Part shown: positions 1 through 64,000 of the stretch, in pieces | Layout: every line of letters starts with the position of its first letter | Position numbering within the stretch: the first letter of the stretch is position 1 | Source: Chitinophagaceae bacterium | Lineage (GTDB): Bacteria > Bacteroidota > Bacteroidia > Chitinophagales > Chitinophagaceae | DNA: 64,000 nt | Assembly (NCBI GenBank): GCA_024508725.1 | Contig: JANINS010000003.1 | Span: 1,240,001 to 1,304,000 of the forward strand | Direction: 5' to 3' | The notes under the pieces: generated by a model | Told to the model about the DNA's origin: nothing | The model's database searches: none | What the model saw: the letters and a program-made list of their open reading frames with translations, nothing else | Program-made: the position numbers and the translations under genes

Positions 1-189
1 GGCTTCCCGGGAGCCACATCACATATCGATGATAAATATGGTGTTGATGTAGACGACTTCTACGATATTGAAGATATTCTTCCCAAATCGCAGAAAGATC
101 AGTATTCCATTATGGTAAGGCCATCAGACGAATCTTTAGAAGAAGATGTACTGCACCTTGGCTTTTTCAAGCTTAGTAATTTGCCTTAG
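1..189 (+). CDS. C-terminal fragment of an unidentified protein
   Basis: Frame 1 is open from the window edge to a TAG at 187-189 and gives 62 residues, rich in Asp and Glu, ending in FFKLSNLP. The 5' end lies outside the window. I recognise no family in it and see no membrane segment. Codon use fits the neighbouring genes, so it is probably the tail of a real gene. The next 140 bases, up to the following start codon, are AT-rich and hold no gene. Confidence 0.5.
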   Translation, partial: GFPGATSHIDDKYGVDVDDFYDIEDILPKSQKDQYSIMVRPSDESLEEDVLHLGFFKLSNLP

Positions 190-332
190 TTGTTTATAAC
201 TAAGCAATTATTCTCATTGCCAACGAACTCCGTTTCAATTACATAAAAGTATTCGTAAAAAAATATTTAAAATAATTTATGCAATTACGATGCTGCCTCC
301 ATCATAGTTGGTAATATATAAAACCTAACGCT

Positions 333-3300
333 ATGAGGTGCCTCTTATTTGTGCCCGTAATACTTTCCTTGTGCTGTAACATGGCAAAGGGTCAGCAAAA
401 TCCAACACTTCCTACACTGTTTGTGGAGACAGACTCAATCAAAACCAGCCTTCACATTGCCAAACTAAAGATTGATATCAGCGTAACAGGGAATATTGCC
501 AGTACGGTGTATGATATTACCTTCTACAATCCCTTCGATCGTGTACTGGAAGGCTCCTTCGAATTTCCTTTGGCAGAAGAACAGAATGTATATCGTTATG
601 GCTTAGACATCAATGGAAATATGCGTGAAGGTGTAGTGGTAGAGAAACAACTGGCCAGAGTAGCGTATGAGAATACGGTTAGAAGAAACATCGATCCGGG
701 ATTGATCGAAAAAACCAAAGGCAATAGCTATCGTACAAGGATCTATCCCATCCCGGCCAAGGGATATAAAAGAGTGCTGGTGGGTATTGAACAACACCTG
801 CATTACCATGATAAGGAACTGATATACCAGCTTCCTGTAAATTCAGCTACGGCTATAGAATCTTTGAATATTACGGCTAAAGTGTTCAATAGTTTTGAAC
901 CCGCTATTAAAGGAAATACGCCATCAGGATTTCAGTTCACGAACCAATCCAACGATTGGACTGCAGTTTACGGGAACAAGAATATTATACCTGATACTGA
1001 AATAAAATTTTCCATCCCATTCGGATCAGAAACAGGAATACTCAGCTTTACCGGTGAACACAAAGGCAGCACCTATTTCTATCTCACCCTGCCCATGCAA
1101 CAGGAATACATCGAAAAGCGATTACCATCTACCATCACTTTGCTTTGGGATGTTTCAGGTAGTGCAAGCAAAAGGAAAATTGATAAAGAGATCAGCTTGT
1201 TGAAAGACTATTTTTCTAAGTTCAATAACGTAACCATCAACCTTATACCCTTCAGAAATAAATTACAATCGGCAGAAAATTTCATTATCACCAATGGTAA
1301 TTGCGAAGCACTGATAAAACGATTGCAGAAACTTGATTATGACGGAGGAACCCAACTTGGTAGTATCGATCTTACCAATAATAAAAGCGATCAGGTATTG
1401 CTTTTCACAGATGGCGTTTCCACTTTCGGAAAAAAAGAGATCATTACCGGTTCGTCACCTGTTGCTATCATCAACTCATCATCCACTGCAGAACACAAAT
1501 ACCTGAAGTTTGTGGCACAACAAACGAACGGCATTTACCTAAACCTCGAAAGCATTAATACTGAAGAGGCTGTAAGAAGTTTATTGTTTACCCCACTTCA
1601 ATTTATTGGAGCTAAGTATAATAACAATGAAATAACATCGGTTCAACACAGCAATAGTAATAACAGGAACGGCTTTTCCATAGCCGGCATATTGAAAACG
1701 AATATTGCTGATATCGTTTTGAACTTTGGTTACGGCAATACGGTGATCAGTAGTATCAAATATACCATCTCGAAAGATGAAGAATCCATTAACAGCATTC
1801 CCAGGAGTTGGGCAGCATTAAGAATTGATATGCTGGAACAGCAACCTAAAAAGAATAAACAGGCAATAACTGAAACAGGAAAAGAATTTTCTATCGTAAC
1901 ATCCAATACTTCTTTATTGGTACTTGATAGGGTAGAAGATTATGTGCAATACGATATTGAACCACCACAAGAACTAAAAGCAGCATACGATTCACTAATC
2001 ACCGTTAAAAGAAAATCTGCAGCAAACGAAAAGCAAAAGCCGATAGATCAATCATTACTTGTAATGCAGGAATTAAAAGCCTGGTATATAAAAGCATTTC
2101 CCAAAAAATTGCAAACGATAAATGATGTAAAAAAGGTAACGGTTGCGAGAGGATTGTCGGCTAGTGCAAACATGAGTCGTGAATTGGAAGTATCTGAGAG
2201 TGTAAGCTATGGATTTTCTGTTTCCGATTCAGGTGCAGTTGCGATGCAGCCTGATGCAAATCTTGAAAGCGTTGTCGTTACAGGAATGCATGCAAATAGC
2301 GCCAGGCAAGTGCAAGGCCGGGTTGCTGGTCTTCAGGTAACAAGGAGATCCGGAGCACCAGGCAGTAGTTCTGATATCATCATTCGTGGTTCTGCATCTG
2401 TTACCTCAACTTCCAATCCTTTGGTCATTGTTGATGGTGTTCCCTTCAACGGAAGAATGGAAGACATCCCTGCGACAGATATTATTTCAACCAACATAAT
2501 TCGTGATAGAGCTGCCACTGCATTATATGGTTCTCGTGGAGCAGATGGTGTTCTGATCATTACCACAAGAAATGGCAACAGGGATAAAGCCGATTCCCTG
2601 GCAGATGTGATCGACTCTGCAGTGGATGCAAATTCAAGTTCGGGTGATATTGAAATAAACGAATGGAAACCCGATGCTGATTATCTGAAAACAATTCAGA
2701 AAGTATTGGCATCCGACTATTACAAAACATACTTATCACAGAAAGAGAAGTATAAAGACAAGCCTTTCTTCTATGTGGATATGGCAGACTTCCTCTACAA
2801 GCACAACAATAAAGAACTGGCTTTGCAAGTGCTCAGTAATATAGCCGAACTGAAACTGGAAGATGCAGAGTTGATGCGTATTCTGGCTCACCAGTTAAAA
2901 AACTGGAATGAATTAGCATTAGCAATTGAAACATTCAAAGATGTTTTGGAAATGCGTGGAGAGCATCCGCAAAGCTATCGTGACCTTGCACTGGCCAACG
3001 CCGAAGCTGGTAACTTCCAGGAAGCTGCTGACGGATTATACCACATCCTCACTCACGAATGGGATGGTCGATTCGACAGGATGACCTCAGTGGTCATTAG
3101 TGAATTCAATAATCTTATCAGTACACAAAAACAAAAGATCAGCACTGTTAAATACGATAAGCGTTTCATTTTTGCGATGCCATCTGATGTTCGAATAGTC
3201 ATTAACTGGAGCAGCGATGATTCGGATGTTGATCTTTGGGTTTCCGATCCGCTAAAAGAAAAATGCATGTACAGTTTTCCGCTTACCAAAGGTGGTGGAA

Positions 3301-3557
3301 GGCTTAGCGGAGACATTACACAGGGTTTTGGCCCTGAAGAATACCTGATGAAAAAAGCAGTTAATGGAAACTACCTGGTAGAAATCAATTATTACGGAGA
3401 TTCTCGTCAAACTTTAGCAGGACCGGTAACCGTTCAGGCAGAACTCTACACTAACTATGGTACACCACAACAAAAAAAGCAGGTGATCAATGTAAGGCTC
3501 AGTTCGTCCAAAGAAGTGATCAGGATCGGAACGCTTAAGTTTCAGGCAAGTAGGTAA
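333..3557 (+). CDS. VIT / vWA / SusC-like plug / TPR / DUF2135 multidomain exported protein
   Basis: 1074 residues with an N-terminal signal peptide ending near AKGQQ. A VIT (inter-alpha-trypsin inhibitor) domain covers about residues 30-155. A von Willebrand A domain follows, with a MIDAS-like DVSGS near 272-278, GGTQLG near 337 and LLFTDG near 356. Residues about 645-748 read like the plug of a SusC/RagA TonB-dependent receptor: VVVTG, GRVAGLQV, IIIRGSAS, PLVIVDGVP and the hallmark ALYGSRGADGVLIITT. TPR-like helices follow (about 786-910), then a DUF2135-like C-terminal domain (about 948-1070) with DSDVDLWVSDP. There is no beta-barrel after the plug, so it is not a receptor. Known VIT/vWA proteins act in extracellular or envelope adhesion. 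What the plug does here is unknown. Calls for the ends of the protein are firm; the TPR call is approximate. Confidence 0.85.
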   Translation: MRCLLFVPVILSLCCNMAKGQQNPTLPTLFVETDSIKTSLHIAKLKIDISVTGNIASTVYDITFYNPFDRVLEGSFEFPLAEEQNVYRYGLDINGNMREGVVVEKQLARVAYENTVRRNIDPGLIEKTKGNSYRTRIYPIPAKGYKRVLVGIEQHLHYHDKELIYQLPVNSATAIESLNITAKVFNSFEPAIKGNTPSGFQFTNQSNDWTAVYGNKNIIPDTEIKFSIPFGSETGILSFTGEHKGSTYFYLTLPMQQEYIEKRLPSTITLLWDVSGSASKRKIDKEISLLKDYFSKFNNVTINLIPFRNKLQSAENFIITNGNCEALIKRLQKLDYDGGTQLGSIDLTNNKSDQVLLFTDGVSTFGKKEIITGSSPVAIINSSSTAEHKYLKFVAQQTNGIYLNLESINTEEAVRSLLFTPLQFIGAKYNNNEITSVQHSNSNNRNGFSIAGILKTNIADIVLNFGYGNTVISSIKYTISKDEESINSIPRSWAALRIDMLEQQPKKNKQAITETGKEFSIVTSNTSLLVLDRVEDYVQYDIEPPQELKAAYDSLITVKRKSAANEKQKPIDQSLLVMQELKAWYIKAFPKKLQTINDVKKVTVARGLSASANMSRELEVSESVSYGFSVSDSGAVAMQPDANLESVVVTGMHANSARQVQGRVAGLQVTRRSGAPGSSSDIIIRGSASVTSTSNPLVIVDGVPFNGRMEDIPATDIISTNIIRDRAATALYGSRGADGVLIITTRNGNRDKADSLADVIDSAVDANSSSGDIEINEWKPDADYLKTIQKVLASDYYKTYLSQKEKYKDKPFFYVDMADFLYKHNNKELALQVLSNIAELKLEDAELMRILAHQLKNWNELALAIETFKDVLEMRGEHPQSYRDLALANAEAGNFQEAADGLYHILTHEWDGRFDRMTSVVISEFNNLISTQKQKISTVKYDKRFIFAMPSDVRIVINWSSDDSDVDLWVSDPLKEKCMYSFPLTKGGGRLSGDITQGFGPEEYLMKKAVNGNYLVEINYYGDSRQTLAGPVTVQAELYTNYGTPQQKKQVINVRLSSSKEVIRIGTLKFQASR

Positions 3558-3623
3558 GAGAAATTTCTATTCATGCAGTTTGGCACGCTTGTAGAATTAC
3601 TATTAAACGTGGAGGAACTAAAG

Positions 3624-3860
3624 ATGAAAAGCAAGGTAATTAGTATAGACAGGAACAGAAGAACAGAAGAAACAGAACAACAGCCAACATTAGCGATCAT
3701 CAGGCATTTGCCTTTTAGCAAAGTGCAACCGGTGTTTAATGATTGTTCACTAGAAGAACTGGAATATTTTCTCGAAAGAGCCGTTGAGCAGGAGGAATAT
3801 GAACTCTGCAAACACCTGAAAGATGTGATCGCATTTCGTTATACTTCTTGTGTGGCTTAA
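3624..3860 (+). CDS. Small protein with a UVR-motif-like helical hairpin
   Basis: 78 residues from the ATG at 3624, which I prefer over an in-frame ATG 51 bases upstream because GGAGG sits 8 bases before it and the protein then begins MKSKVISIDRN. The C-terminal half (LEELEYFLERAVEQEEYELC, then KHLKDVI) resembles the UVR motif found in UvrB, UvrC and McsA, a two-helix protein-interaction element. The N-terminal half is basic and polar. It lies 66 bases after the VIT/vWA gene and 35 bases before the HAD hydrolase, on the same strand, so co-transcription is possible. Its function is unknown; the motif suggests binding to a larger partner. Confidence 0.55.
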   Translation: MKSKVISIDRNRRTEETEQQPTLAIIRHLPFSKVQPVFNDCSLEELEYFLERAVEQEEYELCKHLKDVIAFRYTSCVA

Positions 3861-3895
3861 ACGTACACTTACAGCTTAGCCATACATTTGCCGGA

Positions 3896-4507
3896 ATGGC
3901 GATAAAGAATATCATCTTCGATTTTGGCGGCGTTTTCTTAGACGTAGATTATCATCGTACCGAAAGGGCATTTATCGATGCTGGCATCAGCAATTTCAGC
4001 GAATTGTATTCCCAGCATTCGGCTTCGCCATTATTTGAAGACCTTGAGACCGGTAAACTAAATGAAGTTTCGTTTTATGATGATCTAAGAAAAATATCGG
4101 GCAGCCGATTGGCTGATGCTGAGATCAAGACTTGCTGGAATGCGATCCTGGGTGGTTACTATCCTCAGTCAATAGAAAAAGCAAAAGAGCTGAAGAAAAA
4201 GTACCGGATATTTCTTTTTTCAAATACCAACATCATTCATTACCAGCGATTCATGGAAATTTACCATGAGCAGTTTGGTAAAGATGATTTCAATTCACTT
4301 TTCGAAAAAGCCTGGTATTCTCAAGAGATCGGTTTTAGGAAACCATATCCTGCCTCTTACGAATGGGTATTGAATGATGCCGGTTTAAAAGCAGATGAAA
4401 CGCTTTTTATAGATGATACTTTGGTGAATATTGAAGGTGCTGACCAGGCAGGATTACACACCATCCACCTGAAGCCACCAATGAAAGTCTGGGAACTGGA
4501 ACTCTGA
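3896..4507 (+). CDS. HAD-superfamily (subfamily IA) hydrolase
   Basis: 203 residues. I place the start at the ATG at 3896 (MAIKNIIFDFGGV), because the family starts just before motif I and the 16 extra upstream residues look non-coding. Motif I is DFGGV, with Gly at the usual second Asp, as in YihX-like sugar-phosphate phosphatases. Motif II is the Ser/Thr of FLFSNTN, motif III is the Lys of GFRKPYPASY, and motif IV is FIDDTLVNIEGA. It is probably a soluble Mg-dependent phosphatase for a small phosphorylated metabolite; the substrate cannot be read from sequence. A TACATTTG box at 3883-3890 matches the Bacteroidota -7 element but is very close to the start codon and lacks a clear partner. Confidence 0.85.
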   Translation: MAIKNIIFDFGGVFLDVDYHRTERAFIDAGISNFSELYSQHSASPLFEDLETGKLNEVSFYDDLRKISGSRLADAEIKTCWNAILGGYYPQSIEKAKELKKKYRIFLFSNTNIIHYQRFMEIYHEQFGKDDFNSLFEKAWYSQEIGFRKPYPASYEWVLNDAGLKADETLFIDDTLVNIEGADQAGLHTIHLKPPMKVWELEL

Positions 4508-4578
4508 TGCCCGAGGTCAGATGTAAGAAGTAAGAAATCAGATAAAAAAGCAGCATCTCAATTTCGGCTCATCTTACC

Positions 4579-4830
4579 TCATACCTCCTTCTCCTTCACT
4601 TCCTCAAAATCAATATATTCTGAATCAGAAGAAGCCGCTTTCGGCTGAGCAGCCTGCTGGGTCTGTTGTTGCTGCCTTTGCTGCTGTTCATAAAACTGCT
4701 GCTGCCGACTTTGTGCATCCCTGATGTTCTTTTTGATCTGGTTACTGGCCTTAGACACAGGGATAATAAAATCAAATATCAACTTATACAATAAGTAAAA
4801 AAGAATACCGTAAAAGATGAGTTTTATCAT
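4579..4830 (-). CDS. Small membrane-anchored Gln-rich protein (DUF4834-like)
   Basis: 83 residues: one N-terminal hydrophobic segment (about residues 3-24, IFYGILFYLLYKLIFDFIIP), a short basic stretch, a run of glutamines (about 44-62), and a conserved-looking acidic tail ending YIDFEEVKEKEV. This layout matches the DUF4834 family of Bacteroidota, usually found as a short inner-membrane protein of unknown function. It is convergent with the HAD gene and divergent from rimP. The poly-Gln part is low complexity; the tail is what makes me believe the gene. Confidence 0.7.
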   Translation of the reverse strand: MIKLIFYGILFYLLYKLIFDFIIPVSKASNQIKKNIRDAQSRQQQFYEQQQRQQQQTQQAAQPKAASSDSEYIDFEEVKEKEV

Positions 4831-4899
4831 GAGGCACCAAAGGTAAGTGTCCTCAAAAAATGCATAGAAGCATTTTGCAATAGGTTAACGAGGAACAAA

Positions 4900-4932
4900 T
4901 TTGGAAAATATACCCTCTGTGCATTACATTTG
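4900..4932 (+). promoter_or_regulatory. Promoter of the rimP-nusA-infB operon
   Basis: TTTG at 4900-4903, then 21 bases, then TACATTTG at 4925-4932. This fits the Bacteroidota housekeeping consensus TTG-N17-23-TAnnTTTG. The predicted start of transcription is near 4939, giving a leader of about 54 bases before rimP. Confidence 0.6.
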
Positions 4933-4950
4933 CAGCGGACAAGAACTAAT

Positions 4951-4982
4951 GAAGGGAACGGAGGACGTTCCCTTCTCTTTTT
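4951..4982 (+). terminator. Terminator-like hairpin in the rimP leader (possible attenuator)
   Basis: A perfect 10-bp stem, GAAGGGAACG (4951-4960) with CGTTCCCTTC (4966-4975), closes a five-base loop and is followed by TCTTTTT. It lies between the predicted transcription start and the rimP ATG, so read-through would be needed to express nusA and infB. Control by NusA-sensitive termination is known for the equivalent operon in E. coli; for this genome it is inference. Confidence 0.5.
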
Positions 4983-4992
4983 CCCATACTCA

Positions 4993-5463
4993 ATGGCAAT
5001 AGAAACGCAAATTCAGCAGATCGAGCAGTTGGTAGATCAGCTTTTAGAAAATCATCCTGAATATTTCAGGGTAACAGTGAAGATCAAACCAACCAATAAC
5101 GTAAAAGTGTTTATTGATGGCGACAATGGCGTCACCATCGAAAAGTGTGTATCCTTCAATCGCCAGCTCTACAAGCTGATCGAAGAAGCAGCAATGTACC
5201 CGGAAGGCGAGTTCTCTCTTGAAGTTTCTTCTCCGGGAGTGGGCGAACCATTGAAAATGCACCGGCAGTACACAAAGAATATTGGAAGAGATGTAGAAGT
5301 GGTTTTTGCAGATGGCAGCAAAAAAGAAGGTAAACTGTTACAGGTTGCTGAAGCTGATATCATTCTGGAACGCTCAGAAGGTAAAGGCAAAAAAGCTGTG
5401 ACACAACAATTGGTTATTCCTTTTGAAAATATAAAATCAACAACAGTTCAAATCAAGTTTTAG
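4993..5463 (+). CDS. rimP: Ribosome maturation factor RimP
   Basis: 156 residues from ATG 4993 (MAIETQIQQIEQLVDQLL). The frame is open further upstream, but that part is the leader hairpin, so the later start is preferred. The N-terminal domain has VKVFIDGDNGVTIEKC, matching the RimP pattern of a beta strand followed by the conserved D-G-I/V-T segment. The central LEVSSPGVGEPLK is the family hallmark (E-V-S-S-P-G). The C-terminal SH3-like domain ends with FENIKSTTVQIKF. RimP binds the 30S subunit and assists maturation of its head. It heads the conserved rimP-nusA-infB cluster. Confidence 0.95.
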   Translation: MAIETQIQQIEQLVDQLLENHPEYFRVTVKIKPTNNVKVFIDGDNGVTIEKCVSFNRQLYKLIEEAAMYPEGEFSLEVSSPGVGEPLKMHRQYTKNIGRDVEVVFADGSKKEGKLLQVAEADIILERSEGKGKKAVTQQLVIPFENIKSTTVQIKF

Positions 5464-5470
5464 CGCCTTG

Positions 5471-5504
5471 CCATCTCCTTTTGGAGAGGGGTTGGGGTGA
5501 GGTC
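5471..5504 (+). repeat. Dispersed CTCCTTTTGGAGAGGG element, copy 1
   Basis: The core CTCCTTTTGGAGAGGGGTTG is followed by GGGTGAGGTC. The first part is a small palindrome. A second copy is at 56241-56274, just ahead of cysN. Both copies sit inside an operon, within about 25 bases of the next start codon, with the same GGTGAGGTC end facing the downstream gene. Confidence 0.7.
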
Positions 5505-5527
5505 TTAAAATAGAAAACATAAGAAAA

Positions 5528-6778
5528 ATGGCAAGTATTAACCTCATTGAGGCTTTCCAGGAGTTCAGGGACGTAGAAAATATCGATCGTCCTACGTTGA
5601 TGAAAGTGGTAGAAGACGTTTTTAAAACACTTCTAAGGAAAAGATTTGGTAGTGATGACAACTTCGACGTGATCGTGAACGCTGAGAAAGGTGACCTTGA
5701 GATCATCCGTCGTCGTGAGATCGTAGAAGACGGTGAAGTGTTGAATCCTTTGGCTGAGATAGCTTATAGCGATGCAATAAAGATCGAACCCGATTTCGAA
5801 GTGGGTGAAGAGCTTTACCAGGAAATGAACATCTATGATTTTGGTCGTCGTGCCATTCTTGCTGCTAAGCAAACACTGGCAAGCCGTATCAACGATCTGA
5901 AGAAAAATGTGCTGGTGAAGAAGTATGGTGATAGAATGGGTGAGATCATCAGTGCTGAGGTGTACCAGGTTTGGAAAAAAGAAGTGTTGTTGCTGGATGA
6001 AGACGGTAACGAACTGATCCTTCCAAAATCTGAACAGATACCGCAGGATTATTTTAAAAAAGGAGAAAATATTCGTGCCGTTGTTCGTCGTGTTGATATG
6101 AAGAACAATACACCTGTGATCATTTTGTCAAGAACAGCACCTGAGTTCCTCGCTAAATTGCTGGAAATCGAAGTGCCAGAAATATTTGACGGTTTGATCG
6201 CAATTAAAAAGATCGTTCGTGAGCCTGGTGAAAGAGCAAAAGTTGCTGTAGAATCTTACGACGACAGGATTGACCCCGTTGGTGCCTGTGTGGGTATGAA
6301 AGGTAGCCGTATTCATGGTATCGTTCGTGAATTGAAGAATGAGAACATCGATGTGATCAACTATACCAACAATATTCAATTATTGATACAGCGTTCACTC
6401 ACTCCTTCTAAGATCAGTTACATGAACATAGACCAGGAGAAAAAACATGCTGAGGTTTACCTGAAGTCTGACCAGGTTTCGCTTGCTATTGGTCGCCGTG
6501 GTGTGAACATTAAACTGGCTTGTGAATTGACCGGTTTCGAGATTGATGTATATCGTGAAGAAGAAGAACAAACCAATGAATTCGATATTGATCTTGATGA
6601 ATTTAGCGATGAGATCGAAACATGGGTGATCGATGAACTGAAGAGAGTAGGTTGTGATACAGCCAGAAGTGTGTTGGATCTTAGCACAGAAGAGCTGGAA
6701 AGAAGAACAGACCTGGAAAAAGAAACAATAGACGAAGTAAGAAAGGTATTGCAGGCAGAATTTGAGAGGGAAGATTAA
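5528..6778 (+). CDS. nusA: Transcription termination/antitermination factor NusA
   Basis: 416 residues, usual for Bacteroidota NusA. The N-terminal RNA-polymerase-binding domain (about 1-125) begins MASINLIEAFQEFRDVENID. An S1 domain follows (about 130-200, with ISAEVYQVWKKEVLLLDEDG), then two KH domains (about 205-345) with VGACVGMKGSRIHGIVREL and LAIGRRGVNIKLACELTG. The C-terminus holds an acidic stretch and a helix-hairpin-helix-like region with LSTEELERR. It sets pausing, termination and antitermination at RNA polymerase. It starts 64 bases after rimP, the gap being filled by a dispersed repeat. Confidence 0.97.
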   Translation: MASINLIEAFQEFRDVENIDRPTLMKVVEDVFKTLLRKRFGSDDNFDVIVNAEKGDLEIIRRREIVEDGEVLNPLAEIAYSDAIKIEPDFEVGEELYQEMNIYDFGRRAILAAKQTLASRINDLKKNVLVKKYGDRMGEIISAEVYQVWKKEVLLLDEDGNELILPKSEQIPQDYFKKGENIRAVVRRVDMKNNTPVIILSRTAPEFLAKLLEIEVPEIFDGLIAIKKIVREPGERAKVAVESYDDRIDPVGACVGMKGSRIHGIVRELKNENIDVINYTNNIQLLIQRSLTPSKISYMNIDQEKKHAEVYLKSDQVSLAIGRRGVNIKLACELTGFEIDVYREEEEQTNEFDIDLDEFSDEIETWVIDELKRVGCDTARSVLDLSTEELERRTDLEKETIDEVRKVLQAEFERED

Positions 6779-6783
6779 GAATG

Positions 6784-6860
6784 TTCACGAGTTCGAAAGT
6801 TCACCTGTTTGCTATGTTGAAGAACTGGTGAACTCGTAAACCCTTGAACTGGTGAACGCT
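6784..6860. repeat. Direct and inverted GTTCACNAGTTC repeats between nusA and infB
   Basis: GTTCACGAGTTC (6783-6794) is followed by AGTTCACC, then the opposite-strand forms GAACTGGTGAACTCG (from 6823) and TTGAACTGGTGAAC (from 6844). The unit can fold back on itself. No gene is visible in this gap. Confidence 0.5.
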
Positions 6861-6869
6861 GATTAGAAA

Positions 6870-6896
6870 GTACAAGAGTGCGACGCAACGGAAGCT
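6870..6896 (-). repeat. Dispersed element F1, copy 1
   Basis: GTACAAGAGTGCGACGCAAC at 6870-6889, followed by GGAAGCT. I define the sense direction of F1 as the strand reading TTCGTTGCGTCGCACTCTTG, so this copy points left. It lies in the 173-base gap before infB. Confidence 0.75.
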
Positions 6897-6951
6897 ACAT
6901 AACAGTACCGAAGTTGGTCTCACAACAAATAGAAAAGAATAAAAAAGCTTA

Positions 6952-9864
6952 ATGGCAGAATTGAAATTACCGAGATTGTTAGCAGCCGCTAAGGAGTTCA
7001 ATATTGGGCAAGACACCCTTATTGAATACCTGGTAGGCAAAGGATTTAGCAGGGACGACCTGAAACCTACAGCCAAGCTTACGGAACAAATGTATGTTTC
7101 GTTGCAGCAAGGTTTCCAGGGAGACAAGCAGGCTAAAACCAAGGCTGACGCAATAGAGATTCCGAAGGTTGCCGCTGCAGAAAAGAAGCGTAAAGAAGAC
7201 CAGGACATTTCTATTAAAGCTAAACCTGTATTTAAAGAAGAGCCAAAAGTTGAACCTCAGCCTGAGCCTGTTAAGGAAGAGCCGAAGGTTGAACCGGTTG
7301 TTGCAAAAGAAGAGCCGAAGCCTGCCGAGCCAGAAGTGGTGAAAGTAGAAGCTCCGGCAGTTGAAGGACCGAAAGTGTTGGATAAGATCGATCTTTCTGC
7401 GATCGATTCTTCTACTCGTCCTAAAAAAACGGCAAAGAAGAAAACCGAAGAAGCACCGGCAGAAGCTGTTGCTCCTGAAGCTGCGAAACCTGCTGCAGAA
7501 GAACCGAAGCCGAAGAAATCAGCGAAGAAAAAAACGGAAGAAGCACCTGCAGAAACAGTAGCTCCTGAAGTTGCAGAAACTCCGGCTCCTATAACACCTG
7601 AACCTCCAAAAGAGGAAGAACCACAGATCGTACGAATAGAAGCTGAAAAACTTACTGGTCCGAAGATCTTGGGTAAGATCGAACTGCCTGTTGATAGCGA
7701 TACTCGTCCAAAACAAAGCAGCGATGCCGGAACGGATGAAAAACGTAAGCTGCGTAAGCGTATTCCTATCGAGAAAAAAGCTGATCAGCCGCAACAAGGT
7801 GGTGGTCCAAACCGTGGTGGCGGTGGATTCCAGAGAGATGGTGGAAGACAAGGTGGCGGATTCCAGAGAGATAATAACCGTCCGAGACCTACCATTCAAA
7901 AAGGTGGAGCCGGTGGCGGAAGAGGAAGAGATAATCGTCCTGCAGATAAAGAGATCGATCAGAAAGAGATCCAGGATAAGATCAGGGAAACACAGGCAAG
8001 ACTTGCCGGTGGTGGTGGAAAAGGAAAGAACATCAAGGCAAAAAAACGTCGTGAAAAAAGACAGGAAGCTTCTGAAGCTGGCGAGGTAACGGATAACAAA
8101 CTACAGGTAACGGAATTCGTAACCGTAAGTGAGTTAGCCAACCTGATGGACGTGAGCTTTGCTGAAGTGATCAGCAAGTGTATGAGCCTTGGAATCATGG
8201 TATCTATCAACCAACGTCTGGATGCAGAAGTAATTGAATTGGTTGCTGCAGAATTCGATTACGAAGTAGAGTTCATTGGTATTGATGATGCTGCAGATAT
8301 GGAGGAAGAAGATGAAGTGGATGCTGCAGAAGATCTTTCTGCAAGAGCACCGATCGTTACCATCATGGGCCACGTTGACCACGGTAAAACATCTTTGCTT
8401 GACTATATCAGAAGTGCAAACGTAGTTGCCGGTGAGGCCGGAGGTATCACTCAGCACATTGGTGCTTACGAGGTAACACTTCCAACAGGTAAACACATTA
8501 CTTTCTTAGATACACCAGGTCACGAAGCGTTTACAGCGATGAGGGCAAGAGGTGCTAAGGTTACCGACGTTGCCGTGATCGTTGTTGCTGCAGACGATGC
8601 AGTGATGCCGCAAACCAAAGAAGCCATCAGCCACGCACAAGCTGCAGGCGTACCGATGATCTTTGCTGTAAACAAGATCGATAAAGACGGAGCAAATCCG
8701 CAAAAGATATACGAGCAGTTGGCAGGAATGAACATCCTGGTTGAAAGCTGGGGCGGTAAATTCCAGAGCCAGGAACTTTCGGCCAAGAAAGGATTGAACG
8801 TTGATCTGCTCTTGGAAAAAATATTGCTCGAAGCCGAATTGCTTGACCTGAAAGCTAATCCAGATAGAGAAGCTACAGGTAGCATCATCGAAGCCTCTCT
8901 GGATAAAGGTCGTGGTTACGTTGCAACATTGCTCGTTCAGAACGGAACATTAAAACAAGGTGATCTCATCGTAAGTGGTCAGCACTTTGGTAGAGTAAAA
9001 GCAATGTTCAACGAGAGAAATCAAAGAGTGAACGAAGCTCCACCATCTACTCCTGTTGTTATTCTTGGTTTGAACGGAGCACCGCAAGCCGGTGAGAAAT
9101 TCAAAGTGTACGAAGATGAAGCTGAGGCAAAAGAAATTGCAAACAAGAGAGCTCAGATACTTCGTGAACAGGGATTGAGAGCTAGGAAACATATCACACT
9201 CGATGAGATCGGTCGTCGTTTGGCACTTGGAAACTTCAAAGAGCTGAATGTGATCATCAAAGGTGACGTGGATGGATCAGTAGAAGCATTGAGCGATTCA
9301 TTGCAGAAACTTTCTACCCAGGAGATCGCTGTAAGAGTGGTACACAAAGCCGTGGGTCAGATATCTGAAAGTGATGTATTGCTGGCAACAGCTTCAGATG
9401 CGATCGTAATTGGTTTCAACGTTCGTCCAAGTAGCCAGGCAAGTAAGCTTGCAGAGAACGAAGGTGTGCAGATCAAGATGTATTCGATCATCTACACTGC
9501 CATCGACGAGATCAGAAGTGCCATGGAAGGTATGTTGGATCCGAAGGTTCAGGAGAAAGAGATCGCTACCATCGAGATACGTGAGGTGTACAAGTTTGAT
9601 AAAGCTACCGTTGCCGGATGTTATGTAACAGATGGTAAGATGAAGAGAGATAGCAAGATCCGTGTGTTTAGAGATGGTATTTTGATCTATCCTCGTCAGG
9701 AAGGTGGTTTTGCAGAACTCGGCAGCTTAAAACGCTTCAAAGACGATGTGAAAGAAGTTTCTCAGGGTTACGAGTGTGGTTTAACCATCAAGAATTTTGC
9801 AGACATACAGGTTGGCGATACAGTGGTAGGTTATGAAGAAGAAGAAGTGAAGAGAACATTGTAA
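6952..9864 (+). CDS. infB: Translation initiation factor IF-2
   Basis: 970 residues. The long N-terminal part (about 60-390) is low complexity: Lys/Glu/Pro/Ala-rich repeats such as [20 protein letters not shown], then a Gly/Arg-rich stretch ([11 protein letters not shown]). The IF-2 N-domain follows, then the GTPase domain from about 466 with G1 [10 protein letters not shown]3 DTPGHEAF and G4 NKID. Domains II, III and IV end at [11 protein letters not shown]. It places initiator tRNA on the 30S subunit. A coiled first part ([19 protein letters not shown]) is the usual start. An intrinsic terminator follows 22 bases after the stop. Confidence 0.97.
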
Positions 9865-9885
9865 TCTTTCTTGGTAATAAATTTT

Positions 9886-9914
9886 AAAGGAGTAGCAAAA
9901 GCTGCTCCTTTTTT
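9886..9914 (+). terminator. Intrinsic terminator of the rimP-nusA-infB operon
   Basis: AAAGGAGTAGC, loop AAAA, GCTGCTCCTTT with one G-T pair, followed by a T run. The T run passes directly into the 5' end of a dispersed F1 element. Confidence 0.85.
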
Positions 9915-9915
9915 A

Positions 9916-9990
9916 TTTAGCCAACTACAGGCTCTTTGGTCATCTTCGTTGTGTCACTCACTTGTGCTTCCAGTAAATTGATCAGCAAAC
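9916..9990 (+). repeat. Dispersed element F1, copy 2, abutting the infB terminator
   Basis: Sense copy on the + strand. It runs from TTTAGCC, next to the infB terminator T run, through CGTTGTGTCACTCACTTGTG (9947-9966) to ATCAGCAAAC. It shows what I take to be both ends of the element, about 75 bases. The rest of the gap to 10242 is AT-rich and holds no gene; AACCCAATATC occurs twice just before the next start codon (near 10194 and 10225). Confidence 0.7.
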
Positions 9991-10242
9991 AACCTATGTT
10001 ATCATAATGTAATACATGATTTTTCTCATCTTTCTAATTATGTTTCGTACACTCACATAGTATATCTACGACTTATAAATAGCTGATTTCGTTAGTTCCT
10101 GCAACTTTCAAAAATTCTTTAACAAGCACATACTAAAAAGAAAACAGCTGCCGTTTCATCTCTGTATTGTTTTATTGCCTCGATAAAAACCGTAACCCAA
10201 TATCGAAGCAATAAAAATTGTTGAACCCAATATCCAATAACC

Positions 10243-11421
10243 ATGAAAGTTTTTACAAAACTTGCAAGGATCGCTATTGTCATCCTTGTAGTCTTCACGG
10301 CAACTCGTTCTTACGCTCAGTTAAAAGTTGGTACCAATCCAACACAAATTCAGAAATCCTCGATCTTAGAATTAGAAAGTGACAAACAGGGTTTCTTACT
10401 TCCAAGACTAACCGACACCACAGCAATCAACTCTCTGAATCCGCCAGATGGTATGTTGATCTACTTAACACCATCAACTACTGATGCCAGGGGTTTATAC
10501 ATGCGTAAAAACGGTAAATGGCAACGCATCACCACAGACTCTGCAGCTTTAAATAAGTGGAGTAAAGATGGTGACATGTTGGCCGGTACCGAAAAACTCG
10601 GATCAATCAATGCGCAATCACTCAGGATCATCACAAATAATCTTGACAGATTGATCATCGATGGAACAACAGGTGATCTCACAGTAAACGAGAACGCCGC
10701 TTTCCAGAAAAACGCAACAGTAGGTAACACATTAACTGTTGTGGATTCAACAACTTCAGGTAAATTATTTGTGAATGATAGTGTACAGTTCAGAAACCTC
10801 AATAAAAGCACTGATCTCACAGAGATATTAGTGATCGATACTACAGTTGCCGGTGGTGGTGCTGTAAGAAGACGCACCATTGCAACCGACGCCTTTAAGA
10901 ATTGGTTCATTGGGGCTTTCAAGAACACTTCCAATGCAAATGGTTTATCTAAAATTGTAGGACCACTTTCAGACAGTCTTGTTTTGCATGCAGCCACTGC
11001 AACAACACCAGGTGGTGTATCGATCGAAACACAAACATTTGGTGGTAATAAAACCTTCCAGGATTCATTAACAGCTGCAGCTACAGCTTTAGTGGGTACT
11101 ACAGGTACAGCAAATTCTACTTTACAGGTTTCTGGTAGTATGTCTTTAAGCATCAGAACTGTAACAAGCAATACAACTTTGGGTGGTACAGACTACACTG
11201 TGCTGGTTGATGCCAGCGGTGCTGCAGTAACTGTAACCTTACCAGCTCCTTCTGCTTCGATAGCAGGCCGTACTTACATCATCAAAAAGATCGCCGGTGG
11301 TTTAACGAATGATGTTATCATCAGCGGTGCAATTGAGGATGGTACATCTATGAGCATCTATAACGACTGGACAGTTGTAAAGGTGCAAACAGATGGCACG
11401 AAGTGGTATGTGATCAAATAA
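10243..11421 (+). CDS. Exported tail-fibre-like surface protein
   Basis: 392 residues with a signal peptide cleaved near RSYAQ. The N-terminal part (about 24-90) has the pattern SSILELESDKQGFLLPRLTD, then NSLNPPDGMLIYLT and RKNGKWQRIT, common to Bacteroidota surface proteins that resemble phage tail-fibre or collar N-termini. The middle holds beta-rich repeats with GGVSIETQTFGGNKTFQDSL. The C-terminus (LGGTDYTVLVDASG, then VTLPAPSASIAGRTYIIKK) is like those of tail-fibre or adhesin tips. The next gene shares the N-terminal pattern and the GGxKTF motif, so the two are paralogues, probably in one transcript. I expect an extracellular trimeric or fibrous protein; this is inference. Confidence 0.75.
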   Translation: MKVFTKLARIAIVILVVFTATRSYAQLKVGTNPTQIQKSSILELESDKQGFLLPRLTDTTAINSLNPPDGMLIYLTPSTTDARGLYMRKNGKWQRITTDSAALNKWSKDGDMLAGTEKLGSINAQSLRIITNNLDRLIIDGTTGDLTVNENAAFQKNATVGNTLTVVDSTTSGKLFVNDSVQFRNLNKSTDLTEILVIDTTVAGGGAVRRRTIATDAFKNWFIGAFKNTSNANGLSKIVGPLSDSLVLHAATATTPGGVSIETQTFGGNKTFQDSLTAAATALVGTTGTANSTLQVSGSMSLSIRTVTSNTTLGGTDYTVLVDASGAAVTVTLPAPSASIAGRTYIIKKIAGGLTNDVIISGAIEDGTSMSIYNDWTVVKVQTDGTKWYVIK

Positions 11422-11472
11422 GATCACACACCACTGTTATAAGACGTTCCCTGGTTAAGACTGGTTAGAAGC

Positions 11473-11481
11473 AAAAGGAGG
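11473..11481 (+). promoter_or_regulatory. Strong Shine-Dalgarno sequence
   Basis: AAAAGGAGG ends five bases before the ATG at 11486. Perfect Shine-Dalgarno sites are rare in this window and in Bacteroidota generally, so this gene may be translated at a high rate. Confidence 0.7.
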
Positions 11482-11485
11482 ATCT

Positions 11486-14104
11486 ATGAAAAAGACTCAT
11501 TTCCTCCTGCTATCCTTCCTGCTTCTATTACTTGTGGATGAGGCAAAAGCTCAATTAAAACTGGGAGATCAGCCAACAAGTGTTCAGAAGTCAGTGATTT
11601 TGGATCTGCAGGGGTCAAATGGCAGACAGGGAGTTTGGTTACCAAGAGTTTCAGACACAACAGATGCAACAGGTATCGATGGATTGAATCCTCCTGACGG
11701 AATATTGATCTATCATACAGCAAGTGCACAGGTGATGATCCGTAAGAACGGTTACTGGAATTCTTTACAAACAACTACCAAGGTCGGCACAACTACATCA
11801 ACACATTCAATCATCGAATTTCAACTCGGCACAGCAGCCGGTGCATCAAAAGATGTGAACTACAACCTGAACAGCAGTACAGGTGTGATCACATTGAATA
11901 TCCCGGATGCTGCAGTTGATACGAGAGGACTTGTTACGATCGGTAGCCAGGCTTTTGGTGGAATAAAAACATTCAATGATGGATTAACGAGTTTATCAAC
12001 TACAACCATCAGCGGTGCATCTTCCAATGCTTCTAATCTTTACCTGGGAATAACATCAGCAACAACGCCAGGTACAGCAACAGACAGGGTTTTATCAGTA
12101 GATAATTCAGGTAGAGTTGTTTTATCTCAAAGCATTCCATCCACAAGAACAATGACCATCAATGGTACATCATACGATCTTTCTGCCAACAGAACATGGA
12201 ATGTAGGCACTGTTACCAGCTTAACAGGTGGTTATGGTTTGAATGGTGGAACGATCACATCTTCAGGAACACTTTCACTGGATACTTCTGCAATATCCAC
12301 GAGAGCATGGAGACAAAAAGGAATCGATAGTCTTGCTGCTTTGATCAACGGGTACATTCCATCTACAAGAACTTTGAATGGTTTAGCCTTATCATCTAAC
12401 CAAACTTTTGCAACAGGAACAACAGGAACTGATTTCAATATCAGCAGTGCAGGAACAACACACACCTTCAATATTCCCACAGCTTCTGCAACGAACAGGG
12501 GATTATTATCAAGTGCCGATTGGACAACGTTCAATAATAAAGTAGCTACCAGCAGATCAATCACTATCAACGGAACCACACAAGATCTTTCTGCCAACAG
12601 AACATGGAACGTTGGAACGGTGACAAGCTTAACTGGTGGCTATGGTTTGAACGGAGGAACAATCACATCGAGCGGAACACTATCTCTTGATACAACTGCA
12701 ATTTCTACAAGAGCCTGGAGGCAAAAAGGGATTGATAGCCTTGCAGCCTTAATGGGAAATTATCTTTCTAATTCAAGAACGATCACCATAAACGGCACAG
12801 CACAAGATCTTTCGGCCAACAGAACATGGAATGTAGGTACAGTAACAAGTGTTGGTGCAGGCTATGGGTTAACAGGTGGAACGATCACCTCAACAGGTAC
12901 ACATGCTGTAGATACTTTCTCTATTTCAACAAGAGCATGGAGACAAAAAGGAATCGATTCTGTAGCAGCGCTCATCAATGGCTTGGTTCCATCAACAAGA
13001 TCGATTAACGGTTTATCGCTTGCTTTCAACCATACTTTTTCTGTTGGTGCAAGTGGTACAGACTTTAATATTGTGAGTGGTGGCTCAACTCATACATTCA
13101 ACATGCCTACAGCATCGGCTACCAATCGTGGGCTTTTATCAACTTCTGATTGGACAAACTTCAATAACAAAGTATCATCTACCAGGACGATCAACGGTCT
13201 GGCTCTTTCAAACGATCAAACATTTGCTACAGGTACGAGTGGAACAGATTTCAATATCTCTTCTACGGGAACAACACATACATTCAATATTCCCAATGCA
13301 TCTGCAACAGCAAGAGGTGCTGTTTCTACCGGAGCTCAAACATTTGCAGGAGTAAAAACATTTTCTACCGGGGTAACAGTATCAGGTGCTACAAGTAATG
13401 CAAGTAATCTTACACTGGGCATCACTTCTGCAACAACACCCGGTGTTTCAACAGATCGATATCTTACAGTTGATAATACAGGTAAAGTGATATTATCATC
13501 CGTTAGTGGAGTATCATCACTTACTACAATCGGAGCATCACCAAATGCAAATGGGGCAACGCTTTCCAGTGGCGTTTTAAATCTTCAGCCTGCTTCTTCA
13601 TCTTTCGGTGGCGTGGTAACAACAGGAACACAATCATTCGCCGGTTCAAAAACTTTTGATAACACCGTATCTGCCCGTGTGAATTTACAGGCAGGAACCA
13701 CAACAGCAGGTACATCTCCATTGAAATTTACAAGTGGAACAAATCTTTCTACTCCCGAAAATGGAGCAGTAGAATATGATGGGACCAACTATTATGCAAC
13801 AAGTGGCGGAGTTCGTTACACTCTAGCTAAAACATTAACGGCAACAGCAGTATTGGATTTTCCTGCAACAAGCAGTGGTGGAGGAACAAGTACAAGAACG
13901 ATAACCGTTACTGGTGCTGCACTTGGAGATGTAGTGAGCCTGGGAATACCTGCTGCATCAGTAGAGGCAGGAGGAACATACTATGCATATGTTAGTGCAG
14001 CAAATACTGTGACCATCGTGCTAACAAATGCTGTTTCGATTTTATTCGGAGGAACAATTGATCCTGATGCCGGAACATTCAGGGTATCAGTAACAAAATA
14101 TTAG
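11486..14104 (+). CDS. Exported repeat-rich tail-fibre-like adhesin
   Basis: 872 residues, signal peptide cleaved near AKAQL. The N-terminal block SVILDLQGSNGRQGVWLPRV, then GLNPPDGILIYHT, matches the preceding gene. The centre is built from two interleaved modules. Module A (INGT-x2-DLSANRTWNVGTVTS up to STRAWRQKGIDS) occurs three times. Module B (NGL-x-L-x4-TF through GTDFNI and THTFN to FNNK) also occurs three times, the last incomplete. Similar modules are seen in phage tail fibres and in long Bacteroidota surface proteins. The C-terminal domain (TRTITVTGAALGDVVSLGIP) carries no T9SS sorting signal that I can see. It is probably displayed at the cell surface with its two neighbours. Confidence 0.75.
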   Translation: MKKTHFLLLSFLLLLLVDEAKAQLKLGDQPTSVQKSVILDLQGSNGRQGVWLPRVSDTTDATGIDGLNPPDGILIYHTASAQVMIRKNGYWNSLQTTTKVGTTTSTHSIIEFQLGTAAGASKDVNYNLNSSTGVITLNIPDAAVDTRGLVTIGSQAFGGIKTFNDGLTSLSTTTISGASSNASNLYLGITSATTPGTATDRVLSVDNSGRVVLSQSIPSTRTMTINGTSYDLSANRTWNVGTVTSLTGGYGLNGGTITSSGTLSLDTSAISTRAWRQKGIDSLAALINGYIPSTRTLNGLALSSNQTFATGTTGTDFNISSAGTTHTFNIPTASATNRGLLSSADWTTFNNKVATSRSITINGTTQDLSANRTWNVGTVTSLTGGYGLNGGTITSSGTLSLDTTAISTRAWRQKGIDSLAALMGNYLSNSRTITINGTAQDLSANRTWNVGTVTSVGAGYGLTGGTITSTGTHAVDTFSISTRAWRQKGIDSVAALINGLVPSTRSINGLSLAFNHTFSVGASGTDFNIVSGGSTHTFNMPTASATNRGLLSTSDWTNFNNKVSSTRTINGLALSNDQTFATGTSGTDFNISSTGTTHTFNIPNASATARGAVSTGAQTFAGVKTFSTGVTVSGATSNASNLTLGITSATTPGVSTDRYLTVDNTGKVILSSVSGVSSLTTIGASPNANGATLSSGVLNLQPASSSFGGVVTTGTQSFAGSKTFDNTVSARVNLQAGTTTAGTSPLKFTSGTNLSTPENGAVEYDGTNYYATSGGVRYTLAKTLTATAVLDFPATSSGGGTSTRTITVTGAALGDVVSLGIPAASVEAGGTYYAYVSAANTVTIVLTNAVSILFGGTIDPDAGTFRVSVTKY
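12136..13330 (+). repeat. In-frame A and B module repeats within the adhesin gene
   Basis: Module A lies at about 12136-12355, 12548-12765 and 12771-12975. Module B lies at about 12361-12545, 12990-13180 and 13181-13330. Order A-B-A-A-B-B. The units are similar but not identical in DNA (for example CTTTCTGCCAACAGAACATG in A1 and A2), so they are old enough to have diverged but could still recombine and change protein length. Confidence 0.8.
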
Positions 14105-14195
14105 AAACTGTAGTCGTCGATTACAGGTAACATATTAAGTAACCGCTATCTTTTTAGCTAACCGGGATAACGGTTACGGGTTCAAACAATACACC

Positions 14196-14227
14196 GGCTG
14201 GCATTGTACGACGGTACAGTGCCGGCC
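14196..14227 (+). terminator. Intercistronic hairpin
   Basis: A 14-bp stem with two G-T pairs: GGCTGGCATTGTAC (14196-14209), loop GACG, GTACAGTGCCGGCC (14214-14227), followed by ATTTTG. The T tract is short, so termination may be partial. It separates the adhesin gene from the CHU_C gene. Confidence 0.5.
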
Positions 14228-14242
14228 ATTTTGTAAAACCCA

Positions 14243-15552
14243 ATGAAAACAATGATCTGAAAACACAGATAACGATATTATTTCTATTCAGCTTCTGGCT
14301 CACTTCAAGAGCACAGGAGTCTGTTTATATTCCACCATCCTCTACAGTTTATGTAGGTAACAGCAGCTCCGTAGGTATATTCGGTCACTTTATCAATGAT
14401 GGAAACCTGAGTATTCCTAAAGATGGTAAAGTGTATTTTCTTGGAAAGATATTTCGCAATAGCGCTACATCAAAACTTACAGATGGAACAACACTGAAGA
14501 ATTCCAAATTCTCAGGCACGATCATCTTTCAGCAACCCAATCCTGTTTATGGAAATCTCGGTCAGCAATTATTAGAAGGTGGCTATAACGATCAAACGCT
14601 TTCTGGTCCATCTTTTTCAAGCATCACGATCAATAATCCAAATGGTGTGGTGCTCACTTCTGATATCAATGTTTTGGATGCGGTAAACTTTCAACGTGGA
14701 CATGTTTTCCTCAACAGATATATTGCAGCTCTGGGAGATTCTACTGATTTCGGTGGTGTGAATGGCTTCAGTCCTGAACGGTATTTCGTTACAGGAACCG
14801 ACATCAATCGTGGTGCACTCAAGATCAGCTCACTGGCTTCCTGTTGTATCGTTACTTATCCTATTGGTGTAACCAACAAAGAATATACGCCTTTGCAAAT
14901 GCGAAATACAGGGGCAAAGAATGATTTTTATGTTCGTGCATTCAGCAATGTATATCGCAACGCTACCAGCGGACAAATACTCACAGATACAACTCTAAAA
15001 GTAACCTGGACCATTGCTTCTCGCAAACCAACAACATCAGAAGTTGAAGTGTTGATACAGAACGACAGGGATGTAGAAACCACAACTTTCTCAGCCTTCA
15101 GAGACAAAAGTTACATTAGTCTTTACAGCAGAAATGGATGGGAGCAGTTCAACACTTTTGCGGCACCACAAAGTCCCGGAACCATCACCAGCGGTGCAGC
15201 AGTTTATACCGCTCTGATGCACTTTAGAAAGATCAATGTATCAACGCAACAAACCTATATCACCAAACGAGCTTTACCAACTACGCAGAAATACCTTCTC
15301 ACAAATGCATTTAGTCCGAATGGAGATGGCATTAACGACAAATGGGATCTTCCTTTCCTCGAAACATTCTCAAACTGTCGTGTACAGATCTTCGATCGTT
15401 ACGGAAAAGTGATCTTTACATCAAGAGGATATAATAATCCATGGGATGGAACGATCAATGGAAATGCAGCTCCTGTGGGCACTTATTACTATGTGATCGA
15501 CCTTCGAAACGGAGAAAAACCGATTTCTGGTTATGTAGTTTTGCTACGCTAA
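14243..15552 (+). CDS. Secreted protein with C-terminal CHU_C (T9SS type B) sorting domain; apparent frameshift at the start
   Basis: The coding frame (frame 1) is open from 14158 to 15552 but has no ATG until 14431. A clear signal peptide (ITILFLFSFWLTSRAQES) is encoded at about 14269-14322, upstream of that ATG. The ATG at 14243 is in the next frame (MKTMI stop). One more A in the AAAA run at 14246-14249 would join it to the signal peptide as MKNNDLKTQITILF. So either a base was lost or the base call is wrong. The mature part ends in the gliding-motility/CHU_C domain (NAFSPNGDGINDKWDLPFLE, then VQIFDRYGKVIF and PVGTYYYVIDL), which directs export by T9SS. About 430 residues if repaired. It follows the two tail-fibre-like genes. 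Confidence 0.75.
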
Positions 15553-15642
15553 TGATTTCCAGACAAATTCTTTGTTAAAAACCTTTATTCCGCTGAACTA
15601 AGGCTTAAGTAAAAACATATTTTTGATGCCTTACAGCTCAAT

Positions 15643-17010
15643 ATGAAAAGATTTGTATTACTCGGTATTTCCCTCTTCACGGTTGTTTCGGTTTTTGCTC
15701 AGCCCAAAAAAGTGATCGCAGATAAAATTGTGGGTCAGGTTGGAGATAAGATCATCCTTCGTTCAGATATATTCAATGCCATTGCCGATTATAAAAGACA
15801 GGGGCAGGAAGGTATTCTACCTGCAAATCCTGAATGTGCTTTTCTTGAAGGACAATTGATCCAGAAAGCTTTGGTGTTGCAGGCCGAAAAAGATTCTCTT
15901 CCTATCACTGAAGAAGAGATCGAAGGTCAGCTCGACAATCGTATCCGTTACTTTATCCAGATGTATGGATCAAAAGAAGTATTGGAAGATATTGCCGGCA
16001 AATCTGTTTTTGCTTTGAAAGAAGATCTTCGTCCTGCAATTCGTGAAGCCTACATGGCAGAGCAGATGAGAAGCAAAGTGGTGAACAGCGTTAAGATCAC
16101 TCCTACAGAAGTAAGAGCTTACTGGAGTAAAATTCCAAAAGACAGCTTACCTTTTTATGAAAGCGAATTGGAGCTTAGCCAGATCATTCTTTATCCCAAA
16201 GCCAACAAAGACCTGGAAGATTATGAAGCCAACTTTTTGATGGGTTTAAAACGCCAGATCGAATCCGGTAAATCAAGATTCGAACAATTGGCAAAATTGT
16301 ATACACATGATCCGGGAAGTAAAGAAAATGGCGGACAGTATGCCATCAATCGTACAGAAAAATCCTGGGATCCAAGTTTTGTAAGAGAAGCGTTTAAACT
16401 GAAAGAAGGACAAATATCAAATCCATTCAAATCAAAATTCGGTATACACATCATTCAGCTGGTGAGCCGTTCTGGTGATGAAGCTGTGGTGCGTCATATT
16501 CTTCGTATACCTGAAGTTGGTGCCGATGAGATCAGTGCAGGAAAGAAGAAACTTGATTCCGTTCGTTCGTTGGTGATCGCTGGAAAGATGAACTTCAACT
16601 ATGCAGTTACCAAATACACCGAAGATGAAGCTTCGAAGTTTACCGGCGGAACGATCTCTGGTGCTGATGGCTCAAGCTATGTTACCATCGATCAGTTGGA
16701 TAAAGATGTTGTGCTGGCGATAAAAGATTTGAAGCCGGGAGAAATATCTCAGCCACTGGCTTATAAAGATGAAAGAGGCAAGAATGCAGTTCGTATCATC
16801 TTCTATAAATCGAAAACAGAACCACATCGTGAAAATCTGAAAGACGATTATAACCGTATTGCACAAAGAGCTTTGGAAGAGAAAAAGTCTGAATACATGA
16901 AAAAATGGTTCAGCGACAGAATTCCAAGCTATTATGTCTTCATCGACCAGGAATTCAGCACTTGCGGCAATATTGCCGAGTGGCAAAAAGTAGCTGCAGC
17001 AAGCCGATAA
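15643..17010 (+). CDS. SurA-like periplasmic peptidyl-prolyl cis-trans isomerase
   Basis: 455 residues, signal peptide cleaved near VFAQP. The SurA N-terminal chaperone region (about 25-170) starts IADKIVGQVGDKIILRSDIF. Two parvulin domains follow: the first at about 175-280 with LSQIILYPKANKD, FEQLAKLYTHDPGSKENGG and FGIHIIQLV; the second at about 285-390 with VVRHILRIPEVGADE and FNYAVTKYTEDEASKFTGG. It helps fold outer-membrane and secreted proteins, which fits its place after three exported proteins. A TATTTTTG box at 15618-15625 could be a -7 element, but no good -33 partner is seen. Confidence 0.9.
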   Translation: MKRFVLLGISLFTVVSVFAQPKKVIADKIVGQVGDKIILRSDIFNAIADYKRQGQEGILPANPECAFLEGQLIQKALVLQAEKDSLPITEEEIEGQLDNRIRYFIQMYGSKEVLEDIAGKSVFALKEDLRPAIREAYMAEQMRSKVVNSVKITPTEVRAYWSKIPKDSLPFYESELELSQIILYPKANKDLEDYEANFLMGLKRQIESGKSRFEQLAKLYTHDPGSKENGGQYAINRTEKSWDPSFVREAFKLKEGQISNPFKSKFGIHIIQLVSRSGDEAVVRHILRIPEVGADEISAGKKKLDSVRSLVIAGKMNFNYAVTKYTEDEASKFTGGTISGADGSSYVTIDQLDKDVVLAIKDLKPGEISQPLAYKDERGKNAVRIIFYKSKTEPHRENLKDDYNRIAQRALEEKKSEYMKKWFSDRIPSYYVFIDQEFSTCGNIAEWQKVAAASR

Positions 17011-17028
17011 TTCCGTCTAAATATTTTA

Positions 17029-17056
17029 AAACCACTTCGAACAGAGGTGGTTTTTT
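17029..17056 (+). terminator. Intrinsic terminator after the PPIase gene
   Basis: AAACCACTT (17029-17037), loop, AGGTGGTTT (17045-17053) and a T run. The T run is followed directly by the start of an F1 element. Confidence 0.85.
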
Positions 17057-17132
17057 ATTTTGCCAGCATCAGATCTATATTCATCGTCTGTTGTGTCACT
17101 CACTGCATCGTTCGGAAGGCGAATCAGCAAAC
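17057..17132 (+). repeat. Dispersed element F1, copy 3, abutting a terminator
   Basis: Sense copy on the + strand: ATTTTGCCAGCATCAG, then GTTGTGTCACTCACTGCATC (17090-17109) and GAATCAGCAAAC. As at infB, it begins at the T run of a terminator and points away from the gene. From here to rpmH there is no gene, only the rpmH promoter and leader. Confidence 0.7.
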
Positions 17133-17217
17133 CTCATTCGTAATCAAATACATAGGCATGAGTTGGACTTCAATCGGTACAAAAACCTTAAAATCAGCAT
17201 ATTTTTGGCTTCAGCTT

Positions 17218-17247
17218 TTGCATTTCACCTCCTCACCCTTACCTTTG
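17218..17247 (+). promoter_or_regulatory. Promoter of rpmH
   Basis: TTG at 17218-17220, 19 bases, then TACCTTTG at 17240-17247: a near-ideal Bacteroidota promoter. Transcription should start near 17254, leaving a leader of about 135 bases. That leader holds a perfect stem GTCACGC/GCGTGAC at 17337-17352. Confidence 0.6.
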
Positions 17248-17389
17248 CCGTCCTTTCACAAAACTGTGGTATGGTGACCACCGTTGAAGTTGAAACAAAA
17301 TTTACGGGTTAGCAAAACTTAAAACAAATGAAATGAGTCACGCTGGCGTGACGAATTCCATCTGACCAAAAAAAATTAAAAGATAACAG

Positions 17390-17545
17390 ATGAAACGTAC
17401 ATTTCAACCACATAATCGCAGAAGAAAATCTGTTCATGGTTTCCGTAAGAGAATGGAAACTGCCAACGGACGTAAAGTTCTGGCTAGCAGAAGAGCGAAA
17501 GGCCGTAAGAAACTCACAGTTTCTGACGAGAGAAAATTAAAGTAA
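17390..17545 (+). CDS. rpmH: 50S ribosomal protein L34
   Basis: 51 residues: [20 protein letters not shown], then [20 protein letters not shown] and [11 protein letters not shown]. This is the L34 pattern (KRT-x-QP, HGFRKRM, G-R-VL-x-RR-x-KGRK-L), slightly longer at the C-terminus than the 44-47 residues usual in other phyla. It has its own promoter and terminator, so rnpA, normally its partner, appears to be separately transcribed here. Confidence 0.95.
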
Positions 17546-17583
17546 ACCTTATCCCTTAAAGGGGAATTAGGATATGATAGTTG

Positions 17584-17612
17584 AGGTCCCTTTTTTAAAG
17601 GGACTTCTTTAT
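17584..17612 (+). terminator. Intrinsic terminator after rpmH
   Basis: AGGTCCCTTT (17584-17593), loop, AAAGGGACTT (17597-17606), followed by CTTTATTTATT. A weaker CCCTT/AGGGG fold lies just before it. Confidence 0.75.
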
Positions 17613-17689
17613 TTATTAAATATGCGTTTGTTTCGCTTTTATGTAGCTGAGTGTTTATGCTAAAACTCAACTGGGCTTTAATTTTAAAT

Positions 17690-17754
17690 TGGCTCCGTAG
17701 GAGTCATATCTTAATAGAACTTCAACAAAATTCAAACTGGCTCCATAGGAGCCA
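17690..17754. repeat. Paired GGCTCC palindromes (family F2), copy 1
   Basis: TGGCTCCGTAGGAGTCA at 17690-17706 and TGGCTCCATAGGAGCCA at 17738-17754, start to start 48 bases, with CATATCTTAATAG between. The same arrangement occurs reversed at 49039-49103. It resembles REP/BIME elements, paired palindromes spread by RAYT transposases in other bacteria; no such transposase is in the window. Confidence 0.7.
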
Positions 17755-17798
17755 TACTTTTCTCTCACAACCCACCATAATACTATTTTTACAGATCA

Positions 17799-18206
17799 AT
17801 GAAAGGTGCAAACACATTTGGAAAACAGGAAAAACTCAAAAGCCGCAAGCTGATCCAGCAGGTTTTCTCTAACGGGAAAGCGGTAACGGCTCACCCGTTT
17901 AGACTGGTTTTTTATACTCCTGCAGATCTGATGGATGTGTCTGTGAAAATTGGTGTGAGTGCCAGCAGCCGCAATTTTAAAAAAGCAGTCGATCGAAATC
18001 GGATCAAACGGTTAATGAGAGAAGCTTATCGCTTAAATAAAGCCGAACTATTGCGACATGCTGTACTAAAAAACTTGCAGGTAGCCGCTTTTATTATTTA
18101 CACCGATAAAGTATTACCCGATTTCGAACTGGTGAACAATAAAATGAAACTACTTTTATCTAAACTCATCAAAGCTACCAGTGAAGCGGCTCCAAAAAAT
18201 TCTTAG
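17799..18206 (+). CDS. rnpA: Ribonuclease P protein component
   Basis: 135 residues. It begins [20 protein letters not shown], matching the family's conserved opening (F-x3-E-x-L). The signature [20 protein letters not shown] is the RNA-binding RNR motif. It assists the RNase P RNA in trimming the 5' ends of tRNA precursors. It overlaps yidD by 26 bases, so the two are translated from one message. A C-terminal tail of about 20 residues is variable. Confidence 0.95.
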
Positions 18207-18411
18207 TTATCCTTTCCTGTTGCTCATCCGGTTTTACCAGTTGGCGATCTCGCCATTGCTTGGATCGCAGTGCAGGTTCACACCAACCTGTTCGCAATAT
18301 GCAAAGGAAGCTTTAGAAAAATACGGTCTTTTTAAAGGAAGCTGGCTTGCCATAAAGCGGATCTCTCGGTGCAGACCCGGTGGCGGTTCTGGTTACGATC
18401 CTGTTCCGTAA
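18181..18411 (+). CDS. yidD: Membrane protein insertion efficiency factor YidD
   Basis: 76 residues from a GTG start inside the end of rnpA. The family core is complete: [20 protein letters not shown], then [15 protein letters not shown] and [14 protein letters not shown]. It has an N-terminal amphipathic helix and conserved cysteines. YidD helps YidC-dependent membrane protein insertion. The stop codon is directly followed by the stop of the convergent lipoprotein gene, so there is no room for a terminator. Confidence 0.93.
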
Positions 18412-19020
18412 TTATTTTTCATTTACAGGTTTATCATTAAGACCCATCATCCCTTTTAATTTTTCCAGTGTTGCCCTTGTTTCTGAGATCGGGTAAAAAC
18501 GATACACTTCAGGAGTTTCGCCCGGTTTTACTTCGAGTGATGTCATCTGGTGATAGGGAGTGATGATCGTAGCTCCATCATTAGCAGTGATCTTTACAGC
18601 CTGGTTGGGAAGTATGAAATAGGTTTTACCTGTTTGCACTTTACCGGCTAAGATCAATTCGAGTGAATCGATGTTCTGCTGCATCTCGGCATCAGAAATG
18701 GTTTTGGTGCTTTTCTTTGGAGCAGTATAGTTTACAAAGCTGCCAACGATCGTATCTTTTTTAGTATTCAGAAAGTAAACACCATTATCTGCTAAAGTAA
18801 CAGTTGCATTACCTGCAGGTGAGGTTACTTTAAGATCCATGCTGCCATCTCCATAGAACATAACTGTTTTTTCTTCGTGACCTCTTCCGCTGGTGGTGAT
18901 GGTTCTGTCATCAGTATTTACATTGGCTGTTCCTTCACTAATAATGATCACTTTTTTCTTTCCTTCAGAGCATGATGCAAGTAAAACGATGGCAGAAAGG
19001 CAGGCAGTTAGTTGTTTCAT
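18412..19020 (-). CDS. Hypothetical lipoprotein
   Basis: 202 residues with a signal peptide and lipobox LLASC, Cys at 17. After a charged linker the protein is mostly beta-rich (VKVTSPAGNATVTL-type patterns, here LKVTSPAGNATVTLADNGVY) and ends in a short helix-forming tail (ATLEKLKGMMGL). I do not recognise a family. It should be anchored in the envelope. It is convergent with yidD and has a terminator-like hairpin directly upstream. Confidence 0.7.
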   Translation of the reverse strand: MKQLTACLSAIVLLASCSEGKKKVIIISEGTANVNTDDRTITTSGRGHEEKTVMFYGDGSMDLKVTSPAGNATVTLADNGVYFLNTKKDTIVGSFVNYTAPKKSTKTISDAEMQQNIDSLELILAGKVQTGKTYFILPNQAVKITANDGATIITPYHQMTSLEVKPGETPEVYRFYPISETRATLEKLKGMMGLNDKPVNEK

Positions 19021-19031
19021 TCGAGGTATTT

Positions 19032-19066
19032 AAAAAATTAGTCCCACTACATTTTAGCGGGACTAA
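19032..19066 (-). terminator. Terminator-like hairpin just upstream of the lipoprotein gene
   Basis: On the minus strand TTAGTCCC (19066-19059) pairs with GGGACTAA (19045-19038) and is followed by TTTTTT. It lies 12 bases before the lipoprotein ATG, downstream of the sodA terminator, so it may act as an attenuator or protect the gene from read-through. Confidence 0.5.
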
Positions 19067-19078
19067 ATTAAGTGTTTA

Positions 19079-19153
19079 TTGCTGAGCGATGAACTGAAAC
19101 CTGAAGAGTGCGACGCAACGTAAGTTTAATAGATGATCTGTTGCCGGCTAAAT
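19079..19153 (-). repeat. Dispersed element F1, copy 4, abutting the sodA terminator
   Basis: Read on the minus strand it runs from TTATTTAGCC beside the sodA terminator through CGTTGCGTCGCACTCTTCAG to CGCTCAGCAA. Position and direction relative to the upstream gene are the same as at infB and the PPIase gene. Confidence 0.7.
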
Positions 19154-19156
19154 AAA

Positions 19157-19192
19157 AAAATAGTCTGACCAGTAACGGTCAGACTATTTTCA
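19157..19192 (-). terminator. Strong terminator of sodA, symmetrical
   Basis: AAAATAGTCTGACC (19157-19170), loop AGTAAC, GGTCAGACTATTTT (19177-19190): a perfect 14-bp stem with A and T runs on either side, so it can work in both directions. Confidence 0.9.
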
Positions 19193-19219
19193 AATTTCTC
19201 TGTTATCTTTCTGCGAATC

Positions 19220-19825
19220 TTACTTTGCTGCTCCAAAACGTTCAGACACTTTTGCCCAGCTGATCACATTCCAGATCTGGTTGAGGTATTCAGGTCTTTT
19301 ATTCTGATACTTTAAATAATAAGCATGTTCCCAAACATCAATACCGAGTAATGGTGTTCCTTTTACTTCGGCAACATCCATCAGCGGATTATCCTGGTTT
19401 GGCGTAGAAGTAACTTCCAGCTTACCATCTTTAACGATCAGCCATGCCCAGCCACTTCCAAAACGTGTAGCACCTGCTGCATTTACTTTTTCTTTAAGTG
19501 CATCAAAAGAACCGAATGTGCTGTTGATCGCTTCTGCCAAAGCACCTGTTGGTTCTCCACCTGCATGTGGTGCCAATGTTTCCCAGAAGAATGTGTGATT
19601 CCAGTGACCACCACCATTGTTACGGATAGCCGGAGAAAGGCTGCCAACATTTTTCAGCAGGTCTTCAAGGCTCTTGTTCTCGTTTTCAGTTCCAGCCACA
19701 GCTTTATTCAGGTTATCTACATAAGCCTGGTGATGTTTGCCGTGGTGAATTTCCATTGTTTGCTTATCGATATAAGGCTCCAGTGCATCGTGAGCATACG
19801 GTAAAGCCGGTAAAGTAAAAGCCAT
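19220..19825 (-). CDS. sodA: Superoxide dismutase, Mn/Fe type
   Basis: 201 residues, full length. The metal ligands are visible: His27 (MEIHHGKHH), His77 ([11 protein letters not shown]), then Asp and His in [22 protein letters not shown] and TPNQDNPLM, with Gln in the second-sphere position, favour manganese or a cambialistic enzyme over strict iron use. No signal peptide, so it acts in the cytoplasm, turning superoxide into hydrogen peroxide and oxygen. A possible -7 box TAAATTTG lies on the minus strand at 19871-19864. It is monocistronic with a strong terminator. Confidence 0.95.
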
Positions 19826-19930
19826 AGTATAGATTTTTAATGATTAAATTTTCTAATGGGTAACAAATTTATTACTGTTGGGTTAATTGAAGAGGAAATG
19901 TTTCTGAAGTCGAAAATTAGTGTTGACCAG

Positions 19931-20067
19931 GGTGCACCAATGCTATGAAGCATTCGTTGCGTCGCACTCTTCAGGTTCCTGTTCTTTACTGAGCAATGAG
20001 TTGCAGGTTTGTTAATTAGCGGCAAACAATCATTTGTCATTTAATAGCTTCATAGCATTGGTGCACC
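19931..20067. repeat. F1 copy 5 inside a 20-bp perfect inverted repeat
   Basis: GGTGCACCAATGCTATGAAG (19931-19950) is repeated exactly in inverse at 20048-20067, 97 bases apart. Between the arms lies a sense F1 core, CGTTGCGTCGCACTCTTCAG (19955-19974), and CTGAGCAA. The right arm looks like the start of a second, opposed and truncated F1 copy. The whole 19826-20166 gap has no gene. Confidence 0.75.
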
Positions 20068-20166
20068 TATGTTACAGAAATAAAGCAGACCAGCAACTCA
20101 GGATTTCATAAACTACTGATCAGCTCTGATGGAGATAAGTTCTATAGCGTTGTTCAAAATGAATGA

Positions 20167-21042
20167 TCACATCACTGCTTCAGCTTTCTCGAATATCTTA
20201 TTTCGTTTCCATTCATACCAGGTTTGCGGAGCTGTCTTCTTCATCAGTGTATCAATGTTTCGCATGCCTACAATATTCCAGAACCCTTTGAGTTTTGTAC
20301 CCACATTGTTGTTGAGTGCTCTTAAGCTCATGGCAAATCCGCTGTCGAGGTATTCCATGTGATGCCAGTAACCACCAGGCATAAAAAGAGTGTCTCCATG
20401 TTCAAGGATCACTTCGAAACCCTTGGCTTCTTTTACCGCAGGAAAATTATTGAAGTTGAGCTTGCTTTTTTCTTCATCGTAATAATTACTGAAATCAGCC
20501 AGGCTTAATACTTCGAAAGGTTTGCGATACAACTTATGTTGTTCTTCGTAAGGAAACAGCAATACTCTTTTCCTTCCGCAGAATTGTGTATGCAGAATGT
20601 GGCTGAGGTCAATATCAAAATGCATGTGAGTAATGGAGCCTTGTCCACCCACAAATAACATGGGGAATTTTTTTACAAAGCCATTCATCAGGTGATCCGG
20701 CCAGGTAAAATCATCTTTTAACTGCGGTGCATGGGTAAAGATGTTGAAGAGAAATATTCTCCATGCTGCCGGTCCGCTGCTGATCATGTTTATATACTCA
20801 CCAAACGTTGTATAATCATCAGCTTTATTGATGGGTGTATAGGCATCGCTTTTTACATTGTTATAGATGCCCACTCTTTTACCGCCAACAACTGATTTAA
20901 AATATTCCCAGTTCCATTTGTTGTAAGCCGGCCATTGGTTGGAGAGATCTTTTATTATTACCGGCACTTGCGGTTCGAAATAATTTTTGCGAAAATCAGC
21001 ACGGTTGATAGACGATACAACGTCAACAGGCTTCAGTTGCAT
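20167..21042 (-). CDS. JmjC/cupin-8-like oxygenase-fold protein
   Basis: 291 residues from the ATG at 21042; a TTG 36 bases upstream is also in frame but less likely. It starts MQLKPVDVVSSINRADFRKN, followed by the family's PVIIKDL and WPAYNKWNWEYF. The iron-binding motif is THMHFDIDLSHILHTQFCGR (H-x-D), the distal histidine is in MPGGYWHHMEY, and KRVLLFP is the usual strand after the first motif. These features fit Fe(II)/2-oxoglutarate-dependent cupin_8 (factor-inhibiting-HIF-like) enzymes, which hydroxylate proteins or small molecules. The substrate is unknown. No signal peptide. Confidence 0.8.
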   Translation of the reverse strand: MQLKPVDVVSSINRADFRKNYFEPQVPVIIKDLSNQWPAYNKWNWEYFKSVVGGKRVGIYNNVKSDAYTPINKADDYTTFGEYINMISSGPAAWRIFLFNIFTHAPQLKDDFTWPDHLMNGFVKKFPMLFVGGQGSITHMHFDIDLSHILHTQFCGRKRVLLFPYEEQHKLYRKPFEVLSLADFSNYYDEEKSKLNFNNFPAVKEAKGFEVILEHGDTLFMPGGYWHHMEYLDSGFAMSLRALNNNVGTKLKGFWNIVGMRNIDTLMKKTAPQTWYEWKRNKIFEKAEAVM

Positions 21043-21139
21043 GGCTGGAGGTTTGAACAAAAGTAAAATCTTTTTCAAAGTTTATATGTTAACTAAGGAT
21101 GGTATGGTTTAAGATGTGATTAATGTCTTAAGTTTAGGT

Positions 21140-21757
21140 ATGGCTTTGCTGTTACAACTTCATCCGGATAATCCTAATCCACGAAATCTGAAAACAATAG
21201 TTGATTGTTTATCAGGTGGTGGGGTGATCATTTATCCCACCGATACGATCTATGGTTTGGGCTGCAATATCCTGCAACCGAAAGCAATCGAAAGGATCTG
21301 CCGCATCAAAAATGTGGATCCGCAAAAAGCACAGCTCAGCTTTGTGTGTTACGATCTGAGCGACATGAGTAAGTATACCAAAGCGATATCAACACCTTTG
21401 TATCGCATGCTGAAAAGTTATCTGCCCGGCCCTTATACTTTTATCTTACCGGCAAGTAAAGAAGCGCCAAAGATTCTGCAGACGAAACGGCACACCATCG
21501 GACTTCGTGTACCCGATAACAATATCGCAAGAAGTATTGTGCAAGAGTTAGGTCATCCAATTTTATCGGCATCATTGCCAGGCGAAATGGTGGAAGAATA
21601 CACCGATCCAGAGATCATTGCAGATAAGTTTGACAAGTTGGTTGATATTGTTGTTGATGGCGGTATTGGTGGAATGATTCCTTCAACAGTGGTTGATTGT
21701 ACTACAGACAATTATGAAGTGATCAGAGAAGGTGCAGGAGAGTTTGTGATGGAGTGA
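21140..21757 (+). CDS. L-threonylcarbamoyladenylate synthase (Sua5/YrdC/YciO family)
   Basis: 205 residues from ATG 21140 (MALLLQLHPDNPNPRNLKTI); a GTG 24 bases earlier is in frame. Family hallmarks are GGVIIYPTDTIYGLGCN, KNVDPQKAQLSFVCYDLS, PGPYTFIL, TIGLRVPD and STVVDCT. The KR-x-R/K-P-x3-PL signature of TsaC is here KNVDPQKAQLSF, as in YciO-type relatives, so whether it makes threonylcarbamoyl-AMP for tRNA t6A or is a YciO paralogue is not settled. Cytoplasmic. It is divergent from the cupin gene. Confidence 0.85.
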   Translation: MALLLQLHPDNPNPRNLKTIVDCLSGGGVIIYPTDTIYGLGCNILQPKAIERICRIKNVDPQKAQLSFVCYDLSDMSKYTKAISTPLYRMLKSYLPGPYTFILPASKEAPKILQTKRHTIGLRVPDNNIARSIVQELGHPILSASLPGEMVEEYTDPEIIADKFDKLVDIVVDGGIGGMIPSTVVDCTTDNYEVIREGAGEFVME

Positions 21758-21865
21758 TGTTTTTACCACATAGCCACATAGATGGCATAGGTAATTAAAC
21801 TATTTATCGCTTGGTTTAATATGGCTTCGGTTGATTTTCTTTTATACAATTTTTATACTTCTTAT

Positions 21866-22105
21866 TTACGATTCCGACTCGTCTTCTATATGGTTGTATT
21901 CATTGTTCCATGCATACCAACCAAAGATCACCATACCTATAGCCACAGGTGTAAAAATAAAAATGATGATACACCATTGCAACCATTCGTCCATTGTTGC
22001 TTTTGGAGAGGCCAGTTTTAATGAGGCTTGCCAGATCAGGAAAGCAATCGCTGCAGGACCAAGCAACATCCATACAGCTCCTAAATATTTTTTGATGCTA
22101 TTCAT
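21866..22105 (-). CDS. Small two-helix membrane protein paired with the transporter
   Basis: 79 residues from the ATG at 22105, which overlaps the end of the transporter gene by 8 bases. It has two hydrophobic segments, LGAVWMLLGPAAIAFLIW and WCIIIFIFTPVAIGMVIFGW, joined by a polar loop, and an acidic tail. Such small proteins are seen next to MHS transporters in Bacteroidota and may be an accessory subunit; this is inferred from the overlap. I assign no known family. Confidence 0.7.
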   Translation of the reverse strand: MNSIKKYLGAVWMLLGPAAIAFLIWQASLKLASPKATMDEWLQWCIIIFIFTPVAIGMVIFGWYAWNNEYNHIEDESES

Positions 22106-23639
22106 GTTTTGGTTTTTTATTGGATAAATAAACCGCTCCGATAATAAAGCAAACTGCAGCAACACCCATCGGATACCAGAGTCCTGCTAAAGGATGACCA
22201 ACAGGGTTTTTATCTGTCTTACTTAATTCTACAATCAATATTCCAATGAAAGGAACCAAACCACCAAACACTCCATTGCCGATATGATAAGGGAGACTCA
22301 TCGACGTATAACGTATTTTGGTTGGGAAAAGCTCAACTAAAAAAGCGGCGATCGGACCATATACCATTGTTACAAAGAGAACAAGGACAAATATCAAAGC
22401 AATGAACTTCCATGCATAATCATCTGCAAGCGTAAGTATTTTGGTTACTTTAGGCTGATAGGGTGCCGGAACCTGTGTGGATAGCTTATTAAGTTCATGT
22501 TCCCGCTTTGAATATTGAGTGGTTGTTACTCTTGAACTGCCATCTTCAAATTTGTCGTTGATCGTTAGTGTAACAATCGAATCCCCGGCTATTTTCTTGT
22601 TTGGAGTAACATTTACTTTTCCATTCTCATCAATAATTTTTTTATTACTCATATCACTCAATGAATGCATTGAGTTAAAAATTGGTCGGTAACAAATCAC
22701 AGCCAGCAACATTCCCAACAACATGATCCATTTTCTGCCGATCTTATCACTAAGCCAACCGAAGAAAACAAAGAAAGGAGTAGCCATCAACAGTGCAATG
22801 CCGATCCATGTGTTGGCTTGTGTAGATTCGATATTACATGTCTTCAGCATGAATGTTTGTGCATAGAACTGTCCGGTGTACCAAACAACACCTTGTCCCA
22901 TTGTGGCACCAAACAAAGCCAGCAACACCATTTTTAAATTCAACTTATGGCCAAAGCTTTCTTTGAGTGGATTGACAGATGTTTTTCCTTCTGCTTTTAA
23001 AGAAGAGAACAATGGACTTTCTTTCATCTTCATCCTGATCACTACAGAAACCAATACAAGTACGATGCTGAGTAAGAAGGGTAATCTCCAGCCCCAGTCA
23101 TTAAAATCAGCTGGTTTCAACAGCTTTTGCGTAGTGATGATAACAGCTAATGAAACAAACAATCCAAGTGTTGCAGTGGTTTGTATCCAGCTGGTATAAA
23201 AACCTCTTCGATGTTCAGGAGAATGTTCGGCAACATAAGTAGCAGCTCCTCCATATTCTCCACCAAGTGCTAGCCCCTGCAATAATCTCAATACAAGTAC
23301 AACAGCCGGAGCCAGATGAAAATTCTCATAAGAGGGAATACATCCAATCAGGAAAGTAGAAAGCCCCATGATCACCAGCGTAACAAGAAAAGTGTGCTTT
23401 CTGCCAATGATGTCGCCCAACCTTCCAAATACCAAAGCACCAAATGGTCTAACGATAAAGCCTGCTGCGAAAGTGGCCAGCGTTGCTAAAAAAGATGCGG
23501 TAGGATTTGCAGAAGGAAAGAATTTTTCTGAGATAATGGTTGCAAGACTGCCGAAGATGTAGAAGTCGTACCACTCGATCAAAGTTCCTACTGAAGATGC
23601 GCCAATAACTTTCCAAATACCTTTGGTTTCGGTTGACAT
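22098..23639 (-). CDS. MFS transporter, metabolite:H+ symporter (ProP/ShiA-like) type
   Basis: 513 residues from the ATG at 23639 (MSTETKGIWKVIGASSVGTL). The frame is open 44 codons further, but that part is an F1 element. IEWYDFYIFGSLATIISEKF is the hallmark opening of the MHS group, and GRLGDIIGRKHTFL and GRKWIMLLGM are the paired loop motifs. LLQGLALGGEYGGAATYVAE follows. About twelve helices. An unusual charged insertion of about 80 residues (from NSMHSLSDMSNKKI to QPKVTKILTL) lies between two late helices. Substrates of the group include proline, betaine, shikimate and dicarboxylates; none can be assigned. Divergent from acs, so acetate-linked metabolites are possible. Confidence 0.88.
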   Translation of the reverse strand: MSTETKGIWKVIGASSVGTLIEWYDFYIFGSLATIISEKFFPSANPTASFLATLATFAAGFIVRPFGALVFGRLGDIIGRKHTFLVTLVIMGLSTFLIGCIPSYENFHLAPAVVLVLRLLQGLALGGEYGGAATYVAEHSPEHRRGFYTSWIQTTATLGLFVSLAVIITTQKLLKPADFNDWGWRLPFLLSIVLVLVSVVIRMKMKESPLFSSLKAEGKTSVNPLKESFGHKLNLKMVLLALFGATMGQGVVWYTGQFYAQTFMLKTCNIESTQANTWIGIALLMATPFFVFFGWLSDKIGRKWIMLLGMLLAVICYRPIFNSMHSLSDMSNKKIIDENGKVNVTPNKKIAGDSIVTLTINDKFEDGSSRVTTTQYSKREHELNKLSTQVPAPYQPKVTKILTLADDYAWKFIALIFVLVLFVTMVYGPIAAFLVELFPTKIRYTSMSLPYHIGNGVFGGLVPFIGILIVELSKTDKNPVGHPLAGLWYPMGVAAVCFIIGAVYLSNKKPKHE

Positions 23640-23712
23640 GCTGTACGAGTTCGTTTTTTGTTTTAGTTTTAGCCTGTTTAAAGATAATGGTTGTCGCCAT
23701 ACAAAACGGAAC

Positions 23713-23771
23713 GTACAAGGGAGCAATTTGCGTGACGATAGCAGCAAATTGGAAACAACCGGCGATGCCAT
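23713..23771 (-). repeat. Degenerate F1 copy 6 with a palindromic insertion
   Basis: On the minus strand ATGGCATCGCCGGTTGTTTC matches the F1 copy at 38516 (ATGGCATCACCTGTTGTGTC), and CTTGTACGTTC completes it. Between them sits a 28-base insertion with ends CAATTTGC/GCAAATTG, at the same internal position as the insertion in the copy at 50532. Confidence 0.6.
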
Positions 23772-23794
23772 GAAGACTAAAGCTTGTTAAACAA

Positions 23795-25720
23795 ATGAAT
23801 TACCCATACCAGATCAAAACATTTGAAGAGTATCAGTCTGCTTATAAAAGATCAGTGGAAGACCCTGAAGGTTTTTGGGCAGAGATCGCTGAACATTTTG
23901 TGTGGCGGAAGAAATGGGATAAAGTGCTTGAATGGAATTTTACCGAGCCTAAAGTAGAATGGTTCAAAGGTGCGAAACTCAATATCACAGAAAGCCTCAT
24001 CGACAGGCATCTTGCAACCAAAGGAAATGATCCTGCATTTATCTGGGAACCGAATAATCCGGAAGACAGAACAAGAGTTGTTACTTACAACCGTTTGCAT
24101 AAACGTGTTTGCCAGGTTGCACAGATGTTAAAAAATAACGGAGTAAAGAAAGGTGACCGTGTTTGCATTTACATGGGAATGGTACCGGAACTTGCTTATG
24201 CAGTTTTGGGTTGCGCAAGAATTGGTGCGATACACTCCGTAATATTCGGTGGATTCTCTGCACAAAGTATTGCCGATAGGTTAGAAGATGCGAAAGCTGA
24301 ATTTATCATTACCTGTGATGGTGCTTACAGAGGAGCGAAAGACATTCCGCTGAAGAGTGTGATAGATGACGCCTTGATCGGGAATAAAGTGGTGAAACGT
24401 GTGATCGTTTTTACCAGAACGAGAACACCTATTTCAATGCTCAAAGGAAGAGACGTGTGGTGGGAAGATGAGATGGAACATGCCGAACACCAGGTAGAGA
24501 AAGATGGCATCGTATCTTTTCCTGCTGAAGAAATGGATGCGGAAGATCCGTTGTTCATTTTATATACTTCGGGTTCAACAGGAAAGCCGAAAGGTGTAGT
24601 GCATACATGTGCAGGATATATGGTATACACCAATTACACCTTCATCAATACTTTTCAATACAAACCTGAAGATGTTCATTTCTGCACGGCAGATATCGGC
24701 TGGATCACAGGTCATTCATACATCGTGTACGGACCGCTTAGTGCCGGAGCAACGAGTTTGATGTTTGAAGGTGTTCCTACCTGGCCCGACGCCGGAAGAT
24801 TCTGGAGCATCGTTGACAAATACAAAGTGAACATTCTCTACACTGCACCCACGGCTATCAGGAGTTTGATGGGTTTTGGGTTAGGTCCCGTTCATGGTCA
24901 CGACCTCAGCAGCCTCACCACACTTGGAACGGTTGGAGAGCCGATCAACGAAGAAGCCTGGCATTGGTATGATGAACATATCGGTAAAAAGAAATCACCA
25001 ATTGTAGATACGTGGTGGCAAACCGAAACTGGCGGCATCCTTATTTCAAATCTTGCAGGAGTTACGCCTTCAAAACCAACTTATGCAACATTACCATTGC
25101 CGGGTGTGCAGCCAATATTGGTTGATGAGAATGGAAAAGAGATAGAGGGTAATAATGTAAGCGGGAATTTATGTATCAAAGCACCGTGGCCGTCGATACT
25201 CAGAACAACGTATGGCGATCATGAACGTTGCAGGCTGAATTATTTTTCTACTTACGAGAATCTTTATTTTACAGGCGATGGTGCATTAAGAGACGAAAAT
25301 GGATTTTACCGCATCACCGGAAGAGTGGATGATGTGTTGAATGTTTCCGGTCATCGCATTGGCACTGCTGAAGTGGAGAATGCAATAAACATGCATGCCG
25401 GAGTTGTTGAAAGTGCGGTAGTGGGTTATCCACACGAAGTAAAAGGACAAGGCATTTATGCTTACGTGATATTCAATGGTCGTCACAACGATGAGGAACT
25501 CACAAGGAAAGACATTTTGCAAACAGTAACAAGGATCATCGGACCTATTGCAAAGCCGGATAAGATCCAGTTTGTTTCAGGATTGCCCAAAACAAGAAGC
25601 GGTAAGATCATGAGAAGAATTCTTCGCAAGATCGCTGAAGGTGAAACACAGAATCTTGGTGATACTACAACATTACTTGATCCTGCTGTAGTGGATGAGA
25701 TTAAGAATGGAAGGATTTAG
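23795..25720 (+). CDS. acs: Acetyl-CoA synthetase
   Basis: 641 residues, full length. The P-loop-like motif YTSGSTGKPKGVVHTCAGYM, VDTWWQTETGG, the hinge YFTGDGALRDENG(FYRITGR) and the C-terminal TRSGKIMRRILRKIA, with the lysine that is acetylated in regulated homologues, are all present, and the early WAEIAEHFVWRKKWDKVLEW is typical. It turns acetate, ATP and CoA into acetyl-CoA in the cytoplasm. It starts 24 bases from the end of the F1 element and is divergent from the MHS transporter. Confidence 0.96.
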   Translation: MNYPYQIKTFEEYQSAYKRSVEDPEGFWAEIAEHFVWRKKWDKVLEWNFTEPKVEWFKGAKLNITESLIDRHLATKGNDPAFIWEPNNPEDRTRVVTYNRLHKRVCQVAQMLKNNGVKKGDRVCIYMGMVPELAYAVLGCARIGAIHSVIFGGFSAQSIADRLEDAKAEFIITCDGAYRGAKDIPLKSVIDDALIGNKVVKRVIVFTRTRTPISMLKGRDVWWEDEMEHAEHQVEKDGIVSFPAEEMDAEDPLFILYTSGSTGKPKGVVHTCAGYMVYTNYTFINTFQYKPEDVHFCTADIGWITGHSYIVYGPLSAGATSLMFEGVPTWPDAGRFWSIVDKYKVNILYTAPTAIRSLMGFGLGPVHGHDLSSLTTLGTVGEPINEEAWHWYDEHIGKKKSPIVDTWWQTETGGILISNLAGVTPSKPTYATLPLPGVQPILVDENGKEIEGNNVSGNLCIKAPWPSILRTTYGDHERCRLNYFSTYENLYFTGDGALRDENGFYRITGRVDDVLNVSGHRIGTAEVENAINMHAGVVESAVVGYPHEVKGQGIYAYVIFNGRHNDEELTRKDILQTVTRIIGPIAKPDKIQFVSGLPKTRSGKIMRRILRKIAEGETQNLGDTTTLLDPAVVDEIKNGRI

Positions 25721-25729
25721 GGTTACTAA

Positions 25730-27493
25730 TCAATATCGTTTTACTCTAAAGCTACATTGAACAGGCAGCGCTGCACCTCCATTAAACCGGAGAAAATTTG
25801 CATTGAAACTTCCGGATATAAAATTTCCCAAGGGTCCATATTCTACTATATTAACCAATGCAGGATTGTTACTAGTTACAATCAGACTGTCACTAAATCC
25901 TGGAACGCCAATCGCAATATTCGAAATGGGAAAAACACCAGTTGTTGATCCGTAAAAAGCAAAATTGATATGTTTCTGCCACGTAGTATCCGATCCATAA
26001 ACATTGGTAAATACTGGCTGGCTGAAGCTTCTTCCTTCAACATGATCTAAGGGAGTAGCCATTTGATAGGTATTTCCATTCACTGAAAATTTAATATACT
26101 CCACCATAGAAACACCACATGCAGCTACATTTCCTAAAGCTGTATTTGTTGAAAGCAATGTTGCCGTTGCAGGAGCACTTTGCTGCAATGCCTGCACATC
26201 TACTATGAAATAAGTGATCTGTGGATTGGTGACACACGTACTTAAGCCTGCACTAAAGTTTCCATTAACGATCGCACTTCTTATTACTTTCTGCTGAAAA
26301 ATAATTTCTGCATATCCGTTTGTAATTGCTCCACCGTTACAGTTCTTAGCCGATCCATTGATCACAAATTGCTGAAGGCCTTGTGTGTTAATTGTGACAG
26401 TCCCAAGATTAGCAACTGAATTAGCCGGGTAAGGTCCGATGTTTTGGGTGTAAACCGACGTGTTGCAAACACCAGCTACAGAAACGGTTAATATCAATGG
26501 CTCATTTGCAAAAACATAACCTGAAACACTCCCTGAATTATTGGTAAATGCATATGCTGTACTTAGGTAACCATTTACAGTAGCTCTTTTAATAGATACA
26601 GCAGCACCGCTGATAGGAGTGCCATTTGGGTCTTTGAACGTGGCTGAAAAAAATACGTTAGCAAAAGGCATATCGCAATTCCAAAATGAAAAATGCGACA
26701 CATCTGCTTCATAAAAGTTACCAGATGTGCTTGCATAGCCTTCCTGTTTCCATAATCCGTTCTTTTCATTGAACGACCATAATGCAATGGTTGGATAAGC
26801 AACAGATTGTATTGGTGTTGGTATTGGAAAACGAAGGGCGGCTTTTTTGCCTGATGCGATTTGTAACTGCTCACCCGCAGATCCTGTTAATTCTACACCT
26901 ATCATCCCAAATGTTTCTAAAGATTTTTCTTCCCCTTTTTCATCTATCCCACGAAGATCACCTGGCATTGATTTGAATATATTGTCCGAAGTTGGATTAA
27001 GCCATGCCATAGCTACAGACACAGTTCCTGAATAGGCATTGCCTGTTGATTGAACAACTATACTGTTCGCAGGAAATTGAACAGATGCCCCATTCGGTGA
27101 AACAACTATTCCACCGTTCACTGCATCTAAAGTGCCCACAATTGATTTAACTATTAATTGAATTTCGATGTAATGTGTTTCGCCTTGTTTGGCAACAAAA
27201 GTTCTCGATCCTTTGAAGTACCCGACTTTATCAACAGTTACAAATGCCGCTTTATCATATAAAGTTGCATTCATCAGTTGGAATTCACCATTCACATCAG
27301 TCATTGCAGATACATTAGCTGCCATCACCTTAGCATCCTTAATTGGCAAACCTAACTCATCGATTATTCTCCCATTTACAGTGGCGGTTATATTGGTAGC
27401 TGGAGTATTATTGGTGTCAAAATCCTTGAAATTGCTTTTCTTACAATTTGCACAAATCGTGAAAATGCTGAGCATTATAAACAGTCGTAACAT
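25730..27493 (-). CDS. Exported protein with carboxypeptidase-regulatory-like domain
   Basis: 587 residues. The N-terminus MLRLFIMLSIFTICANCKKS looks like a lipoprotein signal with an imperfect lipobox (Asn before Cys17). Residues about 35-110 form a carboxypeptidase-regulatory-like fold (TATVNGRIIDELGLPIKDAK, then TDVNGEFQL). A second region (about 118-270) has VNGGIVVSPNGASVQFPANS and LWSFNEKNGLWKQEGYA, as in large Bacteroidota surface proteins with ZU5-like parts. A second Ig-like repeat (DPNGTPISGAAVSIKRATVN) follows. No enzyme motifs are seen. Convergent with acs, nine bases apart. Confidence 0.7.
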   Translation of the reverse strand: MLRLFIMLSIFTICANCKKSNFKDFDTNNTPATNITATVNGRIIDELGLPIKDAKVMAANVSAMTDVNGEFQLMNATLYDKAAFVTVDKVGYFKGSRTFVAKQGETHYIEIQLIVKSIVGTLDAVNGGIVVSPNGASVQFPANSIVVQSTGNAYSGTVSVAMAWLNPTSDNIFKSMPGDLRGIDEKGEEKSLETFGMIGVELTGSAGEQLQIASGKKAALRFPIPTPIQSVAYPTIALWSFNEKNGLWKQEGYASTSGNFYEADVSHFSFWNCDMPFANVFFSATFKDPNGTPISGAAVSIKRATVNGYLSTAYAFTNNSGSVSGYVFANEPLILTVSVAGVCNTSVYTQNIGPYPANSVANLGTVTINTQGLQQFVINGSAKNCNGGAITNGYAEIIFQQKVIRSAIVNGNFSAGLSTCVTNPQITYFIVDVQALQQSAPATATLLSTNTALGNVAACGVSMVEYIKFSVNGNTYQMATPLDHVEGRSFSQPVFTNVYGSDTTWQKHINFAFYGSTTGVFPISNIAIGVPGFSDSLIVTSNNPALVNIVEYGPLGNFISGSFNANFLRFNGGAALPVQCSFRVKRY

Positions 27494-27552
27494 AATTATG
27501 GGATTATGGCTTAGATGCTGAGAGGCCGGTTTTTGCTGCTTTCAAAAGAATG

Positions 27553-28608
27553 TTAGCGATTAATTTCAACCCCAAACTTTTCCATCTGCTTCCTCATCAC
27601 TTTAAAAAAGATCGGAGGAAAATGAGCCAGTATGATCATTCCGGGATAACCGGTTGGCATTTGTGGTGAATTATCATGATGCCTTAATACCTGGTATTTC
27701 CTGCTGGCCATATAATGATGATCACTATGTCGGCTTAATTCAAACAAAGACAATCTGCCTATGATGTGATCACTGTTCCAGCTATGCTCGGGCATAGCTC
27801 TTTCATATTTGCCTGGTTCGATCTCTTTACGACGTAAGCCATAATGCTCAATATAGTTCACTGCTTCAAGCAAACCTATTCCAAAACCTGCCGCAACTAA
27901 ATAACAAAGTGTGATGAACCATCCAAAAGAAAAAAATATTACAGCAACCAGGCTCAACTGGAGTATCACAAACCAGATCATCTGGTTGTGAATGGAAAAG
28001 AATCTCCGACCTTTCTTCTTCAGTTCTTTTGTTTCAATTTCCCAGGCACTGAAATACACACCAGGGATCGTTCTAAAGTAAAACTCAAACAAAGACTCGT
28101 TCAATCTTGCTGAGCTGGGATCTTCATGTGTTGCTACTCGTTTATGATGCCCTTTGTTGTGTTCTACAAAAAAGTGCATGTACTGTGCTGTACACAAAAG
28201 CATCTTTGCCAGCGTTTGTTCAAACCTGTTAACTCTATGTCCTAGTTCATGAGCCACGTTAATTCCGAAAACACCAAACAACAAACCCATGCTCAATATT
28301 CTTCCTGCATATTCTATCCACGTAAGATCAGGCTGTTGCAACGAAAAAAGAAAATAGATCAATGAAGTATAATGCAAAGGCACAACAGCATATAAGATCA
28401 GGTCATAAGTACGATCCGCTTTTACCAGTTCTTCTTCTGCAGCATCAACATTCTTTGGATCAGGCTTAGTAAATAATTCTAAAAGAGGAATCAGGAAATA
28501 AGCCCAGATCACCGGAATAAAAGTGAACCAGCCTTTATAGATGAATGCGATCCAGGCATACACGAACATCAATAAGGGGTAACAATATTTAAAAGCCCTG
28601 AGCTTCAT
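27553..28608 (-). CDS. alkB: AlkB-type membrane alkane 1-monooxygenase
   Basis: 351 residues from ATG 28608 (MKLRAFKYCYPLLMFVYAWI); earlier in-frame codons come from an F1 element. All signatures of the integral-membrane di-iron hydroxylases are present: NVAHELGHR, EHNKGHHKRV, NYIEHYGLRR and LSRHSDHHY. Five or six hydrophobic helices surround them. AlkB hydroxylates the end carbon of alkanes using rubredoxin electrons; no rubredoxin gene is nearby. Chitinophagaceae often carry such a gene singly, and the true substrate could be another long-chain lipid. Confidence 0.88.
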   Translation of the reverse strand: MKLRAFKYCYPLLMFVYAWIAFIYKGWFTFIPVIWAYFLIPLLELFTKPDPKNVDAAEEELVKADRTYDLILYAVVPLHYTSLIYFLFSLQQPDLTWIEYAGRILSMGLLFGVFGINVAHELGHRVNRFEQTLAKMLLCTAQYMHFFVEHNKGHHKRVATHEDPSSARLNESLFEFYFRTIPGVYFSAWEIETKELKKKGRRFFSIHNQMIWFVILQLSLVAVIFFSFGWFITLCYLVAAGFGIGLLEAVNYIEHYGLRRKEIEPGKYERAMPEHSWNSDHIIGRLSLFELSRHSDHHYMASRKYQVLRHHDNSPQMPTGYPGMIILAHFPPIFFKVMRKQMEKFGVEINR

Positions 28609-28643
28609 GCATCTAAGGTAAGAAGTTGAACAGAGAACTTGCA

Positions 28644-28697
28644 GTACAAGAGTGCGACGCAACTAAAGTAAATTCTTATTCCTAAGCTTGGCTTCCC
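28644..28697 (-). repeat. Dispersed element F1, copy 7
   Basis: GTACAAGAGTGCGACGCAAC at 28644-28663, then CTAAAGTAAATTC and a GGCTTCCC end. It lies between the divergent alkB and DUF1800 genes and adds 18 open codons, beginning TTGCGTCGC, in frame ahead of alkB. Confidence 0.75.
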
Positions 28698-28773
28698 AAA
28701 ACCTTTAACTTTTAATCGGTAACATGTTAAACTTTTGTAACGTTACTTAGTCAATCCAATTCAATCTCACCAG

Positions 28774-30255
28774 ATGGCTGTTACCAATCAACTGAAAAAC
28801 CAGCATTTATTCTGCCGTGCAGGCTTTGGCGTTGCTGCCGAGAACCTGAAAGACCTTGCAGGAGTTTCTCCCAAAAAAATGTACGCTGCTTTGGAAAAAG
28901 CATCGAATAAAAAACCGGAATATTTTGATGTTGCCGATAATTCCATCAAAGGAATTTTTATGGGAATCAGCGATGCCGTTAAGATGGAAGAGATGCGAAA
29001 GAACGGCCTGGATAATAATGTCAAAAGACAGATTCGTCAGCAAAGCAGGGAAGATCTCAAGAGTCTGAACCTGAAATGGCTGAATGAAATGATCAACACC
29101 GATGCACAGCTTCGGGAGAAAATGGCTTTGTTCTGGCATGGACATTTTGCCTGCCGCGACATCAATATATTTTTTCAGCAGTTGATGCTGGACGATATCA
29201 GGAGCAATGCACTGGGCAATTTTGGTGATCTGTTGAAAGCGGTGAGCAAATCTGCTTCTATGTTAGGTTTCTTAAATAACCAGCAAAACAAAAAACAACA
29301 TCCCAACGAAAACTTTGCCCGTGAAGTGATGGAACTTTTTACGATGGGGAGGGGAAATTATACCGAGAATGATATTAAAGAAGCTGCAAGGGCTTTCACA
29401 GGTTGGTCCTTTAATTTAAAAGGTGAGTTTGTATTCAGAAAATTTCAACACGATAACGGGAAGAAAACGGTTCTTGGTAAAACAGGAAATTTCGATGGTG
29501 ACGATGTGCTAAATATCCTGCTGGAGCAAAAGCAAACAGCGAAGTATATCACGAGGAAGATCTATAAGTTCTTCGTGAATGAGAATGATGTTGATCAAAC
29601 TAAAGTAGATTGGCTGGCTGATCGCTTTTATCAAAGCAATTACAACATCACCAACCTGATGAATGATATTTTTACCAGCGATTGGTTCTATGATGAAAAA
29701 AATATCGGCGCCAACATCAAATCACCCATAGAATTACTGGTTGGAATAAGAAGGCTTTTACCAATGGAAATTGAAACAGCGCAATTGCAGTTGTTGTTTC
29801 AAAGAGCTTTAGGACAGGTATTGTTCTATCCACCAAATGTTGCAGGCTGGCCTGGTGGAAAAAACTGGATCGATAGTTCTTCGCTGATGTTGCGAATGAG
29901 AATTCCGCAGTTGATAAAAGATGATGATACTTTTCAGTTGAGTGTAAAATCAGACGATGATCAGCAGATGGGTATGAAAGAAAATATTGCCAATAAAAAC
30001 CCCGGAATGAATGCAATTGCAAAAAATGGCTTCCAGGTGAGAGCGAATGTCGACTGGAATAAGTACGCACAACAATTTGATGGTGTTAGCAGAGAACATT
30101 TGTATGATGTGATCGAATCTGTGGTGCTGCAAACAAAACCAGGATCAGTGAACGAATCTGCTGTAAAAACAGTGATCGACAGCAGCTCAAGAGAAAACTA
30201 TATTAAAACCACCACCATTGCTTTGATGAGTACACCTGAATTCCAGTTGTGCTAA
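28774..30255 (+). CDS. DUF1800 domain protein
   Basis: 493 residues. The family pattern is clear: HLFCRAGFGVAAENLKDLAG at the start, MALFWHGHFACRDINIFFQQ, NENFAREVMELFTMGRGNYT, EAARAFTGWSF, FQHDNGKKTVLGKTGNFDG and FYPPNVAGWPGGKNWIDSSS. The middle of the protein is helical. DUF1800 proteins nearly always precede a DUF1501 gene, as here (62 bases apart), and the pair is thought to act at or outside the envelope; the biochemical role is unknown. No obvious signal peptide at the chosen start. Confidence 0.9.
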   Translation: MAVTNQLKNQHLFCRAGFGVAAENLKDLAGVSPKKMYAALEKASNKKPEYFDVADNSIKGIFMGISDAVKMEEMRKNGLDNNVKRQIRQQSREDLKSLNLKWLNEMINTDAQLREKMALFWHGHFACRDINIFFQQLMLDDIRSNALGNFGDLLKAVSKSASMLGFLNNQQNKKQHPNENFAREVMELFTMGRGNYTENDIKEAARAFTGWSFNLKGEFVFRKFQHDNGKKTVLGKTGNFDGDDVLNILLEQKQTAKYITRKIYKFFVNENDVDQTKVDWLADRFYQSNYNITNLMNDIFTSDWFYDEKNIGANIKSPIELLVGIRRLLPMEIETAQLQLLFQRALGQVLFYPPNVAGWPGGKNWIDSSSLMLRMRIPQLIKDDDTFQLSVKSDDDQQMGMKENIANKNPGMNAIAKNGFQVRANVDWNKYAQQFDGVSREHLYDVIESVVLQTKPGSVNESAVKTVIDSSSRENYIKTTTIALMSTPEFQLC

Positions 30256-30317
30256 GCCTTTAACGAAGCCGAGGGAAACGTACTTTGTACTTCTAACCTC
30301 GTACTAAAAGAAATTAT

Positions 30318-31523
30318 ATGGTACAGATAAAACGCCGTGAATTTTTGCAGGTTGGTTCTTTAGCTACAGCAACATTGTTTCTTCCAAAGTTTTTAAAAGC
30401 TTTTGAGAACAGGGAATTCAAACTCGTCCCGCCAGGTAATAAGGTGCTGGTGATTCTGCAGCTGAGTGGTGGTAATGATGGATTAAACACAGTTATCCCG
30501 GTTCGCAATGATATTTATTACCGTGAACGTCCGAAGTTGGGTATTGAAAGAAGCAAGGGTTTATCGCTGACAGATGAAGTGAGCCTGCATCCTGAATTAA
30601 AAGCATTCGCAGATCTGTATAATGATGGAAGCCTGGGTATTCTGAACTCTGTTGGTTATCCCAATCCAGACAGGAGTCATTTCCGTAGCATGGACATATG
30701 GCATACGGCTTCGCAAAGTGATGAATACCTTAACACCGGATGGGTTGGAAGATATTTGGATGCTCAATGTAAAGGATGTGACAAACCCACACAGGCTTTG
30801 GAAATTGATGATGTGTTGAGTCTTGCTTTGAAAGGAACGGACGTAAAAGGTCTTGCTTTTAAAGACCCGAGAAGATTGTACAATACCAGTCATGAAAAAT
30901 ATTATAAAGAGCTGGCAAAAAATCACCACAACGATCATGACCATGAGAAGCCGGTGGATTATCTCTATAAAACCATGGCTGAAACACTCAGCAGTGCAGA
31001 TTATATTTTTCAGCAAAGCAAGCTGAGACCTTCAGGAGCAGATTATCCCAAAACAGAATTGGGTAATAGTCTTAAAACGATCTCTTCTTTGATCCTAAGC
31101 GACATCAACACCAAAGTATATTATGTAAGCCTGGGCAGTTTCGATACGCACTTCAATCAGCATCAGCAGCAACAACGTTTGTTCAAAGAGATGAATGATG
31201 CTATTGCTTCTTTCACCAAAGACATGAAAGCGAACAATCGCTTTAACGATGTGATGCTGATGACCTTTAGTGAATTTGGAAGAAGAGTAGCACAAAATGC
31301 CAGTTCAGGAACTGATCATGGAACAGCCAACAACATGTTCTTTATTGGTGGCGATCTGAAACAGAAAGGCATCATCAATGCCATGCCGGATCTTACTGAC
31401 TTGCAGGACGGTGATTTGAAGTACAAAGTTGATTTTAAAAATGTGTATGCTACCATTTTGAATAAGTGGTTGGGAGCCGATGATAAGTTGATACTGGGAA
31501 AGAAGTATGAGTATTTGTACTAG
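30318..31523 (+). CDS. DUF1501 domain protein with Tat-like signal
   Basis: 401 residues. The N-terminus MVQIKRREFLQVGSLATATL has the twin-arginine pattern (KRREFL) followed by a hydrophobic stretch, so export folded through Tat is likely. LVILQLSGGNDGLNTVIPVR, SHFRSMDIWHTAS, YVSLGSFDTHFNQ and MTFSEFGRRVAQNASSGTDH are the family motifs and place it in the alkaline-phosphatase/sulfatase-like fold group. It is the partner of the preceding DUF1800 gene. A short His-rich insert (NHHNDHDHEKP) could bind metal. Confidence 0.9.
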   Translation: MVQIKRREFLQVGSLATATLFLPKFLKAFENREFKLVPPGNKVLVILQLSGGNDGLNTVIPVRNDIYYRERPKLGIERSKGLSLTDEVSLHPELKAFADLYNDGSLGILNSVGYPNPDRSHFRSMDIWHTASQSDEYLNTGWVGRYLDAQCKGCDKPTQALEIDDVLSLALKGTDVKGLAFKDPRRLYNTSHEKYYKELAKNHHNDHDHEKPVDYLYKTMAETLSSADYIFQQSKLRPSGADYPKTELGNSLKTISSLILSDINTKVYYVSLGSFDTHFNQHQQQQRLFKEMNDAIASFTKDMKANNRFNDVMLMTFSEFGRRVAQNASSGTDHGTANNMFFIGGDLKQKGIINAMPDLTDLQDGDLKYKVDFKNVYATILNKWLGADDKLILGKKYEYLY

Positions 31524-31605
31524 ATTGGTTGAATTGCAAGTTGAAACCTCTGAATAGCAAAGGCTAACTATATTTATAGGATACCGCACCAAAACAATTT
31601 TCATT

Positions 31606-32319
31606 ATGGGTTTCAAAATATCGATGATCTCTATTAAAGAGCCTGCCACAAAAATTTCTGATACTGTTCTTCTCCAAAACTTAGGCTTTCCGGATTTTTC
31701 ACTTGTGGCAGATACGTCGTTTGATGAATCCATGTACCCCAGAGACAATTCAATAAACATAGGAACCTTCAACAAATGTTTGATCATTTGTGATGACTAT
31801 CAGCTTACTGACTCTTTGGAAACCTCTAATAACCCGGAAAATCTGAGTGATTATGAAAAAATGCTGACACAGATTTATCCTGATTCCGAGATCCTCACAG
31901 TAGCATGTCTTAGCGGAGTGAACTATCACATGTATTCGCTGGTTAAAAATGGAGAGAAGATCCGCTTCAAGAGAATTTCGCATGGCACACCATTAATTCA
32001 ATTTGGAAAACCTATTGAGGAGGAAGTCAAAGTTTATTCGTATTCTAAGATTATAGAAGGGCAAAGAAGATTTAGAAGCACTTACAAGGAGGATGAAATC
32101 TATGACAACACAGAAGACCAAATGATGGAAGATTTCACCTTTGGGGTTGCGAAGAGACATTTGGGTGTTATGATTTCTACAAGCGAGGATGATATTTTAT
32201 TGAACACGACTTTGAAAAAATATTCTCATAAAAAGGTAGACCAGCATAAAAGCCAAAAAGAAAAATCCTCTACTAGCGCCTCATGGTTTTCACGTCTGTT
32301 CAAAAAGGAAAAATCGTAA
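31606..32319 (+). CDS. Hypothetical cytoplasmic protein
   Basis: 237 residues without signal peptide or membrane segment. The first half alternates strands and helices (MGFKISMISIKEPATKISDT, then NIGTFNKCLIICDDYQL). The core LTVACLSGVNYHMYSLVKNG, then RFKRISHG, suggests a compact alpha/beta fold. The tail is Lys/Ser-rich and ends WFSRLFKKEKS. The outline faintly recalls DUF6928-type proteins, but I would not assign it. It stands alone between the DUF1501 gene and an F1 element. Confidence 0.6.
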   Translation: MGFKISMISIKEPATKISDTVLLQNLGFPDFSLVADTSFDESMYPRDNSINIGTFNKCLIICDDYQLTDSLETSNNPENLSDYEKMLTQIYPDSEILTVACLSGVNYHMYSLVKNGEKIRFKRISHGTPLIQFGKPIEEEVKVYSYSKIIEGQRRFRSTYKEDEIYDNTEDQMMEDFTFGVAKRHLGVMISTSEDDILLNTTLKKYSHKKVDQHKSQKEKSSTSASWFSRLFKKEKS

Positions 32320-32359
32320 TAACACTTCTAGCATCCAGCCTGCTCCTCAAATTTCTCCA

Positions 32360-32393
32360 GTACAAGAGTGCGACGCAAGGAACGATGCCACAG
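32360..32393 (-). repeat. Dispersed element F1, copy 8
   Basis: GTACAAGAGTGCGACGCAAG at 32360-32379, followed by GAACGATGCCAC, the reverse of the GGCATCGTTC form seen in other copies. AGCGATATATCGCT just after it is a palindrome; GCGATATATC also precedes the F1 copy at 48871. Confidence 0.75.
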
Positions 32394-32449
32394 CGATATA
32401 TCGCTGACTACCTGAAAATCTTCCCTTACATTTACCGACAACTTTTTCT

Positions 32450-33328
32450 ATGGTATTGTACTCCATGACAGGTTTCGGAAGGTCGGAACAAACCGTTGGC
32501 GGTAAAACATTTTTGGTTGAGGTGAGAAGTTTGAACGGTAAACAATTTGATCTGCGTATCAATATTCCGCCTTTGCTTAAGCCGCACGAGTTCCAGATCA
32601 GGAATATTTTGAATGAACAACTGCAACGTGGTAGCGTTGAATGTACGATCACACTAAAACAGAACGGTGCTTCGAAGCCGGTTTCTATCAATACAGAACT
32701 GGCAAAGGCTTACTACAAGCCAGTCGCAGATCTTGCACAGGAACTCAACCTTGATGCTTCATCTGTGTTAAGTACTTTATTGAAACTTCCTGAAGTGATC
32801 ACCCCAACAACAGAAGTGTTGAGTGAAGAAGAATGGTCGTCATTTGAAAAAGTGTTAAGAGATGCTTTGTCATTGTTGAATGAACATAGAAAAGAAGAAG
32901 GCAAATCACTTGCTGCAGACCTGGTGAGCAGGATTGAAAAGATCGAACAACTGCAGGAAGAGATCAAAAAGATCGAACCCGCAAGAAGAGAAAAGATACG
33001 TGAAGGATTGGTAAAAGTAGTAGAAGAAAATGTAGGCAAAGAGAATTATGACAAGAATCGTTTGGAACAGGAACTGATCTATTACATTGAGAAGATCGAC
33101 ATCAGCGAAGAACAGGTGAGATTAAAGAATCACTGCGATTACTTCAGGCAGATCATGGAAGAAGAAGATCCAAGCAAAGGAAAGAAGCTATCTTTTATCC
33201 TCCAGGAAATTGGCAGGGAGATCAACACCACCGGTTCAAAAGCGTACGACTCACAGGTACAAAAAAGTGTGGTGATGATGAAAGACGAACTGGAAAAAGC
33301 AAAAGAACAGGTATTAAACGTTTTATAG
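32450..33328 (+). CDS. YicC-family endoribonuclease
   Basis: 292 residues with the complete family layout. The N-terminal YicC domain begins MVLYSMTGFGRSEQTVGGKT, with VEVRSLNGKQFDLRINIP. The C-terminal DUF1732 domain has VRLKNHCDYFRQIMEEEDPS, KGKKLSFILQEIGREINTTG and SKAYDSQ. YicC of E. coli is an endoribonuclease that promotes decay of some small RNAs. Cytoplasmic. It begins a same-strand run with gldH (14 bases apart) and the two-component genes. Confidence 0.92.
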   Translation: MVLYSMTGFGRSEQTVGGKTFLVEVRSLNGKQFDLRINIPPLLKPHEFQIRNILNEQLQRGSVECTITLKQNGASKPVSINTELAKAYYKPVADLAQELNLDASSVLSTLLKLPEVITPTTEVLSEEEWSSFEKVLRDALSLLNEHRKEEGKSLAADLVSRIEKIEQLQEEIKKIEPARREKIREGLVKVVEENVGKENYDKNRLEQELIYYIEKIDISEEQVRLKNHCDYFRQIMEEEDPSKGKKLSFILQEIGREINTTGSKAYDSQVQKSVVMMKDELEKAKEQVLNVL

Positions 33329-33342
33329 AATAATTTTACGGC

Positions 33343-33807
33343 ATGAAGCTGAGTGGTTTTATTTTACTGGCTGTGCTTGCCTGCACAGGTTGTGTTCGCA
33401 CCAATAATGTGTATGAGAAAATGTATTTCTTTCCCAAACATGAGTGGAGCAGCAATGTAAAGCCGAGCTTTAATTTCGAAGTAACAGATACCGCAGCCTT
33501 ATATCGTTTGTATTTTGTGATCAGACATGCCGATGCTTATCACTTCAACAATATATGGGTGAATCTTTCAGTGAAATCTCCCGATTCGACCATCGTTCTC
33601 AAAAGAGAATTCACTTTGGCTGATGCACAAAAATGGCACGGCACAACCGTTGACGATATCGTAGAACAACGTATCCCTTTTGATAAGAACAACACACCTG
33701 TTCCGTTAAAAAAAGGCAGTTATACTTTCACGCTGCAACAGGTAATGCGAGAAGATCCGCTTCAGAAAGTTTTGAACGCCGGTATCCGTGTTGAAAAAGT
33801 GCAGTAA
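33343..33807 (+). CDS. gldH: Gliding motility lipoprotein GldH
   Basis: 154 residues. Signal peptide with lipobox ACTGC, Cys at 17. VYEKMYFFPKHEWSSNVKPS, then LYRLYFVIRHADAYHFNNIW and KKGSYTFTLQQVMREDPLQK, match the GldH pattern of a beta-sandwich lipoprotein. GldH is needed for gliding motility in Flavobacterium and occurs across T9SS-bearing Bacteroidota, including non-gliders. Its stop overlaps the start of the histidine kinase (TAATG), so the genes are translationally linked. Confidence 0.85.
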   Translation: MKLSGFILLAVLACTGCVRTNNVYEKMYFFPKHEWSSNVKPSFNFEVTDTAALYRLYFVIRHADAYHFNNIWVNLSVKSPDSTIVLKREFTLADAQKWHGTTVDDIVEQRIPFDKNNTPVPLKKGSYTFTLQQVMREDPLQKVLNAGIRVEKVQ

Positions 33808-34793
33808 TGAACACCAACAAAAAACGAAGACTCGTACTCATCACTTTTGTTTACTGGTTCCTGTTATTATACATCATGGCGGCTTTGGTGTTCTGGTTCA
33901 TCTCACTCAATAGCCAGAACAATAAGATCATGGAACTGAAGTTGGGAGAAGTGGCGAAGAATGATCCGCTTTACCAACAAAAGATTGATGAGATCCATGA
34001 TGAGCAGCGAAGAAAATCTGCCCAGTATATTGGTGAAGGCGCTACCTTCTTTTTATTGATCGTTGTAGGAGCTGTGTTTGTTTACCGGGCAACAAGAAGA
34101 CAGATCAAACTTTCGCAGCAGCAGGAAAATTTCATGATGGCAGTAACACATGAGTTAAAAACGCCGATCGCTGTTACACAACTTAACCTGGAAACAATGC
34201 TTCGCCGTCAGCTGGAAGATGAAACAAGAGATAAATTGATACGTCATACTTTGCAGGAAGCAGAAAGATTGAATCAACTCTCCAGCAATATTTTGCTTGC
34301 TGCACAACTGGATGGCGGCAAATACAACACTTTCAAACAGGAAATTGACCTGAGTGAATTAACCATGGAAGTGCTCAAAGCTTACAGCAATCGTTACCCT
34401 TTAAGGCATATTACCTCTTTGGTTGAACCTGAGATATACATCAATGGAGAATCGCTGTTGCTGAAGATGTTGCTGAATAACCTGGTAGAAAATGCATTAA
34501 AATATTCGCCTAAAGACAAACAGGTAAGAGTGGAACTGAATCGTGAAAAAGACCTGGTGGAACTGAAAGTGGTGGATGAAGGCATTGGTATTGCTGCTGA
34601 TGAAAAAGCGAAGGTGTTTACTAAATTCTACCGGGTGGGAAATGAGAATACACGTAAAGCTCACGGAACAGGATTGGGTTTGTACTTATCAAAGAAAATT
34701 GCACAGGCACATAAAGCACATATTGGAGTAAAAGATAATCAGCCGCAAGGCAGTATTTTTACAGTCACATTCAAAGCTGATGAAAGAAAATAG
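33807..34793 (+). CDS. Two-component sensor histidine kinase
   Basis: 328 residues. Two membrane helices (about 8-30 and 76-96) enclose a short 45-residue extracytoplasmic loop, so sensing is likely to be in the membrane or intracellular. No HAMP domain is evident. The dimerisation box is MAVTHELKTPIAVTQLNLE with phospho-accepting His115. The N-box LLNNLVENALKYSPKDKQVR, G1 DEGIGIAADEKAKVF and G2 GTGLGLYLSKKIA are complete. It overlaps gldH by one base and the response regulator by 14. Signal unknown. Confidence 0.93.
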   Translation: MNTNKKRRLVLITFVYWFLLLYIMAALVFWFISLNSQNNKIMELKLGEVAKNDPLYQQKIDEIHDEQRRKSAQYIGEGATFFLLIVVGAVFVYRATRRQIKLSQQQENFMMAVTHELKTPIAVTQLNLETMLRRQLEDETRDKLIRHTLQEAERLNQLSSNILLAAQLDGGKYNTFKQEIDLSELTMEVLKAYSNRYPLRHITSLVEPEIYINGESLLLKMLLNNLVENALKYSPKDKQVRVELNREKDLVELKVVDEGIGIAADEKAKVFTKFYRVGNENTRKAHGTGLGLYLSKKIAQAHKAHIGVKDNQPQGSIFTVTFKADERK

Positions 34794-35487
34794 CAAAGGT
34801 TCGATACTGATCGTTGAAGATGAAGAAAACCTTCATGAATCGCTGAAGCTGAATCTTGAGATGGAAGGTTATGAAACGTCTTCCGCTTTCGATGGAAGCC
34901 AGGCGATCAAAGCCGTGCAGAACGAATATTTCGATCTCATCATCATGGATATCATGTTGCCCGAGATCGATGGCATTGCTGTTACTGAAAGTATCCGTAT
35001 CAAAAATATTGAAGTGCCCATCTTGATGCTGAGTGCAAAAAGCACTGCTGCAGATAAAGTGCTGGGCTTACGGAAAGGTGCCGATGATTATCTTACCAAA
35101 CCTTTCAACCTGGAAGAGTTGTTGTTGAGAGTAGAAAAGCTGATACTTAAGAATAAAAAAATGCAGGTTCAGGAAAAGATCGGCGACACCTATTCTTTCG
35201 GTAATAATAAGATCGACTTCAAAGCACAGGAAGCGGTATCTTACAATGGAGAGAAAGTGCAGTTAAGCAAGAAAGAAGCAATGCTGTTAAAACTGTTGAT
35301 CGAAAATAAAAACGAAGTCGTTACACGGGAAAAGATCTTACAGGTGGTTTGGGGTTACAATGTTTATCCTGCAACAAGGACGATCGATAATTTTATTCTC
35401 AGCTTCCGTAAATATTTTGAAGAAGACAGCCGCAACCCTAAATACTTCCACTCCGTTCGTGGTGTTGGTTATAAATACACGGACTAA
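34780..35487 (+). CDS. OmpR/PhoB-family response regulator
   Basis: 235 residues. Receiver domain with acidic VEDEENL, phospho-acceptor Asp57 in LIIMDIMLPEIDG, and Lys in DDYLTKPFNLEELL. The C-terminal winged helix has LSKKEAMLLKLLIENKNEVV, then RTIDNFILSFRKYFEED and HSVRGVGYKYTD. It is the partner of the overlapping kinase. Its stop codon overlaps the stop of the convergent batD gene by four bases. Targets cannot be inferred. Confidence 0.95.
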   Translation: MKENSKGSILIVEDEENLHESLKLNLEMEGYETSSAFDGSQAIKAVQNEYFDLIIMDIMLPEIDGIAVTESIRIKNIEVPILMLSAKSTAADKVLGLRKGADDYLTKPFNLEELLLRVEKLILKNKKMQVQEKIGDTYSFGNNKIDFKAQEAVSYNGEKVQLSKKEAMLLKLLIENKNEVVTREKILQVVWGYNVYPATRTIDNFILSFRKYFEEDSRNPKYFHSVRGVGYKYTD

Positions 35488-37178
35488 TTGATGGCTTGTT
35501 GCAACTGATCCAGCACTTCTTTTTTACTTGTCACTGGTATTGGTGTGTATAGCATCGTATTGCAATCCTGTAACAACCTTGTCAATGCATCTTTGTTTCC
35601 TTTACCAAGCTGTAATAGTTCTTTCGTAAACAAACCTGCCTTTGTATAAAACGCTGCGTCACCCTGTACAAACAAGAGTTCATTGTATCGTTCCTGCAGA
35701 TCGATCTTCTTTTCAACTACTGCAACTTCAGGCTGTTCTGTTTGAGTAGCACTTATTACAGGTTGTAGTTTTTTCTTGGGCCTTTTCCAGATGATGATCG
35801 CACCACCGATAAACACCAATGGTAATAAATACAATAACCATTTTGTATCTGATGAAGAATGATCTAGCGAAAGTGATGACTGCTGTAATTGTTTCTTCAC
35901 CGCTGCTGTTACATTCAACGATAGTGAAGATGAATGAACTGTTTGGATATTTCCTTTTGCAGGATCAAAAAAAGAAAAATCTATAGGTGCAATAGATATT
36001 TTACCTGTTGAACTCACTTCAAAAGGGATTTCAAACACTTTCTTTCCTGTCAACGGGTAACTCATTTTATCTATCTCTGCTGTTTCCATTGCATCAAAAC
36101 GATAAATATTTCCGGGAAGTTTTAGCTCAGGCTCATTCACCGATTTAAAATTTCCTGAACCGAGAATCGTAACAATGATCGCATTCGATTCATTAACAGG
36201 ATTCGATTCTTTCTTCAGCTTAACATCTATCGAAAAATTACCTACCGCAAGATTCGCTGCTTCTTTAGGCAAAGCCAAAACTTCTACCGAAACGGGATCA
36301 GATGTTAATGTGATATTCTTCGACACACCGGCAGGCTCTTCGTAATACATACTGCGCAGATCAGTTGAAGCAGTAGTAAAGGTGATATCATTATCAACCG
36401 AAACCTGGCCAACCGTCATCTTTCCTGCCTGCAATGGAAAAAGCTGAACCGTTCTGAATGTTCTTACACCAAACTTTTTTCCATTCACTACCTCAACCGT
36501 TTCTTTTGTCTCACCAGTTGTCATCTCGGTAACACTACAACCACTAAAACCTGGCTGCTTCGAAACAAATGCATTGAATCGTAACCTTGAATACAATTTG
36601 TATTGCACTAACACCGGCTCACCCACATACACCTGCTTTTTACTCACCGTTACTTTCAGGAAATGATTGTTGCGGATCTTCTTCTCAATATCTTCTCCCG
36701 GCTTCAACTCTACTTCTTCGGCGACTTCTTTTTTGATCTGTTCCTGCATCTGCATCGAACTACTGCTTCCGGGAACAGGAACACCATCCACATGATCCTG
36801 CTTTCTTACATTGATCGCATACTCCGAACAAAAAACTGATTTACCATTTACTTCAACAGAGGTTGTAGGAATAACCAGCTTCCCCGTTTTCTTCGGCAAT
36901 AAAATATATCCATACTTCACAAAAGTATTTCCCTTGCCATTGATCTTGAGATCTTCTTGTGTAATGATCGGACCAGCGATCAATTCCCATCCTTCAAAAT
37001 TCGGCGGCTGAAAATTTATTGCACCACTCACTCCAGAAATAACATATTCTACCTGCAACTCATCCTGCTTACCAATCTCTTTTACCGGGCTTGAAATAGC
37101 AAATTGCACCTGTGCCTGTGTTGAAAAAAACAGGCACAGTAGTATGGTTACTAACATGTATTTAAGGCTCAATTGCAT
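35484..37178 (-). CDS. batD: BatD-family membrane-anchored protein
   Basis: 564 residues from the ATG at 37178 (MQLSLKYMLVTILLCLFFST); a TTG nine bases upstream is also in frame. Signal peptide ends near TQAQV. The BatD region carries several Ig-like beta domains: VQFAISSPVKEIGKQDELQV, KYGYILLPKKTGKLVIPTTS and VGEPVLVQYKLYSRL. A C-terminal membrane helix (WLLYLLPLVFIGGAIIIW) is followed by a cytoplasmic helical tail. In Bacteroides the bat genes were linked to aerotolerance. Here batA, batB, batC and batE are absent nearby, so batD stands alone. Confidence 0.85.
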   Translation of the reverse strand: MQLSLKYMLVTILLCLFFSTQAQVQFAISSPVKEIGKQDELQVEYVISGVSGAINFQPPNFEGWELIAGPIITQEDLKINGKGNTFVKYGYILLPKKTGKLVIPTTSVEVNGKSVFCSEYAINVRKQDHVDGVPVPGSSSSMQMQEQIKKEVAEEVELKPGEDIEKKIRNNHFLKVTVSKKQVYVGEPVLVQYKLYSRLRFNAFVSKQPGFSGCSVTEMTTGETKETVEVVNGKKFGVRTFRTVQLFPLQAGKMTVGQVSVDNDITFTTASTDLRSMYYEEPAGVSKNITLTSDPVSVEVLALPKEAANLAVGNFSIDVKLKKESNPVNESNAIIVTILGSGNFKSVNEPELKLPGNIYRFDAMETAEIDKMSYPLTGKKVFEIPFEVSSTGKISIAPIDFSFFDPAKGNIQTVHSSSLSLNVTAAVKKQLQQSSLSLDHSSSDTKWLLYLLPLVFIGGAIIIWKRPKKKLQPVISATQTEQPEVAVVEKKIDLQERYNELLFVQGDAAFYTKAGLFTKELLQLGKGNKDALTRLLQDCNTMLYTPIPVTSKKEVLDQLQQAIN

Positions 37179-37281
37179 GCGACACAAATTTAGTCAGATA
37201 CAGCTCTGGCGAAGCTTTCTAACGGTTAATGGATGTTAAAGATTTTGGCGTTTTAACTTATGTTTGCTTCAAACTCGCTGC

Positions 37282-38418
37282 ATGTCTTTGCATACTATTG
37301 TTGATTTTCTGCAACCCCTCAATATCCACGAACTCTCGAATGATGAAGGTTACCGCAACACACAGATCGGACAAAACATCTGGCTACACGATGAAGCGTT
37401 TCCCGACATTGAAGAGGCAGACCTGGTGATCGTTGGTTGTGGTGAAACAAGAGGAGCAGGAATGATCGGCAATTATTCTACGGCAGCTCCCGATGCAATT
37501 CGCCACGAATTTTATTCTTTATATCACTGGCACAACAATGTTAAGATTGCTGATGTAGGAAACATCAAACCCGGTGCTTCATTAACTGATACGTATGCAG
37601 CTTTGAAATCTGTTGTATCCGAACTGATCGAACATAAGAAGCGTGTGGTGATTTTAGGTGGCTCTCACGACAATACTTTGGCGCAATACCAGGCATATGG
37701 TTCCATTAATAAAGTGATCGAAGCTTCATGTGTAGATGCAAGGATCGATCTGAACATGGAGAGTCGTTTACCTGCTGATAACTTCCTCATGGAAATGCTC
37801 ACCGGCGAACCCAATTATATCCGTCACTATAATCATCTCGGCTTCCAGAGTTATTTTGTTCATCCACACATGCTGGAAACCATCGACAAGCTTCGCTTCG
37901 ATTGTTATCGTGTAGGCAGGGTAAAAGAGAACATCGAAGAAATGGAGCCTGTTATCCGCAACAGCAACATGCTCAGCTTTGATATCGCTGCCATTCAACA
38001 TGCACATGCACCTGCCAATCGACTAACACCAAATGGATTTACCGGAGAAGAGTCGTGCATCATCATGCAATATGCAGGCATGGCACCAGAGATGAGCAGT
38101 GTTGGCATTTATGGTTACGATCCTTCAAAAGATACCGATACCCTTACCGCAAAACAAGTGTCGCACATGCTATGGTATTTGATGGATGGCGTGTATCGTG
38201 GTAAACAGGAAGCTGCACTCAGCAATCACAATGAGTATAACGAGTTTCGTTTGGCTTTTGCAGAAGTAGAAGCAACCTTCCTGCAAAGTAAAAGAACAGG
38301 CAGATGGTGGATGCACATGCCAGACGGTCGTTATATTGCCTGCAGCCAATACGATTACATCACAGCAGCCAGCAACGACATTCCCGAAAGATGGATGAGA
38401 GCAGTGGAGCGGAGCTGA
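37282..38418 (+). CDS. Arginase-fold (formimidoylglutamase-like) protein with altered metal motifs
   Basis: 378 residues from ATG 37282 (MSLHTIVDFLQPLNIHELSN). The fold is that of the ureohydrolases: LVIVGCGETRGAGMIGNYST, VVILGGSHDNT, VIEASCVDARIDL and MLSFDIAAIQHAHAP stand where active enzymes have GGDHS, DAHxD and SxDxDxxDP. Thus the DAHxD histidine is Arg and the second Asp of SxDxD is Ala. Two or more manganese ligands appear lost. It may bind metal differently or not be a hydrolase. Members of this branch are widely annotated as formimidoylglutamase (histidine degradation), but no hut genes are nearby. Confidence 0.75.
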   Translation: MSLHTIVDFLQPLNIHELSNDEGYRNTQIGQNIWLHDEAFPDIEEADLVIVGCGETRGAGMIGNYSTAAPDAIRHEFYSLYHWHNNVKIADVGNIKPGASLTDTYAALKSVVSELIEHKKRVVILGGSHDNTLAQYQAYGSINKVIEASCVDARIDLNMESRLPADNFLMEMLTGEPNYIRHYNHLGFQSYFVHPHMLETIDKLRFDCYRVGRVKENIEEMEPVIRNSNMLSFDIAAIQHAHAPANRLTPNGFTGEESCIIMQYAGMAPEMSSVGIYGYDPSKDTDTLTAKQVSHMLWYLMDGVYRGKQEAALSNHNEYNEFRLAFAEVEATFLQSKRTGRWWMHMPDGRYIACSQYDYITAASNDIPERWMRAVERS

Positions 38419-38423
38419 GGAGT

Positions 38424-38482
38424 GAATAATTAAGAATTAGTAATTAATAATGGCTCTCTTCCATTGTTCATTCTTAATTATT
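38424..38482 (+). terminator. Long AT-rich inverted repeat, terminator-like
   Basis: AATAATTAAGAAT (38425-38437) pairs with ATTCTTAATTATT (38470-38482), and AATGG with CCATT nearer the loop. It lies six bases after the arginase-fold gene. Related AT-rich hairpins are common in Bacteroidota intergenic DNA. Confidence 0.5.
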
Positions 38483-38497
38483 AATTGTTAATTTGAT

Positions 38498-38568
38498 TTC
38501 TAACTCCTGTTTTCTATGGCATCACCTGTTGTGTCACTCACTTGTACGTTCAGAACATTATTCAGCAG
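38498..38568 (+). repeat. Dispersed element F1, copy 9, overlapping a start codon
   Basis: Sense copy on the + strand with the core GTTGTGTCACTCACTTGTAC (38528-38547) and CATTATTCAGCA. The ATG at 38516 that opens the PBP4-type gene lies inside the element, so the element encodes the first 17 or so residues of that protein. Confidence 0.75.
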
Positions 38569-39859
38569 TCTGAAGCTTATTGCATTTGTTGCTTTCACCT
38601 TACAGCTTGTAGCTTGTAGCTCTAGTAAATTCATCTCCAAACAAGCCGATCAACTCATCCTATCCGACAGCAATCTTACTGCAGCCCATGTAGGCATCAG
38701 TATTTACGACCCATCAGCAAACAAATATTTATACAACTACCAGGGAGATAAATACTTTATTCCTGCAAGCAATACCAAGCTGTTTACTTGCTATGCAGCA
38801 ATGAAACATTTGGGTGATAGTTTGGTGGGGTTAGAATATCAAATAAAAGACTCCACTCTGGTTTTTAAAGGATCTGGTGATCCAACTTTATTACATGAAG
38901 ATTATTCTTTACAGCCTGCGATAAATTTCTTAAAAGGATCCAACTTGAGACTATCACTTGCTGAGGCTTCTTTTCAAGCAAACAGGTGGTGTTTCGGTTG
39001 GAATATCGGAGATATTAATGAAAGCTATATGCCTGAGAGAAACGAATTGCCTGTGTATGGAAACATCCTGAAAATCTTCAAAGTAAAAGATACTATTCGA
39101 ACCATTCCGCAGATGTTTTTTCCAGCCAACGACAATCCTCAGATAAAAAATTGGAAACTGGAATACGAGAGAGCCACGATGAATGAAAATATTTTTCGCC
39201 CGGTTCCATCTTCCACTACCTTCAGCAAGCAAGAGATTCCATTTGTTACAGGCAGATACATGTCTGCATGGGTTCTTCTTTCAGATACATTGAAAAAGAA
39301 GATCGGGCTTTATAAATATGCTATTTCAAATTGGCAAAAAGTTCACTCCCAACCCACCGACTCTCTCCTCAAACCAATGATGCATCGCAGCGATAATTTC
39401 TTTGCCGAGCAATCTTTACTCATGGTGAGCAACGAAATGACAGGTGTAATGAATGATGCCAAGATCATCGACAGTTTACTTAAAACCGACTTTAAAGATC
39501 TTCCACAAAGGCCAAGATGGGTAGATGGTTCTGGCCTCAGCCGTTACAACCTTTTCACCCCGCAGGACTTTGTTACAGTGCTCAACAAAATGAAAAATGA
39601 ATTCGAGTGGAATCGTATCACCACCATTCTTGCAACAGGAGGTGAGGGAACTTTGACCAACTATTACATCAATCTTAAAGACCGCATCTTCGCTAAAACA
39701 GGAACACTGAGTAATAACGTTGCTTTAAGTGGATTCCTCATCAGCAAAAAAAATAAGACGATCATTTTCTCTGTGTTGGTAAATAACCATATGGGCAATA
39801 CAACACAGATCAGGAAAGCAGTAGAAAAGTTTTTGACTTCAATAGCGGAGAAATTCTAG
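38516..39859 (+). CDS. dacB: D-alanyl-D-alanine carboxypeptidase/endopeptidase, PBP4 (DacB) type
   Basis: 447 residues. The penicillin-binding motifs are in order: SxxK in PASNTKLFTCYAAMKH, SxN in HRSDNFFAEQSLLM, and KTG in FAKTGTLSNNVALSGF; the final SVLVNNHMGNTTQIRKAVEK is typical of peptidase family S13. The signal sequence runs through FVAFTLQLVACSSS, with Cys at 35 as the likely lipid site. No other ATG lies between 38516 and the hydrophobic segment, so the F1-derived start is probably used. It trims or cleaves peptide cross-links of peptidoglycan in the periplasm. Confidence 0.88.
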   Translation: MASPVVSLTCTFRTLFSSLKLIAFVAFTLQLVACSSSKFISKQADQLILSDSNLTAAHVGISIYDPSANKYLYNYQGDKYFIPASNTKLFTCYAAMKHLGDSLVGLEYQIKDSTLVFKGSGDPTLLHEDYSLQPAINFLKGSNLRLSLAEASFQANRWCFGWNIGDINESYMPERNELPVYGNILKIFKVKDTIRTIPQMFFPANDNPQIKNWKLEYERATMNENIFRPVPSSTTFSKQEIPFVTGRYMSAWVLLSDTLKKKIGLYKYAISNWQKVHSQPTDSLLKPMMHRSDNFFAEQSLLMVSNEMTGVMNDAKIIDSLLKTDFKDLPQRPRWVDGSGLSRYNLFTPQDFVTVLNKMKNEFEWNRITTILATGGEGTLTNYYINLKDRIFAKTGTLSNNVALSGFLISKKNKTIIFSVLVNNHMGNTTQIRKAVEKFLTSIAEKF

Positions 39860-39941
39860 TATCGCAAAGAAAACAAAGACTTACGCAAAGTTCGCAAAGC
39901 CTTAGCGATCTCTGCGGCTTCTCAGCTTTCTTTGCGATACT
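39858..39941. terminator. Inverted repeat between the convergent dacB and mutL genes
   Basis: AGTATCGCAAAGAAA (39858-39872) is the exact inverse of TTTCTTTGCGATACT (39927-39941). The arms overlap both stop codons and the spacer repeats TTACGCAAAG, TTCGCAAAG. The same CTTTGCG words recur at 49151-49197. It could end transcription from both sides. Confidence 0.55.
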
Positions 39942-41815
39942 TATTTTCCAAACATCCTATCCAAATAATCTTCCTTAAATTCAAGATATGTAGGACTTCC
40001 GGTTGGAGTTACATTTGGTGTGCTGCATTGAAACAATTCTTCTACCAATGCATACATTTCTTTTTGCTGCAATTGTTGTCCGGCTTTGATCGACTGTTGC
40101 CTTGCCATACACCTCACCACCTTCTCTCTTTTAGAGAATTTCATATCACTGCTAAAATGTTTGAACTGCTCTAACAACAATTCAATAGAATGCTTTTCAT
40201 TTCCCTGCAATACATCGGCAGGTGTTCCCTGTATTACGAATGTGTTTGTTCCAAATTCTTCTATCTGGAAACCGATCACAGCGAGTTCAGGCATCAGGTC
40301 TTCCAACAAAACAGCATCTGCAGTAGCCAGTTCGAATGTTATGGGAAATAAACTTTTTTGCGTAGGCATCTGTTTGCCAAAAGCAGTTTCTGCATATTTA
40401 TCATACAACACTCTTTCATGAGCCAGTTGCTGGTGAACAACAATAAAACCCTTATTGGTTGGTGCAATGATGTAGGTATTGTGTATCTGCAAAAAAGAAG
40501 CATCAAGAATCTGGATACCCGATGCCGGATGCTGGGTTTGAGAACGTTCATAAGAAAACACTCCACCGCTAGTTGATGTAGCAGGATAACGTTGCTCTGT
40601 TTCACTTCTCACATTTCCCTTCTCACTTGTAGTAAAGAATTCCTTCCAGTGCTTCAACTCACTTTTCTCATTGGGATCGATGGCATGTGCCTGGTTCTTT
40701 TGCGTAAATGTTTTATAGAGTGATGAACCCGAAGTGGCTTCCTGCTGATCAGAAGTGAATGGCTTGCTAACTGCATCTAAAGATTGTATATCGGCATTCA
40801 AACTAAAATCCAGCGAAGGTGCAATACTAAACTGAGCCAATGCATGTTTTACTGCAGCCTGCACAAATGCATATACGATCTTCTCATCTTCAAACTTGAT
40901 CTCCTGTTTGGTGGGATGCACATTGATGTCTACCTGTGAGGGATCAAGATCGATGAACAACACATAAGCAGGAAAACTGTCTTTAGCGATCATATCTTCA
41001 AAAGCACTCATCACTGCATGATTGAGATAGGCACTTTTGATGAAGCGATTGTTCACAAAGAAATACTGGTCTCCCCTGGTTTTTCTTGCCGTTTCCGGTT
41101 TACCAACAAAGCCTGAAATGATCATGTAGTCCGTATCCTCTTTTACTGTTACCAGTTTGGCAGCATATTGATTGCCGAGGATTTGAATGATGCGTTGCTT
41201 TAGCGTTCCGGCTTCTAAATGAAACACCTGCTGACCATTACTTGTTAATGAAAAGAATATCCCTGGAAAAGACATCGCTACCCTGATGAACTCGTCAACA
41301 ATATGACGCATCTCGGCAGCATTGCTCTTTAAGAAATTTCTTCTTGCAGGAACATTGAAGAATAAGTTCTTCATGCAGATATTCGTTCCTGTTGCGGCGC
41401 TGCATGGCTCTTGTTTCTTAACAACACTATTTTCGATCTCAATGTAAGTACCTAACTCATCTTCGGCTCTTCTCGTCTTCATCTCTACCTGTGCCACAGC
41501 AGCAATAGATGCCAAAGCCTCACCACGAAAGCCCATTGTTTTTATCCGGAAAAGATCTTCTATATCCCTGATCTTACTCGTAGCATGACGTTCAAATGCC
41601 ATTCTTGCATCTGTCTCACTCATGCCTTTGCCGTTATCGATCACCTGCAACAAAGCCTTGCCGGCATCATTAACAATTAGTTTGATCTCTGTGGCCCCGG
41701 CATCAACAGCATTCTCAAGTAGTTCTTTTACAGCACTTGCCGGTCGTTGAATTACTTCTCCCGCAGCTATCTGGTTCGCAATATTATCTGTAAGTAATTG
41801 TATGATGTCTGCCAC
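39941..41815 (-). CDS. mutL: DNA mismatch repair protein MutL
   Basis: 624 residues from a GTG at 41815 (MADIIQLLTDNIANQIAAGE). The GHKL ATPase motifs are complete: ELLENAVDAGATEIKL, DNGKGMSETDARMAFERHAT, TMGFRGEALASIAAV and FFNVPARRNFLKS. The C-terminal dimerisation domain starts near 440 (LQIHNTYIIAPTNKGFIVVH) and contains VRCMARQQSIKAGQQL. The endonuclease motif DQHAxxER reads VHQQLAHERVLYDKY, so it has Q-L-A-H-E-R rather than D-Q-H-A-x2-E-R; nicking activity is doubtful. MutL links mismatch recognition to downstream repair. Confidence 0.96.
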   Translation of the reverse strand: MADIIQLLTDNIANQIAAGEVIQRPASAVKELLENAVDAGATEIKLIVNDAGKALLQVIDNGKGMSETDARMAFERHATSKIRDIEDLFRIKTMGFRGEALASIAAVAQVEMKTRRAEDELGTYIEIENSVVKKQEPCSAATGTNICMKNLFFNVPARRNFLKSNAAEMRHIVDEFIRVAMSFPGIFFSLTSNGQQVFHLEAGTLKQRIIQILGNQYAAKLVTVKEDTDYMIISGFVGKPETARKTRGDQYFFVNNRFIKSAYLNHAVMSAFEDMIAKDSFPAYVLFIDLDPSQVDINVHPTKQEIKFEDEKIVYAFVQAAVKHALAQFSIAPSLDFSLNADIQSLDAVSKPFTSDQQEATSGSSLYKTFTQKNQAHAIDPNEKSELKHWKEFFTTSEKGNVRSETEQRYPATSTSGGVFSYERSQTQHPASGIQILDASFLQIHNTYIIAPTNKGFIVVHQQLAHERVLYDKYAETAFGKQMPTQKSLFPITFELATADAVLLEDLMPELAVIGFQIEEFGTNTFVIQGTPADVLQGNEKHSIELLLEQFKHFSSDMKFSKREKVVRCMARQQSIKAGQQLQQKEMYALVEELFQCSTPNVTPTGSPTYLEFKEDYLDRMFGK

Positions 41816-41889
41816 CTCTTCGTCCGGTTTTTGAATTGGTAAAAATAGCTTAATTAACGAGGTAAATCCCGTGGTTAAGTTGCATTTAA

Positions 41890-41920
41890 TTGCAGCGGCC
41901 TAAACCCTGTGATAATTTTG
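41890..41920 (+). promoter_or_regulatory. Promoter of the lipoprotein gene at 41940
   Basis: TTG at 41890-41892, 20 bases, then TAATTTTG at 41913-41920. Transcription should start about a dozen bases before the ATG at 41940. Confidence 0.5.
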
Positions 41921-41939
41921 GGTTCCAATTGAAATACCT

Positions 41940-42539
41940 ATGAAAAATTTATCCATCCTGGCAGCGATATGCCTGCTGTTTACATTTACCTCGTGCAAGA
42001 AAGCAATTGAATCGATCAAAGATCGTGTAGGTGCCAATGCTCCAACAAATGTGTTTGTCGATCACTACATTGCAAAAGGACAAAACAATTCCGATCATTC
42101 CGGTTACAAGCCAGTGAATGCGACAGAGATGAAGTTCTCAGTTAAATTCGACAACAGTGCAATGTATAAGAATGTGATTGCCGATAATCAGCAAGACATT
42201 AACAAGTTGTATGGATTCTCGGACAATAACCAGGAACATCACATCAACAGTGCAAGAATTGGCTGGAGATGGTTTAATAATCAATTACAGCTTTTTGCTT
42301 ACGTCTACAACAACTCTGTGCAATCAAATCAACTCATTACTTCGGTTCCATTGAACCAGGATATCAGTTGCAGCATTAAAGTAGAAGGAAACATCTACAT
42401 ATTTAATGTGAACGGAACAGTGATCAAGATGCCAAGAGCATCGACAACGGCTACTGCTGTTGGTTACCAGCTCTACCCTTATTTTGGTGGTGATGAAGTG
42501 GCTCCGCAGGATATTCATATCTGGATCAAAGATCTGTAG
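41940..42539 (+). CDS. Hypothetical lipoprotein
   Basis: 199 residues with signal peptide and lipobox TFTSCKK, Cys at 19. The rest reads as one beta-rich domain (TEMKFSVKFDNSAMYKNVIA, RIGWRWFNNQLQLFAYVYNN, CSIKVEGNIYIFNVNGTVIK), a pattern like a jelly-roll or concanavalin-type fold that might bind sugars; this is a guess from strand pattern. I assign no family. A small exported protein gene follows 40 bases later. Confidence 0.65.
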   Translation: MKNLSILAAICLLFTFTSCKKAIESIKDRVGANAPTNVFVDHYIAKGQNNSDHSGYKPVNATEMKFSVKFDNSAMYKNVIADNQQDINKLYGFSDNNQEHHINSARIGWRWFNNQLQLFAYVYNNSVQSNQLITSVPLNQDISCSIKVEGNIYIFNVNGTVIKMPRASTTATAVGYQLYPYFGGDEVAPQDIHIWIKDL

Positions 42540-42579
42540 CCTGGGATTATTGGTTTTCATATATTTAAAATAAAACTGT

Positions 42580-43104
42580 ATGAGAATTCTTTTAACCGTA
42601 CTACTACTGTTGCCTGTATTTGTTTTTAGCCAATCACCCGTACCGGAAATAAAATCGTATGAACTTTGTGAAGGAATGAAGCTATTGAAGGATGCAGCTG
42701 AAACCAATTTCATGTCTGTTATTAAAGAAGAATACGACAATTCTACCACTGCTTATAACAGCAACATTGAGATAAAAGGTTTTTCAAATAACAACGGATT
42801 CAATACTAAAAACGTAAGCATCAATACGCTTATCGGTTTTATCACTGCTTCGGGATATTCTTTTCATGATGATAAAGCCGCTGCAACAAAGTTTTACAAA
42901 CAGATAGCCGCTGAACTGTCTACCTGCTTTAATTCTAAAGGCACAGAAGCGGCAACAGATAAGAACACTAGCACTTCCTGGAAGTTTACCGGGTTGAAAG
43001 ACTTCACCAACAGTAACTATTCTGTCGAAATAATTCTTGAAACTTATTATAACAATAAACTACAGAAATGGGCTGTTAACTATACAGTTTTTCGAAAAAG
43101 TTAA
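42580..43104 (+). CDS. Hypothetical exported protein
   Basis: 174 residues. Signal peptide ending near VFSQS. The mature part has two cysteines (YELCEGMKLLKDAA and AELSTCFNSKGTEA) and ends in antiparallel strands (YSVEIILETYYNNKLQKWAV). No recognised family. It probably shares a transcript with the preceding lipoprotein, because a terminator follows this gene and not that one. Confidence 0.6.
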   Translation: MRILLTVLLLLPVFVFSQSPVPEIKSYELCEGMKLLKDAAETNFMSVIKEEYDNSTTAYNSNIEIKGFSNNNGFNTKNVSINTLIGFITASGYSFHDDKAAATKFYKQIAAELSTCFNSKGTEAATDKNTSTSWKFTGLKDFTNSNYSVEIILETYYNNKLQKWAVNYTVFRKS

Positions 43105-43138
43105 TGCATGGTTGATCAACAATAATTATTAAGTAATG

Positions 43139-43164
43139 AAGCGGTAAGTGATTACCGCTTTATT
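43139..43164 (+). terminator. Intrinsic terminator
   Basis: AAGCGGTAA, loop GTGA, TTACCGCTT followed by TATTAATTT: a 9-bp perfect stem, 35 bases after the exported-protein gene and ahead of the glycosidase fusion. Confidence 0.8.
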
Positions 43165-43200
43165 AATTTAACTTGGCAGCTTCATTAAGGTCATAGCTGT

Positions 43201-46107
43201 ATGAAAAAACTTCTCGTTGTTGTTTGTTCCCTTGTTTCATTGAATGTGGCAGCCCAGGATTTCTACAAAAAAACACCTGAAGCAATTCGATGGGTTGATA
43301 GTGTATTCAATACTTTATCTCAGGATCAAAAGATCGCTCAATTGATGATCATAAGAGCCCACAGCAATCTTGGGCAGGATCATATTAATCAGGTAACAAA
43401 TCTTATCAAACAATACAATGTGGGCGGCTTGTGTTTTTTCCAGGGCGGACCTGTAAGACAAGCCAATCTCACCAACTTCTACCAGGGTATTGCCAAAACA
43501 CCTTTGATGATCGCTATCGATGGTGAGTGGGGATTGGGAATGAGGCTCGACAGCGTTATCAATTTTCCCCGACAGTTAATGATGGGGGCTGTTACTGATG
43601 CCGCATTGATCTACGAATTTGGAAAAGCAGTTGGTGAACAATGTAAGCGAATTGGTATTCATGTGAACTATGCACCGGTGGTTGATATCAATAACAATCC
43701 CAATAATCCTGTGATCAACGACAGGAGTTTTGGAGAAGACAAATACAAAGTGGCTTTGTATGGTATTCAATATATGAAAGGCATGCAGGATGTTGGTGTG
43801 ATGGCAACTGCCAAGCACTTTCCTGGTCATGGTGATGTTGCTGTTGACTCACATTACGATCTGCCGATCATCAACAAAACAAAAGAACAACTCGACTCAT
43901 TAGAGTTATATCCTTTTCGTGAGATCATCAAAGCCGGTGTTGGTAGTATGATGGTAGCACACCTTTATATTCCTTCGATCGATACAACAAAAAACCAGGC
44001 AACATCGCTGTCATATAAAAATGTCACAGAACTTTTACGTAAAGAATTGAAGTTCGAAGGCATCACTTTTACCGATGCATTGGAAATGCAGGGTGTTTCA
44101 AAATTCTATCCTGCAGGTTCAGCTTCTGTTCAGTCATTGATCGCAGGTAATGATATGTTGTGTTTGCCAGGCGATGTTCCCGGTAGCATTGCAAAAACCA
44201 TTGCAGCGATCAACGAAGGGAAACTAACATGGACAGATATCGATGCAAGAGTAAAGAAAGTGTTGGTGGCAAAATATCATCTAGGACTGAATAACTTTCA
44301 GCCGATCGAAACGAAAAATATCACAGAAGACATCAATGCATCAACAAAAAAGATCAACCAAAAAATAGCAAAAAGAGCACTGACACTTATCAACCTGACC
44401 AATGAAAAACTGCTTCCCTTAAAAACAAAAAAAAATGTTTTATACATAGGCATTGGCGATAACGACGAAGGTATTTTTGCTCATCATCTACAGAAGAAAT
44501 TCAAGGCAACATCCGTTTTTATCAATTATAAAGACAGCGGCCTGGTAGAGGCAAAGCAGGAATTGACGAAGGAATATAAAGCTGTTGTTATTGGATTAAT
44601 GAATTACAGCCGCAGACCTGCAAACAATTTCGGACTAAGTGCAGGGATCGTAGAATTCCTCAGTGAATTACAACACAGCGATAGCACAATCATTTTCGCT
44701 TTTGGTAATCCTTATGCCATCAAAAATTTTCACAACGCTAAGAATCTTGTAGCAGCTTATGAAAGCACCGAAGAAGTTCAGGAGGCTGCTTATAATTTAT
44801 TGCGGGGCAAACTTTCTGCTAAAGGGAAATTACCCGTTACTGTTGCCGAAAATCTTCAATTTGGATCAGGTCAAACAGCAAACTACTTTTTCCCATATGC
44901 AAAGCCTGAAGAGGTTGGAATAAAGCGTTCTATGATAGCCGAGATAGATTCCATTGCTAATACAGCAATTGCAAAAGGTGCAATGCCTGGTGCTGTGGTG
45001 CTGGTAGCAAAAGATGGTAAAGTTGCATTTCAAAAAGCTTATGGCTATACTGATTATAGCAAAACACAACCTGTAACTACCGAAACCGTGTACGATCTTG
45101 CTTCTGTTACGAAGATCTCAGCAACAACTATGGCGGTGATGAAGTTAGTAGGAGAAGGTAAATTAAAGTTGAATGATGAACTGCAGCAATATATTCCGTG
45201 GTTGGTTGGAACAGATAAAGCAACCATCACAGTGAAAGAAGTTTTATTACACCAGGCTGGACTAACACCTTTCATCCCGTTTTATAAAGAAACGATCGAT
45301 TCATCGGGAAAACCAAACCCTTCGATCTATCGTACAAAGGCAGAAGATGGATTTACCATTAGAGTTGCCGAGGATCTTTACCTGAGAAATGATTGGCAGG
45401 ATACGATCTACAAACGCATTGCTGATAGTAAACTCACAGCAAAAGACAAGTATGTTTACAGCGATAATGATTTCATCTTTTTAGGAAAGATCGTTGAATC
45501 GATCAGTGGACAAACCCTGGATCAATATGTTCGTGAACACTTTTATCTGCCTTTAGGTATGATGAGTACAACGTTCAAACCTCGTGAACACATGCCGGTG
45601 AACATGATCGCTCCAACAGAAACAGAAAAACATTTTCGCCTGCAAACAATAAGAGGTGATGTGCATGATGAAGGTGCTTCGTTGTTTGGTGGTGTGGCCG
45701 GTCATGCAGGATTGTTCAGCAATGCTTATGATCTGGCCCAGATCTACCAGATGTTATTAGACGATGGGGAAGTGGAAGCTTTGGATGAAGAATTCTTAAA
45801 AAGAAAAACCATTCAAAAGTTTACCGAATATCAAAGCAAAGTGAGTCGTAGAGGTTATGGTTTTGATAAACCGGAAAAAGACAACGACAAAAGAAAAGAT
45901 CCTTACCCATCTAAATCTGCTTCGCCAAAAACTTTTGGTCATACAGGCTTCACCGGAACCTGTGTTTGGGTAGATCCTAAATACAATCTTATCTACATTT
46001 TTTTATCGAACAGGGTAACGCCAACAAGAGATAATAATAAACTCGGTCAGTTAGGTGTTCGTCCGGCAATACAGGAAGCTATTTACAAAGCGATTATTGA
46101 TAAGTGA
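43201..46107 (+). CDS. Family 3 glycosidase (NagZ-like) fused to a serine beta-lactamase-like domain
   Basis: 968 residues, signal peptide ending near VAAQD. Residues about 25-370 are a GH3 N-terminal barrel with the NagZ signature KHFPGHGDVAVDSH and the nucleophile region FTDALEMQGVSKF. An inter-domain part (about 380-565) resembles the GH3 C-terminal sandwich. Residues about 580-965 are a class C beta-lactamase/serine hydrolase domain: SxxK in LASVTKISATTMAV, YSD in KYVYSDNDFIFLGK, HTG in FGHTGFTGTCVWVD. Such fusions occur in Bacteroidota and presumably act on peptidoglycan sugars and peptides in the periplasm. The YSD in place of YxN is also seen in esterase-like relatives. Confidence 0.92.
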   Translation: MKKLLVVVCSLVSLNVAAQDFYKKTPEAIRWVDSVFNTLSQDQKIAQLMIIRAHSNLGQDHINQVTNLIKQYNVGGLCFFQGGPVRQANLTNFYQGIAKTPLMIAIDGEWGLGMRLDSVINFPRQLMMGAVTDAALIYEFGKAVGEQCKRIGIHVNYAPVVDINNNPNNPVINDRSFGEDKYKVALYGIQYMKGMQDVGVMATAKHFPGHGDVAVDSHYDLPIINKTKEQLDSLELYPFREIIKAGVGSMMVAHLYIPSIDTTKNQATSLSYKNVTELLRKELKFEGITFTDALEMQGVSKFYPAGSASVQSLIAGNDMLCLPGDVPGSIAKTIAAINEGKLTWTDIDARVKKVLVAKYHLGLNNFQPIETKNITEDINASTKKINQKIAKRALTLINLTNEKLLPLKTKKNVLYIGIGDNDEGIFAHHLQKKFKATSVFINYKDSGLVEAKQELTKEYKAVVIGLMNYSRRPANNFGLSAGIVEFLSELQHSDSTIIFAFGNPYAIKNFHNAKNLVAAYESTEEVQEAAYNLLRGKLSAKGKLPVTVAENLQFGSGQTANYFFPYAKPEEVGIKRSMIAEIDSIANTAIAKGAMPGAVVLVAKDGKVAFQKAYGYTDYSKTQPVTTETVYDLASVTKISATTMAVMKLVGEGKLKLNDELQQYIPWLVGTDKATITVKEVLLHQAGLTPFIPFYKETIDSSGKPNPSIYRTKAEDGFTIRVAEDLYLRNDWQDTIYKRIADSKLTAKDKYVYSDNDFIFLGKIVESISGQTLDQYVREHFYLPLGMMSTTFKPREHMPVNMIAPTETEKHFRLQTIRGDVHDEGASLFGGVAGHAGLFSNAYDLAQIYQMLLDDGEVEALDEEFLKRKTIQKFTEYQSKVSRRGYGFDKPEKDNDKRKDPYPSKSASPKTFGHTGFTGTCVWVDPKYNLIYIFLSNRVTPTRDNNKLGQLGVRPAIQEAIYKAIIDK

Positions 46108-46116
46108 CGCTTCGCT

Positions 46117-46381
46117 GGGAGCTAAGAGATAAAAGAGAAAAGGAGTAAAAGAGAAAGCATGCTCCTTATCTCTTTTACTCCTTCAAACTCTTAGCTAAAA
46201 ACTTGGAGCTAAGGGATAAAAGAGAAAAGGAGCAAAAGAGAAAGCATGCTCTTTATCTCCTTGCACTCCTTCAAGCTCAGTTTAAAATTACTTCGTCCTG
46301 GAGCTAAGAGATAAAAGTGAAAAGGAGTAAAAGAGAAAGGCAAATGCTCTTTATCTCTTTTACTCCTTCAAACGCTTAGCT
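46117..46381. repeat. Three tandem copies of an 80-bp hairpin element
   Basis: Copies at 46117-46196, 46204-46280 and 46299-46381. Copies 1 and 3 contain AAGGAGTAAAAGAGA with its inverse TCTCTTTTACTCCTT (15 bp), flanked by AGCTAAGAG and CTCTTAGCT in copy 1. The middle copy has decayed. They fill the gap between the convergent glycosidase and barrel genes and may end transcription from both sides. No gene is present. Confidence 0.85.
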
Positions 46382-46390
46382 AAAAAATTC

Positions 46391-47119
46391 TTACAGCTGT
46401 ATTCCCAGCGAAATACTCCAAACCCTGTATTTATTCTCGTCATTGTTATTCGACTGGCTTGACCCGATCTTAGCCAAACCCAATCCATATCCAACACCGA
46501 TCATCGCTTTACCTGCTTCAAATCCTGCCAGGAAGTTTGCACCATAATCAAATCTTCTCAACTTGTTTACGCTGGCATCTTCCTGTCCTGAAGTAGTAGG
46601 ATCATCATCGTTGAACTGGATATCTTTTTCGTACGTACTTGTTACGCCCAAAAACTTTTGTTCGCCTTTCGTTTTTCCACCAACTCCGATCGCTGCATAT
46701 GGACCAGCTCCAAAAAATAACCTGCTTTCATTGCCAAAAGGCACTTTGAAAACAATGTTAGCCGGTATTTCCAGGTAAAGTGGATTCGTTTTTATTTTAT
46801 AATAGTTATCTGTTGTACTCGAAGTAGCATAGATCTCGGTCTTTGCACCTTTCCCTGTGAGCATTAAACCCGTTTGAAAAGACAAAACATCTCCCAAAGG
46901 AAGATCACCGATCAGGCCGATATGAAAAGTGGTGAGTGTTTTTGCATCATCTACTCTTCCATCTGATGTAACAGAAATATTGGAAAGGTTTAGCCCGCCT
47001 TTGATGTATAAACCTCCCGAATTGGGCTTCGCCGATGTAGATGCAGGAGGAGTGGTAGTTTGAGCCTGTAAATGTGTAGCTGATATCATTACAAATGCAG
47101 CAACAAGAATCTTTCTCAT
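46391..47119 (-). CDS. Outer-membrane beta-barrel (PorT-like) protein
   Basis: 242 residues. Signal peptide ends near LQAQT, then a Thr/Pro/Ser-rich linker. GGLYIKGGLNLSNISV opens the barrel, and later strands read FHIGLIGDLPLGDVLSFQTG, LYLEIPANIVFKVPFG, FFGAGPYAAIGVGGK, FLAGFEAGKAMIGVGYGLGL and the terminal VWSISLGIQL. Pattern and length match the OMP_b-brl_2 (PorT-like) group of 8-strand barrels common in Bacteroidota. The role is unknown. Confidence 0.82.
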   Translation of the reverse strand: MRKILVAAFVMISATHLQAQTTTPPASTSAKPNSGGLYIKGGLNLSNISVTSDGRVDDAKTLTTFHIGLIGDLPLGDVLSFQTGLMLTGKGAKTEIYATSSTTDNYYKIKTNPLYLEIPANIVFKVPFGNESRLFFGAGPYAAIGVGGKTKGEQKFLGVTSTYEKDIQFNDDDPTTSGQEDASVNKLRRFDYGANFLAGFEAGKAMIGVGYGLGLAKIGSSQSNNNDENKYRVWSISLGIQL

Positions 47120-47190
47120 ACAAAATTTCTTTCCTGCACTCTACCCAAAACAATGCCAATCAAAGGATTGTATCTTTACAACCCACTATT

Positions 47191-47225
47191 CATTGACCAT
47201 TGACCATTGACCATTGACCATTGAC
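47191..47225. repeat. Heptamer tandem array (CATTGAC)x5
   Basis: Five exact copies of CATTGAC end three bases before the ricT stop codon. Exact short tandem repeats like this are prone to gain or loss of units. They lie downstream of ricT and upstream of the barrel gene. Confidence 0.9.
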
Positions 47226-47227
47226 AC

Positions 47228-48697
47228 TCACGACTCACGATTGTCTTCTCCCTTCTCCGGAGGTTTTTGCTGTGGTTTGTTTATAGTGGGTCTGTTTTGC
47301 TGAAGCGGCCTGTTTTGTTGTGGTCTTTGCTGTTGCGGCTGACCTCCACCTTTTTGCTGTGCACCCTGTTGAGGTCTTTGCTGTTGTTGAGGTTTGTTTT
47401 GCTGTTGACCACCTTGTGGTGTATTGGGCTTAGGACCTTGTGGTCTGTTCTGAGATTGTTGTTGCCTGTTCTGCTGTTGTGGCGTTTGCCCCTGGCCTTG
47501 CTGAGGTCTTGCCTGTTGCGGCTTACCTTGTTGAGCACCTCTTTGCTGTGGCTGGTTGTCTCTTCCACCACCTTGTCTTTGCTGCTTTTGCTGGTCTCTT
47601 CTTCTCCTGTCGTTCTTCTCCAGATTTTTTAAACTGATCTGGCCCACCACATCAACAAAAGTTGGTTCCACTTCTTTTGGTTTGCCGGTGGTTACATCTA
47701 CAGCACCCAATTCTTCCACTCTTTCACCACGACTATTCAGTTGTTTGATCTCCTTCACCCTTTTAATAGTAAGCGGATAATGCTTACTGCTATCAGGCAA
47801 AGTGTACCACATCAGGTTACGGAAAATATCTTTCTTTATCAGGAAGGCAACGCCTTTAGTCGTTTCGAGTGCATCTGCATTATCAGGAAAATGTTGCAGC
47901 GCATCCAAATAAGTATCTAACTCGTAGTTAAGGCAGCATTTCAATCTTCCGCACTGGCCGCTAAGCTTCGTTTGGTTGATGGATAAGTTCTGATATCGTG
48001 CTGCTGTGGTAGTAACACTTTTAAAATCGCTGAGCCATGTAGCACAGCAAAGCTCTCGTCCACAACTTCCGATGCCACCCACTTTTGCAGCTTCCTGGCG
48101 AATACCGATCTGCCGCATCTCCACTTTCACCTTGAACTCACCGGCTAATACTTTGATCAGCTCACGAAAGTCAACTCTGTCATCGGCCGTATAAAAGAAA
48201 GTTCCTTTTTTACCATCAGCCTGGAATTCAACTTCAGCCAGCTTCATTTCCAGTTTCAGGTTTCTTGCAATGGCACGGCTACGGATCAACGCATCTTTTT
48301 CACGGGCTTTCTGCTGTTGCCATTGCTCGATATCTCTATCGGTGCTTCGACGAAGTATCTTTTTGATCTCAGGATTATTCTCGTCAACACCTTTCTTTTT
48401 TAGCTGAACACGAACCAATTCACCAGTCAGGCTCACTTCACCCACATCAAAACCGCCAACACCTTCTACTGAAATCAATTCACCTTTCTCAAAATACTGG
48501 AGACTGCTATTGCGATAAAATTCTTTACGGCTTCCCTGGTTAAAGCTCACCTCTACCACTCTGCAACTACTTTCGGCATCACCCAAAGGCAAGTTCACCA
48601 GCCAGTCATACACGTTCATACGGTTACAACTTCCGGTGCCGCAACTGCCATTGCTTTTGCAACCGGCAGGACTCGTTCCACAACTTCCACACGCCAT
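47228..48697 (-). CDS. ricT: PSP1-domain protein RicT (YaaT) homologue with Gln-rich tail
   Basis: 489 residues. A Cys-rich opening (MACGSCGTSPAGCKSNGSCG, then TGSC) precedes the PSP1 domain (about 45-330) with VVEVSFNQGSRKEFYRNSSL, FFYTADDRVDFRELIKVLAG, KVGGIGSCGRELCCATWL and SGQCGRLKCCLNYELDTYLD. The cysteine groups match those that bind [4Fe-4S] in Bacillus RicT, which with RicA and RicF tunes RNase Y-dependent RNA processing. The last 125 residues are Gln/Pro/Gly/Arg-rich and disordered (QQQNRQQQSQNRPQG), unlike Bacillus. The delta'-like gene on the same strand lies upstream across a 500-base repeat-filled gap. Confidence 0.9.
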   Translation of the reverse strand: MACGSCGTSPAGCKSNGSCGTGSCNRMNVYDWLVNLPLGDAESSCRVVEVSFNQGSRKEFYRNSSLQYFEKGELISVEGVGGFDVGEVSLTGELVRVQLKKKGVDENNPEIKKILRRSTDRDIEQWQQQKAREKDALIRSRAIARNLKLEMKLAEVEFQADGKKGTFFYTADDRVDFRELIKVLAGEFKVKVEMRQIGIRQEAAKVGGIGSCGRELCCATWLSDFKSVTTTAARYQNLSINQTKLSGQCGRLKCCLNYELDTYLDALQHFPDNADALETTKGVAFLIKKDIFRNLMWYTLPDSSKHYPLTIKRVKEIKQLNSRGERVEELGAVDVTTGKPKEVEPTFVDVVGQISLKNLEKNDRRRRDQQKQQRQGGGRDNQPQQRGAQQGKPQQARPQQGQGQTPQQQNRQQQSQNRPQGPKPNTPQGGQQQNKPQQQQRPQQGAQQKGGGQPQQQRPQQNRPLQQNRPTINKPQQKPPEKGEDNRES

Positions 48698-48750
48698 TTA
48701 ATAATGCTTTTATGCCTGGTTTAAGAGGAGGAGATTTTTTGGGAGTAAGC

Positions 48751-48922
48751 TGTAGTACTGCTATGAAGCTTCGGTTGTGTCACTCACTTGTACGCTTGGA
48801 ACGTAACTGAGCTATGATGATATAGTATAATTGTGACTCAACAGTTTATTTGACGAATAGCGATATATCAGTACAAGAGTGCGACGCAACGAAAGTTGAT
48901 CTTGGCTCTACAGTTCACCTCC
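48751..48922. repeat. Head-to-head pair of F1 elements, copies 10 and 11
   Basis: GTTGTGTCACTCACTTGTAC (48774-48793, sense on +) and GTACAAGAGTGCGACGCAAC (48871-48890, sense on -) face each other across about 77 bases. TGCTATGAAGC precedes the first, as at 19940. The arms match imperfectly over about 30 bases, so the unit could fold as a long hairpin. The 48698-49201 interval has no gene. Confidence 0.75.
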
Positions 48923-49038
48923 ACAAATTCTACAAACCTTTTGCTAATACTCCAGGTTCTTCCTCGATTCTGTTCAAAAATAATGAAATGATTGATACAA
49001 CCCGTTAAATCCCAGCTTAACACATTACTGGGATGTAC

Positions 49039-49103
49039 GACTCCTACGGAGCCTAACTTCACCTTCCTACGTTTTCTATTAAGATATGGCTCCGATGGAG
49101 CCA
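49039..49103. repeat. Paired GGCTCC palindromes (family F2), copy 2
   Basis: GACTCCTACGGAGCC (49039-49053) and TGGCTCCGATGGAGCCA (49087-49103), with CTATTAAGATATG between: the exact inverse of the CATATCTTAATAG in the copy at 17690, at the same spacing of about 48 bases. Confidence 0.7.
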
Positions 49104-49150
49104 AGTGCACCCATTCCGTAAAAGTTTTCAGACTCCAGCACAGTCACTCC

Positions 49151-49197
49151 CTATGCGTTTTCTTTGCGTAATCGTTTGTGCCTTTTGCGTTACAAAA
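49151..49197. repeat. CTTTGCG-rich repeat
   Basis: TATGCGTTTTCTTTGCGTAA, then TCGTTTGTGCCTTTTGCGTTAC, directly after the end of the delta'-like gene (minus strand). It shares the CTTTGCG words with the inverted repeat at 39858-39941. Confidence 0.4.
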
Positions 49198-49201
49198 AAA
49201 T

Positions 49202-50401
49202 CTATACTGTTGAAACTGCTACCTTATTCAATATAATATGGTGAAGCTTAAAGGTTAATGCCTGGAACAACATTTTAGGATTGGCATTACGTTCTATATA
49301 ATAAGAAGCTTTGTCCAGCTCTTCGATGATTGCTTCCTGTTGTGTTACCCCGGCAATTTTATTCAGCCTTTGGGCAAAAGCCAGTTCATTTTCAGCTGCC
49401 GGAACTCTTTCAGCACCCAAAACTTTTACCCTGATACTCACCTCAACAAGGTGGTTGAAGTAACGAAGAAACTGTTTTTGCTTTTCCCTTCCCATCTTGC
49501 TGATCTCTTCCACCCATTTCACCTGAGCGATCGGACCACCTTTTAAAGTGGCATTCAGCCAGTCACGGAGAAAACTTTGCCAGTCATCTTCGGCATGTTG
49601 CAGCAAAGCCAGTGCTTCACGGTAATTGCCTTCAGAAATGGCTGCGATCTGCCTCGCTGTTTCAGGTGCAGTTGACGAACGTTCGATCAATGCTTTTTCA
49701 ATATCCGCATTTTCCAAAGCCGGAATTCTCACCAACTGGCAACGGCTGAGAATGGTTTGCAATATTTGTTCTTCATTTTCGGCAACAAGCAGGAATAACG
49801 TGTTGGGTGGTGGTTCCTCAATTAATTTAAGCAACTTATTTCCTTCTTTACCCAGGTATTCCGGCATCCACATCAGCAGCACCTTGTACTCACTTTCAAA
49901 AGTTTTCAGGTTCAGTTTGCGGATGATGTCGTTACACTCTTCTGCAGTAATGTTTCCCTGTTTATTTTCTGCACCAATAAATTGCAACCAGTCGAACGAA
50001 TTGCCATAGGGAAGTTGTTGGATAAACTCTCTCCATTCAGCAATATATGCTGTGCTTACAGGTTTGTCGCCACTCTTTTTCGGAATAACAGGATAAGAAA
50101 AATGGAGGTCAGGATGGATGAGCTGCGTTGCTCTTTGATAGGCCGGCTGTTCTGCAATATCATCGGGATGGATGAATTTGGGTGCAGGCTCAAGAGCTGT
50201 CATCCCTCCAAAAAGATCTTCCACAACAGGTGCAGCCTGTGGTAACGAAACAATGTATTGTGCAAAAGCCAACGCCAAAGGCAATGCACCACTACCTTCT
50301 TTCCCAAGAAAGAGGAGAGCATGGCTCAGCCTGTCTTGCTGCACCATTTCGGTAAGGTGCTGCTTCACTTCTTCCTGTCCGATCACATCTTTAAAAAGCA
50401 T
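49202..50401 (-). CDS. holB: DNA polymerase III delta' subunit-like clamp-loader protein
   Basis: 399 residues from the ATG at 50401 (MLFKDVIGQEEVKQHLTEMV); a GTG six bases earlier is also in frame. The AAA+ domain has LSHALLFLGKEGSGALPLAL in place of a Walker A (GxxGxGK is GKEGSGA, so no ATP-binding lysine, as usual for delta'), MWMPEYLGKEGNKLLKLIEE in the Walker B/sensor region, PPPNTLFLLVAENEEQILQT and ILSRCQLVRIPAL (the SRC motif). C-terminal helices complete the fold. It helps load the sliding clamp. The annotation as delta' rather than another clamp-loader-like ATPase rests on these motifs. Confidence 0.88.
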   Translation of the reverse strand: MLFKDVIGQEEVKQHLTEMVQQDRLSHALLFLGKEGSGALPLALAFAQYIVSLPQAAPVVEDLFGGMTALEPAPKFIHPDDIAEQPAYQRATQLIHPDLHFSYPVIPKKSGDKPVSTAYIAEWREFIQQLPYGNSFDWLQFIGAENKQGNITAEECNDIIRKLNLKTFESEYKVLLMWMPEYLGKEGNKLLKLIEEPPPNTLFLLVAENEEQILQTILSRCQLVRIPALENADIEKALIERSSTAPETARQIAAISEGNYREALALLQHAEDDWQSFLRDWLNATLKGGPIAQVKWVEEISKMGREKQKQFLRYFNHLVEVSIRVKVLGAERVPAAENELAFAQRLNKIAGVTQQEAIIEELDKASYYIERNANPKMLFQALTFKLHHIILNKVAVSTV

Positions 50402-50531
50402 CGGCACGAAGATAATCTGAAGGAATTACGAATGTTGAACAAGGGACAAGGAATTACGAACATGGAATGCAGATGAAGTATTTATTGCTATACAAGATTG
50501 CCGCAGCCGGATTGTACAGCAAGGATTTACA

Positions 50532-50604
50532 GCACAAGAGTCACGCTGAAGAAGTGATAAATGCGACGCAAGTAAAGCTTAATAGTAGTACTGGCTTCTG
50601 GCTA
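50532..50604 (-). repeat. F1 copy 12 with an insertion
   Basis: GCACAAGAG (50532-50540), a 21-base insertion TCACGCTGAAGAAGTGATAA plus A, then TGCGACGCAAG and AAAGCTTAATAGTAGTACTG up to GGCTTCTGGCTAA. It begins, in its sense direction, just after the arsC stop codon. The TCAC/GTGA ends of the insertion can pair. Confidence 0.65.
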
Positions 50605-50610
50605 ACAATA

Positions 50611-51006
50611 TTAAATCTCAAATTGTACGAGATCCTGCACTTTTTGGCTGATGAGATCCCGAACCTGATTGAATCCTACCGGCTCCATGTGCCTGGGATC
50701 CGGAATTTGCCAGTCGATGAACTTTTTTGCCGGCATCCACGGACAGGCATCACCACAACCCATTGTTATCACTGCATCGAATGGCGCAAACTGCTTTACC
50801 TCGTCTAAAGATTTGCTGTCGTGGGTTGACAGATCATAACCCAATTCTCTCATGGCTGCGATGGCTTTGGGATTTACCATACCCGAAGGCTTTGAACCTG
50901 CACTATAAGCTTCCACTTCGTTTCCGCCATGAATCTTTGCAAAAGCCTGTGCCATCTGGCTACGGTTTGCATTTTCGATACAAACAAAAAGCAGTTTCTT
51001 TTTCAT
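50611..51006 (-). CDS. arsC: Arsenate reductase, low-molecular-weight-phosphatase fold
   Basis: 131 residues. The phosphate-binding loop is FVCIENANRSQMAQAF (C-x5-R-S), and the second active-site region is VITMGCGDACPWMPAKKFID with two cysteines for the relay; IPDPRHM carries the catalytic Asp. This matches thioredoxin-linked ArsC of Gram-positive type, although the third Cys is placed as in GCGDAC. It reduces arsenate to arsenite in the cytoplasm. It is the last gene of the arsR-arsM-arsC unit, 44 bases after arsM. Confidence 0.9.
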   Translation of the reverse strand: MKKKLLFVCIENANRSQMAQAFAKIHGGNEVEAYSAGSKPSGMVNPKAIAAMRELGYDLSTHDSKSLDEVKQFAPFDAVITMGCGDACPWMPAKKFIDWQIPDPRHMEPVGFNQVRDLISQKVQDLVQFEI

Positions 51007-51050
51007 TTTTTAAAAGTAAACGCAGGCCAGGAAGACCTGCGTTGGTTTGT

Positions 51051-51890
51051 TTAGCAGCAGCCTGAACCTGGTGTACAGCACTCTTTTGGCTTCTCGGCAT
51101 ATACAGTAATGCTATAGATACCTACGTTGCTGTTGCGAAACGCATCGATATCTTCTTTGCTGAAATAGTTGATCAGAATATCATCGGGAAGAATAATACT
51201 TTTCTGTTTTTGAATGGTGATGTTCTGGAAACCTGAAGTTTTTATATGGCCCAGGTATTCTTCTTTTTGGATCGCACCGGAAACACAACCTGCATACAAC
51301 TCAGCAGCTTCTTTTAATTTATCAGGAAGCATTCCTTCCAAAACAATATCGGAGATACTGAAATGACCGCCAGGTTTCAATACCCTGAAAATTTCTTTGA
51401 ATACATTGGCTTTGTTGGGAACAAGGTTTAGTACACAATTGCTCACGATCACATCAGCCGTGTTTGCAGCAACAGGCATGTGTTCAATATCGCCCAACCT
51501 GAATTCTACATTATTGAGGTTGAGTTTGTCGGCATTGATCCTGGCTTTTTCGATCATCTTTTCAGTGAAATCGATACCGATCACTTTTCCGCTGTCGCCT
51601 GTAACAGATCTTGCTACAAATGCATCATTACCTGCACCACTTCCAAGATCAATAACAGTATCGCCTTCTTTGATCTTTGCAAACTCAGTTGGTAATCCGC
51701 AGCCTAATCCAAGATCTGCATCGGGATTATAGCCTTCCAGTGTGGAATAATCATCTGACATGATGTTGTATACCTCATCACTGCAGCAGCCTGATCCACA
51801 GCAGGAAGACTGGTTCTGGCTTAATGGCTGATCAGCGATCTGGCTATATTTTTCCTTAACAAGGTTCTTCAGTTCAGTTTCTGTTTGCAT
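51051..51890 (-). CDS. arsM: Arsenite S-adenosylmethionine methyltransferase
   Basis: 279 residues. The SAM-binding motif is VIDLGSGAGNDAFVARSVTG, followed by GIDFTEKMIEKAR. Arsenite-binding cysteines are placed as in ArsM: an N-terminal SSCCGSGCC, NCVLNL in the middle and YAGCVSGAI further on. The C-terminal CCTPGSGCC adds four more. ArsM turns arsenite into methylated, partly volatile forms. Sixteen bases follow arsR. No arsenite pump gene accompanies it, so methylation may be the main outlet or a pump lies elsewhere. Confidence 0.92.
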   Translation of the reverse strand: MQTETELKNLVKEKYSQIADQPLSQNQSSCCGSGCCSDEVYNIMSDDYSTLEGYNPDADLGLGCGLPTEFAKIKEGDTVIDLGSGAGNDAFVARSVTGDSGKVIGIDFTEKMIEKARINADKLNLNNVEFRLGDIEHMPVAANTADVIVSNCVLNLVPNKANVFKEIFRVLKPGGHFSISDIVLEGMLPDKLKEAAELYAGCVSGAIQKEEYLGHIKTSGFQNITIQKQKSIILPDDILINYFSKEDIDAFRNSNVGIYSITVYAEKPKECCTPGSGCC

Positions 51891-51906
51891 AAAATGTATT
51901 TAATGA

Positions 51907-52242
51907 TTAACAACAAGCTTTTTCATTTTTCTGCTTCAGGTTATCGAAGAGGCTGTTGAATTCGTTTTTAAAACCTTCGAATGCCGACCAGTTAATGCAA
52001 TAGCAGCTTCGGGGTCCATCAACAGTTCCTTTGATGAGCCCGGCATTATTCAGTTCTTTCAAATGTTGTGATACGGTGGACTGAGCCAGAGGTAATACTT
52101 CTACTATTTCGCCGCAAATGCATTCGTTCTTTTGAGCAAGCACTTTGAGTATTGCAATTCGTGCCGGGTGTGATAAAGCTTTGGCAAAGGCAGCCAGGTT
52201 CTGCTCCTTTTTACCAAACTCATCTCTTTTGTCGTAAGCCAT
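51907..52242 (-). CDS. arsR: ArsR-family metalloregulatory repressor
   Basis: 111 residues with a winged helix-turn-helix: [20 protein letters not shown], then [20 protein letters not shown] and [21 protein letters not shown] in the helix before recognition matches the arsenite-binding ELCVC of classic ArsR. Extra cysteines are RSCYC and the final ACC. It should release its operator when arsenite binds. The inverted repeat seven bases upstream of the start is a good operator candidate. It heads the unit with arsM and arsC. Confidence 0.93.
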
Positions 52243-52248
52243 ATATTA

Positions 52249-52277
52249 ATTCTATATCGCAAATATACGATTAGAAT
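52249..52277 (-). promoter_or_regulatory. Candidate ArsR operator
   Basis: ATTCTATATCG (52249-52259) and CGATTAGAAT (52268-52277) form an inverted repeat with one extra base in the left arm, centred about 20 bases upstream of arsR. Position and AT-rich arms fit autoregulation. Confidence 0.5.
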
Positions 52278-52304
52278 ATGTACTACCAAATATTTTTCCT
52301 AAAT

Positions 52305-52345
52305 ACGATGCAACAGAAGTTAAATTGTAGCAGTGGCTTCTGGCT
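52305..52345 (-). repeat. Partial F1 element, copy 13
   Basis: ACGATGCAACAGAAGTTAAA, then TTGTAGCAGTGGCTTCTGGCT. The core is cut short, but the 5' part of the element matches the copy at 50532-50604 (TGGCTTCTGGCT). Confidence 0.5.
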
Positions 52346-52528
52346 CATACTTCTTACCTCCTTTGTGACTTCCGCTGTCCACACAAAAGGTGCCACAAGC
52401 CTAAGCACCGAGAGATTAAATCTGATGAAAGTCATTGTTTCTTTTGGATTATGTGATTAGCTTTAGTGTAGTTCTTTATACCGACATTACCGTGCCGGGG
52501 AAAATTAAATCACCTAAATTTTATTCCC

Positions 52529-52906
52529 ATGGTTCAGACAGACATCTCACAGCTTTCACAGGAATGCAGCCAGTGGATAGAACACCTGCATTCTTATCGT
52601 GACGAATTGAATTCGCTCAATCAACAACTGCAACAAACCGCTCAACGTCCGCTCACCCGGGAAGATCTTACGGAACTGGAACACTTCCAGAACCAATTTC
52701 AAATTCAATTGATAAACGTTCACGACGTAAAACAGGAGGCAAAACAACTGAACAAGAAAGTACAGTACCAGCTATCTACAACTGATCGTGATGTATCGGA
52801 AGAAACATATCACGACTACGAGAAAGTAGCTGATGATTATGAAAGCTTAGAACAAACTTTATCAGAACTGAGAAGCGATTTCAGTCGCTTTATTACAAGT
52901 ATCTAG
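52529..52906 (+). CDS. Hypothetical coiled-coil protein
   Basis: 125 residues, nearly all helix-forming, with heptad patterns in SYRDELNSLNQQLQQTAQRP and DYESLEQTLSELRSDFSRF. Rich in Gln, Glu and Asp, no signal peptide or membrane segment, no metal or catalytic motif. The strong terminator after it supports a real gene. I do not recognise a family. It lies between the ars unit and the sulfate operon and probably belongs to neither. Confidence 0.6.
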   Translation: MVQTDISQLSQECSQWIEHLHSYRDELNSLNQQLQQTAQRPLTREDLTELEHFQNQFQIQLINVHDVKQEAKQLNKKVQYQLSTTDRDVSEETYHDYEKVADDYESLEQTLSELRSDFSRFITSI

Positions 52907-52928
52907 TGATACTTATTCATCAACTGCG

Positions 52929-52961
52929 AACCGGCATGACTTACAGCTATGCCGGTTTTTT
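52929..52961 (+). terminator. Intrinsic terminator
   Basis: AACCGGCAT (52929-52937), loop, ATGCCGGTT (52949-52957) and a T run. The following 230 bases before cysH are AT-rich. I find no SAM riboswitch or other known leader there. Confidence 0.85.
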
Positions 52962-53196
52962 ATTAAAAGCAACATATAACCGATCTCCAAAAGATATTGG
53001 TTCTTCGTTTTGTATTGTTACTTAAGACCAGCAATTATTATTTCTAAGATTTCCCTTCTTTTAGAAAACTTGTTAAATGACAGAAATCTGGCGTTACCGG
53101 CTGACCTGTATCACATCGTTTCTGATCGTTTTCTGTACTTTTAACCGCTGCAAATTTCAGCACTAACGATTGCTGGCTATTGAAACATTCAATAGC

Positions 53197-53895
53197 ATGG
53201 ATAAACTGGAACAATTACGCTCAGCTTTTGCTGAATTACCGCTTACAGATGCTTTGCATCTCACCACATCTTTATTTCCCGGAAAGGTGAAGTTCTCATC
53301 TTCCCTGGGACAGGAAGACCAGGTACTTACTGATATCATTGCATCCAATAATATTCCCGTAAACATTTTCACGATCGATACCGGCAGGTTGTTCAACGAA
53401 ACATATGAAACGTTGGATAAAACAGTTGCCAGGTACAAGATCGATATAGATGTATTTTTCCCGCAGGCAGAAGCTACACAGCAAATAGTAAAACAACACG
53501 GCATCAATCTTTTTTATGATTCAGTAGAGAACAGGAAGCTTTGTTGCGATGTGCGTAAAGTAGAACCTTTAATGAGAGCTTTACAAGGTGCAGCAGTATG
53601 GATCACCGGTTTACGGGCTGCTCAAACAGATCATAGAAAAAACATTCCCGTAGTTGAATGGCTTGAAGATAAAAAAATGTATAAGATCAATCCTTTGTTG
53701 TACTGGAGTTATGATGAAGTGATCGAACACCTGAATAAACATACAGTTCCTTATAATCCACTTCACGATAAAGGTTTCATCAGCATCGGTTGTGCTCCCT
53801 GTACAAGAGCGATAGAACCAGGTGAAGACCCAAGAGCCGGAAGATGGTGGTGGGAAATTTCACAAAAAGAGTGTGGTTTACACCTTGTAAAATAA
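53197..53895 (+). CDS. cysH: Adenylyl-sulfate (APS) reductase
   Basis: 232 residues from ATG 53197 (MDKLEQLRSAFAELPLTDAL); a TTG 27 bases earlier is in frame. The motifs are SSLGQEDQVLTDII, IFTIDTGRLFNETY, KLCCDVRKVEPL, GCAPCTRAIEPGEDPRAGRW and KECGLHLVK. The two cysteine pairs (CC and CxxC) bind a [4Fe-4S] cluster in APS reductases and are missing in PAPS reductases, so APS is the likely substrate. ECGLH carries the catalytic cysteine. It makes sulfite and AMP from APS with thioredoxin. It opens the sulfate-activation operon; cysD starts 50 bases after it. Confidence 0.93.
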   Translation: MDKLEQLRSAFAELPLTDALHLTTSLFPGKVKFSSSLGQEDQVLTDIIASNNIPVNIFTIDTGRLFNETYETLDKTVARYKIDIDVFFPQAEATQQIVKQHGINLFYDSVENRKLCCDVRKVEPLMRALQGAAVWITGLRAAQTDHRKNIPVVEWLEDKKMYKINPLLYWSYDEVIEHLNKHTVPYNPLHDKGFISIGCAPCTRAIEPGEDPRAGRWWWEISQKECGLHLVK

Positions 53896-53945
53896 ATTCA
53901 TTGCGAGGGAGGAACAACGGAAGCAATTACAATAAGAACTTAGAA

Positions 53946-54854
53946 ATGCTGATACAACACAGATCACAATTTGCAAGAGCTTTAGAAGATGAGGCAATAT
54001 ACATCATGAGAGAAGTAGCGGCCCAGTTCGAAAAGCCTGCATTACTTTTCTCGGGTGGAAAAGATTCTATCACCCTTGTTCATCTTGCCCGCAAGGCCTT
54101 TTTTCCTGCCAAACCCGCCTTCCCGATGTTGCATATAGATACCGGTCACAACTTTCCTGAAACAATTGAGTTCAGGGATTGGCTGGCTAAAGAAACAGGT
54201 ATGCAGCTTATCGTTCGTTACGTTCAGGATTCTATCGACAAAGGAAGAGTGAAAGAAGAAACAGGAAAATACGCCAGCCGTAATGTGTTGCAAACAACCA
54301 CATTGCTCGATGCTATTGAAGAACTAAAACTCGATGCCTGCATTGGTGGTGCAAGAAGAGACGAAGAAAAGGCAAGGGCTAAAGAAAGAATATTTTCTGT
54401 TCGTGATGATTTTGGTCAATGGGATGCAAAGAAGCAACGTCCGGAATTATTCGATATGCTGAATGGAAAGATCAACTTAGGTGAGAATGTAAGGGTATTC
54501 CCGATCAGCAACTGGACAGAACTTGACGTTTGGAATTATATCAAAGAAGAAGATCTTGCTTTGCCTTCCATCTATTTTGCACATAAACGAAAAATCATTG
54601 AAAGAGACGGGCTTTACTGGCCAGCTTCTGAATACCTCAACACAACAGAAGAAGAAATTCCTTTTGAAGCCACCGTTCGTTTCAGAACGGTTGGCGACAT
54701 GACCTGCACCGCTGCAGTACTTTCTGATGCTGCAGATCTTGACACTGTTATTGGTGAGATCAAAGAAGCAACGATCTCTGAACGTGGCGCCAGGATAGAT
54801 GATAAAAGAAGTGAAGCTGCCATGGAAAAACGCAAAAAAGAAGGTTATTTCTAA
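53946..54854 (+). CDS. cysD: Sulfate adenylyltransferase subunit 2
   Basis: 302 residues from ATG 53946 (MLIQHRSQFARALEDEAIYI). The frame is open 34 codons earlier but overlaps cysH and looks non-coding. The PP-loop is LLFSGGKDSITLVHLA, with LHIDTGHNFPETIEFRDWL, CIGGARRDEEKARAKERIFS and the C-terminal RSEAAMEKRKKEGYF typical of CysD. It makes APS from sulfate and ATP together with CysN. Its stop overlaps the start of the next gene (TAATG), so the fusion protein is translated right after it. Confidence 0.95.
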   Translation: MLIQHRSQFARALEDEAIYIMREVAAQFEKPALLFSGGKDSITLVHLARKAFFPAKPAFPMLHIDTGHNFPETIEFRDWLAKETGMQLIVRYVQDSIDKGRVKEETGKYASRNVLQTTTLLDAIEELKLDACIGGARRDEEKARAKERIFSVRDDFGQWDAKKQRPELFDMLNGKINLGENVRVFPISNWTELDVWNYIKEEDLALPSIYFAHKRKIIERDGLYWPASEYLNTTEEEIPFEATVRFRTVGDMTCTAAVLSDAADLDTVIGEIKEATISERGARIDDKRSEAAMEKRKKEGYF

Positions 54855-56149
54855 TGGCTACACTTGTAAAGCAATATACCAAACTACCCGTTAGCTTCAA
54901 CACCGCATCCATACATTGGCTGGTGGTGGGTGGTGGTGTTCAGGCATTACGTAGTGTAAGACTTTTGCTCAACAACGATCATCATGCCTCAATTACTGTA
55001 GTTGCAGAGTCATTTCACGGCTCTTTATTCAAAATGAGTGAAACACATAGCAACGTATCGCTCATCGAAAAAGCATTTGAACCTGCTGATTGTAACGAGG
55101 CCGGTGCTGTGATCATTGCAACAGGAAATGATGTTGTTGATGAAAGCATCCGCTCACAGGTAAAACAACAAAGACTATTGACCTGCCTGCCGGGCTATCC
55201 CGATTTAAGTGATTTCGTTTTGGAGAACACCGGTCTGGTTCAGCTGAAAAGATCGAATGTATATTGGCTCAACGACAGAGCCTGGAAACGCATCACCACT
55301 AAGATCATCATTGCATTTTCATTGATGGTGTTTGGCTATTTCGCCATTACGTATTTACCATTACCCTCAGGTAAAGAAACCTGGGCAGTGATAGCACCAC
55401 ACATCACCTGGCAATTACTTTTGTTTGTTCTGGCTGGTTTTCTTGCACAAATGGTAGATGGTTTATTAGGTATGGGCTATGGAGTAACATCAGCTACCTG
55501 TCTCATGGCTTTTGGTGTAAACCCTGTTGCGATGAGTGCATCCATACACACTTCAGAAATATTCACTACCGGTATATCAGGTTATAGCCACTATCGCTTT
55601 GGCAACGTGAATAAAAAATTATTCAGGCATCTTGTAATTCCTGGTGCCATTGGTGCTGTGGCCGGTGCATTATTGTTGGTTTACCTGGGAGATAACTATG
55701 GAAAAATATTGATGCCGGTGATCGCTTTATATGCAGGCTTTCTCGGCTTCAGAATTTTATACAAGGCTTTTAAAGAACCAACAAGAGGAAAAAAAGTAAA
55801 ACGCATTGGCTGGCTGGCAGGAGTTGGAGGGTTTCTCGATTCTTTTGGTGGAGGTGGATGGGGACCGATCGTTACCAGCAGCCTGATGGCAAAAGGAAGA
55901 TCACCCAAATACACGATCGGATCGGTAAATCTTACAGAGTTCTTTGTAACACTGTCAAGTGCATTTGCATTCTTCCTTACAATCGGTATTACGCATTGGA
56001 CTATCGTTTTGGGTTTATTGATCGGCGGAAGCATCGCAGCACCAATAGCAGCAAGACTCACCGGCAAACTGCCGAGAAAAACAATGATGATCGGTGTGGG
56101 ATTGATGGTGATCATCTGGTGTGTAAGAATGATCATTAAAAGCCTGTGA
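54854..56149 (+). CDS. Fusion of a siroheme-synthase (CysG-N/Met8)-like Rossmann domain and a TauE/SafE permease
   Basis: 431 residues. Residues about 18-145 match the NAD-binding domain of precorrin-2 dehydrogenase: HWLVVGGGVQALRSVRLLLN, ITVVAES, GAVIIATGNDVVDESI and SDFVLENTG. The catalytic Asp region (ATDDD in CysG) is ATGND, so dehydrogenase or chelatase activity is uncertain. From about 150 on there are about eight helices of the TSUP (TauE/SafE) family with DGLLGMGYGVTSATCL and FLDSFGGGGWGPIVTSSLMA. TSUP proteins move sulfate, sulfite or other sulfur anions. It lies between cysD and cysN and overlaps cysD by one base, so it is part of the pathway: probably sulfate uptake or sulfite export under control of the bound nucleotide. 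That last point is inference. Confidence 0.85.
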   Translation: MATLVKQYTKLPVSFNTASIHWLVVGGGVQALRSVRLLLNNDHHASITVVAESFHGSLFKMSETHSNVSLIEKAFEPADCNEAGAVIIATGNDVVDESIRSQVKQQRLLTCLPGYPDLSDFVLENTGLVQLKRSNVYWLNDRAWKRITTKIIIAFSLMVFGYFAITYLPLPSGKETWAVIAPHITWQLLLFVLAGFLAQMVDGLLGMGYGVTSATCLMAFGVNPVAMSASIHTSEIFTTGISGYSHYRFGNVNKKLFRHLVIPGAIGAVAGALLLVYLGDNYGKILMPVIALYAGFLGFRILYKAFKEPTRGKKVKRIGWLAGVGGFLDSFGGGGWGPIVTSSLMAKGRSPKYTIGSVNLTEFFVTLSSAFAFFLTIGITHWTIVLGLLIGGSIAAPIAARLTGKLPRKTMMIGVGLMVIIWCVRMIIKSL

Positions 56150-56240
56150 CAGAGGCAAAACTTAAAGAGGAAAAGTGCAGAACTGTTGTTGGCAAAATAA
56201 GTCAGATAAGCAGTCAAATTAATAATCAAAAGCTCGGCCT

Positions 56241-56274
56241 CCCTCTCCTTTGGAGAGGGAAAGAGGGTGAGGTC
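56241..56274 (+). repeat. Dispersed CTCCTTTGGAGAGGG element, copy 2
   Basis: CCCTCTCCTTTGGAGAGGGA, then AAGAGGGTGAGGTC, nine bases before the cysN ATG. It matches the copy at 5471-5504 in sequence, orientation and position relative to the next gene. It keeps the upstream frame open, which would add a false N-terminus to cysN. Confidence 0.7.
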
Positions 56275-56283
56275 AAAACTAAA

Positions 56284-57534
56284 ATGGACATATTAAAAAT
56301 AGCAACAGCAGGAAGTGTAGACGATGGCAAGAGTACTTTGATCGGCAGATTACTGTACGATACAAAATCGGTAACAAAAGATAAACTCGAAGCCATTGAA
56401 ACATCGAGCCAGCGTAAAGGATTAGACTTCGTTGATCTTTCTTTATTAACTGATGGATTGATCGCTGAAAGAGAACAGGGCATTACCATCGATGTAGCCC
56501 ATATCTATTTCGCTACGTCAACACGTAAATACATCATTGCAGATTCTCCCGGCCATATCGAATACACGAGGAACATGATCACCGGTGCTTCCAATGCAGA
56601 AGTATTTATTGTACTGATCGATGCCCGCAATGGTGTAATAGAACAAACACGCAGGCACCTGTTCATTGCTTCGTTATTAAAAGTTGAAACAGTATTCGTT
56701 TGCATCAACAAAATGGATCTTGTACAATATGACCAGGATGTTTTTGAAAAGATCAAAACAGAAGTAGAACAACTAACGGCAACGATTCATTTTGGAGGAA
56801 AAACTATATTCATTCCTATATCGGCTAAGTATGGTGTGAATGTGGTAGAAACGTCTGAAACGATCAGTTGGTATAATGGCAGATCATTACTTAATTATCT
56901 TGAAGAAACATCGGTACACCAGAAAGATCTTTCACTGCCCTTGCGTTTGCCGGTGCAGTTGGTGATTCGTCCACACTCTGATGAACACCATGATTTCAGG
57001 GGATATGCCGGTAAGCTATTCTCGGGCAAAATAGAAGAGGGACAAAAAGTGACCATACTCCCATCAATGCAAAATGCTACCGTAAAAACTGTGTGGCATG
57101 CAGAGCAGTCCACCAGATCGGCTATTGCAGGGCAAAGTGTAACGATTGAGCTAAATGAAGATGTTGACCTCAGCCGTGGCAATATGATCGTGGCTGCAGA
57201 TGCACCTTTCACACAATCAAATGTAATAACAGCTTCTGTTTGCTGGCTGAATGAGGAGGCTTTGATGATGAACAAGAGCTACCTGTTGCAACATGGAGTG
57301 AACACGGTGAAAGCAAAGCTCACATCAATAGAGAACAAATTGGATCTTACTTCGATGAGCGTTGTAGACGATGTTAACGAGATAAAGCTAAACGACATTG
57401 CAAAGGTGTGTTTGAAAACAGCAAGTCCTGTATTTGCAGATACATACCAGGTCAATCCCAAGAACGGTGCTTTCATTCTGATAGATACAGCCACCAACAA
57501 CACGGTGGCAGTAGGTTTTATTGAGCATTTGTAA
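56284..57534 (+). CDS. cysN: Sulfate adenylyltransferase subunit 1 (GTPase)
   Basis: 416 residues from ATG 56284 (MDILKIATAGSVDDGKSTLI). The in-frame extension upstream passes through a dispersed repeat and is rejected. GTPase motifs: GSVDDGKSTL (G1), EREQGITIDVAH (G2), DSPGHIEYTRNM (G3), NKMD (G4). Two beta-barrel domains follow as in EF-Tu. The protein ends at IEHL, with no fused APS kinase, unlike the CysNC of some bacteria; cysC follows as its own gene after 17 bases. GTP hydrolysis by CysN drives APS formation by CysD. Confidence 0.95.
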   Translation: MDILKIATAGSVDDGKSTLIGRLLYDTKSVTKDKLEAIETSSQRKGLDFVDLSLLTDGLIAEREQGITIDVAHIYFATSTRKYIIADSPGHIEYTRNMITGASNAEVFIVLIDARNGVIEQTRRHLFIASLLKVETVFVCINKMDLVQYDQDVFEKIKTEVEQLTATIHFGGKTIFIPISAKYGVNVVETSETISWYNGRSLLNYLEETSVHQKDLSLPLRLPVQLVIRPHSDEHHDFRGYAGKLFSGKIEEGQKVTILPSMQNATVKTVWHAEQSTRSAIAGQSVTIELNEDVDLSRGNMIVAADAPFTQSNVITASVCWLNEEALMMNKSYLLQHGVNTVKAKLTSIENKLDLTSMSVVDDVNEIKLNDIAKVCLKTASPVFADTYQVNPKNGAFILIDTATNNTVAVGFIEHL

Positions 57535-57551
57535 AACATATTTTTGCATGA

Positions 57552-58172
57552 ATGTTGAACAGCCTCTCTCAAATACCAACGCAACCTGACCTCACTTCAG
57601 AGGTCTTTGCTGTTTCACGTTTACAAAAAGAAACACTTAACGGGCATAAGGCCATAACGCTTTGGCTCACGGGCCTATCCGCTTCAGGAAAATCTACTAT
57701 TGCCAGGCTGCTCGAAGAACAATTGCATTACCAGGGAATCAGAACAATTATTCTGGATGGGGATAATACAAGGCTTGGTATTAACAAGGATCTCGATTTT
57801 TCGCCAGCCGGCAGAACAGAGAATATCAGGCGTGTTGCAGAGATCGCCAAGCTGATGAATGATGCCGGTATTGTAACCATTGCCTGCTTCATATCACCGA
57901 TGATCGCAGATCGACAGATGGCAAAACAGATTATTGGTGAACACTCATTCTTTGAAGTATTTATTGATGCACCATTAAGTGTATGTATGGAACGTGATCC
58001 CAAAGGATTATACAAGAAAGCTGTTGCAGGTGCGGTGAAAGATTTTACAGGTATCACTGCTCCTTACGAGGCACCCACCAATGCTGATATCCGTATCGAA
58101 ACTACTGTACATAACTCTACCGAATCGGCAAATGAACTCCTTACCTGGATCCAGGCAAATAAACTACTGTAA
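57552..58172 (+). CDS. cysC: Adenylylsulfate kinase
   Basis: 206 residues. The P-loop is LWLTGLSASGKSTIARLLEE. DGDNTRLGINKDLDFSPAGR, ENIRRVAEIAKLMNDAGIV and FIDAPLSVCMERDPKGLYKK follow, and FTGITAPYEAPTNADI completes the APS kinase pattern. It phosphorylates APS to PAPS. Since the operon's CysH looks like an APS reductase, PAPS is not needed for sulfate reduction and may feed the sulfotransferase two genes on. Seventeen bases separate it from cysN. Confidence 0.95.
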   Translation: MLNSLSQIPTQPDLTSEVFAVSRLQKETLNGHKAITLWLTGLSASGKSTIARLLEEQLHYQGIRTIILDGDNTRLGINKDLDFSPAGRTENIRRVAEIAKLMNDAGIVTIACFISPMIADRQMAKQIIGEHSFFEVFIDAPLSVCMERDPKGLYKKAVAGAVKDFTGITAPYEAPTNADIRIETTVHNSTESANELLTWIQANKLL

Positions 58173-58262
58173 TAATACTTTGCAGATATGGATTTTCTTA
58201 TGCCGAATATACCAGCTTATCAAGGTTTTGTCGGCAGATGAAAATATATTTGCAGCTCAATA

Positions 58263-59186
58263 ATGATGCGTTATCAATACTGGGGTTTTGGACTTAATAT
58301 AGACTCGGAAATAGAGTTCCCTGAGCTGTTACCCTCCACATTTAATAAGACCGATGTAGTTGTATCTATCGGTGCAACACCAAGTATATTGGTTGGAGAA
58401 AATGTAATTCATAAAGTAAGAATGAGTGCTTCTCCAACAGAATATCTTTTAGATGTTCTGAATGTAGCCCGTTACTATGCCACTGATGGAAATAAGATCA
58501 TTATCGAACCGTATAGCAAAGCAGATAAGCACAGCATCCGGTTGTTCATGCTTAGTAATGCAATGGCTGCCATCCTTCATCAACAGAAGAAAATTCCTTT
58601 TCACGCTTCCGGTATTATAACTGATAACGGACTTGTTTTATTTACCGGAAATTCTGGTGCCGGTAAATCAACTACCGCATGCGGACTAATAGAACTTGGC
58701 TATAAATTATTTACAGATGATGTTTGTGTGCTTAATCTAAATAAAGAGACCGGCAAAGTAGAGGCTACACCATCATATCCAATGATGAAGCTCTGGAATA
58801 ATACGATCAACCAGATTAACTACAACAAAACAGATGCTCATCAATTAAGACCGCACATCGAGAAATATGGATTTCATCAGCATGACCATTTTAGTACAGC
58901 TTCATTACGTGTTGTCCAGGTAATCGTGCTGAAAAAAGATGATTCCGCAGCCCAATATCATAGCACACCTTTGAACACTCTCGCAGCTTTTAACGAACTA
59001 CAGCAAAATACTTACAGGCGTTCCCATGTTGACATGATGAATCTTCGTGAAGAACACTTTAGGATGATCAGCAGTTTAACACAGCAGGCTAAGGTTATCG
59101 AGATACGTCGTCCGGAAAATCATAATAACATTCCTGACTTTATTTCGTACATTCATTTGCTGATCAACACCAATGCCCCAGCCTAA
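58263..59186 (+). CDS. HPr-kinase-like (PEPCK-fold) P-loop protein
   Basis: 307 residues. The N-terminal 110 residues form a strand-rich domain of unknown type (MMRYQYWGFGLNIDSEIEFP). Then IPFHASGIITDNGLVLFTGN, SGAGKSTTACGLIELGYKLF and TDDVCVLNL match the core of HPr kinase/phosphorylase (HGV-like, P-loop GxSGxGKS, then the D-D pair), but HPr-specific C-terminal parts are missing. Such proteins phosphorylate diverse targets, including peptide natural products. A TATATTTG box at 58245-58252 could be a -7 element of an internal promoter. The gene starts 90 bases after cysC and overlaps the next gene by 14 bases. Confidence 0.75.
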   Translation: MMRYQYWGFGLNIDSEIEFPELLPSTFNKTDVVVSIGATPSILVGENVIHKVRMSASPTEYLLDVLNVARYYATDGNKIIIEPYSKADKHSIRLFMLSNAMAAILHQQKKIPFHASGIITDNGLVLFTGNSGAGKSTTACGLIELGYKLFTDDVCVLNLNKETGKVEATPSYPMMKLWNNTINQINYNKTDAHQLRPHIEKYGFHQHDHFSTASLRVVQVIVLKKDDSAAQYHSTPLNTLAAFNELQQNTYRRSHVDMMNLREEHFRMISSLTQQAKVIEIRRPENHNNIPDFISYIHLLINTNAPA

Positions 59187-59943
59187 TATCGTTTGGCTTG
59201 TTTCTTACCCCTATTGTGGAAATGATTTGTTCAAATCATTTTTCACTGCGCTATTAGAAAAAAATGAGCCAATTAAAACGAAGATATTTCCCAGTACGGA
59301 TATCTTTAAATTTTATACAGACCTTGATCCTGGTTATTTGTATGATGAAGAAGTTTCGTTATTACTTCCTGCGGTATATACTGCTTTATCGAACGAGGCA
59401 GAAACGACAACTTTTATCGAAACGGATGATGCTTACACAAAGAATGCATCCGGCTTGCCGATATTCCCACCCGCTATTACAAAAGCTGCTCTTTACATAG
59501 TCAGGAACCCTCTTGATATCGTTGCTCTTTATTCAAACAATTTGAGCTCAACTATAGATGATGCCATTGATGCAATGAGTACTTCATTCAGAAGTAAGAC
59601 AGATCAAAGAAATACTTATAGCCCATTCAAACTGCCAATGCTAAGCTGGAGTGAGCATGTACAAAGCTGGGTAAAGCAAACATTTTTCCCGGTACATGTG
59701 ATACGTTATGAAGACCTGATCAGAGATCCGGTATCAACAGTCTTGGCAATAGTAAAAAATCTTGAACTGGAAATAAAAGAAAAAGATATAACGGGATTAA
59801 TTGATTGTATTGGGTTTAGAAATTATGCAAAAAGGTCAGCTACAGTTACAAAACAACAGGCTCAATCAATTCTTGATCATCATAGCGAAGTGATGAAAGA
59901 ATATGGATACAATATCAACTTAAACGAATATTCCATCCGATAA
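59173..59943 (+). CDS. Sulfotransferase-like protein
   Basis: 256 residues. WLVSYPYCGNDLFKSFFTAL is the 5'-phosphosulfate loop; in active enzymes it reads SYPKSGNTWLR, so the catalytic lysine is a tyrosine here. ALYIVRNPLDIVALYSNNLS is the 3'-phosphate loop (RNP-x-D). VHVIRYEDLIRDPVSTVLAI is the next conserved block. The fold looks complete, the chemistry is in doubt. With cysC two genes upstream the cell can make PAPS for it. The 14-base overlap with the HprK-like gene suggests the two proteins work together. The target is unknown. Confidence 0.75.
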   Translation: MPQPNIVWLVSYPYCGNDLFKSFFTALLEKNEPIKTKIFPSTDIFKFYTDLDPGYLYDEEVSLLLPAVYTALSNEAETTTFIETDDAYTKNASGLPIFPPAITKAALYIVRNPLDIVALYSNNLSSTIDDAIDAMSTSFRSKTDQRNTYSPFKLPMLSWSEHVQSWVKQTFFPVHVIRYEDLIRDPVSTVLAIVKNLELEIKEKDITGLIDCIGFRNYAKRSATVTKQQAQSILDHHSEVMKEYGYNINLNEYSIR

Positions 59944-60049
59944 ATTCTTAATTGTTTTAACTAAGCAACAATAAAAAGGCTGCAATGGTTCTTCAGTTCA
60001 CTCTTTTTTTCTGTTTGCATATTGATCATTTCGACCAATCATATAAAAC

Positions 60050-60083
60050 AGAAAAGACTATCCAACGAGGATAGCCTTTTCTG
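60050..60083 (-). terminator. Intrinsic terminator of the giant surface-protein gene
   Basis: On the minus strand AGAAAAGGCTATCC pairs with GGATAGTCTTTTCT (14 bp, one G-T pair), then GTTTTATATG. It is placed seven bases after the stop codon. The sulfotransferase gene ends 107 bases away on the other strand and could share it. Confidence 0.8.
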
Positions 60084-60089
60084 CATTTA

Positions 60090-63000
60090 TTACTTCGCTT
60101 TTACCATCGGGATGATCTTCTTATCGCTTCCCTGTATCACTTCAGCATAATATGCACCATTTGCATACTTTTCGCCAAACAATACAGTTCTTCCTGCCAT
60201 CACACCTTTCATTACTTCAACAGTACGTCCAAAGGCATCGATGATCCTGATGTTGATATCAGTAAACTTATCATCAGATTTTACAGTTAATGAGAACTGG
60301 TTGGCTGTTGGATTTGGATACAGGCTCACTCCAAAGGTTTCAACAGTTGGCGCTACACCTCTTGCATATGGTGAGTTACAAGACGGTTGAACACAGCTGT
60401 TACCTAATCCATCACCGCCATGATTCGGTACGTGTGTAGGCACCGCATTGACGCTAACATCAATGTACTGAACGTTTGCAGGATTACCCGGAGGCAGGTG
60501 ACAAACGATCACTTTCTTACCATCCCATTTACCATTCTTATCCAGCGATCTCACATCTCTCACACAGATACTGATCGTTGCAGTACTTGTACATCCATTC
60601 GCATTCTTCACTGCTACAGTGAATGTGTAGTTGCCTGCTGATGTACCTGGTGTAAAGATCGGAGCAGCAGAAGTGTTGTTGTTCAGGCCTGTTCCTGTCC
60701 ACTGGAAAGTATATGGTCCGCCGGTGTTTGGAACATTCACCTGCAACTTGGTGCTTTGTGCACCGTAACCTACATAAAGGTTGTTGGCATTACCACCTGT
60801 TGGTGTATTATCAGTTGGTATCGATACAATAGATGTTGCAAAATTACATGCAGGAGCAGCTTTCACGATAATGGTTTGTGTACCTGAAATCGTTCTGCCC
60901 AATCCATCTTTTACTGTCCAAACTACCAGCGTTGTTCCAACAGGATATACATTGTTTGCCGGTGCATTATTGGTTAAAGTTGCCGGGTTCACGCTCACTG
61001 TGTAAGTGGCTGTTCCGATAGTAACGGTTGCACTTGTTGCACCCGGAGCTGTAGTAACAGTAACATCAGCCGGAGGAACGATCGTTGGTGCTGCACTTAC
61101 TACGATCACCTTTTGTGTAACAGTAGTTGTTTTACCGTATTTATCAGTCAAGGTCCATGTAACGATAGTAGTACCGATTGGGAACTGAGCCGGTGCATTA
61201 TTGGTTAGTGTAACCGGACCCACTGCATCGTAGGTTGGAGCTACCAATGTTATCGTTGCATAAGCAACACCAGGATTATTGCTTACAGTGATATCAGATA
61301 AAGTATTCAGCTTAGGCAATGGTGCCACAACAATCACTTGCTGTACATCACTTGCTGTTCTGTTGATACCATCTTTTACAGTCCATGTAATGTTGGTCGT
61401 TCCAACAGGGTACTGGCTCAATGTTCCGGTATTCGTTACAGTAGCCGGATCAACGGCTACCGTTGTTGTTGGTGTACCAAGGCTTAACACTGTTGCAAAG
61501 CCATTGTATCCTGCAGTTACAGTGACAGAAGGAGGTGCAACGATGGTTGGTGCAGGACTTACCACCGTTACGATCGCTGTACCGGTAGATATGTTTCCTG
61601 CATTATCCGTTACAGTTAATGTAACCGTATTATCACCCAGGTTGGTTCCGTTGAAACTTGTTTTGCTTAAGCTGATGTTGGCTATTCCGCAATTATCAGA
61701 AGAACCATTGTTCACCTGTGCTGCTGTTACCGTAGCAGTTCCATTTGAAGAAAGTGATACGGTTACGTTCTGTGTTTTTACAACCGGTGCGATCTTATCA
61801 GCTACATTAACGGTGAAGCTGTAAGTTGATGTATTCACTCCGTCTGAAGCTTTCCATGAAATAGTAGTTACACCGGCATTCAATGCTACACCAGCGAGGT
61901 TGGTACCTGTTCCTGTAGTAGCTCCACTCAACGTGTAAGTAAGTGAAGGTGTACCGCAATTATCAGTAGCCGTTGTATTGAACTCAGTGCCATTGACCAC
62001 ATAAGTACATCCTGCAGTAACATCCCTGTTCACATTGCTTCCGTTAGCAATTACCGTTGTACTGCCAGATGTAAGTGTTGCATTGAAATGAGATGGTGAA
62101 ATATCACCACCGCTGTGATAGAAAGTCTGGCCAATGATCTGTCCTTTCAGGATCGTTTGATTGCTTGATTTCGTGATGTCTGCACAAGGAGCGAAAATGG
62201 TTCCATGTACATTACCGCTGCCCTGGATATTGAGTGCAGTTGCATTATAGAAATTGTAGATCACATATTTCGCATTCTCGTCGCTCAAACCATTGTGATT
62301 ATACGCTTTCCAGTTATATGTACCTATTGCATCAACATTAATAACCAGGATTCTGCTGGCAGAAGGTTGATTGGTAAATGTGATCTCCTGTACATTCACA
62401 AGATCAGTGCCTTTTACATTCAGGTAGTTCACTGCATTTGGCAACTCTACTCTTACCTGGGATGGTAAGTTGGTATGTGCCAATATTACATTGCTGTAAT
62501 TTTTCAGTATCACATTGTCTGAACCGGTGCTCATGCTTACAGCACTCGCTTTCATCTTAGTGAATGCAGCATCGAAGTCGATCAATCCACTTTCGAACAC
62601 CGGATTGTTGGTAGCACTTACGTTGATGTTATTAGCGCTCACCTGCAGGTTGATCCTTGGTGATGCATTATAGTTATTGTTTGGCGTGATGCGGATCGGA
62701 GAATATGCGTTATTCTGGTCTTTATACCATGCATAAGCACCATTCGCTGTGCCGATCTTAACATACCCGTTCTGGTTCACATTCATATTACCGCTCTGGA
62801 AGTTCACTTTGCCACCTACCACCAGCGTAACAGGCACATTCGATACTTTGAAAGTTCCTTTATAATTATTCGATACTTCGTAATTACCGGCAAGCGTCAT
62901 ATCACCACCAATTGCAACGGGGCCCATTGTTTTGCTGCCGATAAGTGTTGCATTCTTTTGTGTGAACACTGTAAAATCAAGTGCAGGCGCAACAGGATTT

Positions 63001-64000
63001 TGCGTGATCATAGTACCGGAAACAGGTCCGGCAATCACCGGTGCATTGTTATCTGCTACGGTTACAGTGTATTTGTAAGTAACGGTCTGGCCATTGCTTA
63101 CAGCAGTCCATGTTACCAATGTAACACCTGCATTAAACGTTTTACCTGCAAGGCTTGTACCCGTACCTGTAGTAGCACCCGTTAATACATACGTAGCTGT
63201 TACCGGTGTTCCGTTTACAGTAGCTAAAGCGTTATCATTTGCAGTAGCCACATAAGAACAACCGTTCTTAGTTATGTTTCCGTTGTCTGGCACAGGACCT
63301 GAAACAACAGGAGGATAATTTTCTTTAACGATGATCTGTTGTATGGCAGAAACTGATCTTCCTAAACCATCTTTCACTGTCCATGTGATGGTTGTTGTTC
63401 CAACCTGGTATTGATTGTTTGCCGGTGCATTGTTGGTTAATGTGGCCGGATCAACAGATACCGTATATGTAGCTGTACCAATGTTATTGATCACAGCATA
63501 ATTCTGGCCGGCGATCGCATCAACAGTGATCGTTGCCGGTGCAACAATCGTTGGAGCTGCACTCACTACGGTTACGGTAGTAGTGGTAGTGGTTGAATTA
63601 CCGTGAGCATCTGTCAACGTCCAGGTTACGGTGGTAGTTCCTACAGGGAATTCTGCAGGTGCATCGTTCTTCAATGTATAAGGGCCTACTGCCTGGAATG
63701 CAGGATCAACCAATACCACCTGTGTAGAATATGGCTGACCCGGATCGTTGCTGATGGTAATATCTGCCGGTGAAGTGATCTGAGGAGCAGGCACCGTAAC
63801 GACAACTTTCTGCACATCGCTTGCTTCTCTGCCAATACCATCTTTAACGGTCCATTCAACGAACGTCGTACCGATAGGATACTGAGCCAATGTTCCGGTA
63901 GTTGTTACGGTAGCAGGATCGATAGATACTGTTGTTGTTGGTGTACCCAGGTTTGGTGCTGTTGCAAAGCCGTTGTAGTCTGCCACTATTGTGATAGCCC
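60090..64000 (-). CDS. Giant HYR-repeat surface protein with choice-of-anchor-A domain and T9SS sorting tail (5' end outside window)
   Basis: At least 1303 residues; the frame continues beyond 64000 (AITIVADYNGFA), so a GTG at 63986 is internal. The protein is a chain of HYR/Ig-like repeats: PVGTTTVTWTLTDAHGNSTT, then YPVGTTNITWTVKDGINRTA and YPVGTTLVVWTVKDGLGRTI. A choice-of-anchor-A-like domain lies in the middle (about 330-660 of the visible part) with IGGDMTLAGNYEVSN, VVGGKVNFQSGNMNVNQNG and GNVHGTIFAPCADITKSSNQ. The C-terminus is a T9SS type A sorting domain (SLYPNPTANQFSLTVKSDDK to KIIPMVKAK). It should be secreted and fixed to the cell surface, probably as an adhesin. The repeats recombine easily, so length may vary between strains. 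Confidence 0.9.
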   Translation of the reverse strand, partial: AITIVADYNGFATAPNLGTPTTTVSIDPATVTTTGTLAQYPIGTTFVEWTVKDGIGREASDVQKVVVTVPAPQITSPADITISNDPGQPYSTQVVLVDPAFQAVGPYTLKNDAPAEFPVGTTTVTWTLTDAHGNSTTTTTTVTVVSAAPTIVAPATITVDAIAGQNYAVINNIGTATYTVSVDPATLTNNAPANNQYQVGTTTITWTVKDGLGRSVSAIQQIIVKENYPPVVSGPVPDNGNITKNGCSYVATANDNALATVNGTPVTATYVLTGATTGTGTSLAGKTFNAGVTLVTWTAVSNGQTVTYKYTVTVADNNAPVIAGPVSGTMITQNPVAPALDFTVFTQKNATLIGSKTMGPVAIGGDMTLAGNYEVSNNYKGTFKVSNVPVTLVVGGKVNFQSGNMNVNQNGYVKIGTANGAYAWYKDQNNAYSPIRITPNNNYNASPRINLQVSANNINVSATNNPVFESGLIDFDAAFTKMKASAVSMSTGSDNVILKNYSNVILAHTNLPSQVRVELPNAVNYLNVKGTDLVNVQEITFTNQPSASRILVINVDAIGTYNWKAYNHNGLSDENAKYVIYNFYNATALNIQGSGNVHGTIFAPCADITKSSNQTILKGQIIGQTFYHSGGDISPSHFNATLTSGSTTVIANGSNVNRDVTAGCTYVVNGTEFNTTATDNCGTPSLTYTLSGATTGTGTNLAGVALNAGVTTISWKASDGVNTSTYSFTVNVADKIAPVVKTQNVTVSLSSNGTATVTAAQVNNGSSDNCGIANISLSKTSFNGTNLGDNTVTLTVTDNAGNISTGTAIVTVVSPAPTIVAPPSVTVTAGYNGFATVLSLGTPTTTVAVDPATVTNTGTLSQYPVGTTNITWTVKDGINRTASDVQQVIVVAPLPKLNTLSDITVSNNPGVAYATITLVAPTYDAVGPVTLTNNAPAQFPIGTTIVTWTLTDKYGKTTTVTQKVIVVSAAPTIVPPADVTVTTAPGATSATVTIGTATYTVSVNPATLTNNAPANNVYPVGTTLVVWTVKDGLGRTISGTQTIIVKAAPACNFATSIVSIPTDNTPTGGNANNLYVGYGAQSTKLQVNVPNTGGPYTFQWTGTGLNNNTSAAPIFTPGTSAGNYTFTVAVKNANGCTSTATISICVRDVRSLDKNGKWDGKKVIVCHLPPGNPANVQYIDVSVNAVPTHVPNHGGDGLGNSCVQPSCNSPYARGVAPTVETFGVSLYPNPTANQFSLTVKSDDKFTDINIRIIDAFGRTVEVMKGVMAGRTVLFGEKYANGAYYAEVIQGSDKKIIPMVKAK

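Follow-up and report, generated by a model that had tools for sequence, protein, structure and literature searches.

The window, a stretch of 64,000 nucleotides of a Chitinophagaceae contig, contains a run of genes in the order cysH-cysD-TauE-cysN, followed by cysC, an HprK-like kinase gene and a sulfotransferase-like gene that ends the run (Table 1). The sequence-only reading had grouped the last three genes in one run, and we found all of them in place; it had also described an overlap of 14 bases between the kinase and sulfotransferase-like genes, and the two open reading frames do share positions 59173-59186. The cysH open reading frame starts with TTG, the ATG at 53197-53199 being a likelier start. 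The true start of cysN is probably located 3' of the GTG, and its model match runs from residue 50 on.

Table 1. Genes and features of the run, with window positions and the model matches behind each call.
Feature	Position	Strand	Support
cysH, APS-reductase type	53170..53895	+	TIGR02055, 243.6 bits (cut-off 235.3)
cysD, sulfate adenylyltransferase subunit 2	53844..54854	+	TIGR02039, 403.7 bits (cut-off 396.6)
TauE/SafE-type exporter with fused N-terminal NAD-binding domain, siroheme synthase-like	54854..56149	+	PF01925 and PF13241, both above cut-off
cysN, sulfate adenylyltransferase subunit 1	56146..57534	+	TIGR02034, 479.8 bits (cut-off 336.1)
cysC, APS kinase (PAPS synthesis)	57552..58172	+	PF01583, E 4.7e-62; TIGR00455 above cut-off
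HprK-like lasso-peptide kinase (putative)	58263..59186	+	PF07475, E 3.3e-6, below Pfam cut-off
Pseudo-sulfotransferase (inferred inactive)	59173..59943	+	PF00685, E 1.3e-10, above cut-off; motif losses
5'-phosphosulfate loop, degenerate	59206..59229	+	YPYCGNDL against YPKSGNTW in relatives

The window kinase looks intact from its sequence. His114, the P-loop (residues 129-136), Asp152-Asp153, Arg196 and Lys201 are kept, and 29 of 30 conserved columns are unchanged, including the P-loop GxSGxGKS and the His and Asp-Asp features. The structural matches of its AlphaFold2 model (pLDDT 96.0, pTM 0.92) have the PEPCK/HprK fold, and the protein falls below the curated cut-offs of the models for bona fide HPr(Ser) kinase/phosphorylase (TIGR00679, 25.0 bits against 240; NF003883, 26.5 against 252). 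A contig scan with the single window kinase as query found no relative. In the accessible part of PMC8498205, HPr-kinase homologues of paeninodin-type clusters are reported to phosphorylate the C-terminal Ser, and the best reading is that the window kinase would modify a lasso precursor in the same way, at its C-terminal Ser. What counts against this reading is that the target of one lasso kinase is a ring Ser, according to the accessible part of PMC10368454.

In the genome, the sulfotransferase-like protein alone matches PF00685, and it is likewise the single hit for PF13469, under the cut-off in this case. Eight PAPS/catalytic residues (Lys14, Ser15, Thr18, Trp19, Arg21, Lys83, His85 and Ser119) are replaced in it and are identical in all 87 other sulfotransferases, 78 of which came from a motif-pattern scan (the best 80 of at least 580 loci) biased towards sequences with intact PSB and RNP stretches. 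The PSB loop Lys-Ser-Gly-Asn-Thr-Trp is absent, with YCGNDL in its place; every one of the 15 other kinase-linked sulfotransferases that searches with the window protein or alignment A1 retrieved has kept the loop. The KxH motif, whose Lys and His we take to be catalytic, is gone (Lys83 to Glu, His85 to Asp). At the presumed 3'-phosphate site, to which we assign Arg111, Ser119 and the RxG loop, Arg111 is kept, Ser119 is replaced by Leu and the RxG loop is deleted; the deletion comprises about 26 residues and removes the FFRxGxxGxW segment. Overall, 26 of 56 conserved columns are kept. When the columns were sorted by SULT residue roles, with an alignment to solved sulfotransferases limited to three segments (PSB loop, RNP stretch and FRKG loop), 3 of 19 PAPS-site columns were kept compared to 23 of 37 elsewhere (p 0.0015), or 3 of 10 without the deleted block (p 0.086). 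The predicted fold is preserved (pLDDT 87.4, pTM 0.86), and its best match is Teg12 (Z 17.1, rmsd 3.1, 207 aligned). Because nearly the whole PAPS/catalytic site is missing, PAPS use by this protein is unlikely, and we discarded it as a candidate function on the ground of the motif loss. However, because Arg111 and 23 of the 37 other conserved columns are kept, the protein may still bind a ligand of some kind. Sulfation is unlikely for the window copy and likely for its intact relatives, and the best reading of the window protein is a pseudoenzyme, either a partner or decaying, that would have lost its activity.

In relatives, the kinase gene overlaps or touches the sulfotransferase gene. The kinase gene lies directly upstream, on the same strand, of 74 of 88 sulfotransferase genes, a set that includes the window and takes 78 members from the motif-pattern scan (best 80 of at least 580 loci), which excludes a chance pairing; in the same set, at least one of B1, B2 and C occurs in the examined DNA of 76 loci and at least two occur in 69. 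Because the patterns favour intact PSB and RNP stretches, the 80 scanned loci give no estimate of the frequency of dead copies. A kinase adjoins all 15 sulfotransferases mentioned above, and the same search returned six further sulfotransferase-like proteins, from three genomes, with no kinase match. The class-level search matched 20 genomes, and matches above 76 bits were inspected. L074 and L077, which duplicate L068 and L069, were removed before counting, as were copies from the window genome and small loci at positions already represented; for the set of locus stretches, L109 was left out for a stop codon in its stretch, and the last codon was trimmed from the others. The idea that such a pair acts in the tailoring of peptide natural products was borne out by relatives in lasso-peptide clusters, and by lasso-type genes downstream in the window genome.

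The 64-kb window itself is free of lasso core genes, and long distances separate the three blocks, which counts against a lasso reading. Outside the window, the candidate precursor and cyclase genes and the B2 peptidase gene are found 7-10 kb downstream, and a B1-like protein, an ABC transporter and a nucleotidyltransferase are encoded 64-67 kb downstream on the same contig, with the B1-like gene 54 kb from B2; with these lasso-type genes present, the idea of an isolated pair in the window genome was rejected. B2 (contig positions 1309027-1309467) scores 77.5 bits with NF033537, "lasso biosynthesis B2" (cut-off 33), is the only Transglut_core3 match of the genome, and aligns at the Cys and His-Ala-Trp positions. 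The cyclase, of the asparagine-synthase type, adjoins B2 and the precursor; it is above the cut-off of PF00733 and reaches 336.8 bits with NF033535 (cut-off 525). The B1-like protein, the only PqqD match of the genome, is above the cut-off of PF05402, scores 72.5 with NF033536 (cut-off 80) and adjoins the ABC transporter and the nucleotidyltransferase (PF14907). That the cyclase and B1 are under the NCBIfam lasso cut-offs counts against the lasso reading, as does the occurrence of HprK-like kinases with an RRE and an NTP transferase in a non-lasso RiPP family, described in the accessible part of PMC13381572.

The precursor candidate (contig positions 1306870-1307025), which matches no family model, ends in Ser. 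Against the YxxP-like leader motif and the acceptor Asp/Glu at core position 7-9 expected of a lasso precursor, reading by eye gives the leader TWSEPKITVL, a Thr at -2 and GGGSGDDDLAFGLS as the predicted core. Precursor-like open reading frames, picked by eye, end in Ser or Thr in all 10 module-bearing whole genomes examined, as expected because such kinases have been reported to phosphorylate a C-terminal Ser. The precursor search covered 25 hand-chosen loci, judged by eye from lists that include evidently spurious frames; at L103, 4 of 14 precursor-like frames end in Ser or Thr. Small genes next to the pair, which the sequence-only reading had proposed to look for, exist as candidate precursors beside the relatives and in the window genome. 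Tyr was rejected as the general sulfated residue; the predicted cores of the window genome, G536 and G274 contain, by eye, no Tyr.

Taken together, the kinase and sulfotransferase-like genes are probably the tailoring end of a paeninodin-type lasso pathway in three blocks. The first block would be the PAPS operon with the kinase and the sulfotransferase, the second B2, the cyclase and the precursor, about 7-10 kb downstream, and the third the B1/RRE-like protein, the ABC transporter and the nucleotidyltransferase, about 64-67 kb downstream on the same contig. In relatives, a PAPS-dependent sulfotransferase would add sulfate, supplied in some of them by linked cysC/D/N genes. In the window genome the sulfotransferase lacks the PAPS/catalytic site and keeps its reading frame and fold, and because this site is lost the product is probably phosphorylated and not sulfated by the window protein. 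We infer the substrate and the order of steps. A shared substrate that is phosphorylated and sulfated had been suggested; the place of the pair in peptide tailoring supports it in part, and the lost residues make sulfation by the window copy improbable.

We tentatively propose that selection maintains the window protein as a pseudo-sulfotransferase, a co-translated, non-catalytic partner of the lasso kinase that may, for example, hold the precursor or tune Ser phosphorylation (which Ser, and how often). If so, the two enzymes of the intact couples would work together in a single complex on a shared C-terminal residue, and lasso sulfation and phosphorylation would be coupled. It is rather doubtful that the sulfotransferase gene, maybe with the entire dispersed pathway, is instead a decaying relic without present function. 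Its branch is longer than that of its sister, conserved sites and about 26 residues are lost, the lasso genes are scattered, and the pair was not detected in the only further genome from this genus, which is 76% complete. However, the kinase is intact in 29 of its 30 conserved columns, all pathway genes found in the window genome are open, and the losses cluster in PAPS-site columns (p 0.0015, or 0.086 without the deleted block). A neutral simulation of the open frame, which ignores frameshifts, gave probabilities of no stop of 0.22, 0.075 and 0.02 at 10, 16 and 25% amino-acid change, which is suggestive only. Within a clade of seven couples, identity to the other members is 39-46% for the window kinase, compared to 36-52% among those members, and 34-40% for the window sulfotransferase, compared to 44-54%. 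The ratio of sulfotransferase to kinase terminal branches places the window third of 74, not first, which counts against our best reading, and the position of the window differs between the kinase tree and the sulfotransferase tree, both positions being weakly supported (0.37 and 0.81). The nearest relatives differ by part: L076 for B1, B2 and the cyclase, L070 for the kinase, L068 for the sulfotransferase, and L044 for the transporter and nucleotidyltransferase. These differences also count against our best reading.

Linkage of PAPS genes to the module is clearest in Chitinophagaceae. Among 394 Chitinophagaceae genomes (two draws, assumed to be the same set because they agree in size and labels), cysC exceeded the cut-off in 6 of the 7 that bear the sulfotransferase and in 107 of the 387 others (Fisher p 0.0027), and it was within 10 kb of the sulfotransferase in all 6 genomes having both. 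Across all phyla, strong cys genes occur in the examined DNA of 14 of the 88 sulfotransferase loci (78 from the best 80 of at least 580) and of none of 26 kinase-only lasso loci (from 31 kinase-only loci hand-picked among the best kinase matches), a modest difference (p 0.037); a looser-threshold count of 15 of these 88 was not kept, and the cysN in L138 is false. With strong cys genes at just 14 of these loci, cysC is often distant. Genomes in which the two genes lie apart from each other and from cysC had been named as counter-evidence: the separation from cysC is frequent, whereas the kinase and the sulfotransferase are mostly together. The proposed flow of PAPS to the sulfotransferase-like protein is supported by the linkage within the family and is unlikely for the window copy, which lacks almost the whole site. 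The PAPS operon is intact in the window though its presumed user looks dead, which counts against our best reading.

That the PAPS goes to another consumer, its adjacency to the pair being incidental, is unlikely. The dead look of the window sulfotransferase would agree with it, and because 107 of the 387 genomes without this sulfotransferase carry cysC (near cysD or cysN in 8 of 20 examined), the gene has other uses; however, the two families searched, PF00685 and PF13469, have no other match in the genome, and the proximity in six of six genomes also argues against it. It is highly improbable that the window sulfotransferase is active, using CysC-made PAPS at a non-canonical site to give a phosphorylated and sulfated product. 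The intact, linked operon, the linkage of cysC across the family, the retained fold and Arg111, the open frame and the lack of a second sulfotransferase match would fit such activity, but the FFRxGxxGxW segment is gone, the eight residues replaced are invariant in 87 of 87 others (78 from the best 80 of at least 580), and the PSB loop is kept in 15 of 15 kinase-linked relatives (retrieved by searches from the window protein or A1).

The sequence-only reading had also assigned CysH the cysteine pairs of an APS reductase, and this assignment holds: the pairs lie in KLCCDVRK and GCAPCTR, and the protein scores over the TIGR02055 threshold for thioredoxin-dependent APS reductases and under that of the PAPS reductase model TIGR02057 (155.3 bits, cut-off 254.2), so that sequence models predict an APS user. 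That CysH works on PAPS in vivo, with cysC a part of ordinary sulfur assimilation, would suit the position of cysC directly after cysN in the same run as cysH, but it is very unlikely given these scores, the iron-sulfur type Cys pairs and the DNA around cysC in 20 of the 107 other cysC-bearing genomes, none of which has a cysH match of at least 60 bits to a one-sequence model. This 0 of 20 indicates that cysC in Chitinophagaceae usually occurs without a link to cysH. CysQ gave a weak, little informative match in the window genome (99 against 228.8 bits).

Our reading of a lasso pathway with a tailoring kinase predicts phosphorylated lasso peptides in several phyla, many in Bacteroidota, sulfated where the sulfotransferase is intact and in some cases with a linked PAPS supply. 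PAPS genes may serve as a genome-mining flag, and the dead window copy as a natural control for a non-chemical role of the sulfotransferase half. In the literature searched, mostly non-subscription and hence weak evidence of absence, we found neither sulfated lasso peptides nor lasso clusters with PAPS genes described; PMC10352776, on Bacteroidales RiPPs, contains neither "sulfo" nor "hprk", and "sulfated" in PMC10885120 and PMC12446376 refers to things other than lasso peptides.

Among known systems, the vertebrate SULT4A1 has conserved PAPS-binding domains and active-site His in the accessible part of PMC11275347, and the window protein has lost both. By profile and fold, its nearest solved structures are the glycopeptide-antibiotic sulfotransferases Teg12, Teg14 and StaL, which act on glycopeptides; the PSB loop lost here is kept in Teg12 (SYPKAGNTW). 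In RaxST-RaxP-RaxQ, a peptide sulfotransferase is likewise served by ATP sulfurylase and APS kinase from the same gene set, in a system that the accessible parts of PMC4216712 and PMC9484694 describe without lasso genes; RaxST sulfates a Tyr of RaxX, and the predicted core here has no Tyr. Lasso clusters of anaerobes also contain an HPr kinase and a sulfotransferase, whose role is called unclear in the accessible part of PMC4289311; the strains there are Gram-positive and that part mentions no PAPS genes, whereas the window is from Bacteroidota and has them. Paeninodin-type clusters, as described in the accessible part of PMC8498205, share with the window genome B2, the transporter, the HprK-like kinase, the nucleotidyltransferase and a precursor, here a candidate one, with C-terminal Ser, and some in Firmicutes have a putative sulfotransferase gene. 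Unlike them, the window genome belongs to Bacteroidota, carries the genes in three blocks, joins the couple to a cysH-D-N-C operon and has lost the PAPS site.

The order of genes proposed in the sequence-only reading, from cysH to the sulfotransferase-like gene, was borne out, and the kinase and sulfotransferase genes overlap by 14 bases. CysH scored above the APS-reductase cut-off and far below the PAPS-reductase cut-off of the profile models, which suggests that cysC is probably dispensable for sulfur assimilation, as had been proposed. Upstream of the kinase, TATATTTG (58245-58252) fits the -7 promoter element of Bacteroidota, TANNTTTG, and no well-spaced -33 element was seen upstream of it; the kinase and sulfotransferase genes may have their own promoter.

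Features of the window and of the same contig beyond its right end (window coordinates, or contig coordinates where prefixed C3)
Feature	Coordinates	Strand	Remarks
Arsenic-like set of three genes	50611-52242	-	named by eye: small phosphatase/arsenate-reductase-like, Cys-rich methyltransferase, ArsR-type repressor
cysH	start 53170	+	first gene of run
cysD	start 53844	+	
TauE-type exporter + NAD-binding domain	54854-56149	+	sulfite-exporter domain fused to siroheme-synthase-like N-terminal NAD-binding domain, within cys operon
cysN	start 56146	+	
cysC	start 57552	+	
HprK-like kinase	58263-59186	+	best Foldseek matches of model are PEP carboxykinases; HprK chains rank behind
Sulfotransferase-like gene	59173-59943	+	end of run
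Adhesin-like gene	60090-64000, continuing to C3:1306650		very long, repeat-rich (by eye)
Precursor-like ORF	C3:1306870-1307025		same strand as B2, beside cyclase
Asparagine-synthase-type cyclase	C3:1307041-1308891		same strand as B2, adjoining; below its lasso cut-off
B2 (Transglut_core3 ORF)	C3:1309027-1309467		passes its lasso cut-off
B1-like ORF	C3:1363587-1363874		sole PqqD match of the genome; below its lasso cut-off

The window sulfotransferase was compared with 87 others, mostly from a motif scan that favors intact loops, and it retains 26 of the 56 columns that are at least 85% conserved. Lys14, Ser15, Thr18, Trp19 and Arg21 of the 5'-phosphosulfate (PSB) loop, Lys83 and His85 of the KxH motif, and Ser119 at the 3'-phosphate site are identical in 87/87 of the others, and all eight are replaced in the window protein. 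An in-frame deletion has removed the FFRxGxxGxW block, in which F, F, R, G and W are conserved in 82 to 86 of the 87 and the second G in 74. Gly16, Asn17 and Arg111 are retained, and so is part of the scaffold, for example Trp159, Ser165, Trp166 and the RYED stretch. With the roles of the columns as we take them to be, the protein keeps 3/19 PAPS-site columns versus 23/37 others (p = 0.0015; 3/10, p = 0.086, with the deleted block left out); the kinase retains 29 of its 30 conserved columns. Each of the 15 other kinase-linked sulfotransferases retrieved with either query, the window protein or the sulfotransferase alignment A1, keeps the PSB loop. One of these is without the KxH pattern as defined, one has an altered RxG stretch, and one, that of genome G643 (L071, 4681-5431), lies in two frames of 207 and 62 residues, which may reflect an assembly error or decay; the dead form is known here from one genome, that of the window. 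The window sulfotransferase thus appears to have lost its activity, and the proposal that it uses the PAPS made by CysC probably does not hold.

Within a clade of seven kinase-sulfotransferase couples, the window kinase resembles the others as much as they resemble one another; the window sulfotransferase is the outlier, at 34-40% versus 44-54% identity. Its terminal branch (1.12) is the third longest of 74, and its sulfotransferase/kinase branch ratio also ranks third of 74. Its structural model is confident (pLDDT 87.4, pTM 0.86), with glycopeptide sulfotransferases as the best matches. The dead protein may be kept as a partner, or it may be a relic. Because a simulation that leaves out frameshifts gave neutral decay without a stop a probability of 0.22, 0.075 and 0.02 at 10, 16 and 25% change, both readings are possible.

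In whole-genome searches, whose counts all include the window's own genome, the kinase was matched in 3/39 and the sulfotransferase in 2/39 close genomes. The sulfotransferase was matched in 8/395 phylum and 7/394 family genomes, its alignment in 20/315 class genomes (many of them weak matches), and the kinase query in 227/395 phylum genomes, mostly by short, weak P-loop matches; the couple was found in 15 genomes. A contig scan gave 80 further loci, the best of at least 580; this sample favors intact loops and, judging by titles, represents many phyla. A profile census covered 88 sulfotransferase genes, 78 from these best 80, nine from other genomes, and the window's. The kinase lies immediately upstream in 74, and the available DNA holds at least one of the lasso genes B1 (RRE/PqqD-like), B2 (leader peptidase) and C (cyclase) in 76 and at least two in 69. 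Short contigs and the window are among the 12 loci with none of the three, and no kinase was found in the available DNA of five (L102, L107, L135, L141 and L152). By eye, the Bacteroidota lasso clusters L044, L045, L048, L068, L069 and L070 contain three tandem phage-tail-collar-like proteins, and five of the six an intact formyltransferase-like ORF; PF07484 and formyltransferase domains were tested in L068 alone. Neither type was seen in the window-genome ORF lists L066, L067, L177 and L178.

Linkage to PAPS synthesis is found in related genomes. The apsK profile scored above its cut-off in 113/394 Chitinophagaceae genomes, namely in 6/7 with the sulfotransferase versus 107/387 without it (Fisher p = 0.0027); the exception, G643, is 65% complete. 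In 6/6 of the genomes with both genes, cysC lies 1.0 to 8.6 kb from the sulfotransferase, the chance for one random gene to fall within 10 kb being ~0.005 per genome; the six are not independent, as three belong to one genus and two of those share a layout. The layout (K, kinase; ST, sulfotransferase) is cysH-D-TauE-N-C-K-ST in the window genome and cysC-cysD-cysN-B1-B2-K-ST in one run in L068; cysC stands alone in L069. In L070, L072 and L073 it is the C-terminal end of a longer protein, whose extra N-terminal stretch of ~100 residues is presumably DUF2061-like. Strong cys genes occur near 14/88 sulfotransferases versus 0/26 kinase-only lasso loci (p = 0.037). As a control, we examined cysC in 20 of the 107 cysC-bearing family genomes without the sulfotransferase: cysH was near it in 0/20, cysD or cysN in 8/20, and a window-type sulfotransferase or kinase of at least 60 bits was found in 0/20. 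One control locus, L216, is a lasso-type cluster itself: along with cysD-cysN-cysC it has a kinase-like ORF truncated at the edge and a sulfotransferase-like protein whose sequence type, judged by eye, differs.

Judged from sequence, the components of a paeninodin-type lasso pathway are present in the window genome, distributed over three blocks that lie within 75 kb. Its single Transglut_core3 match lies ~5 kb beyond the right end of the window, one long adhesin-like gene separates the sulfotransferase from the precursor, and an ABC transporter and a PF14907 nucleotidyltransferase adjoin the B1-like ORF. B1, B2 and the cyclase have their closest relative in L076, and the remaining parts in other loci.

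Tailoring of a peptide had been considered possible, and small genes do accompany the couple: precursors were sought in 10 of the 15 couple genomes (the window's and loci L044, L045, L046 and L068-L073), and at least one precursor-like ORF, picked by eye with those judged spurious set aside, was present in 10/10. In all ten, also by eye, the leader of these ORFs carries a motif of W/F/YxxP type, and their last residue is Ser or Thr. In Aquirufa nivalisilvae, L103 (14112-18253) carries 14 tandem precursor-like ORFs with cysC nearby, 4/14 of them with Ser or Thr at the end. The predicted core of the window genome, GGGSGDDDLAFGLS, has hydroxyls at Ser4 and Ser14 only, and Thr at leader position -2 is shared with lasso precursors reported in an excerpt of PMC10368454. 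Excerpts describe HPr-kinase homologues of lasso clusters that phosphorylate the side chain of the C-terminal Ser (PMC8498205). According to other excerpts, one such homologue targets a Ser of the ring (PMC10368454), and Ser3 of the core is the target of an HprK-like kinase from a RiPP family outside the lasso peptides (PMC13381572). Both the substrate and the order of the steps in the pathway are ones that we infer.

The kinase, B1, B2, cyclase, transporter and nucleotidyltransferase of the window genome are counterparts of described paeninodin-type systems. Partial texts also mention a putative sulfotransferase gene in Firmicutes lasso clusters (PMC8498205) and a sulfotransferase in some lasso clusters of anaerobes (PMC4289311). 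RaxP/RaxQ are a precedent, in the portions available, for PAPS genes that serve a peptide sulfotransferase (PMC4216712; PMC9484694). That a sulfotransferase fold can be silent has a precedent in SULT4A1, in which loop 3 is shortened and PAPS binding is absent according to part of PMC11275347.
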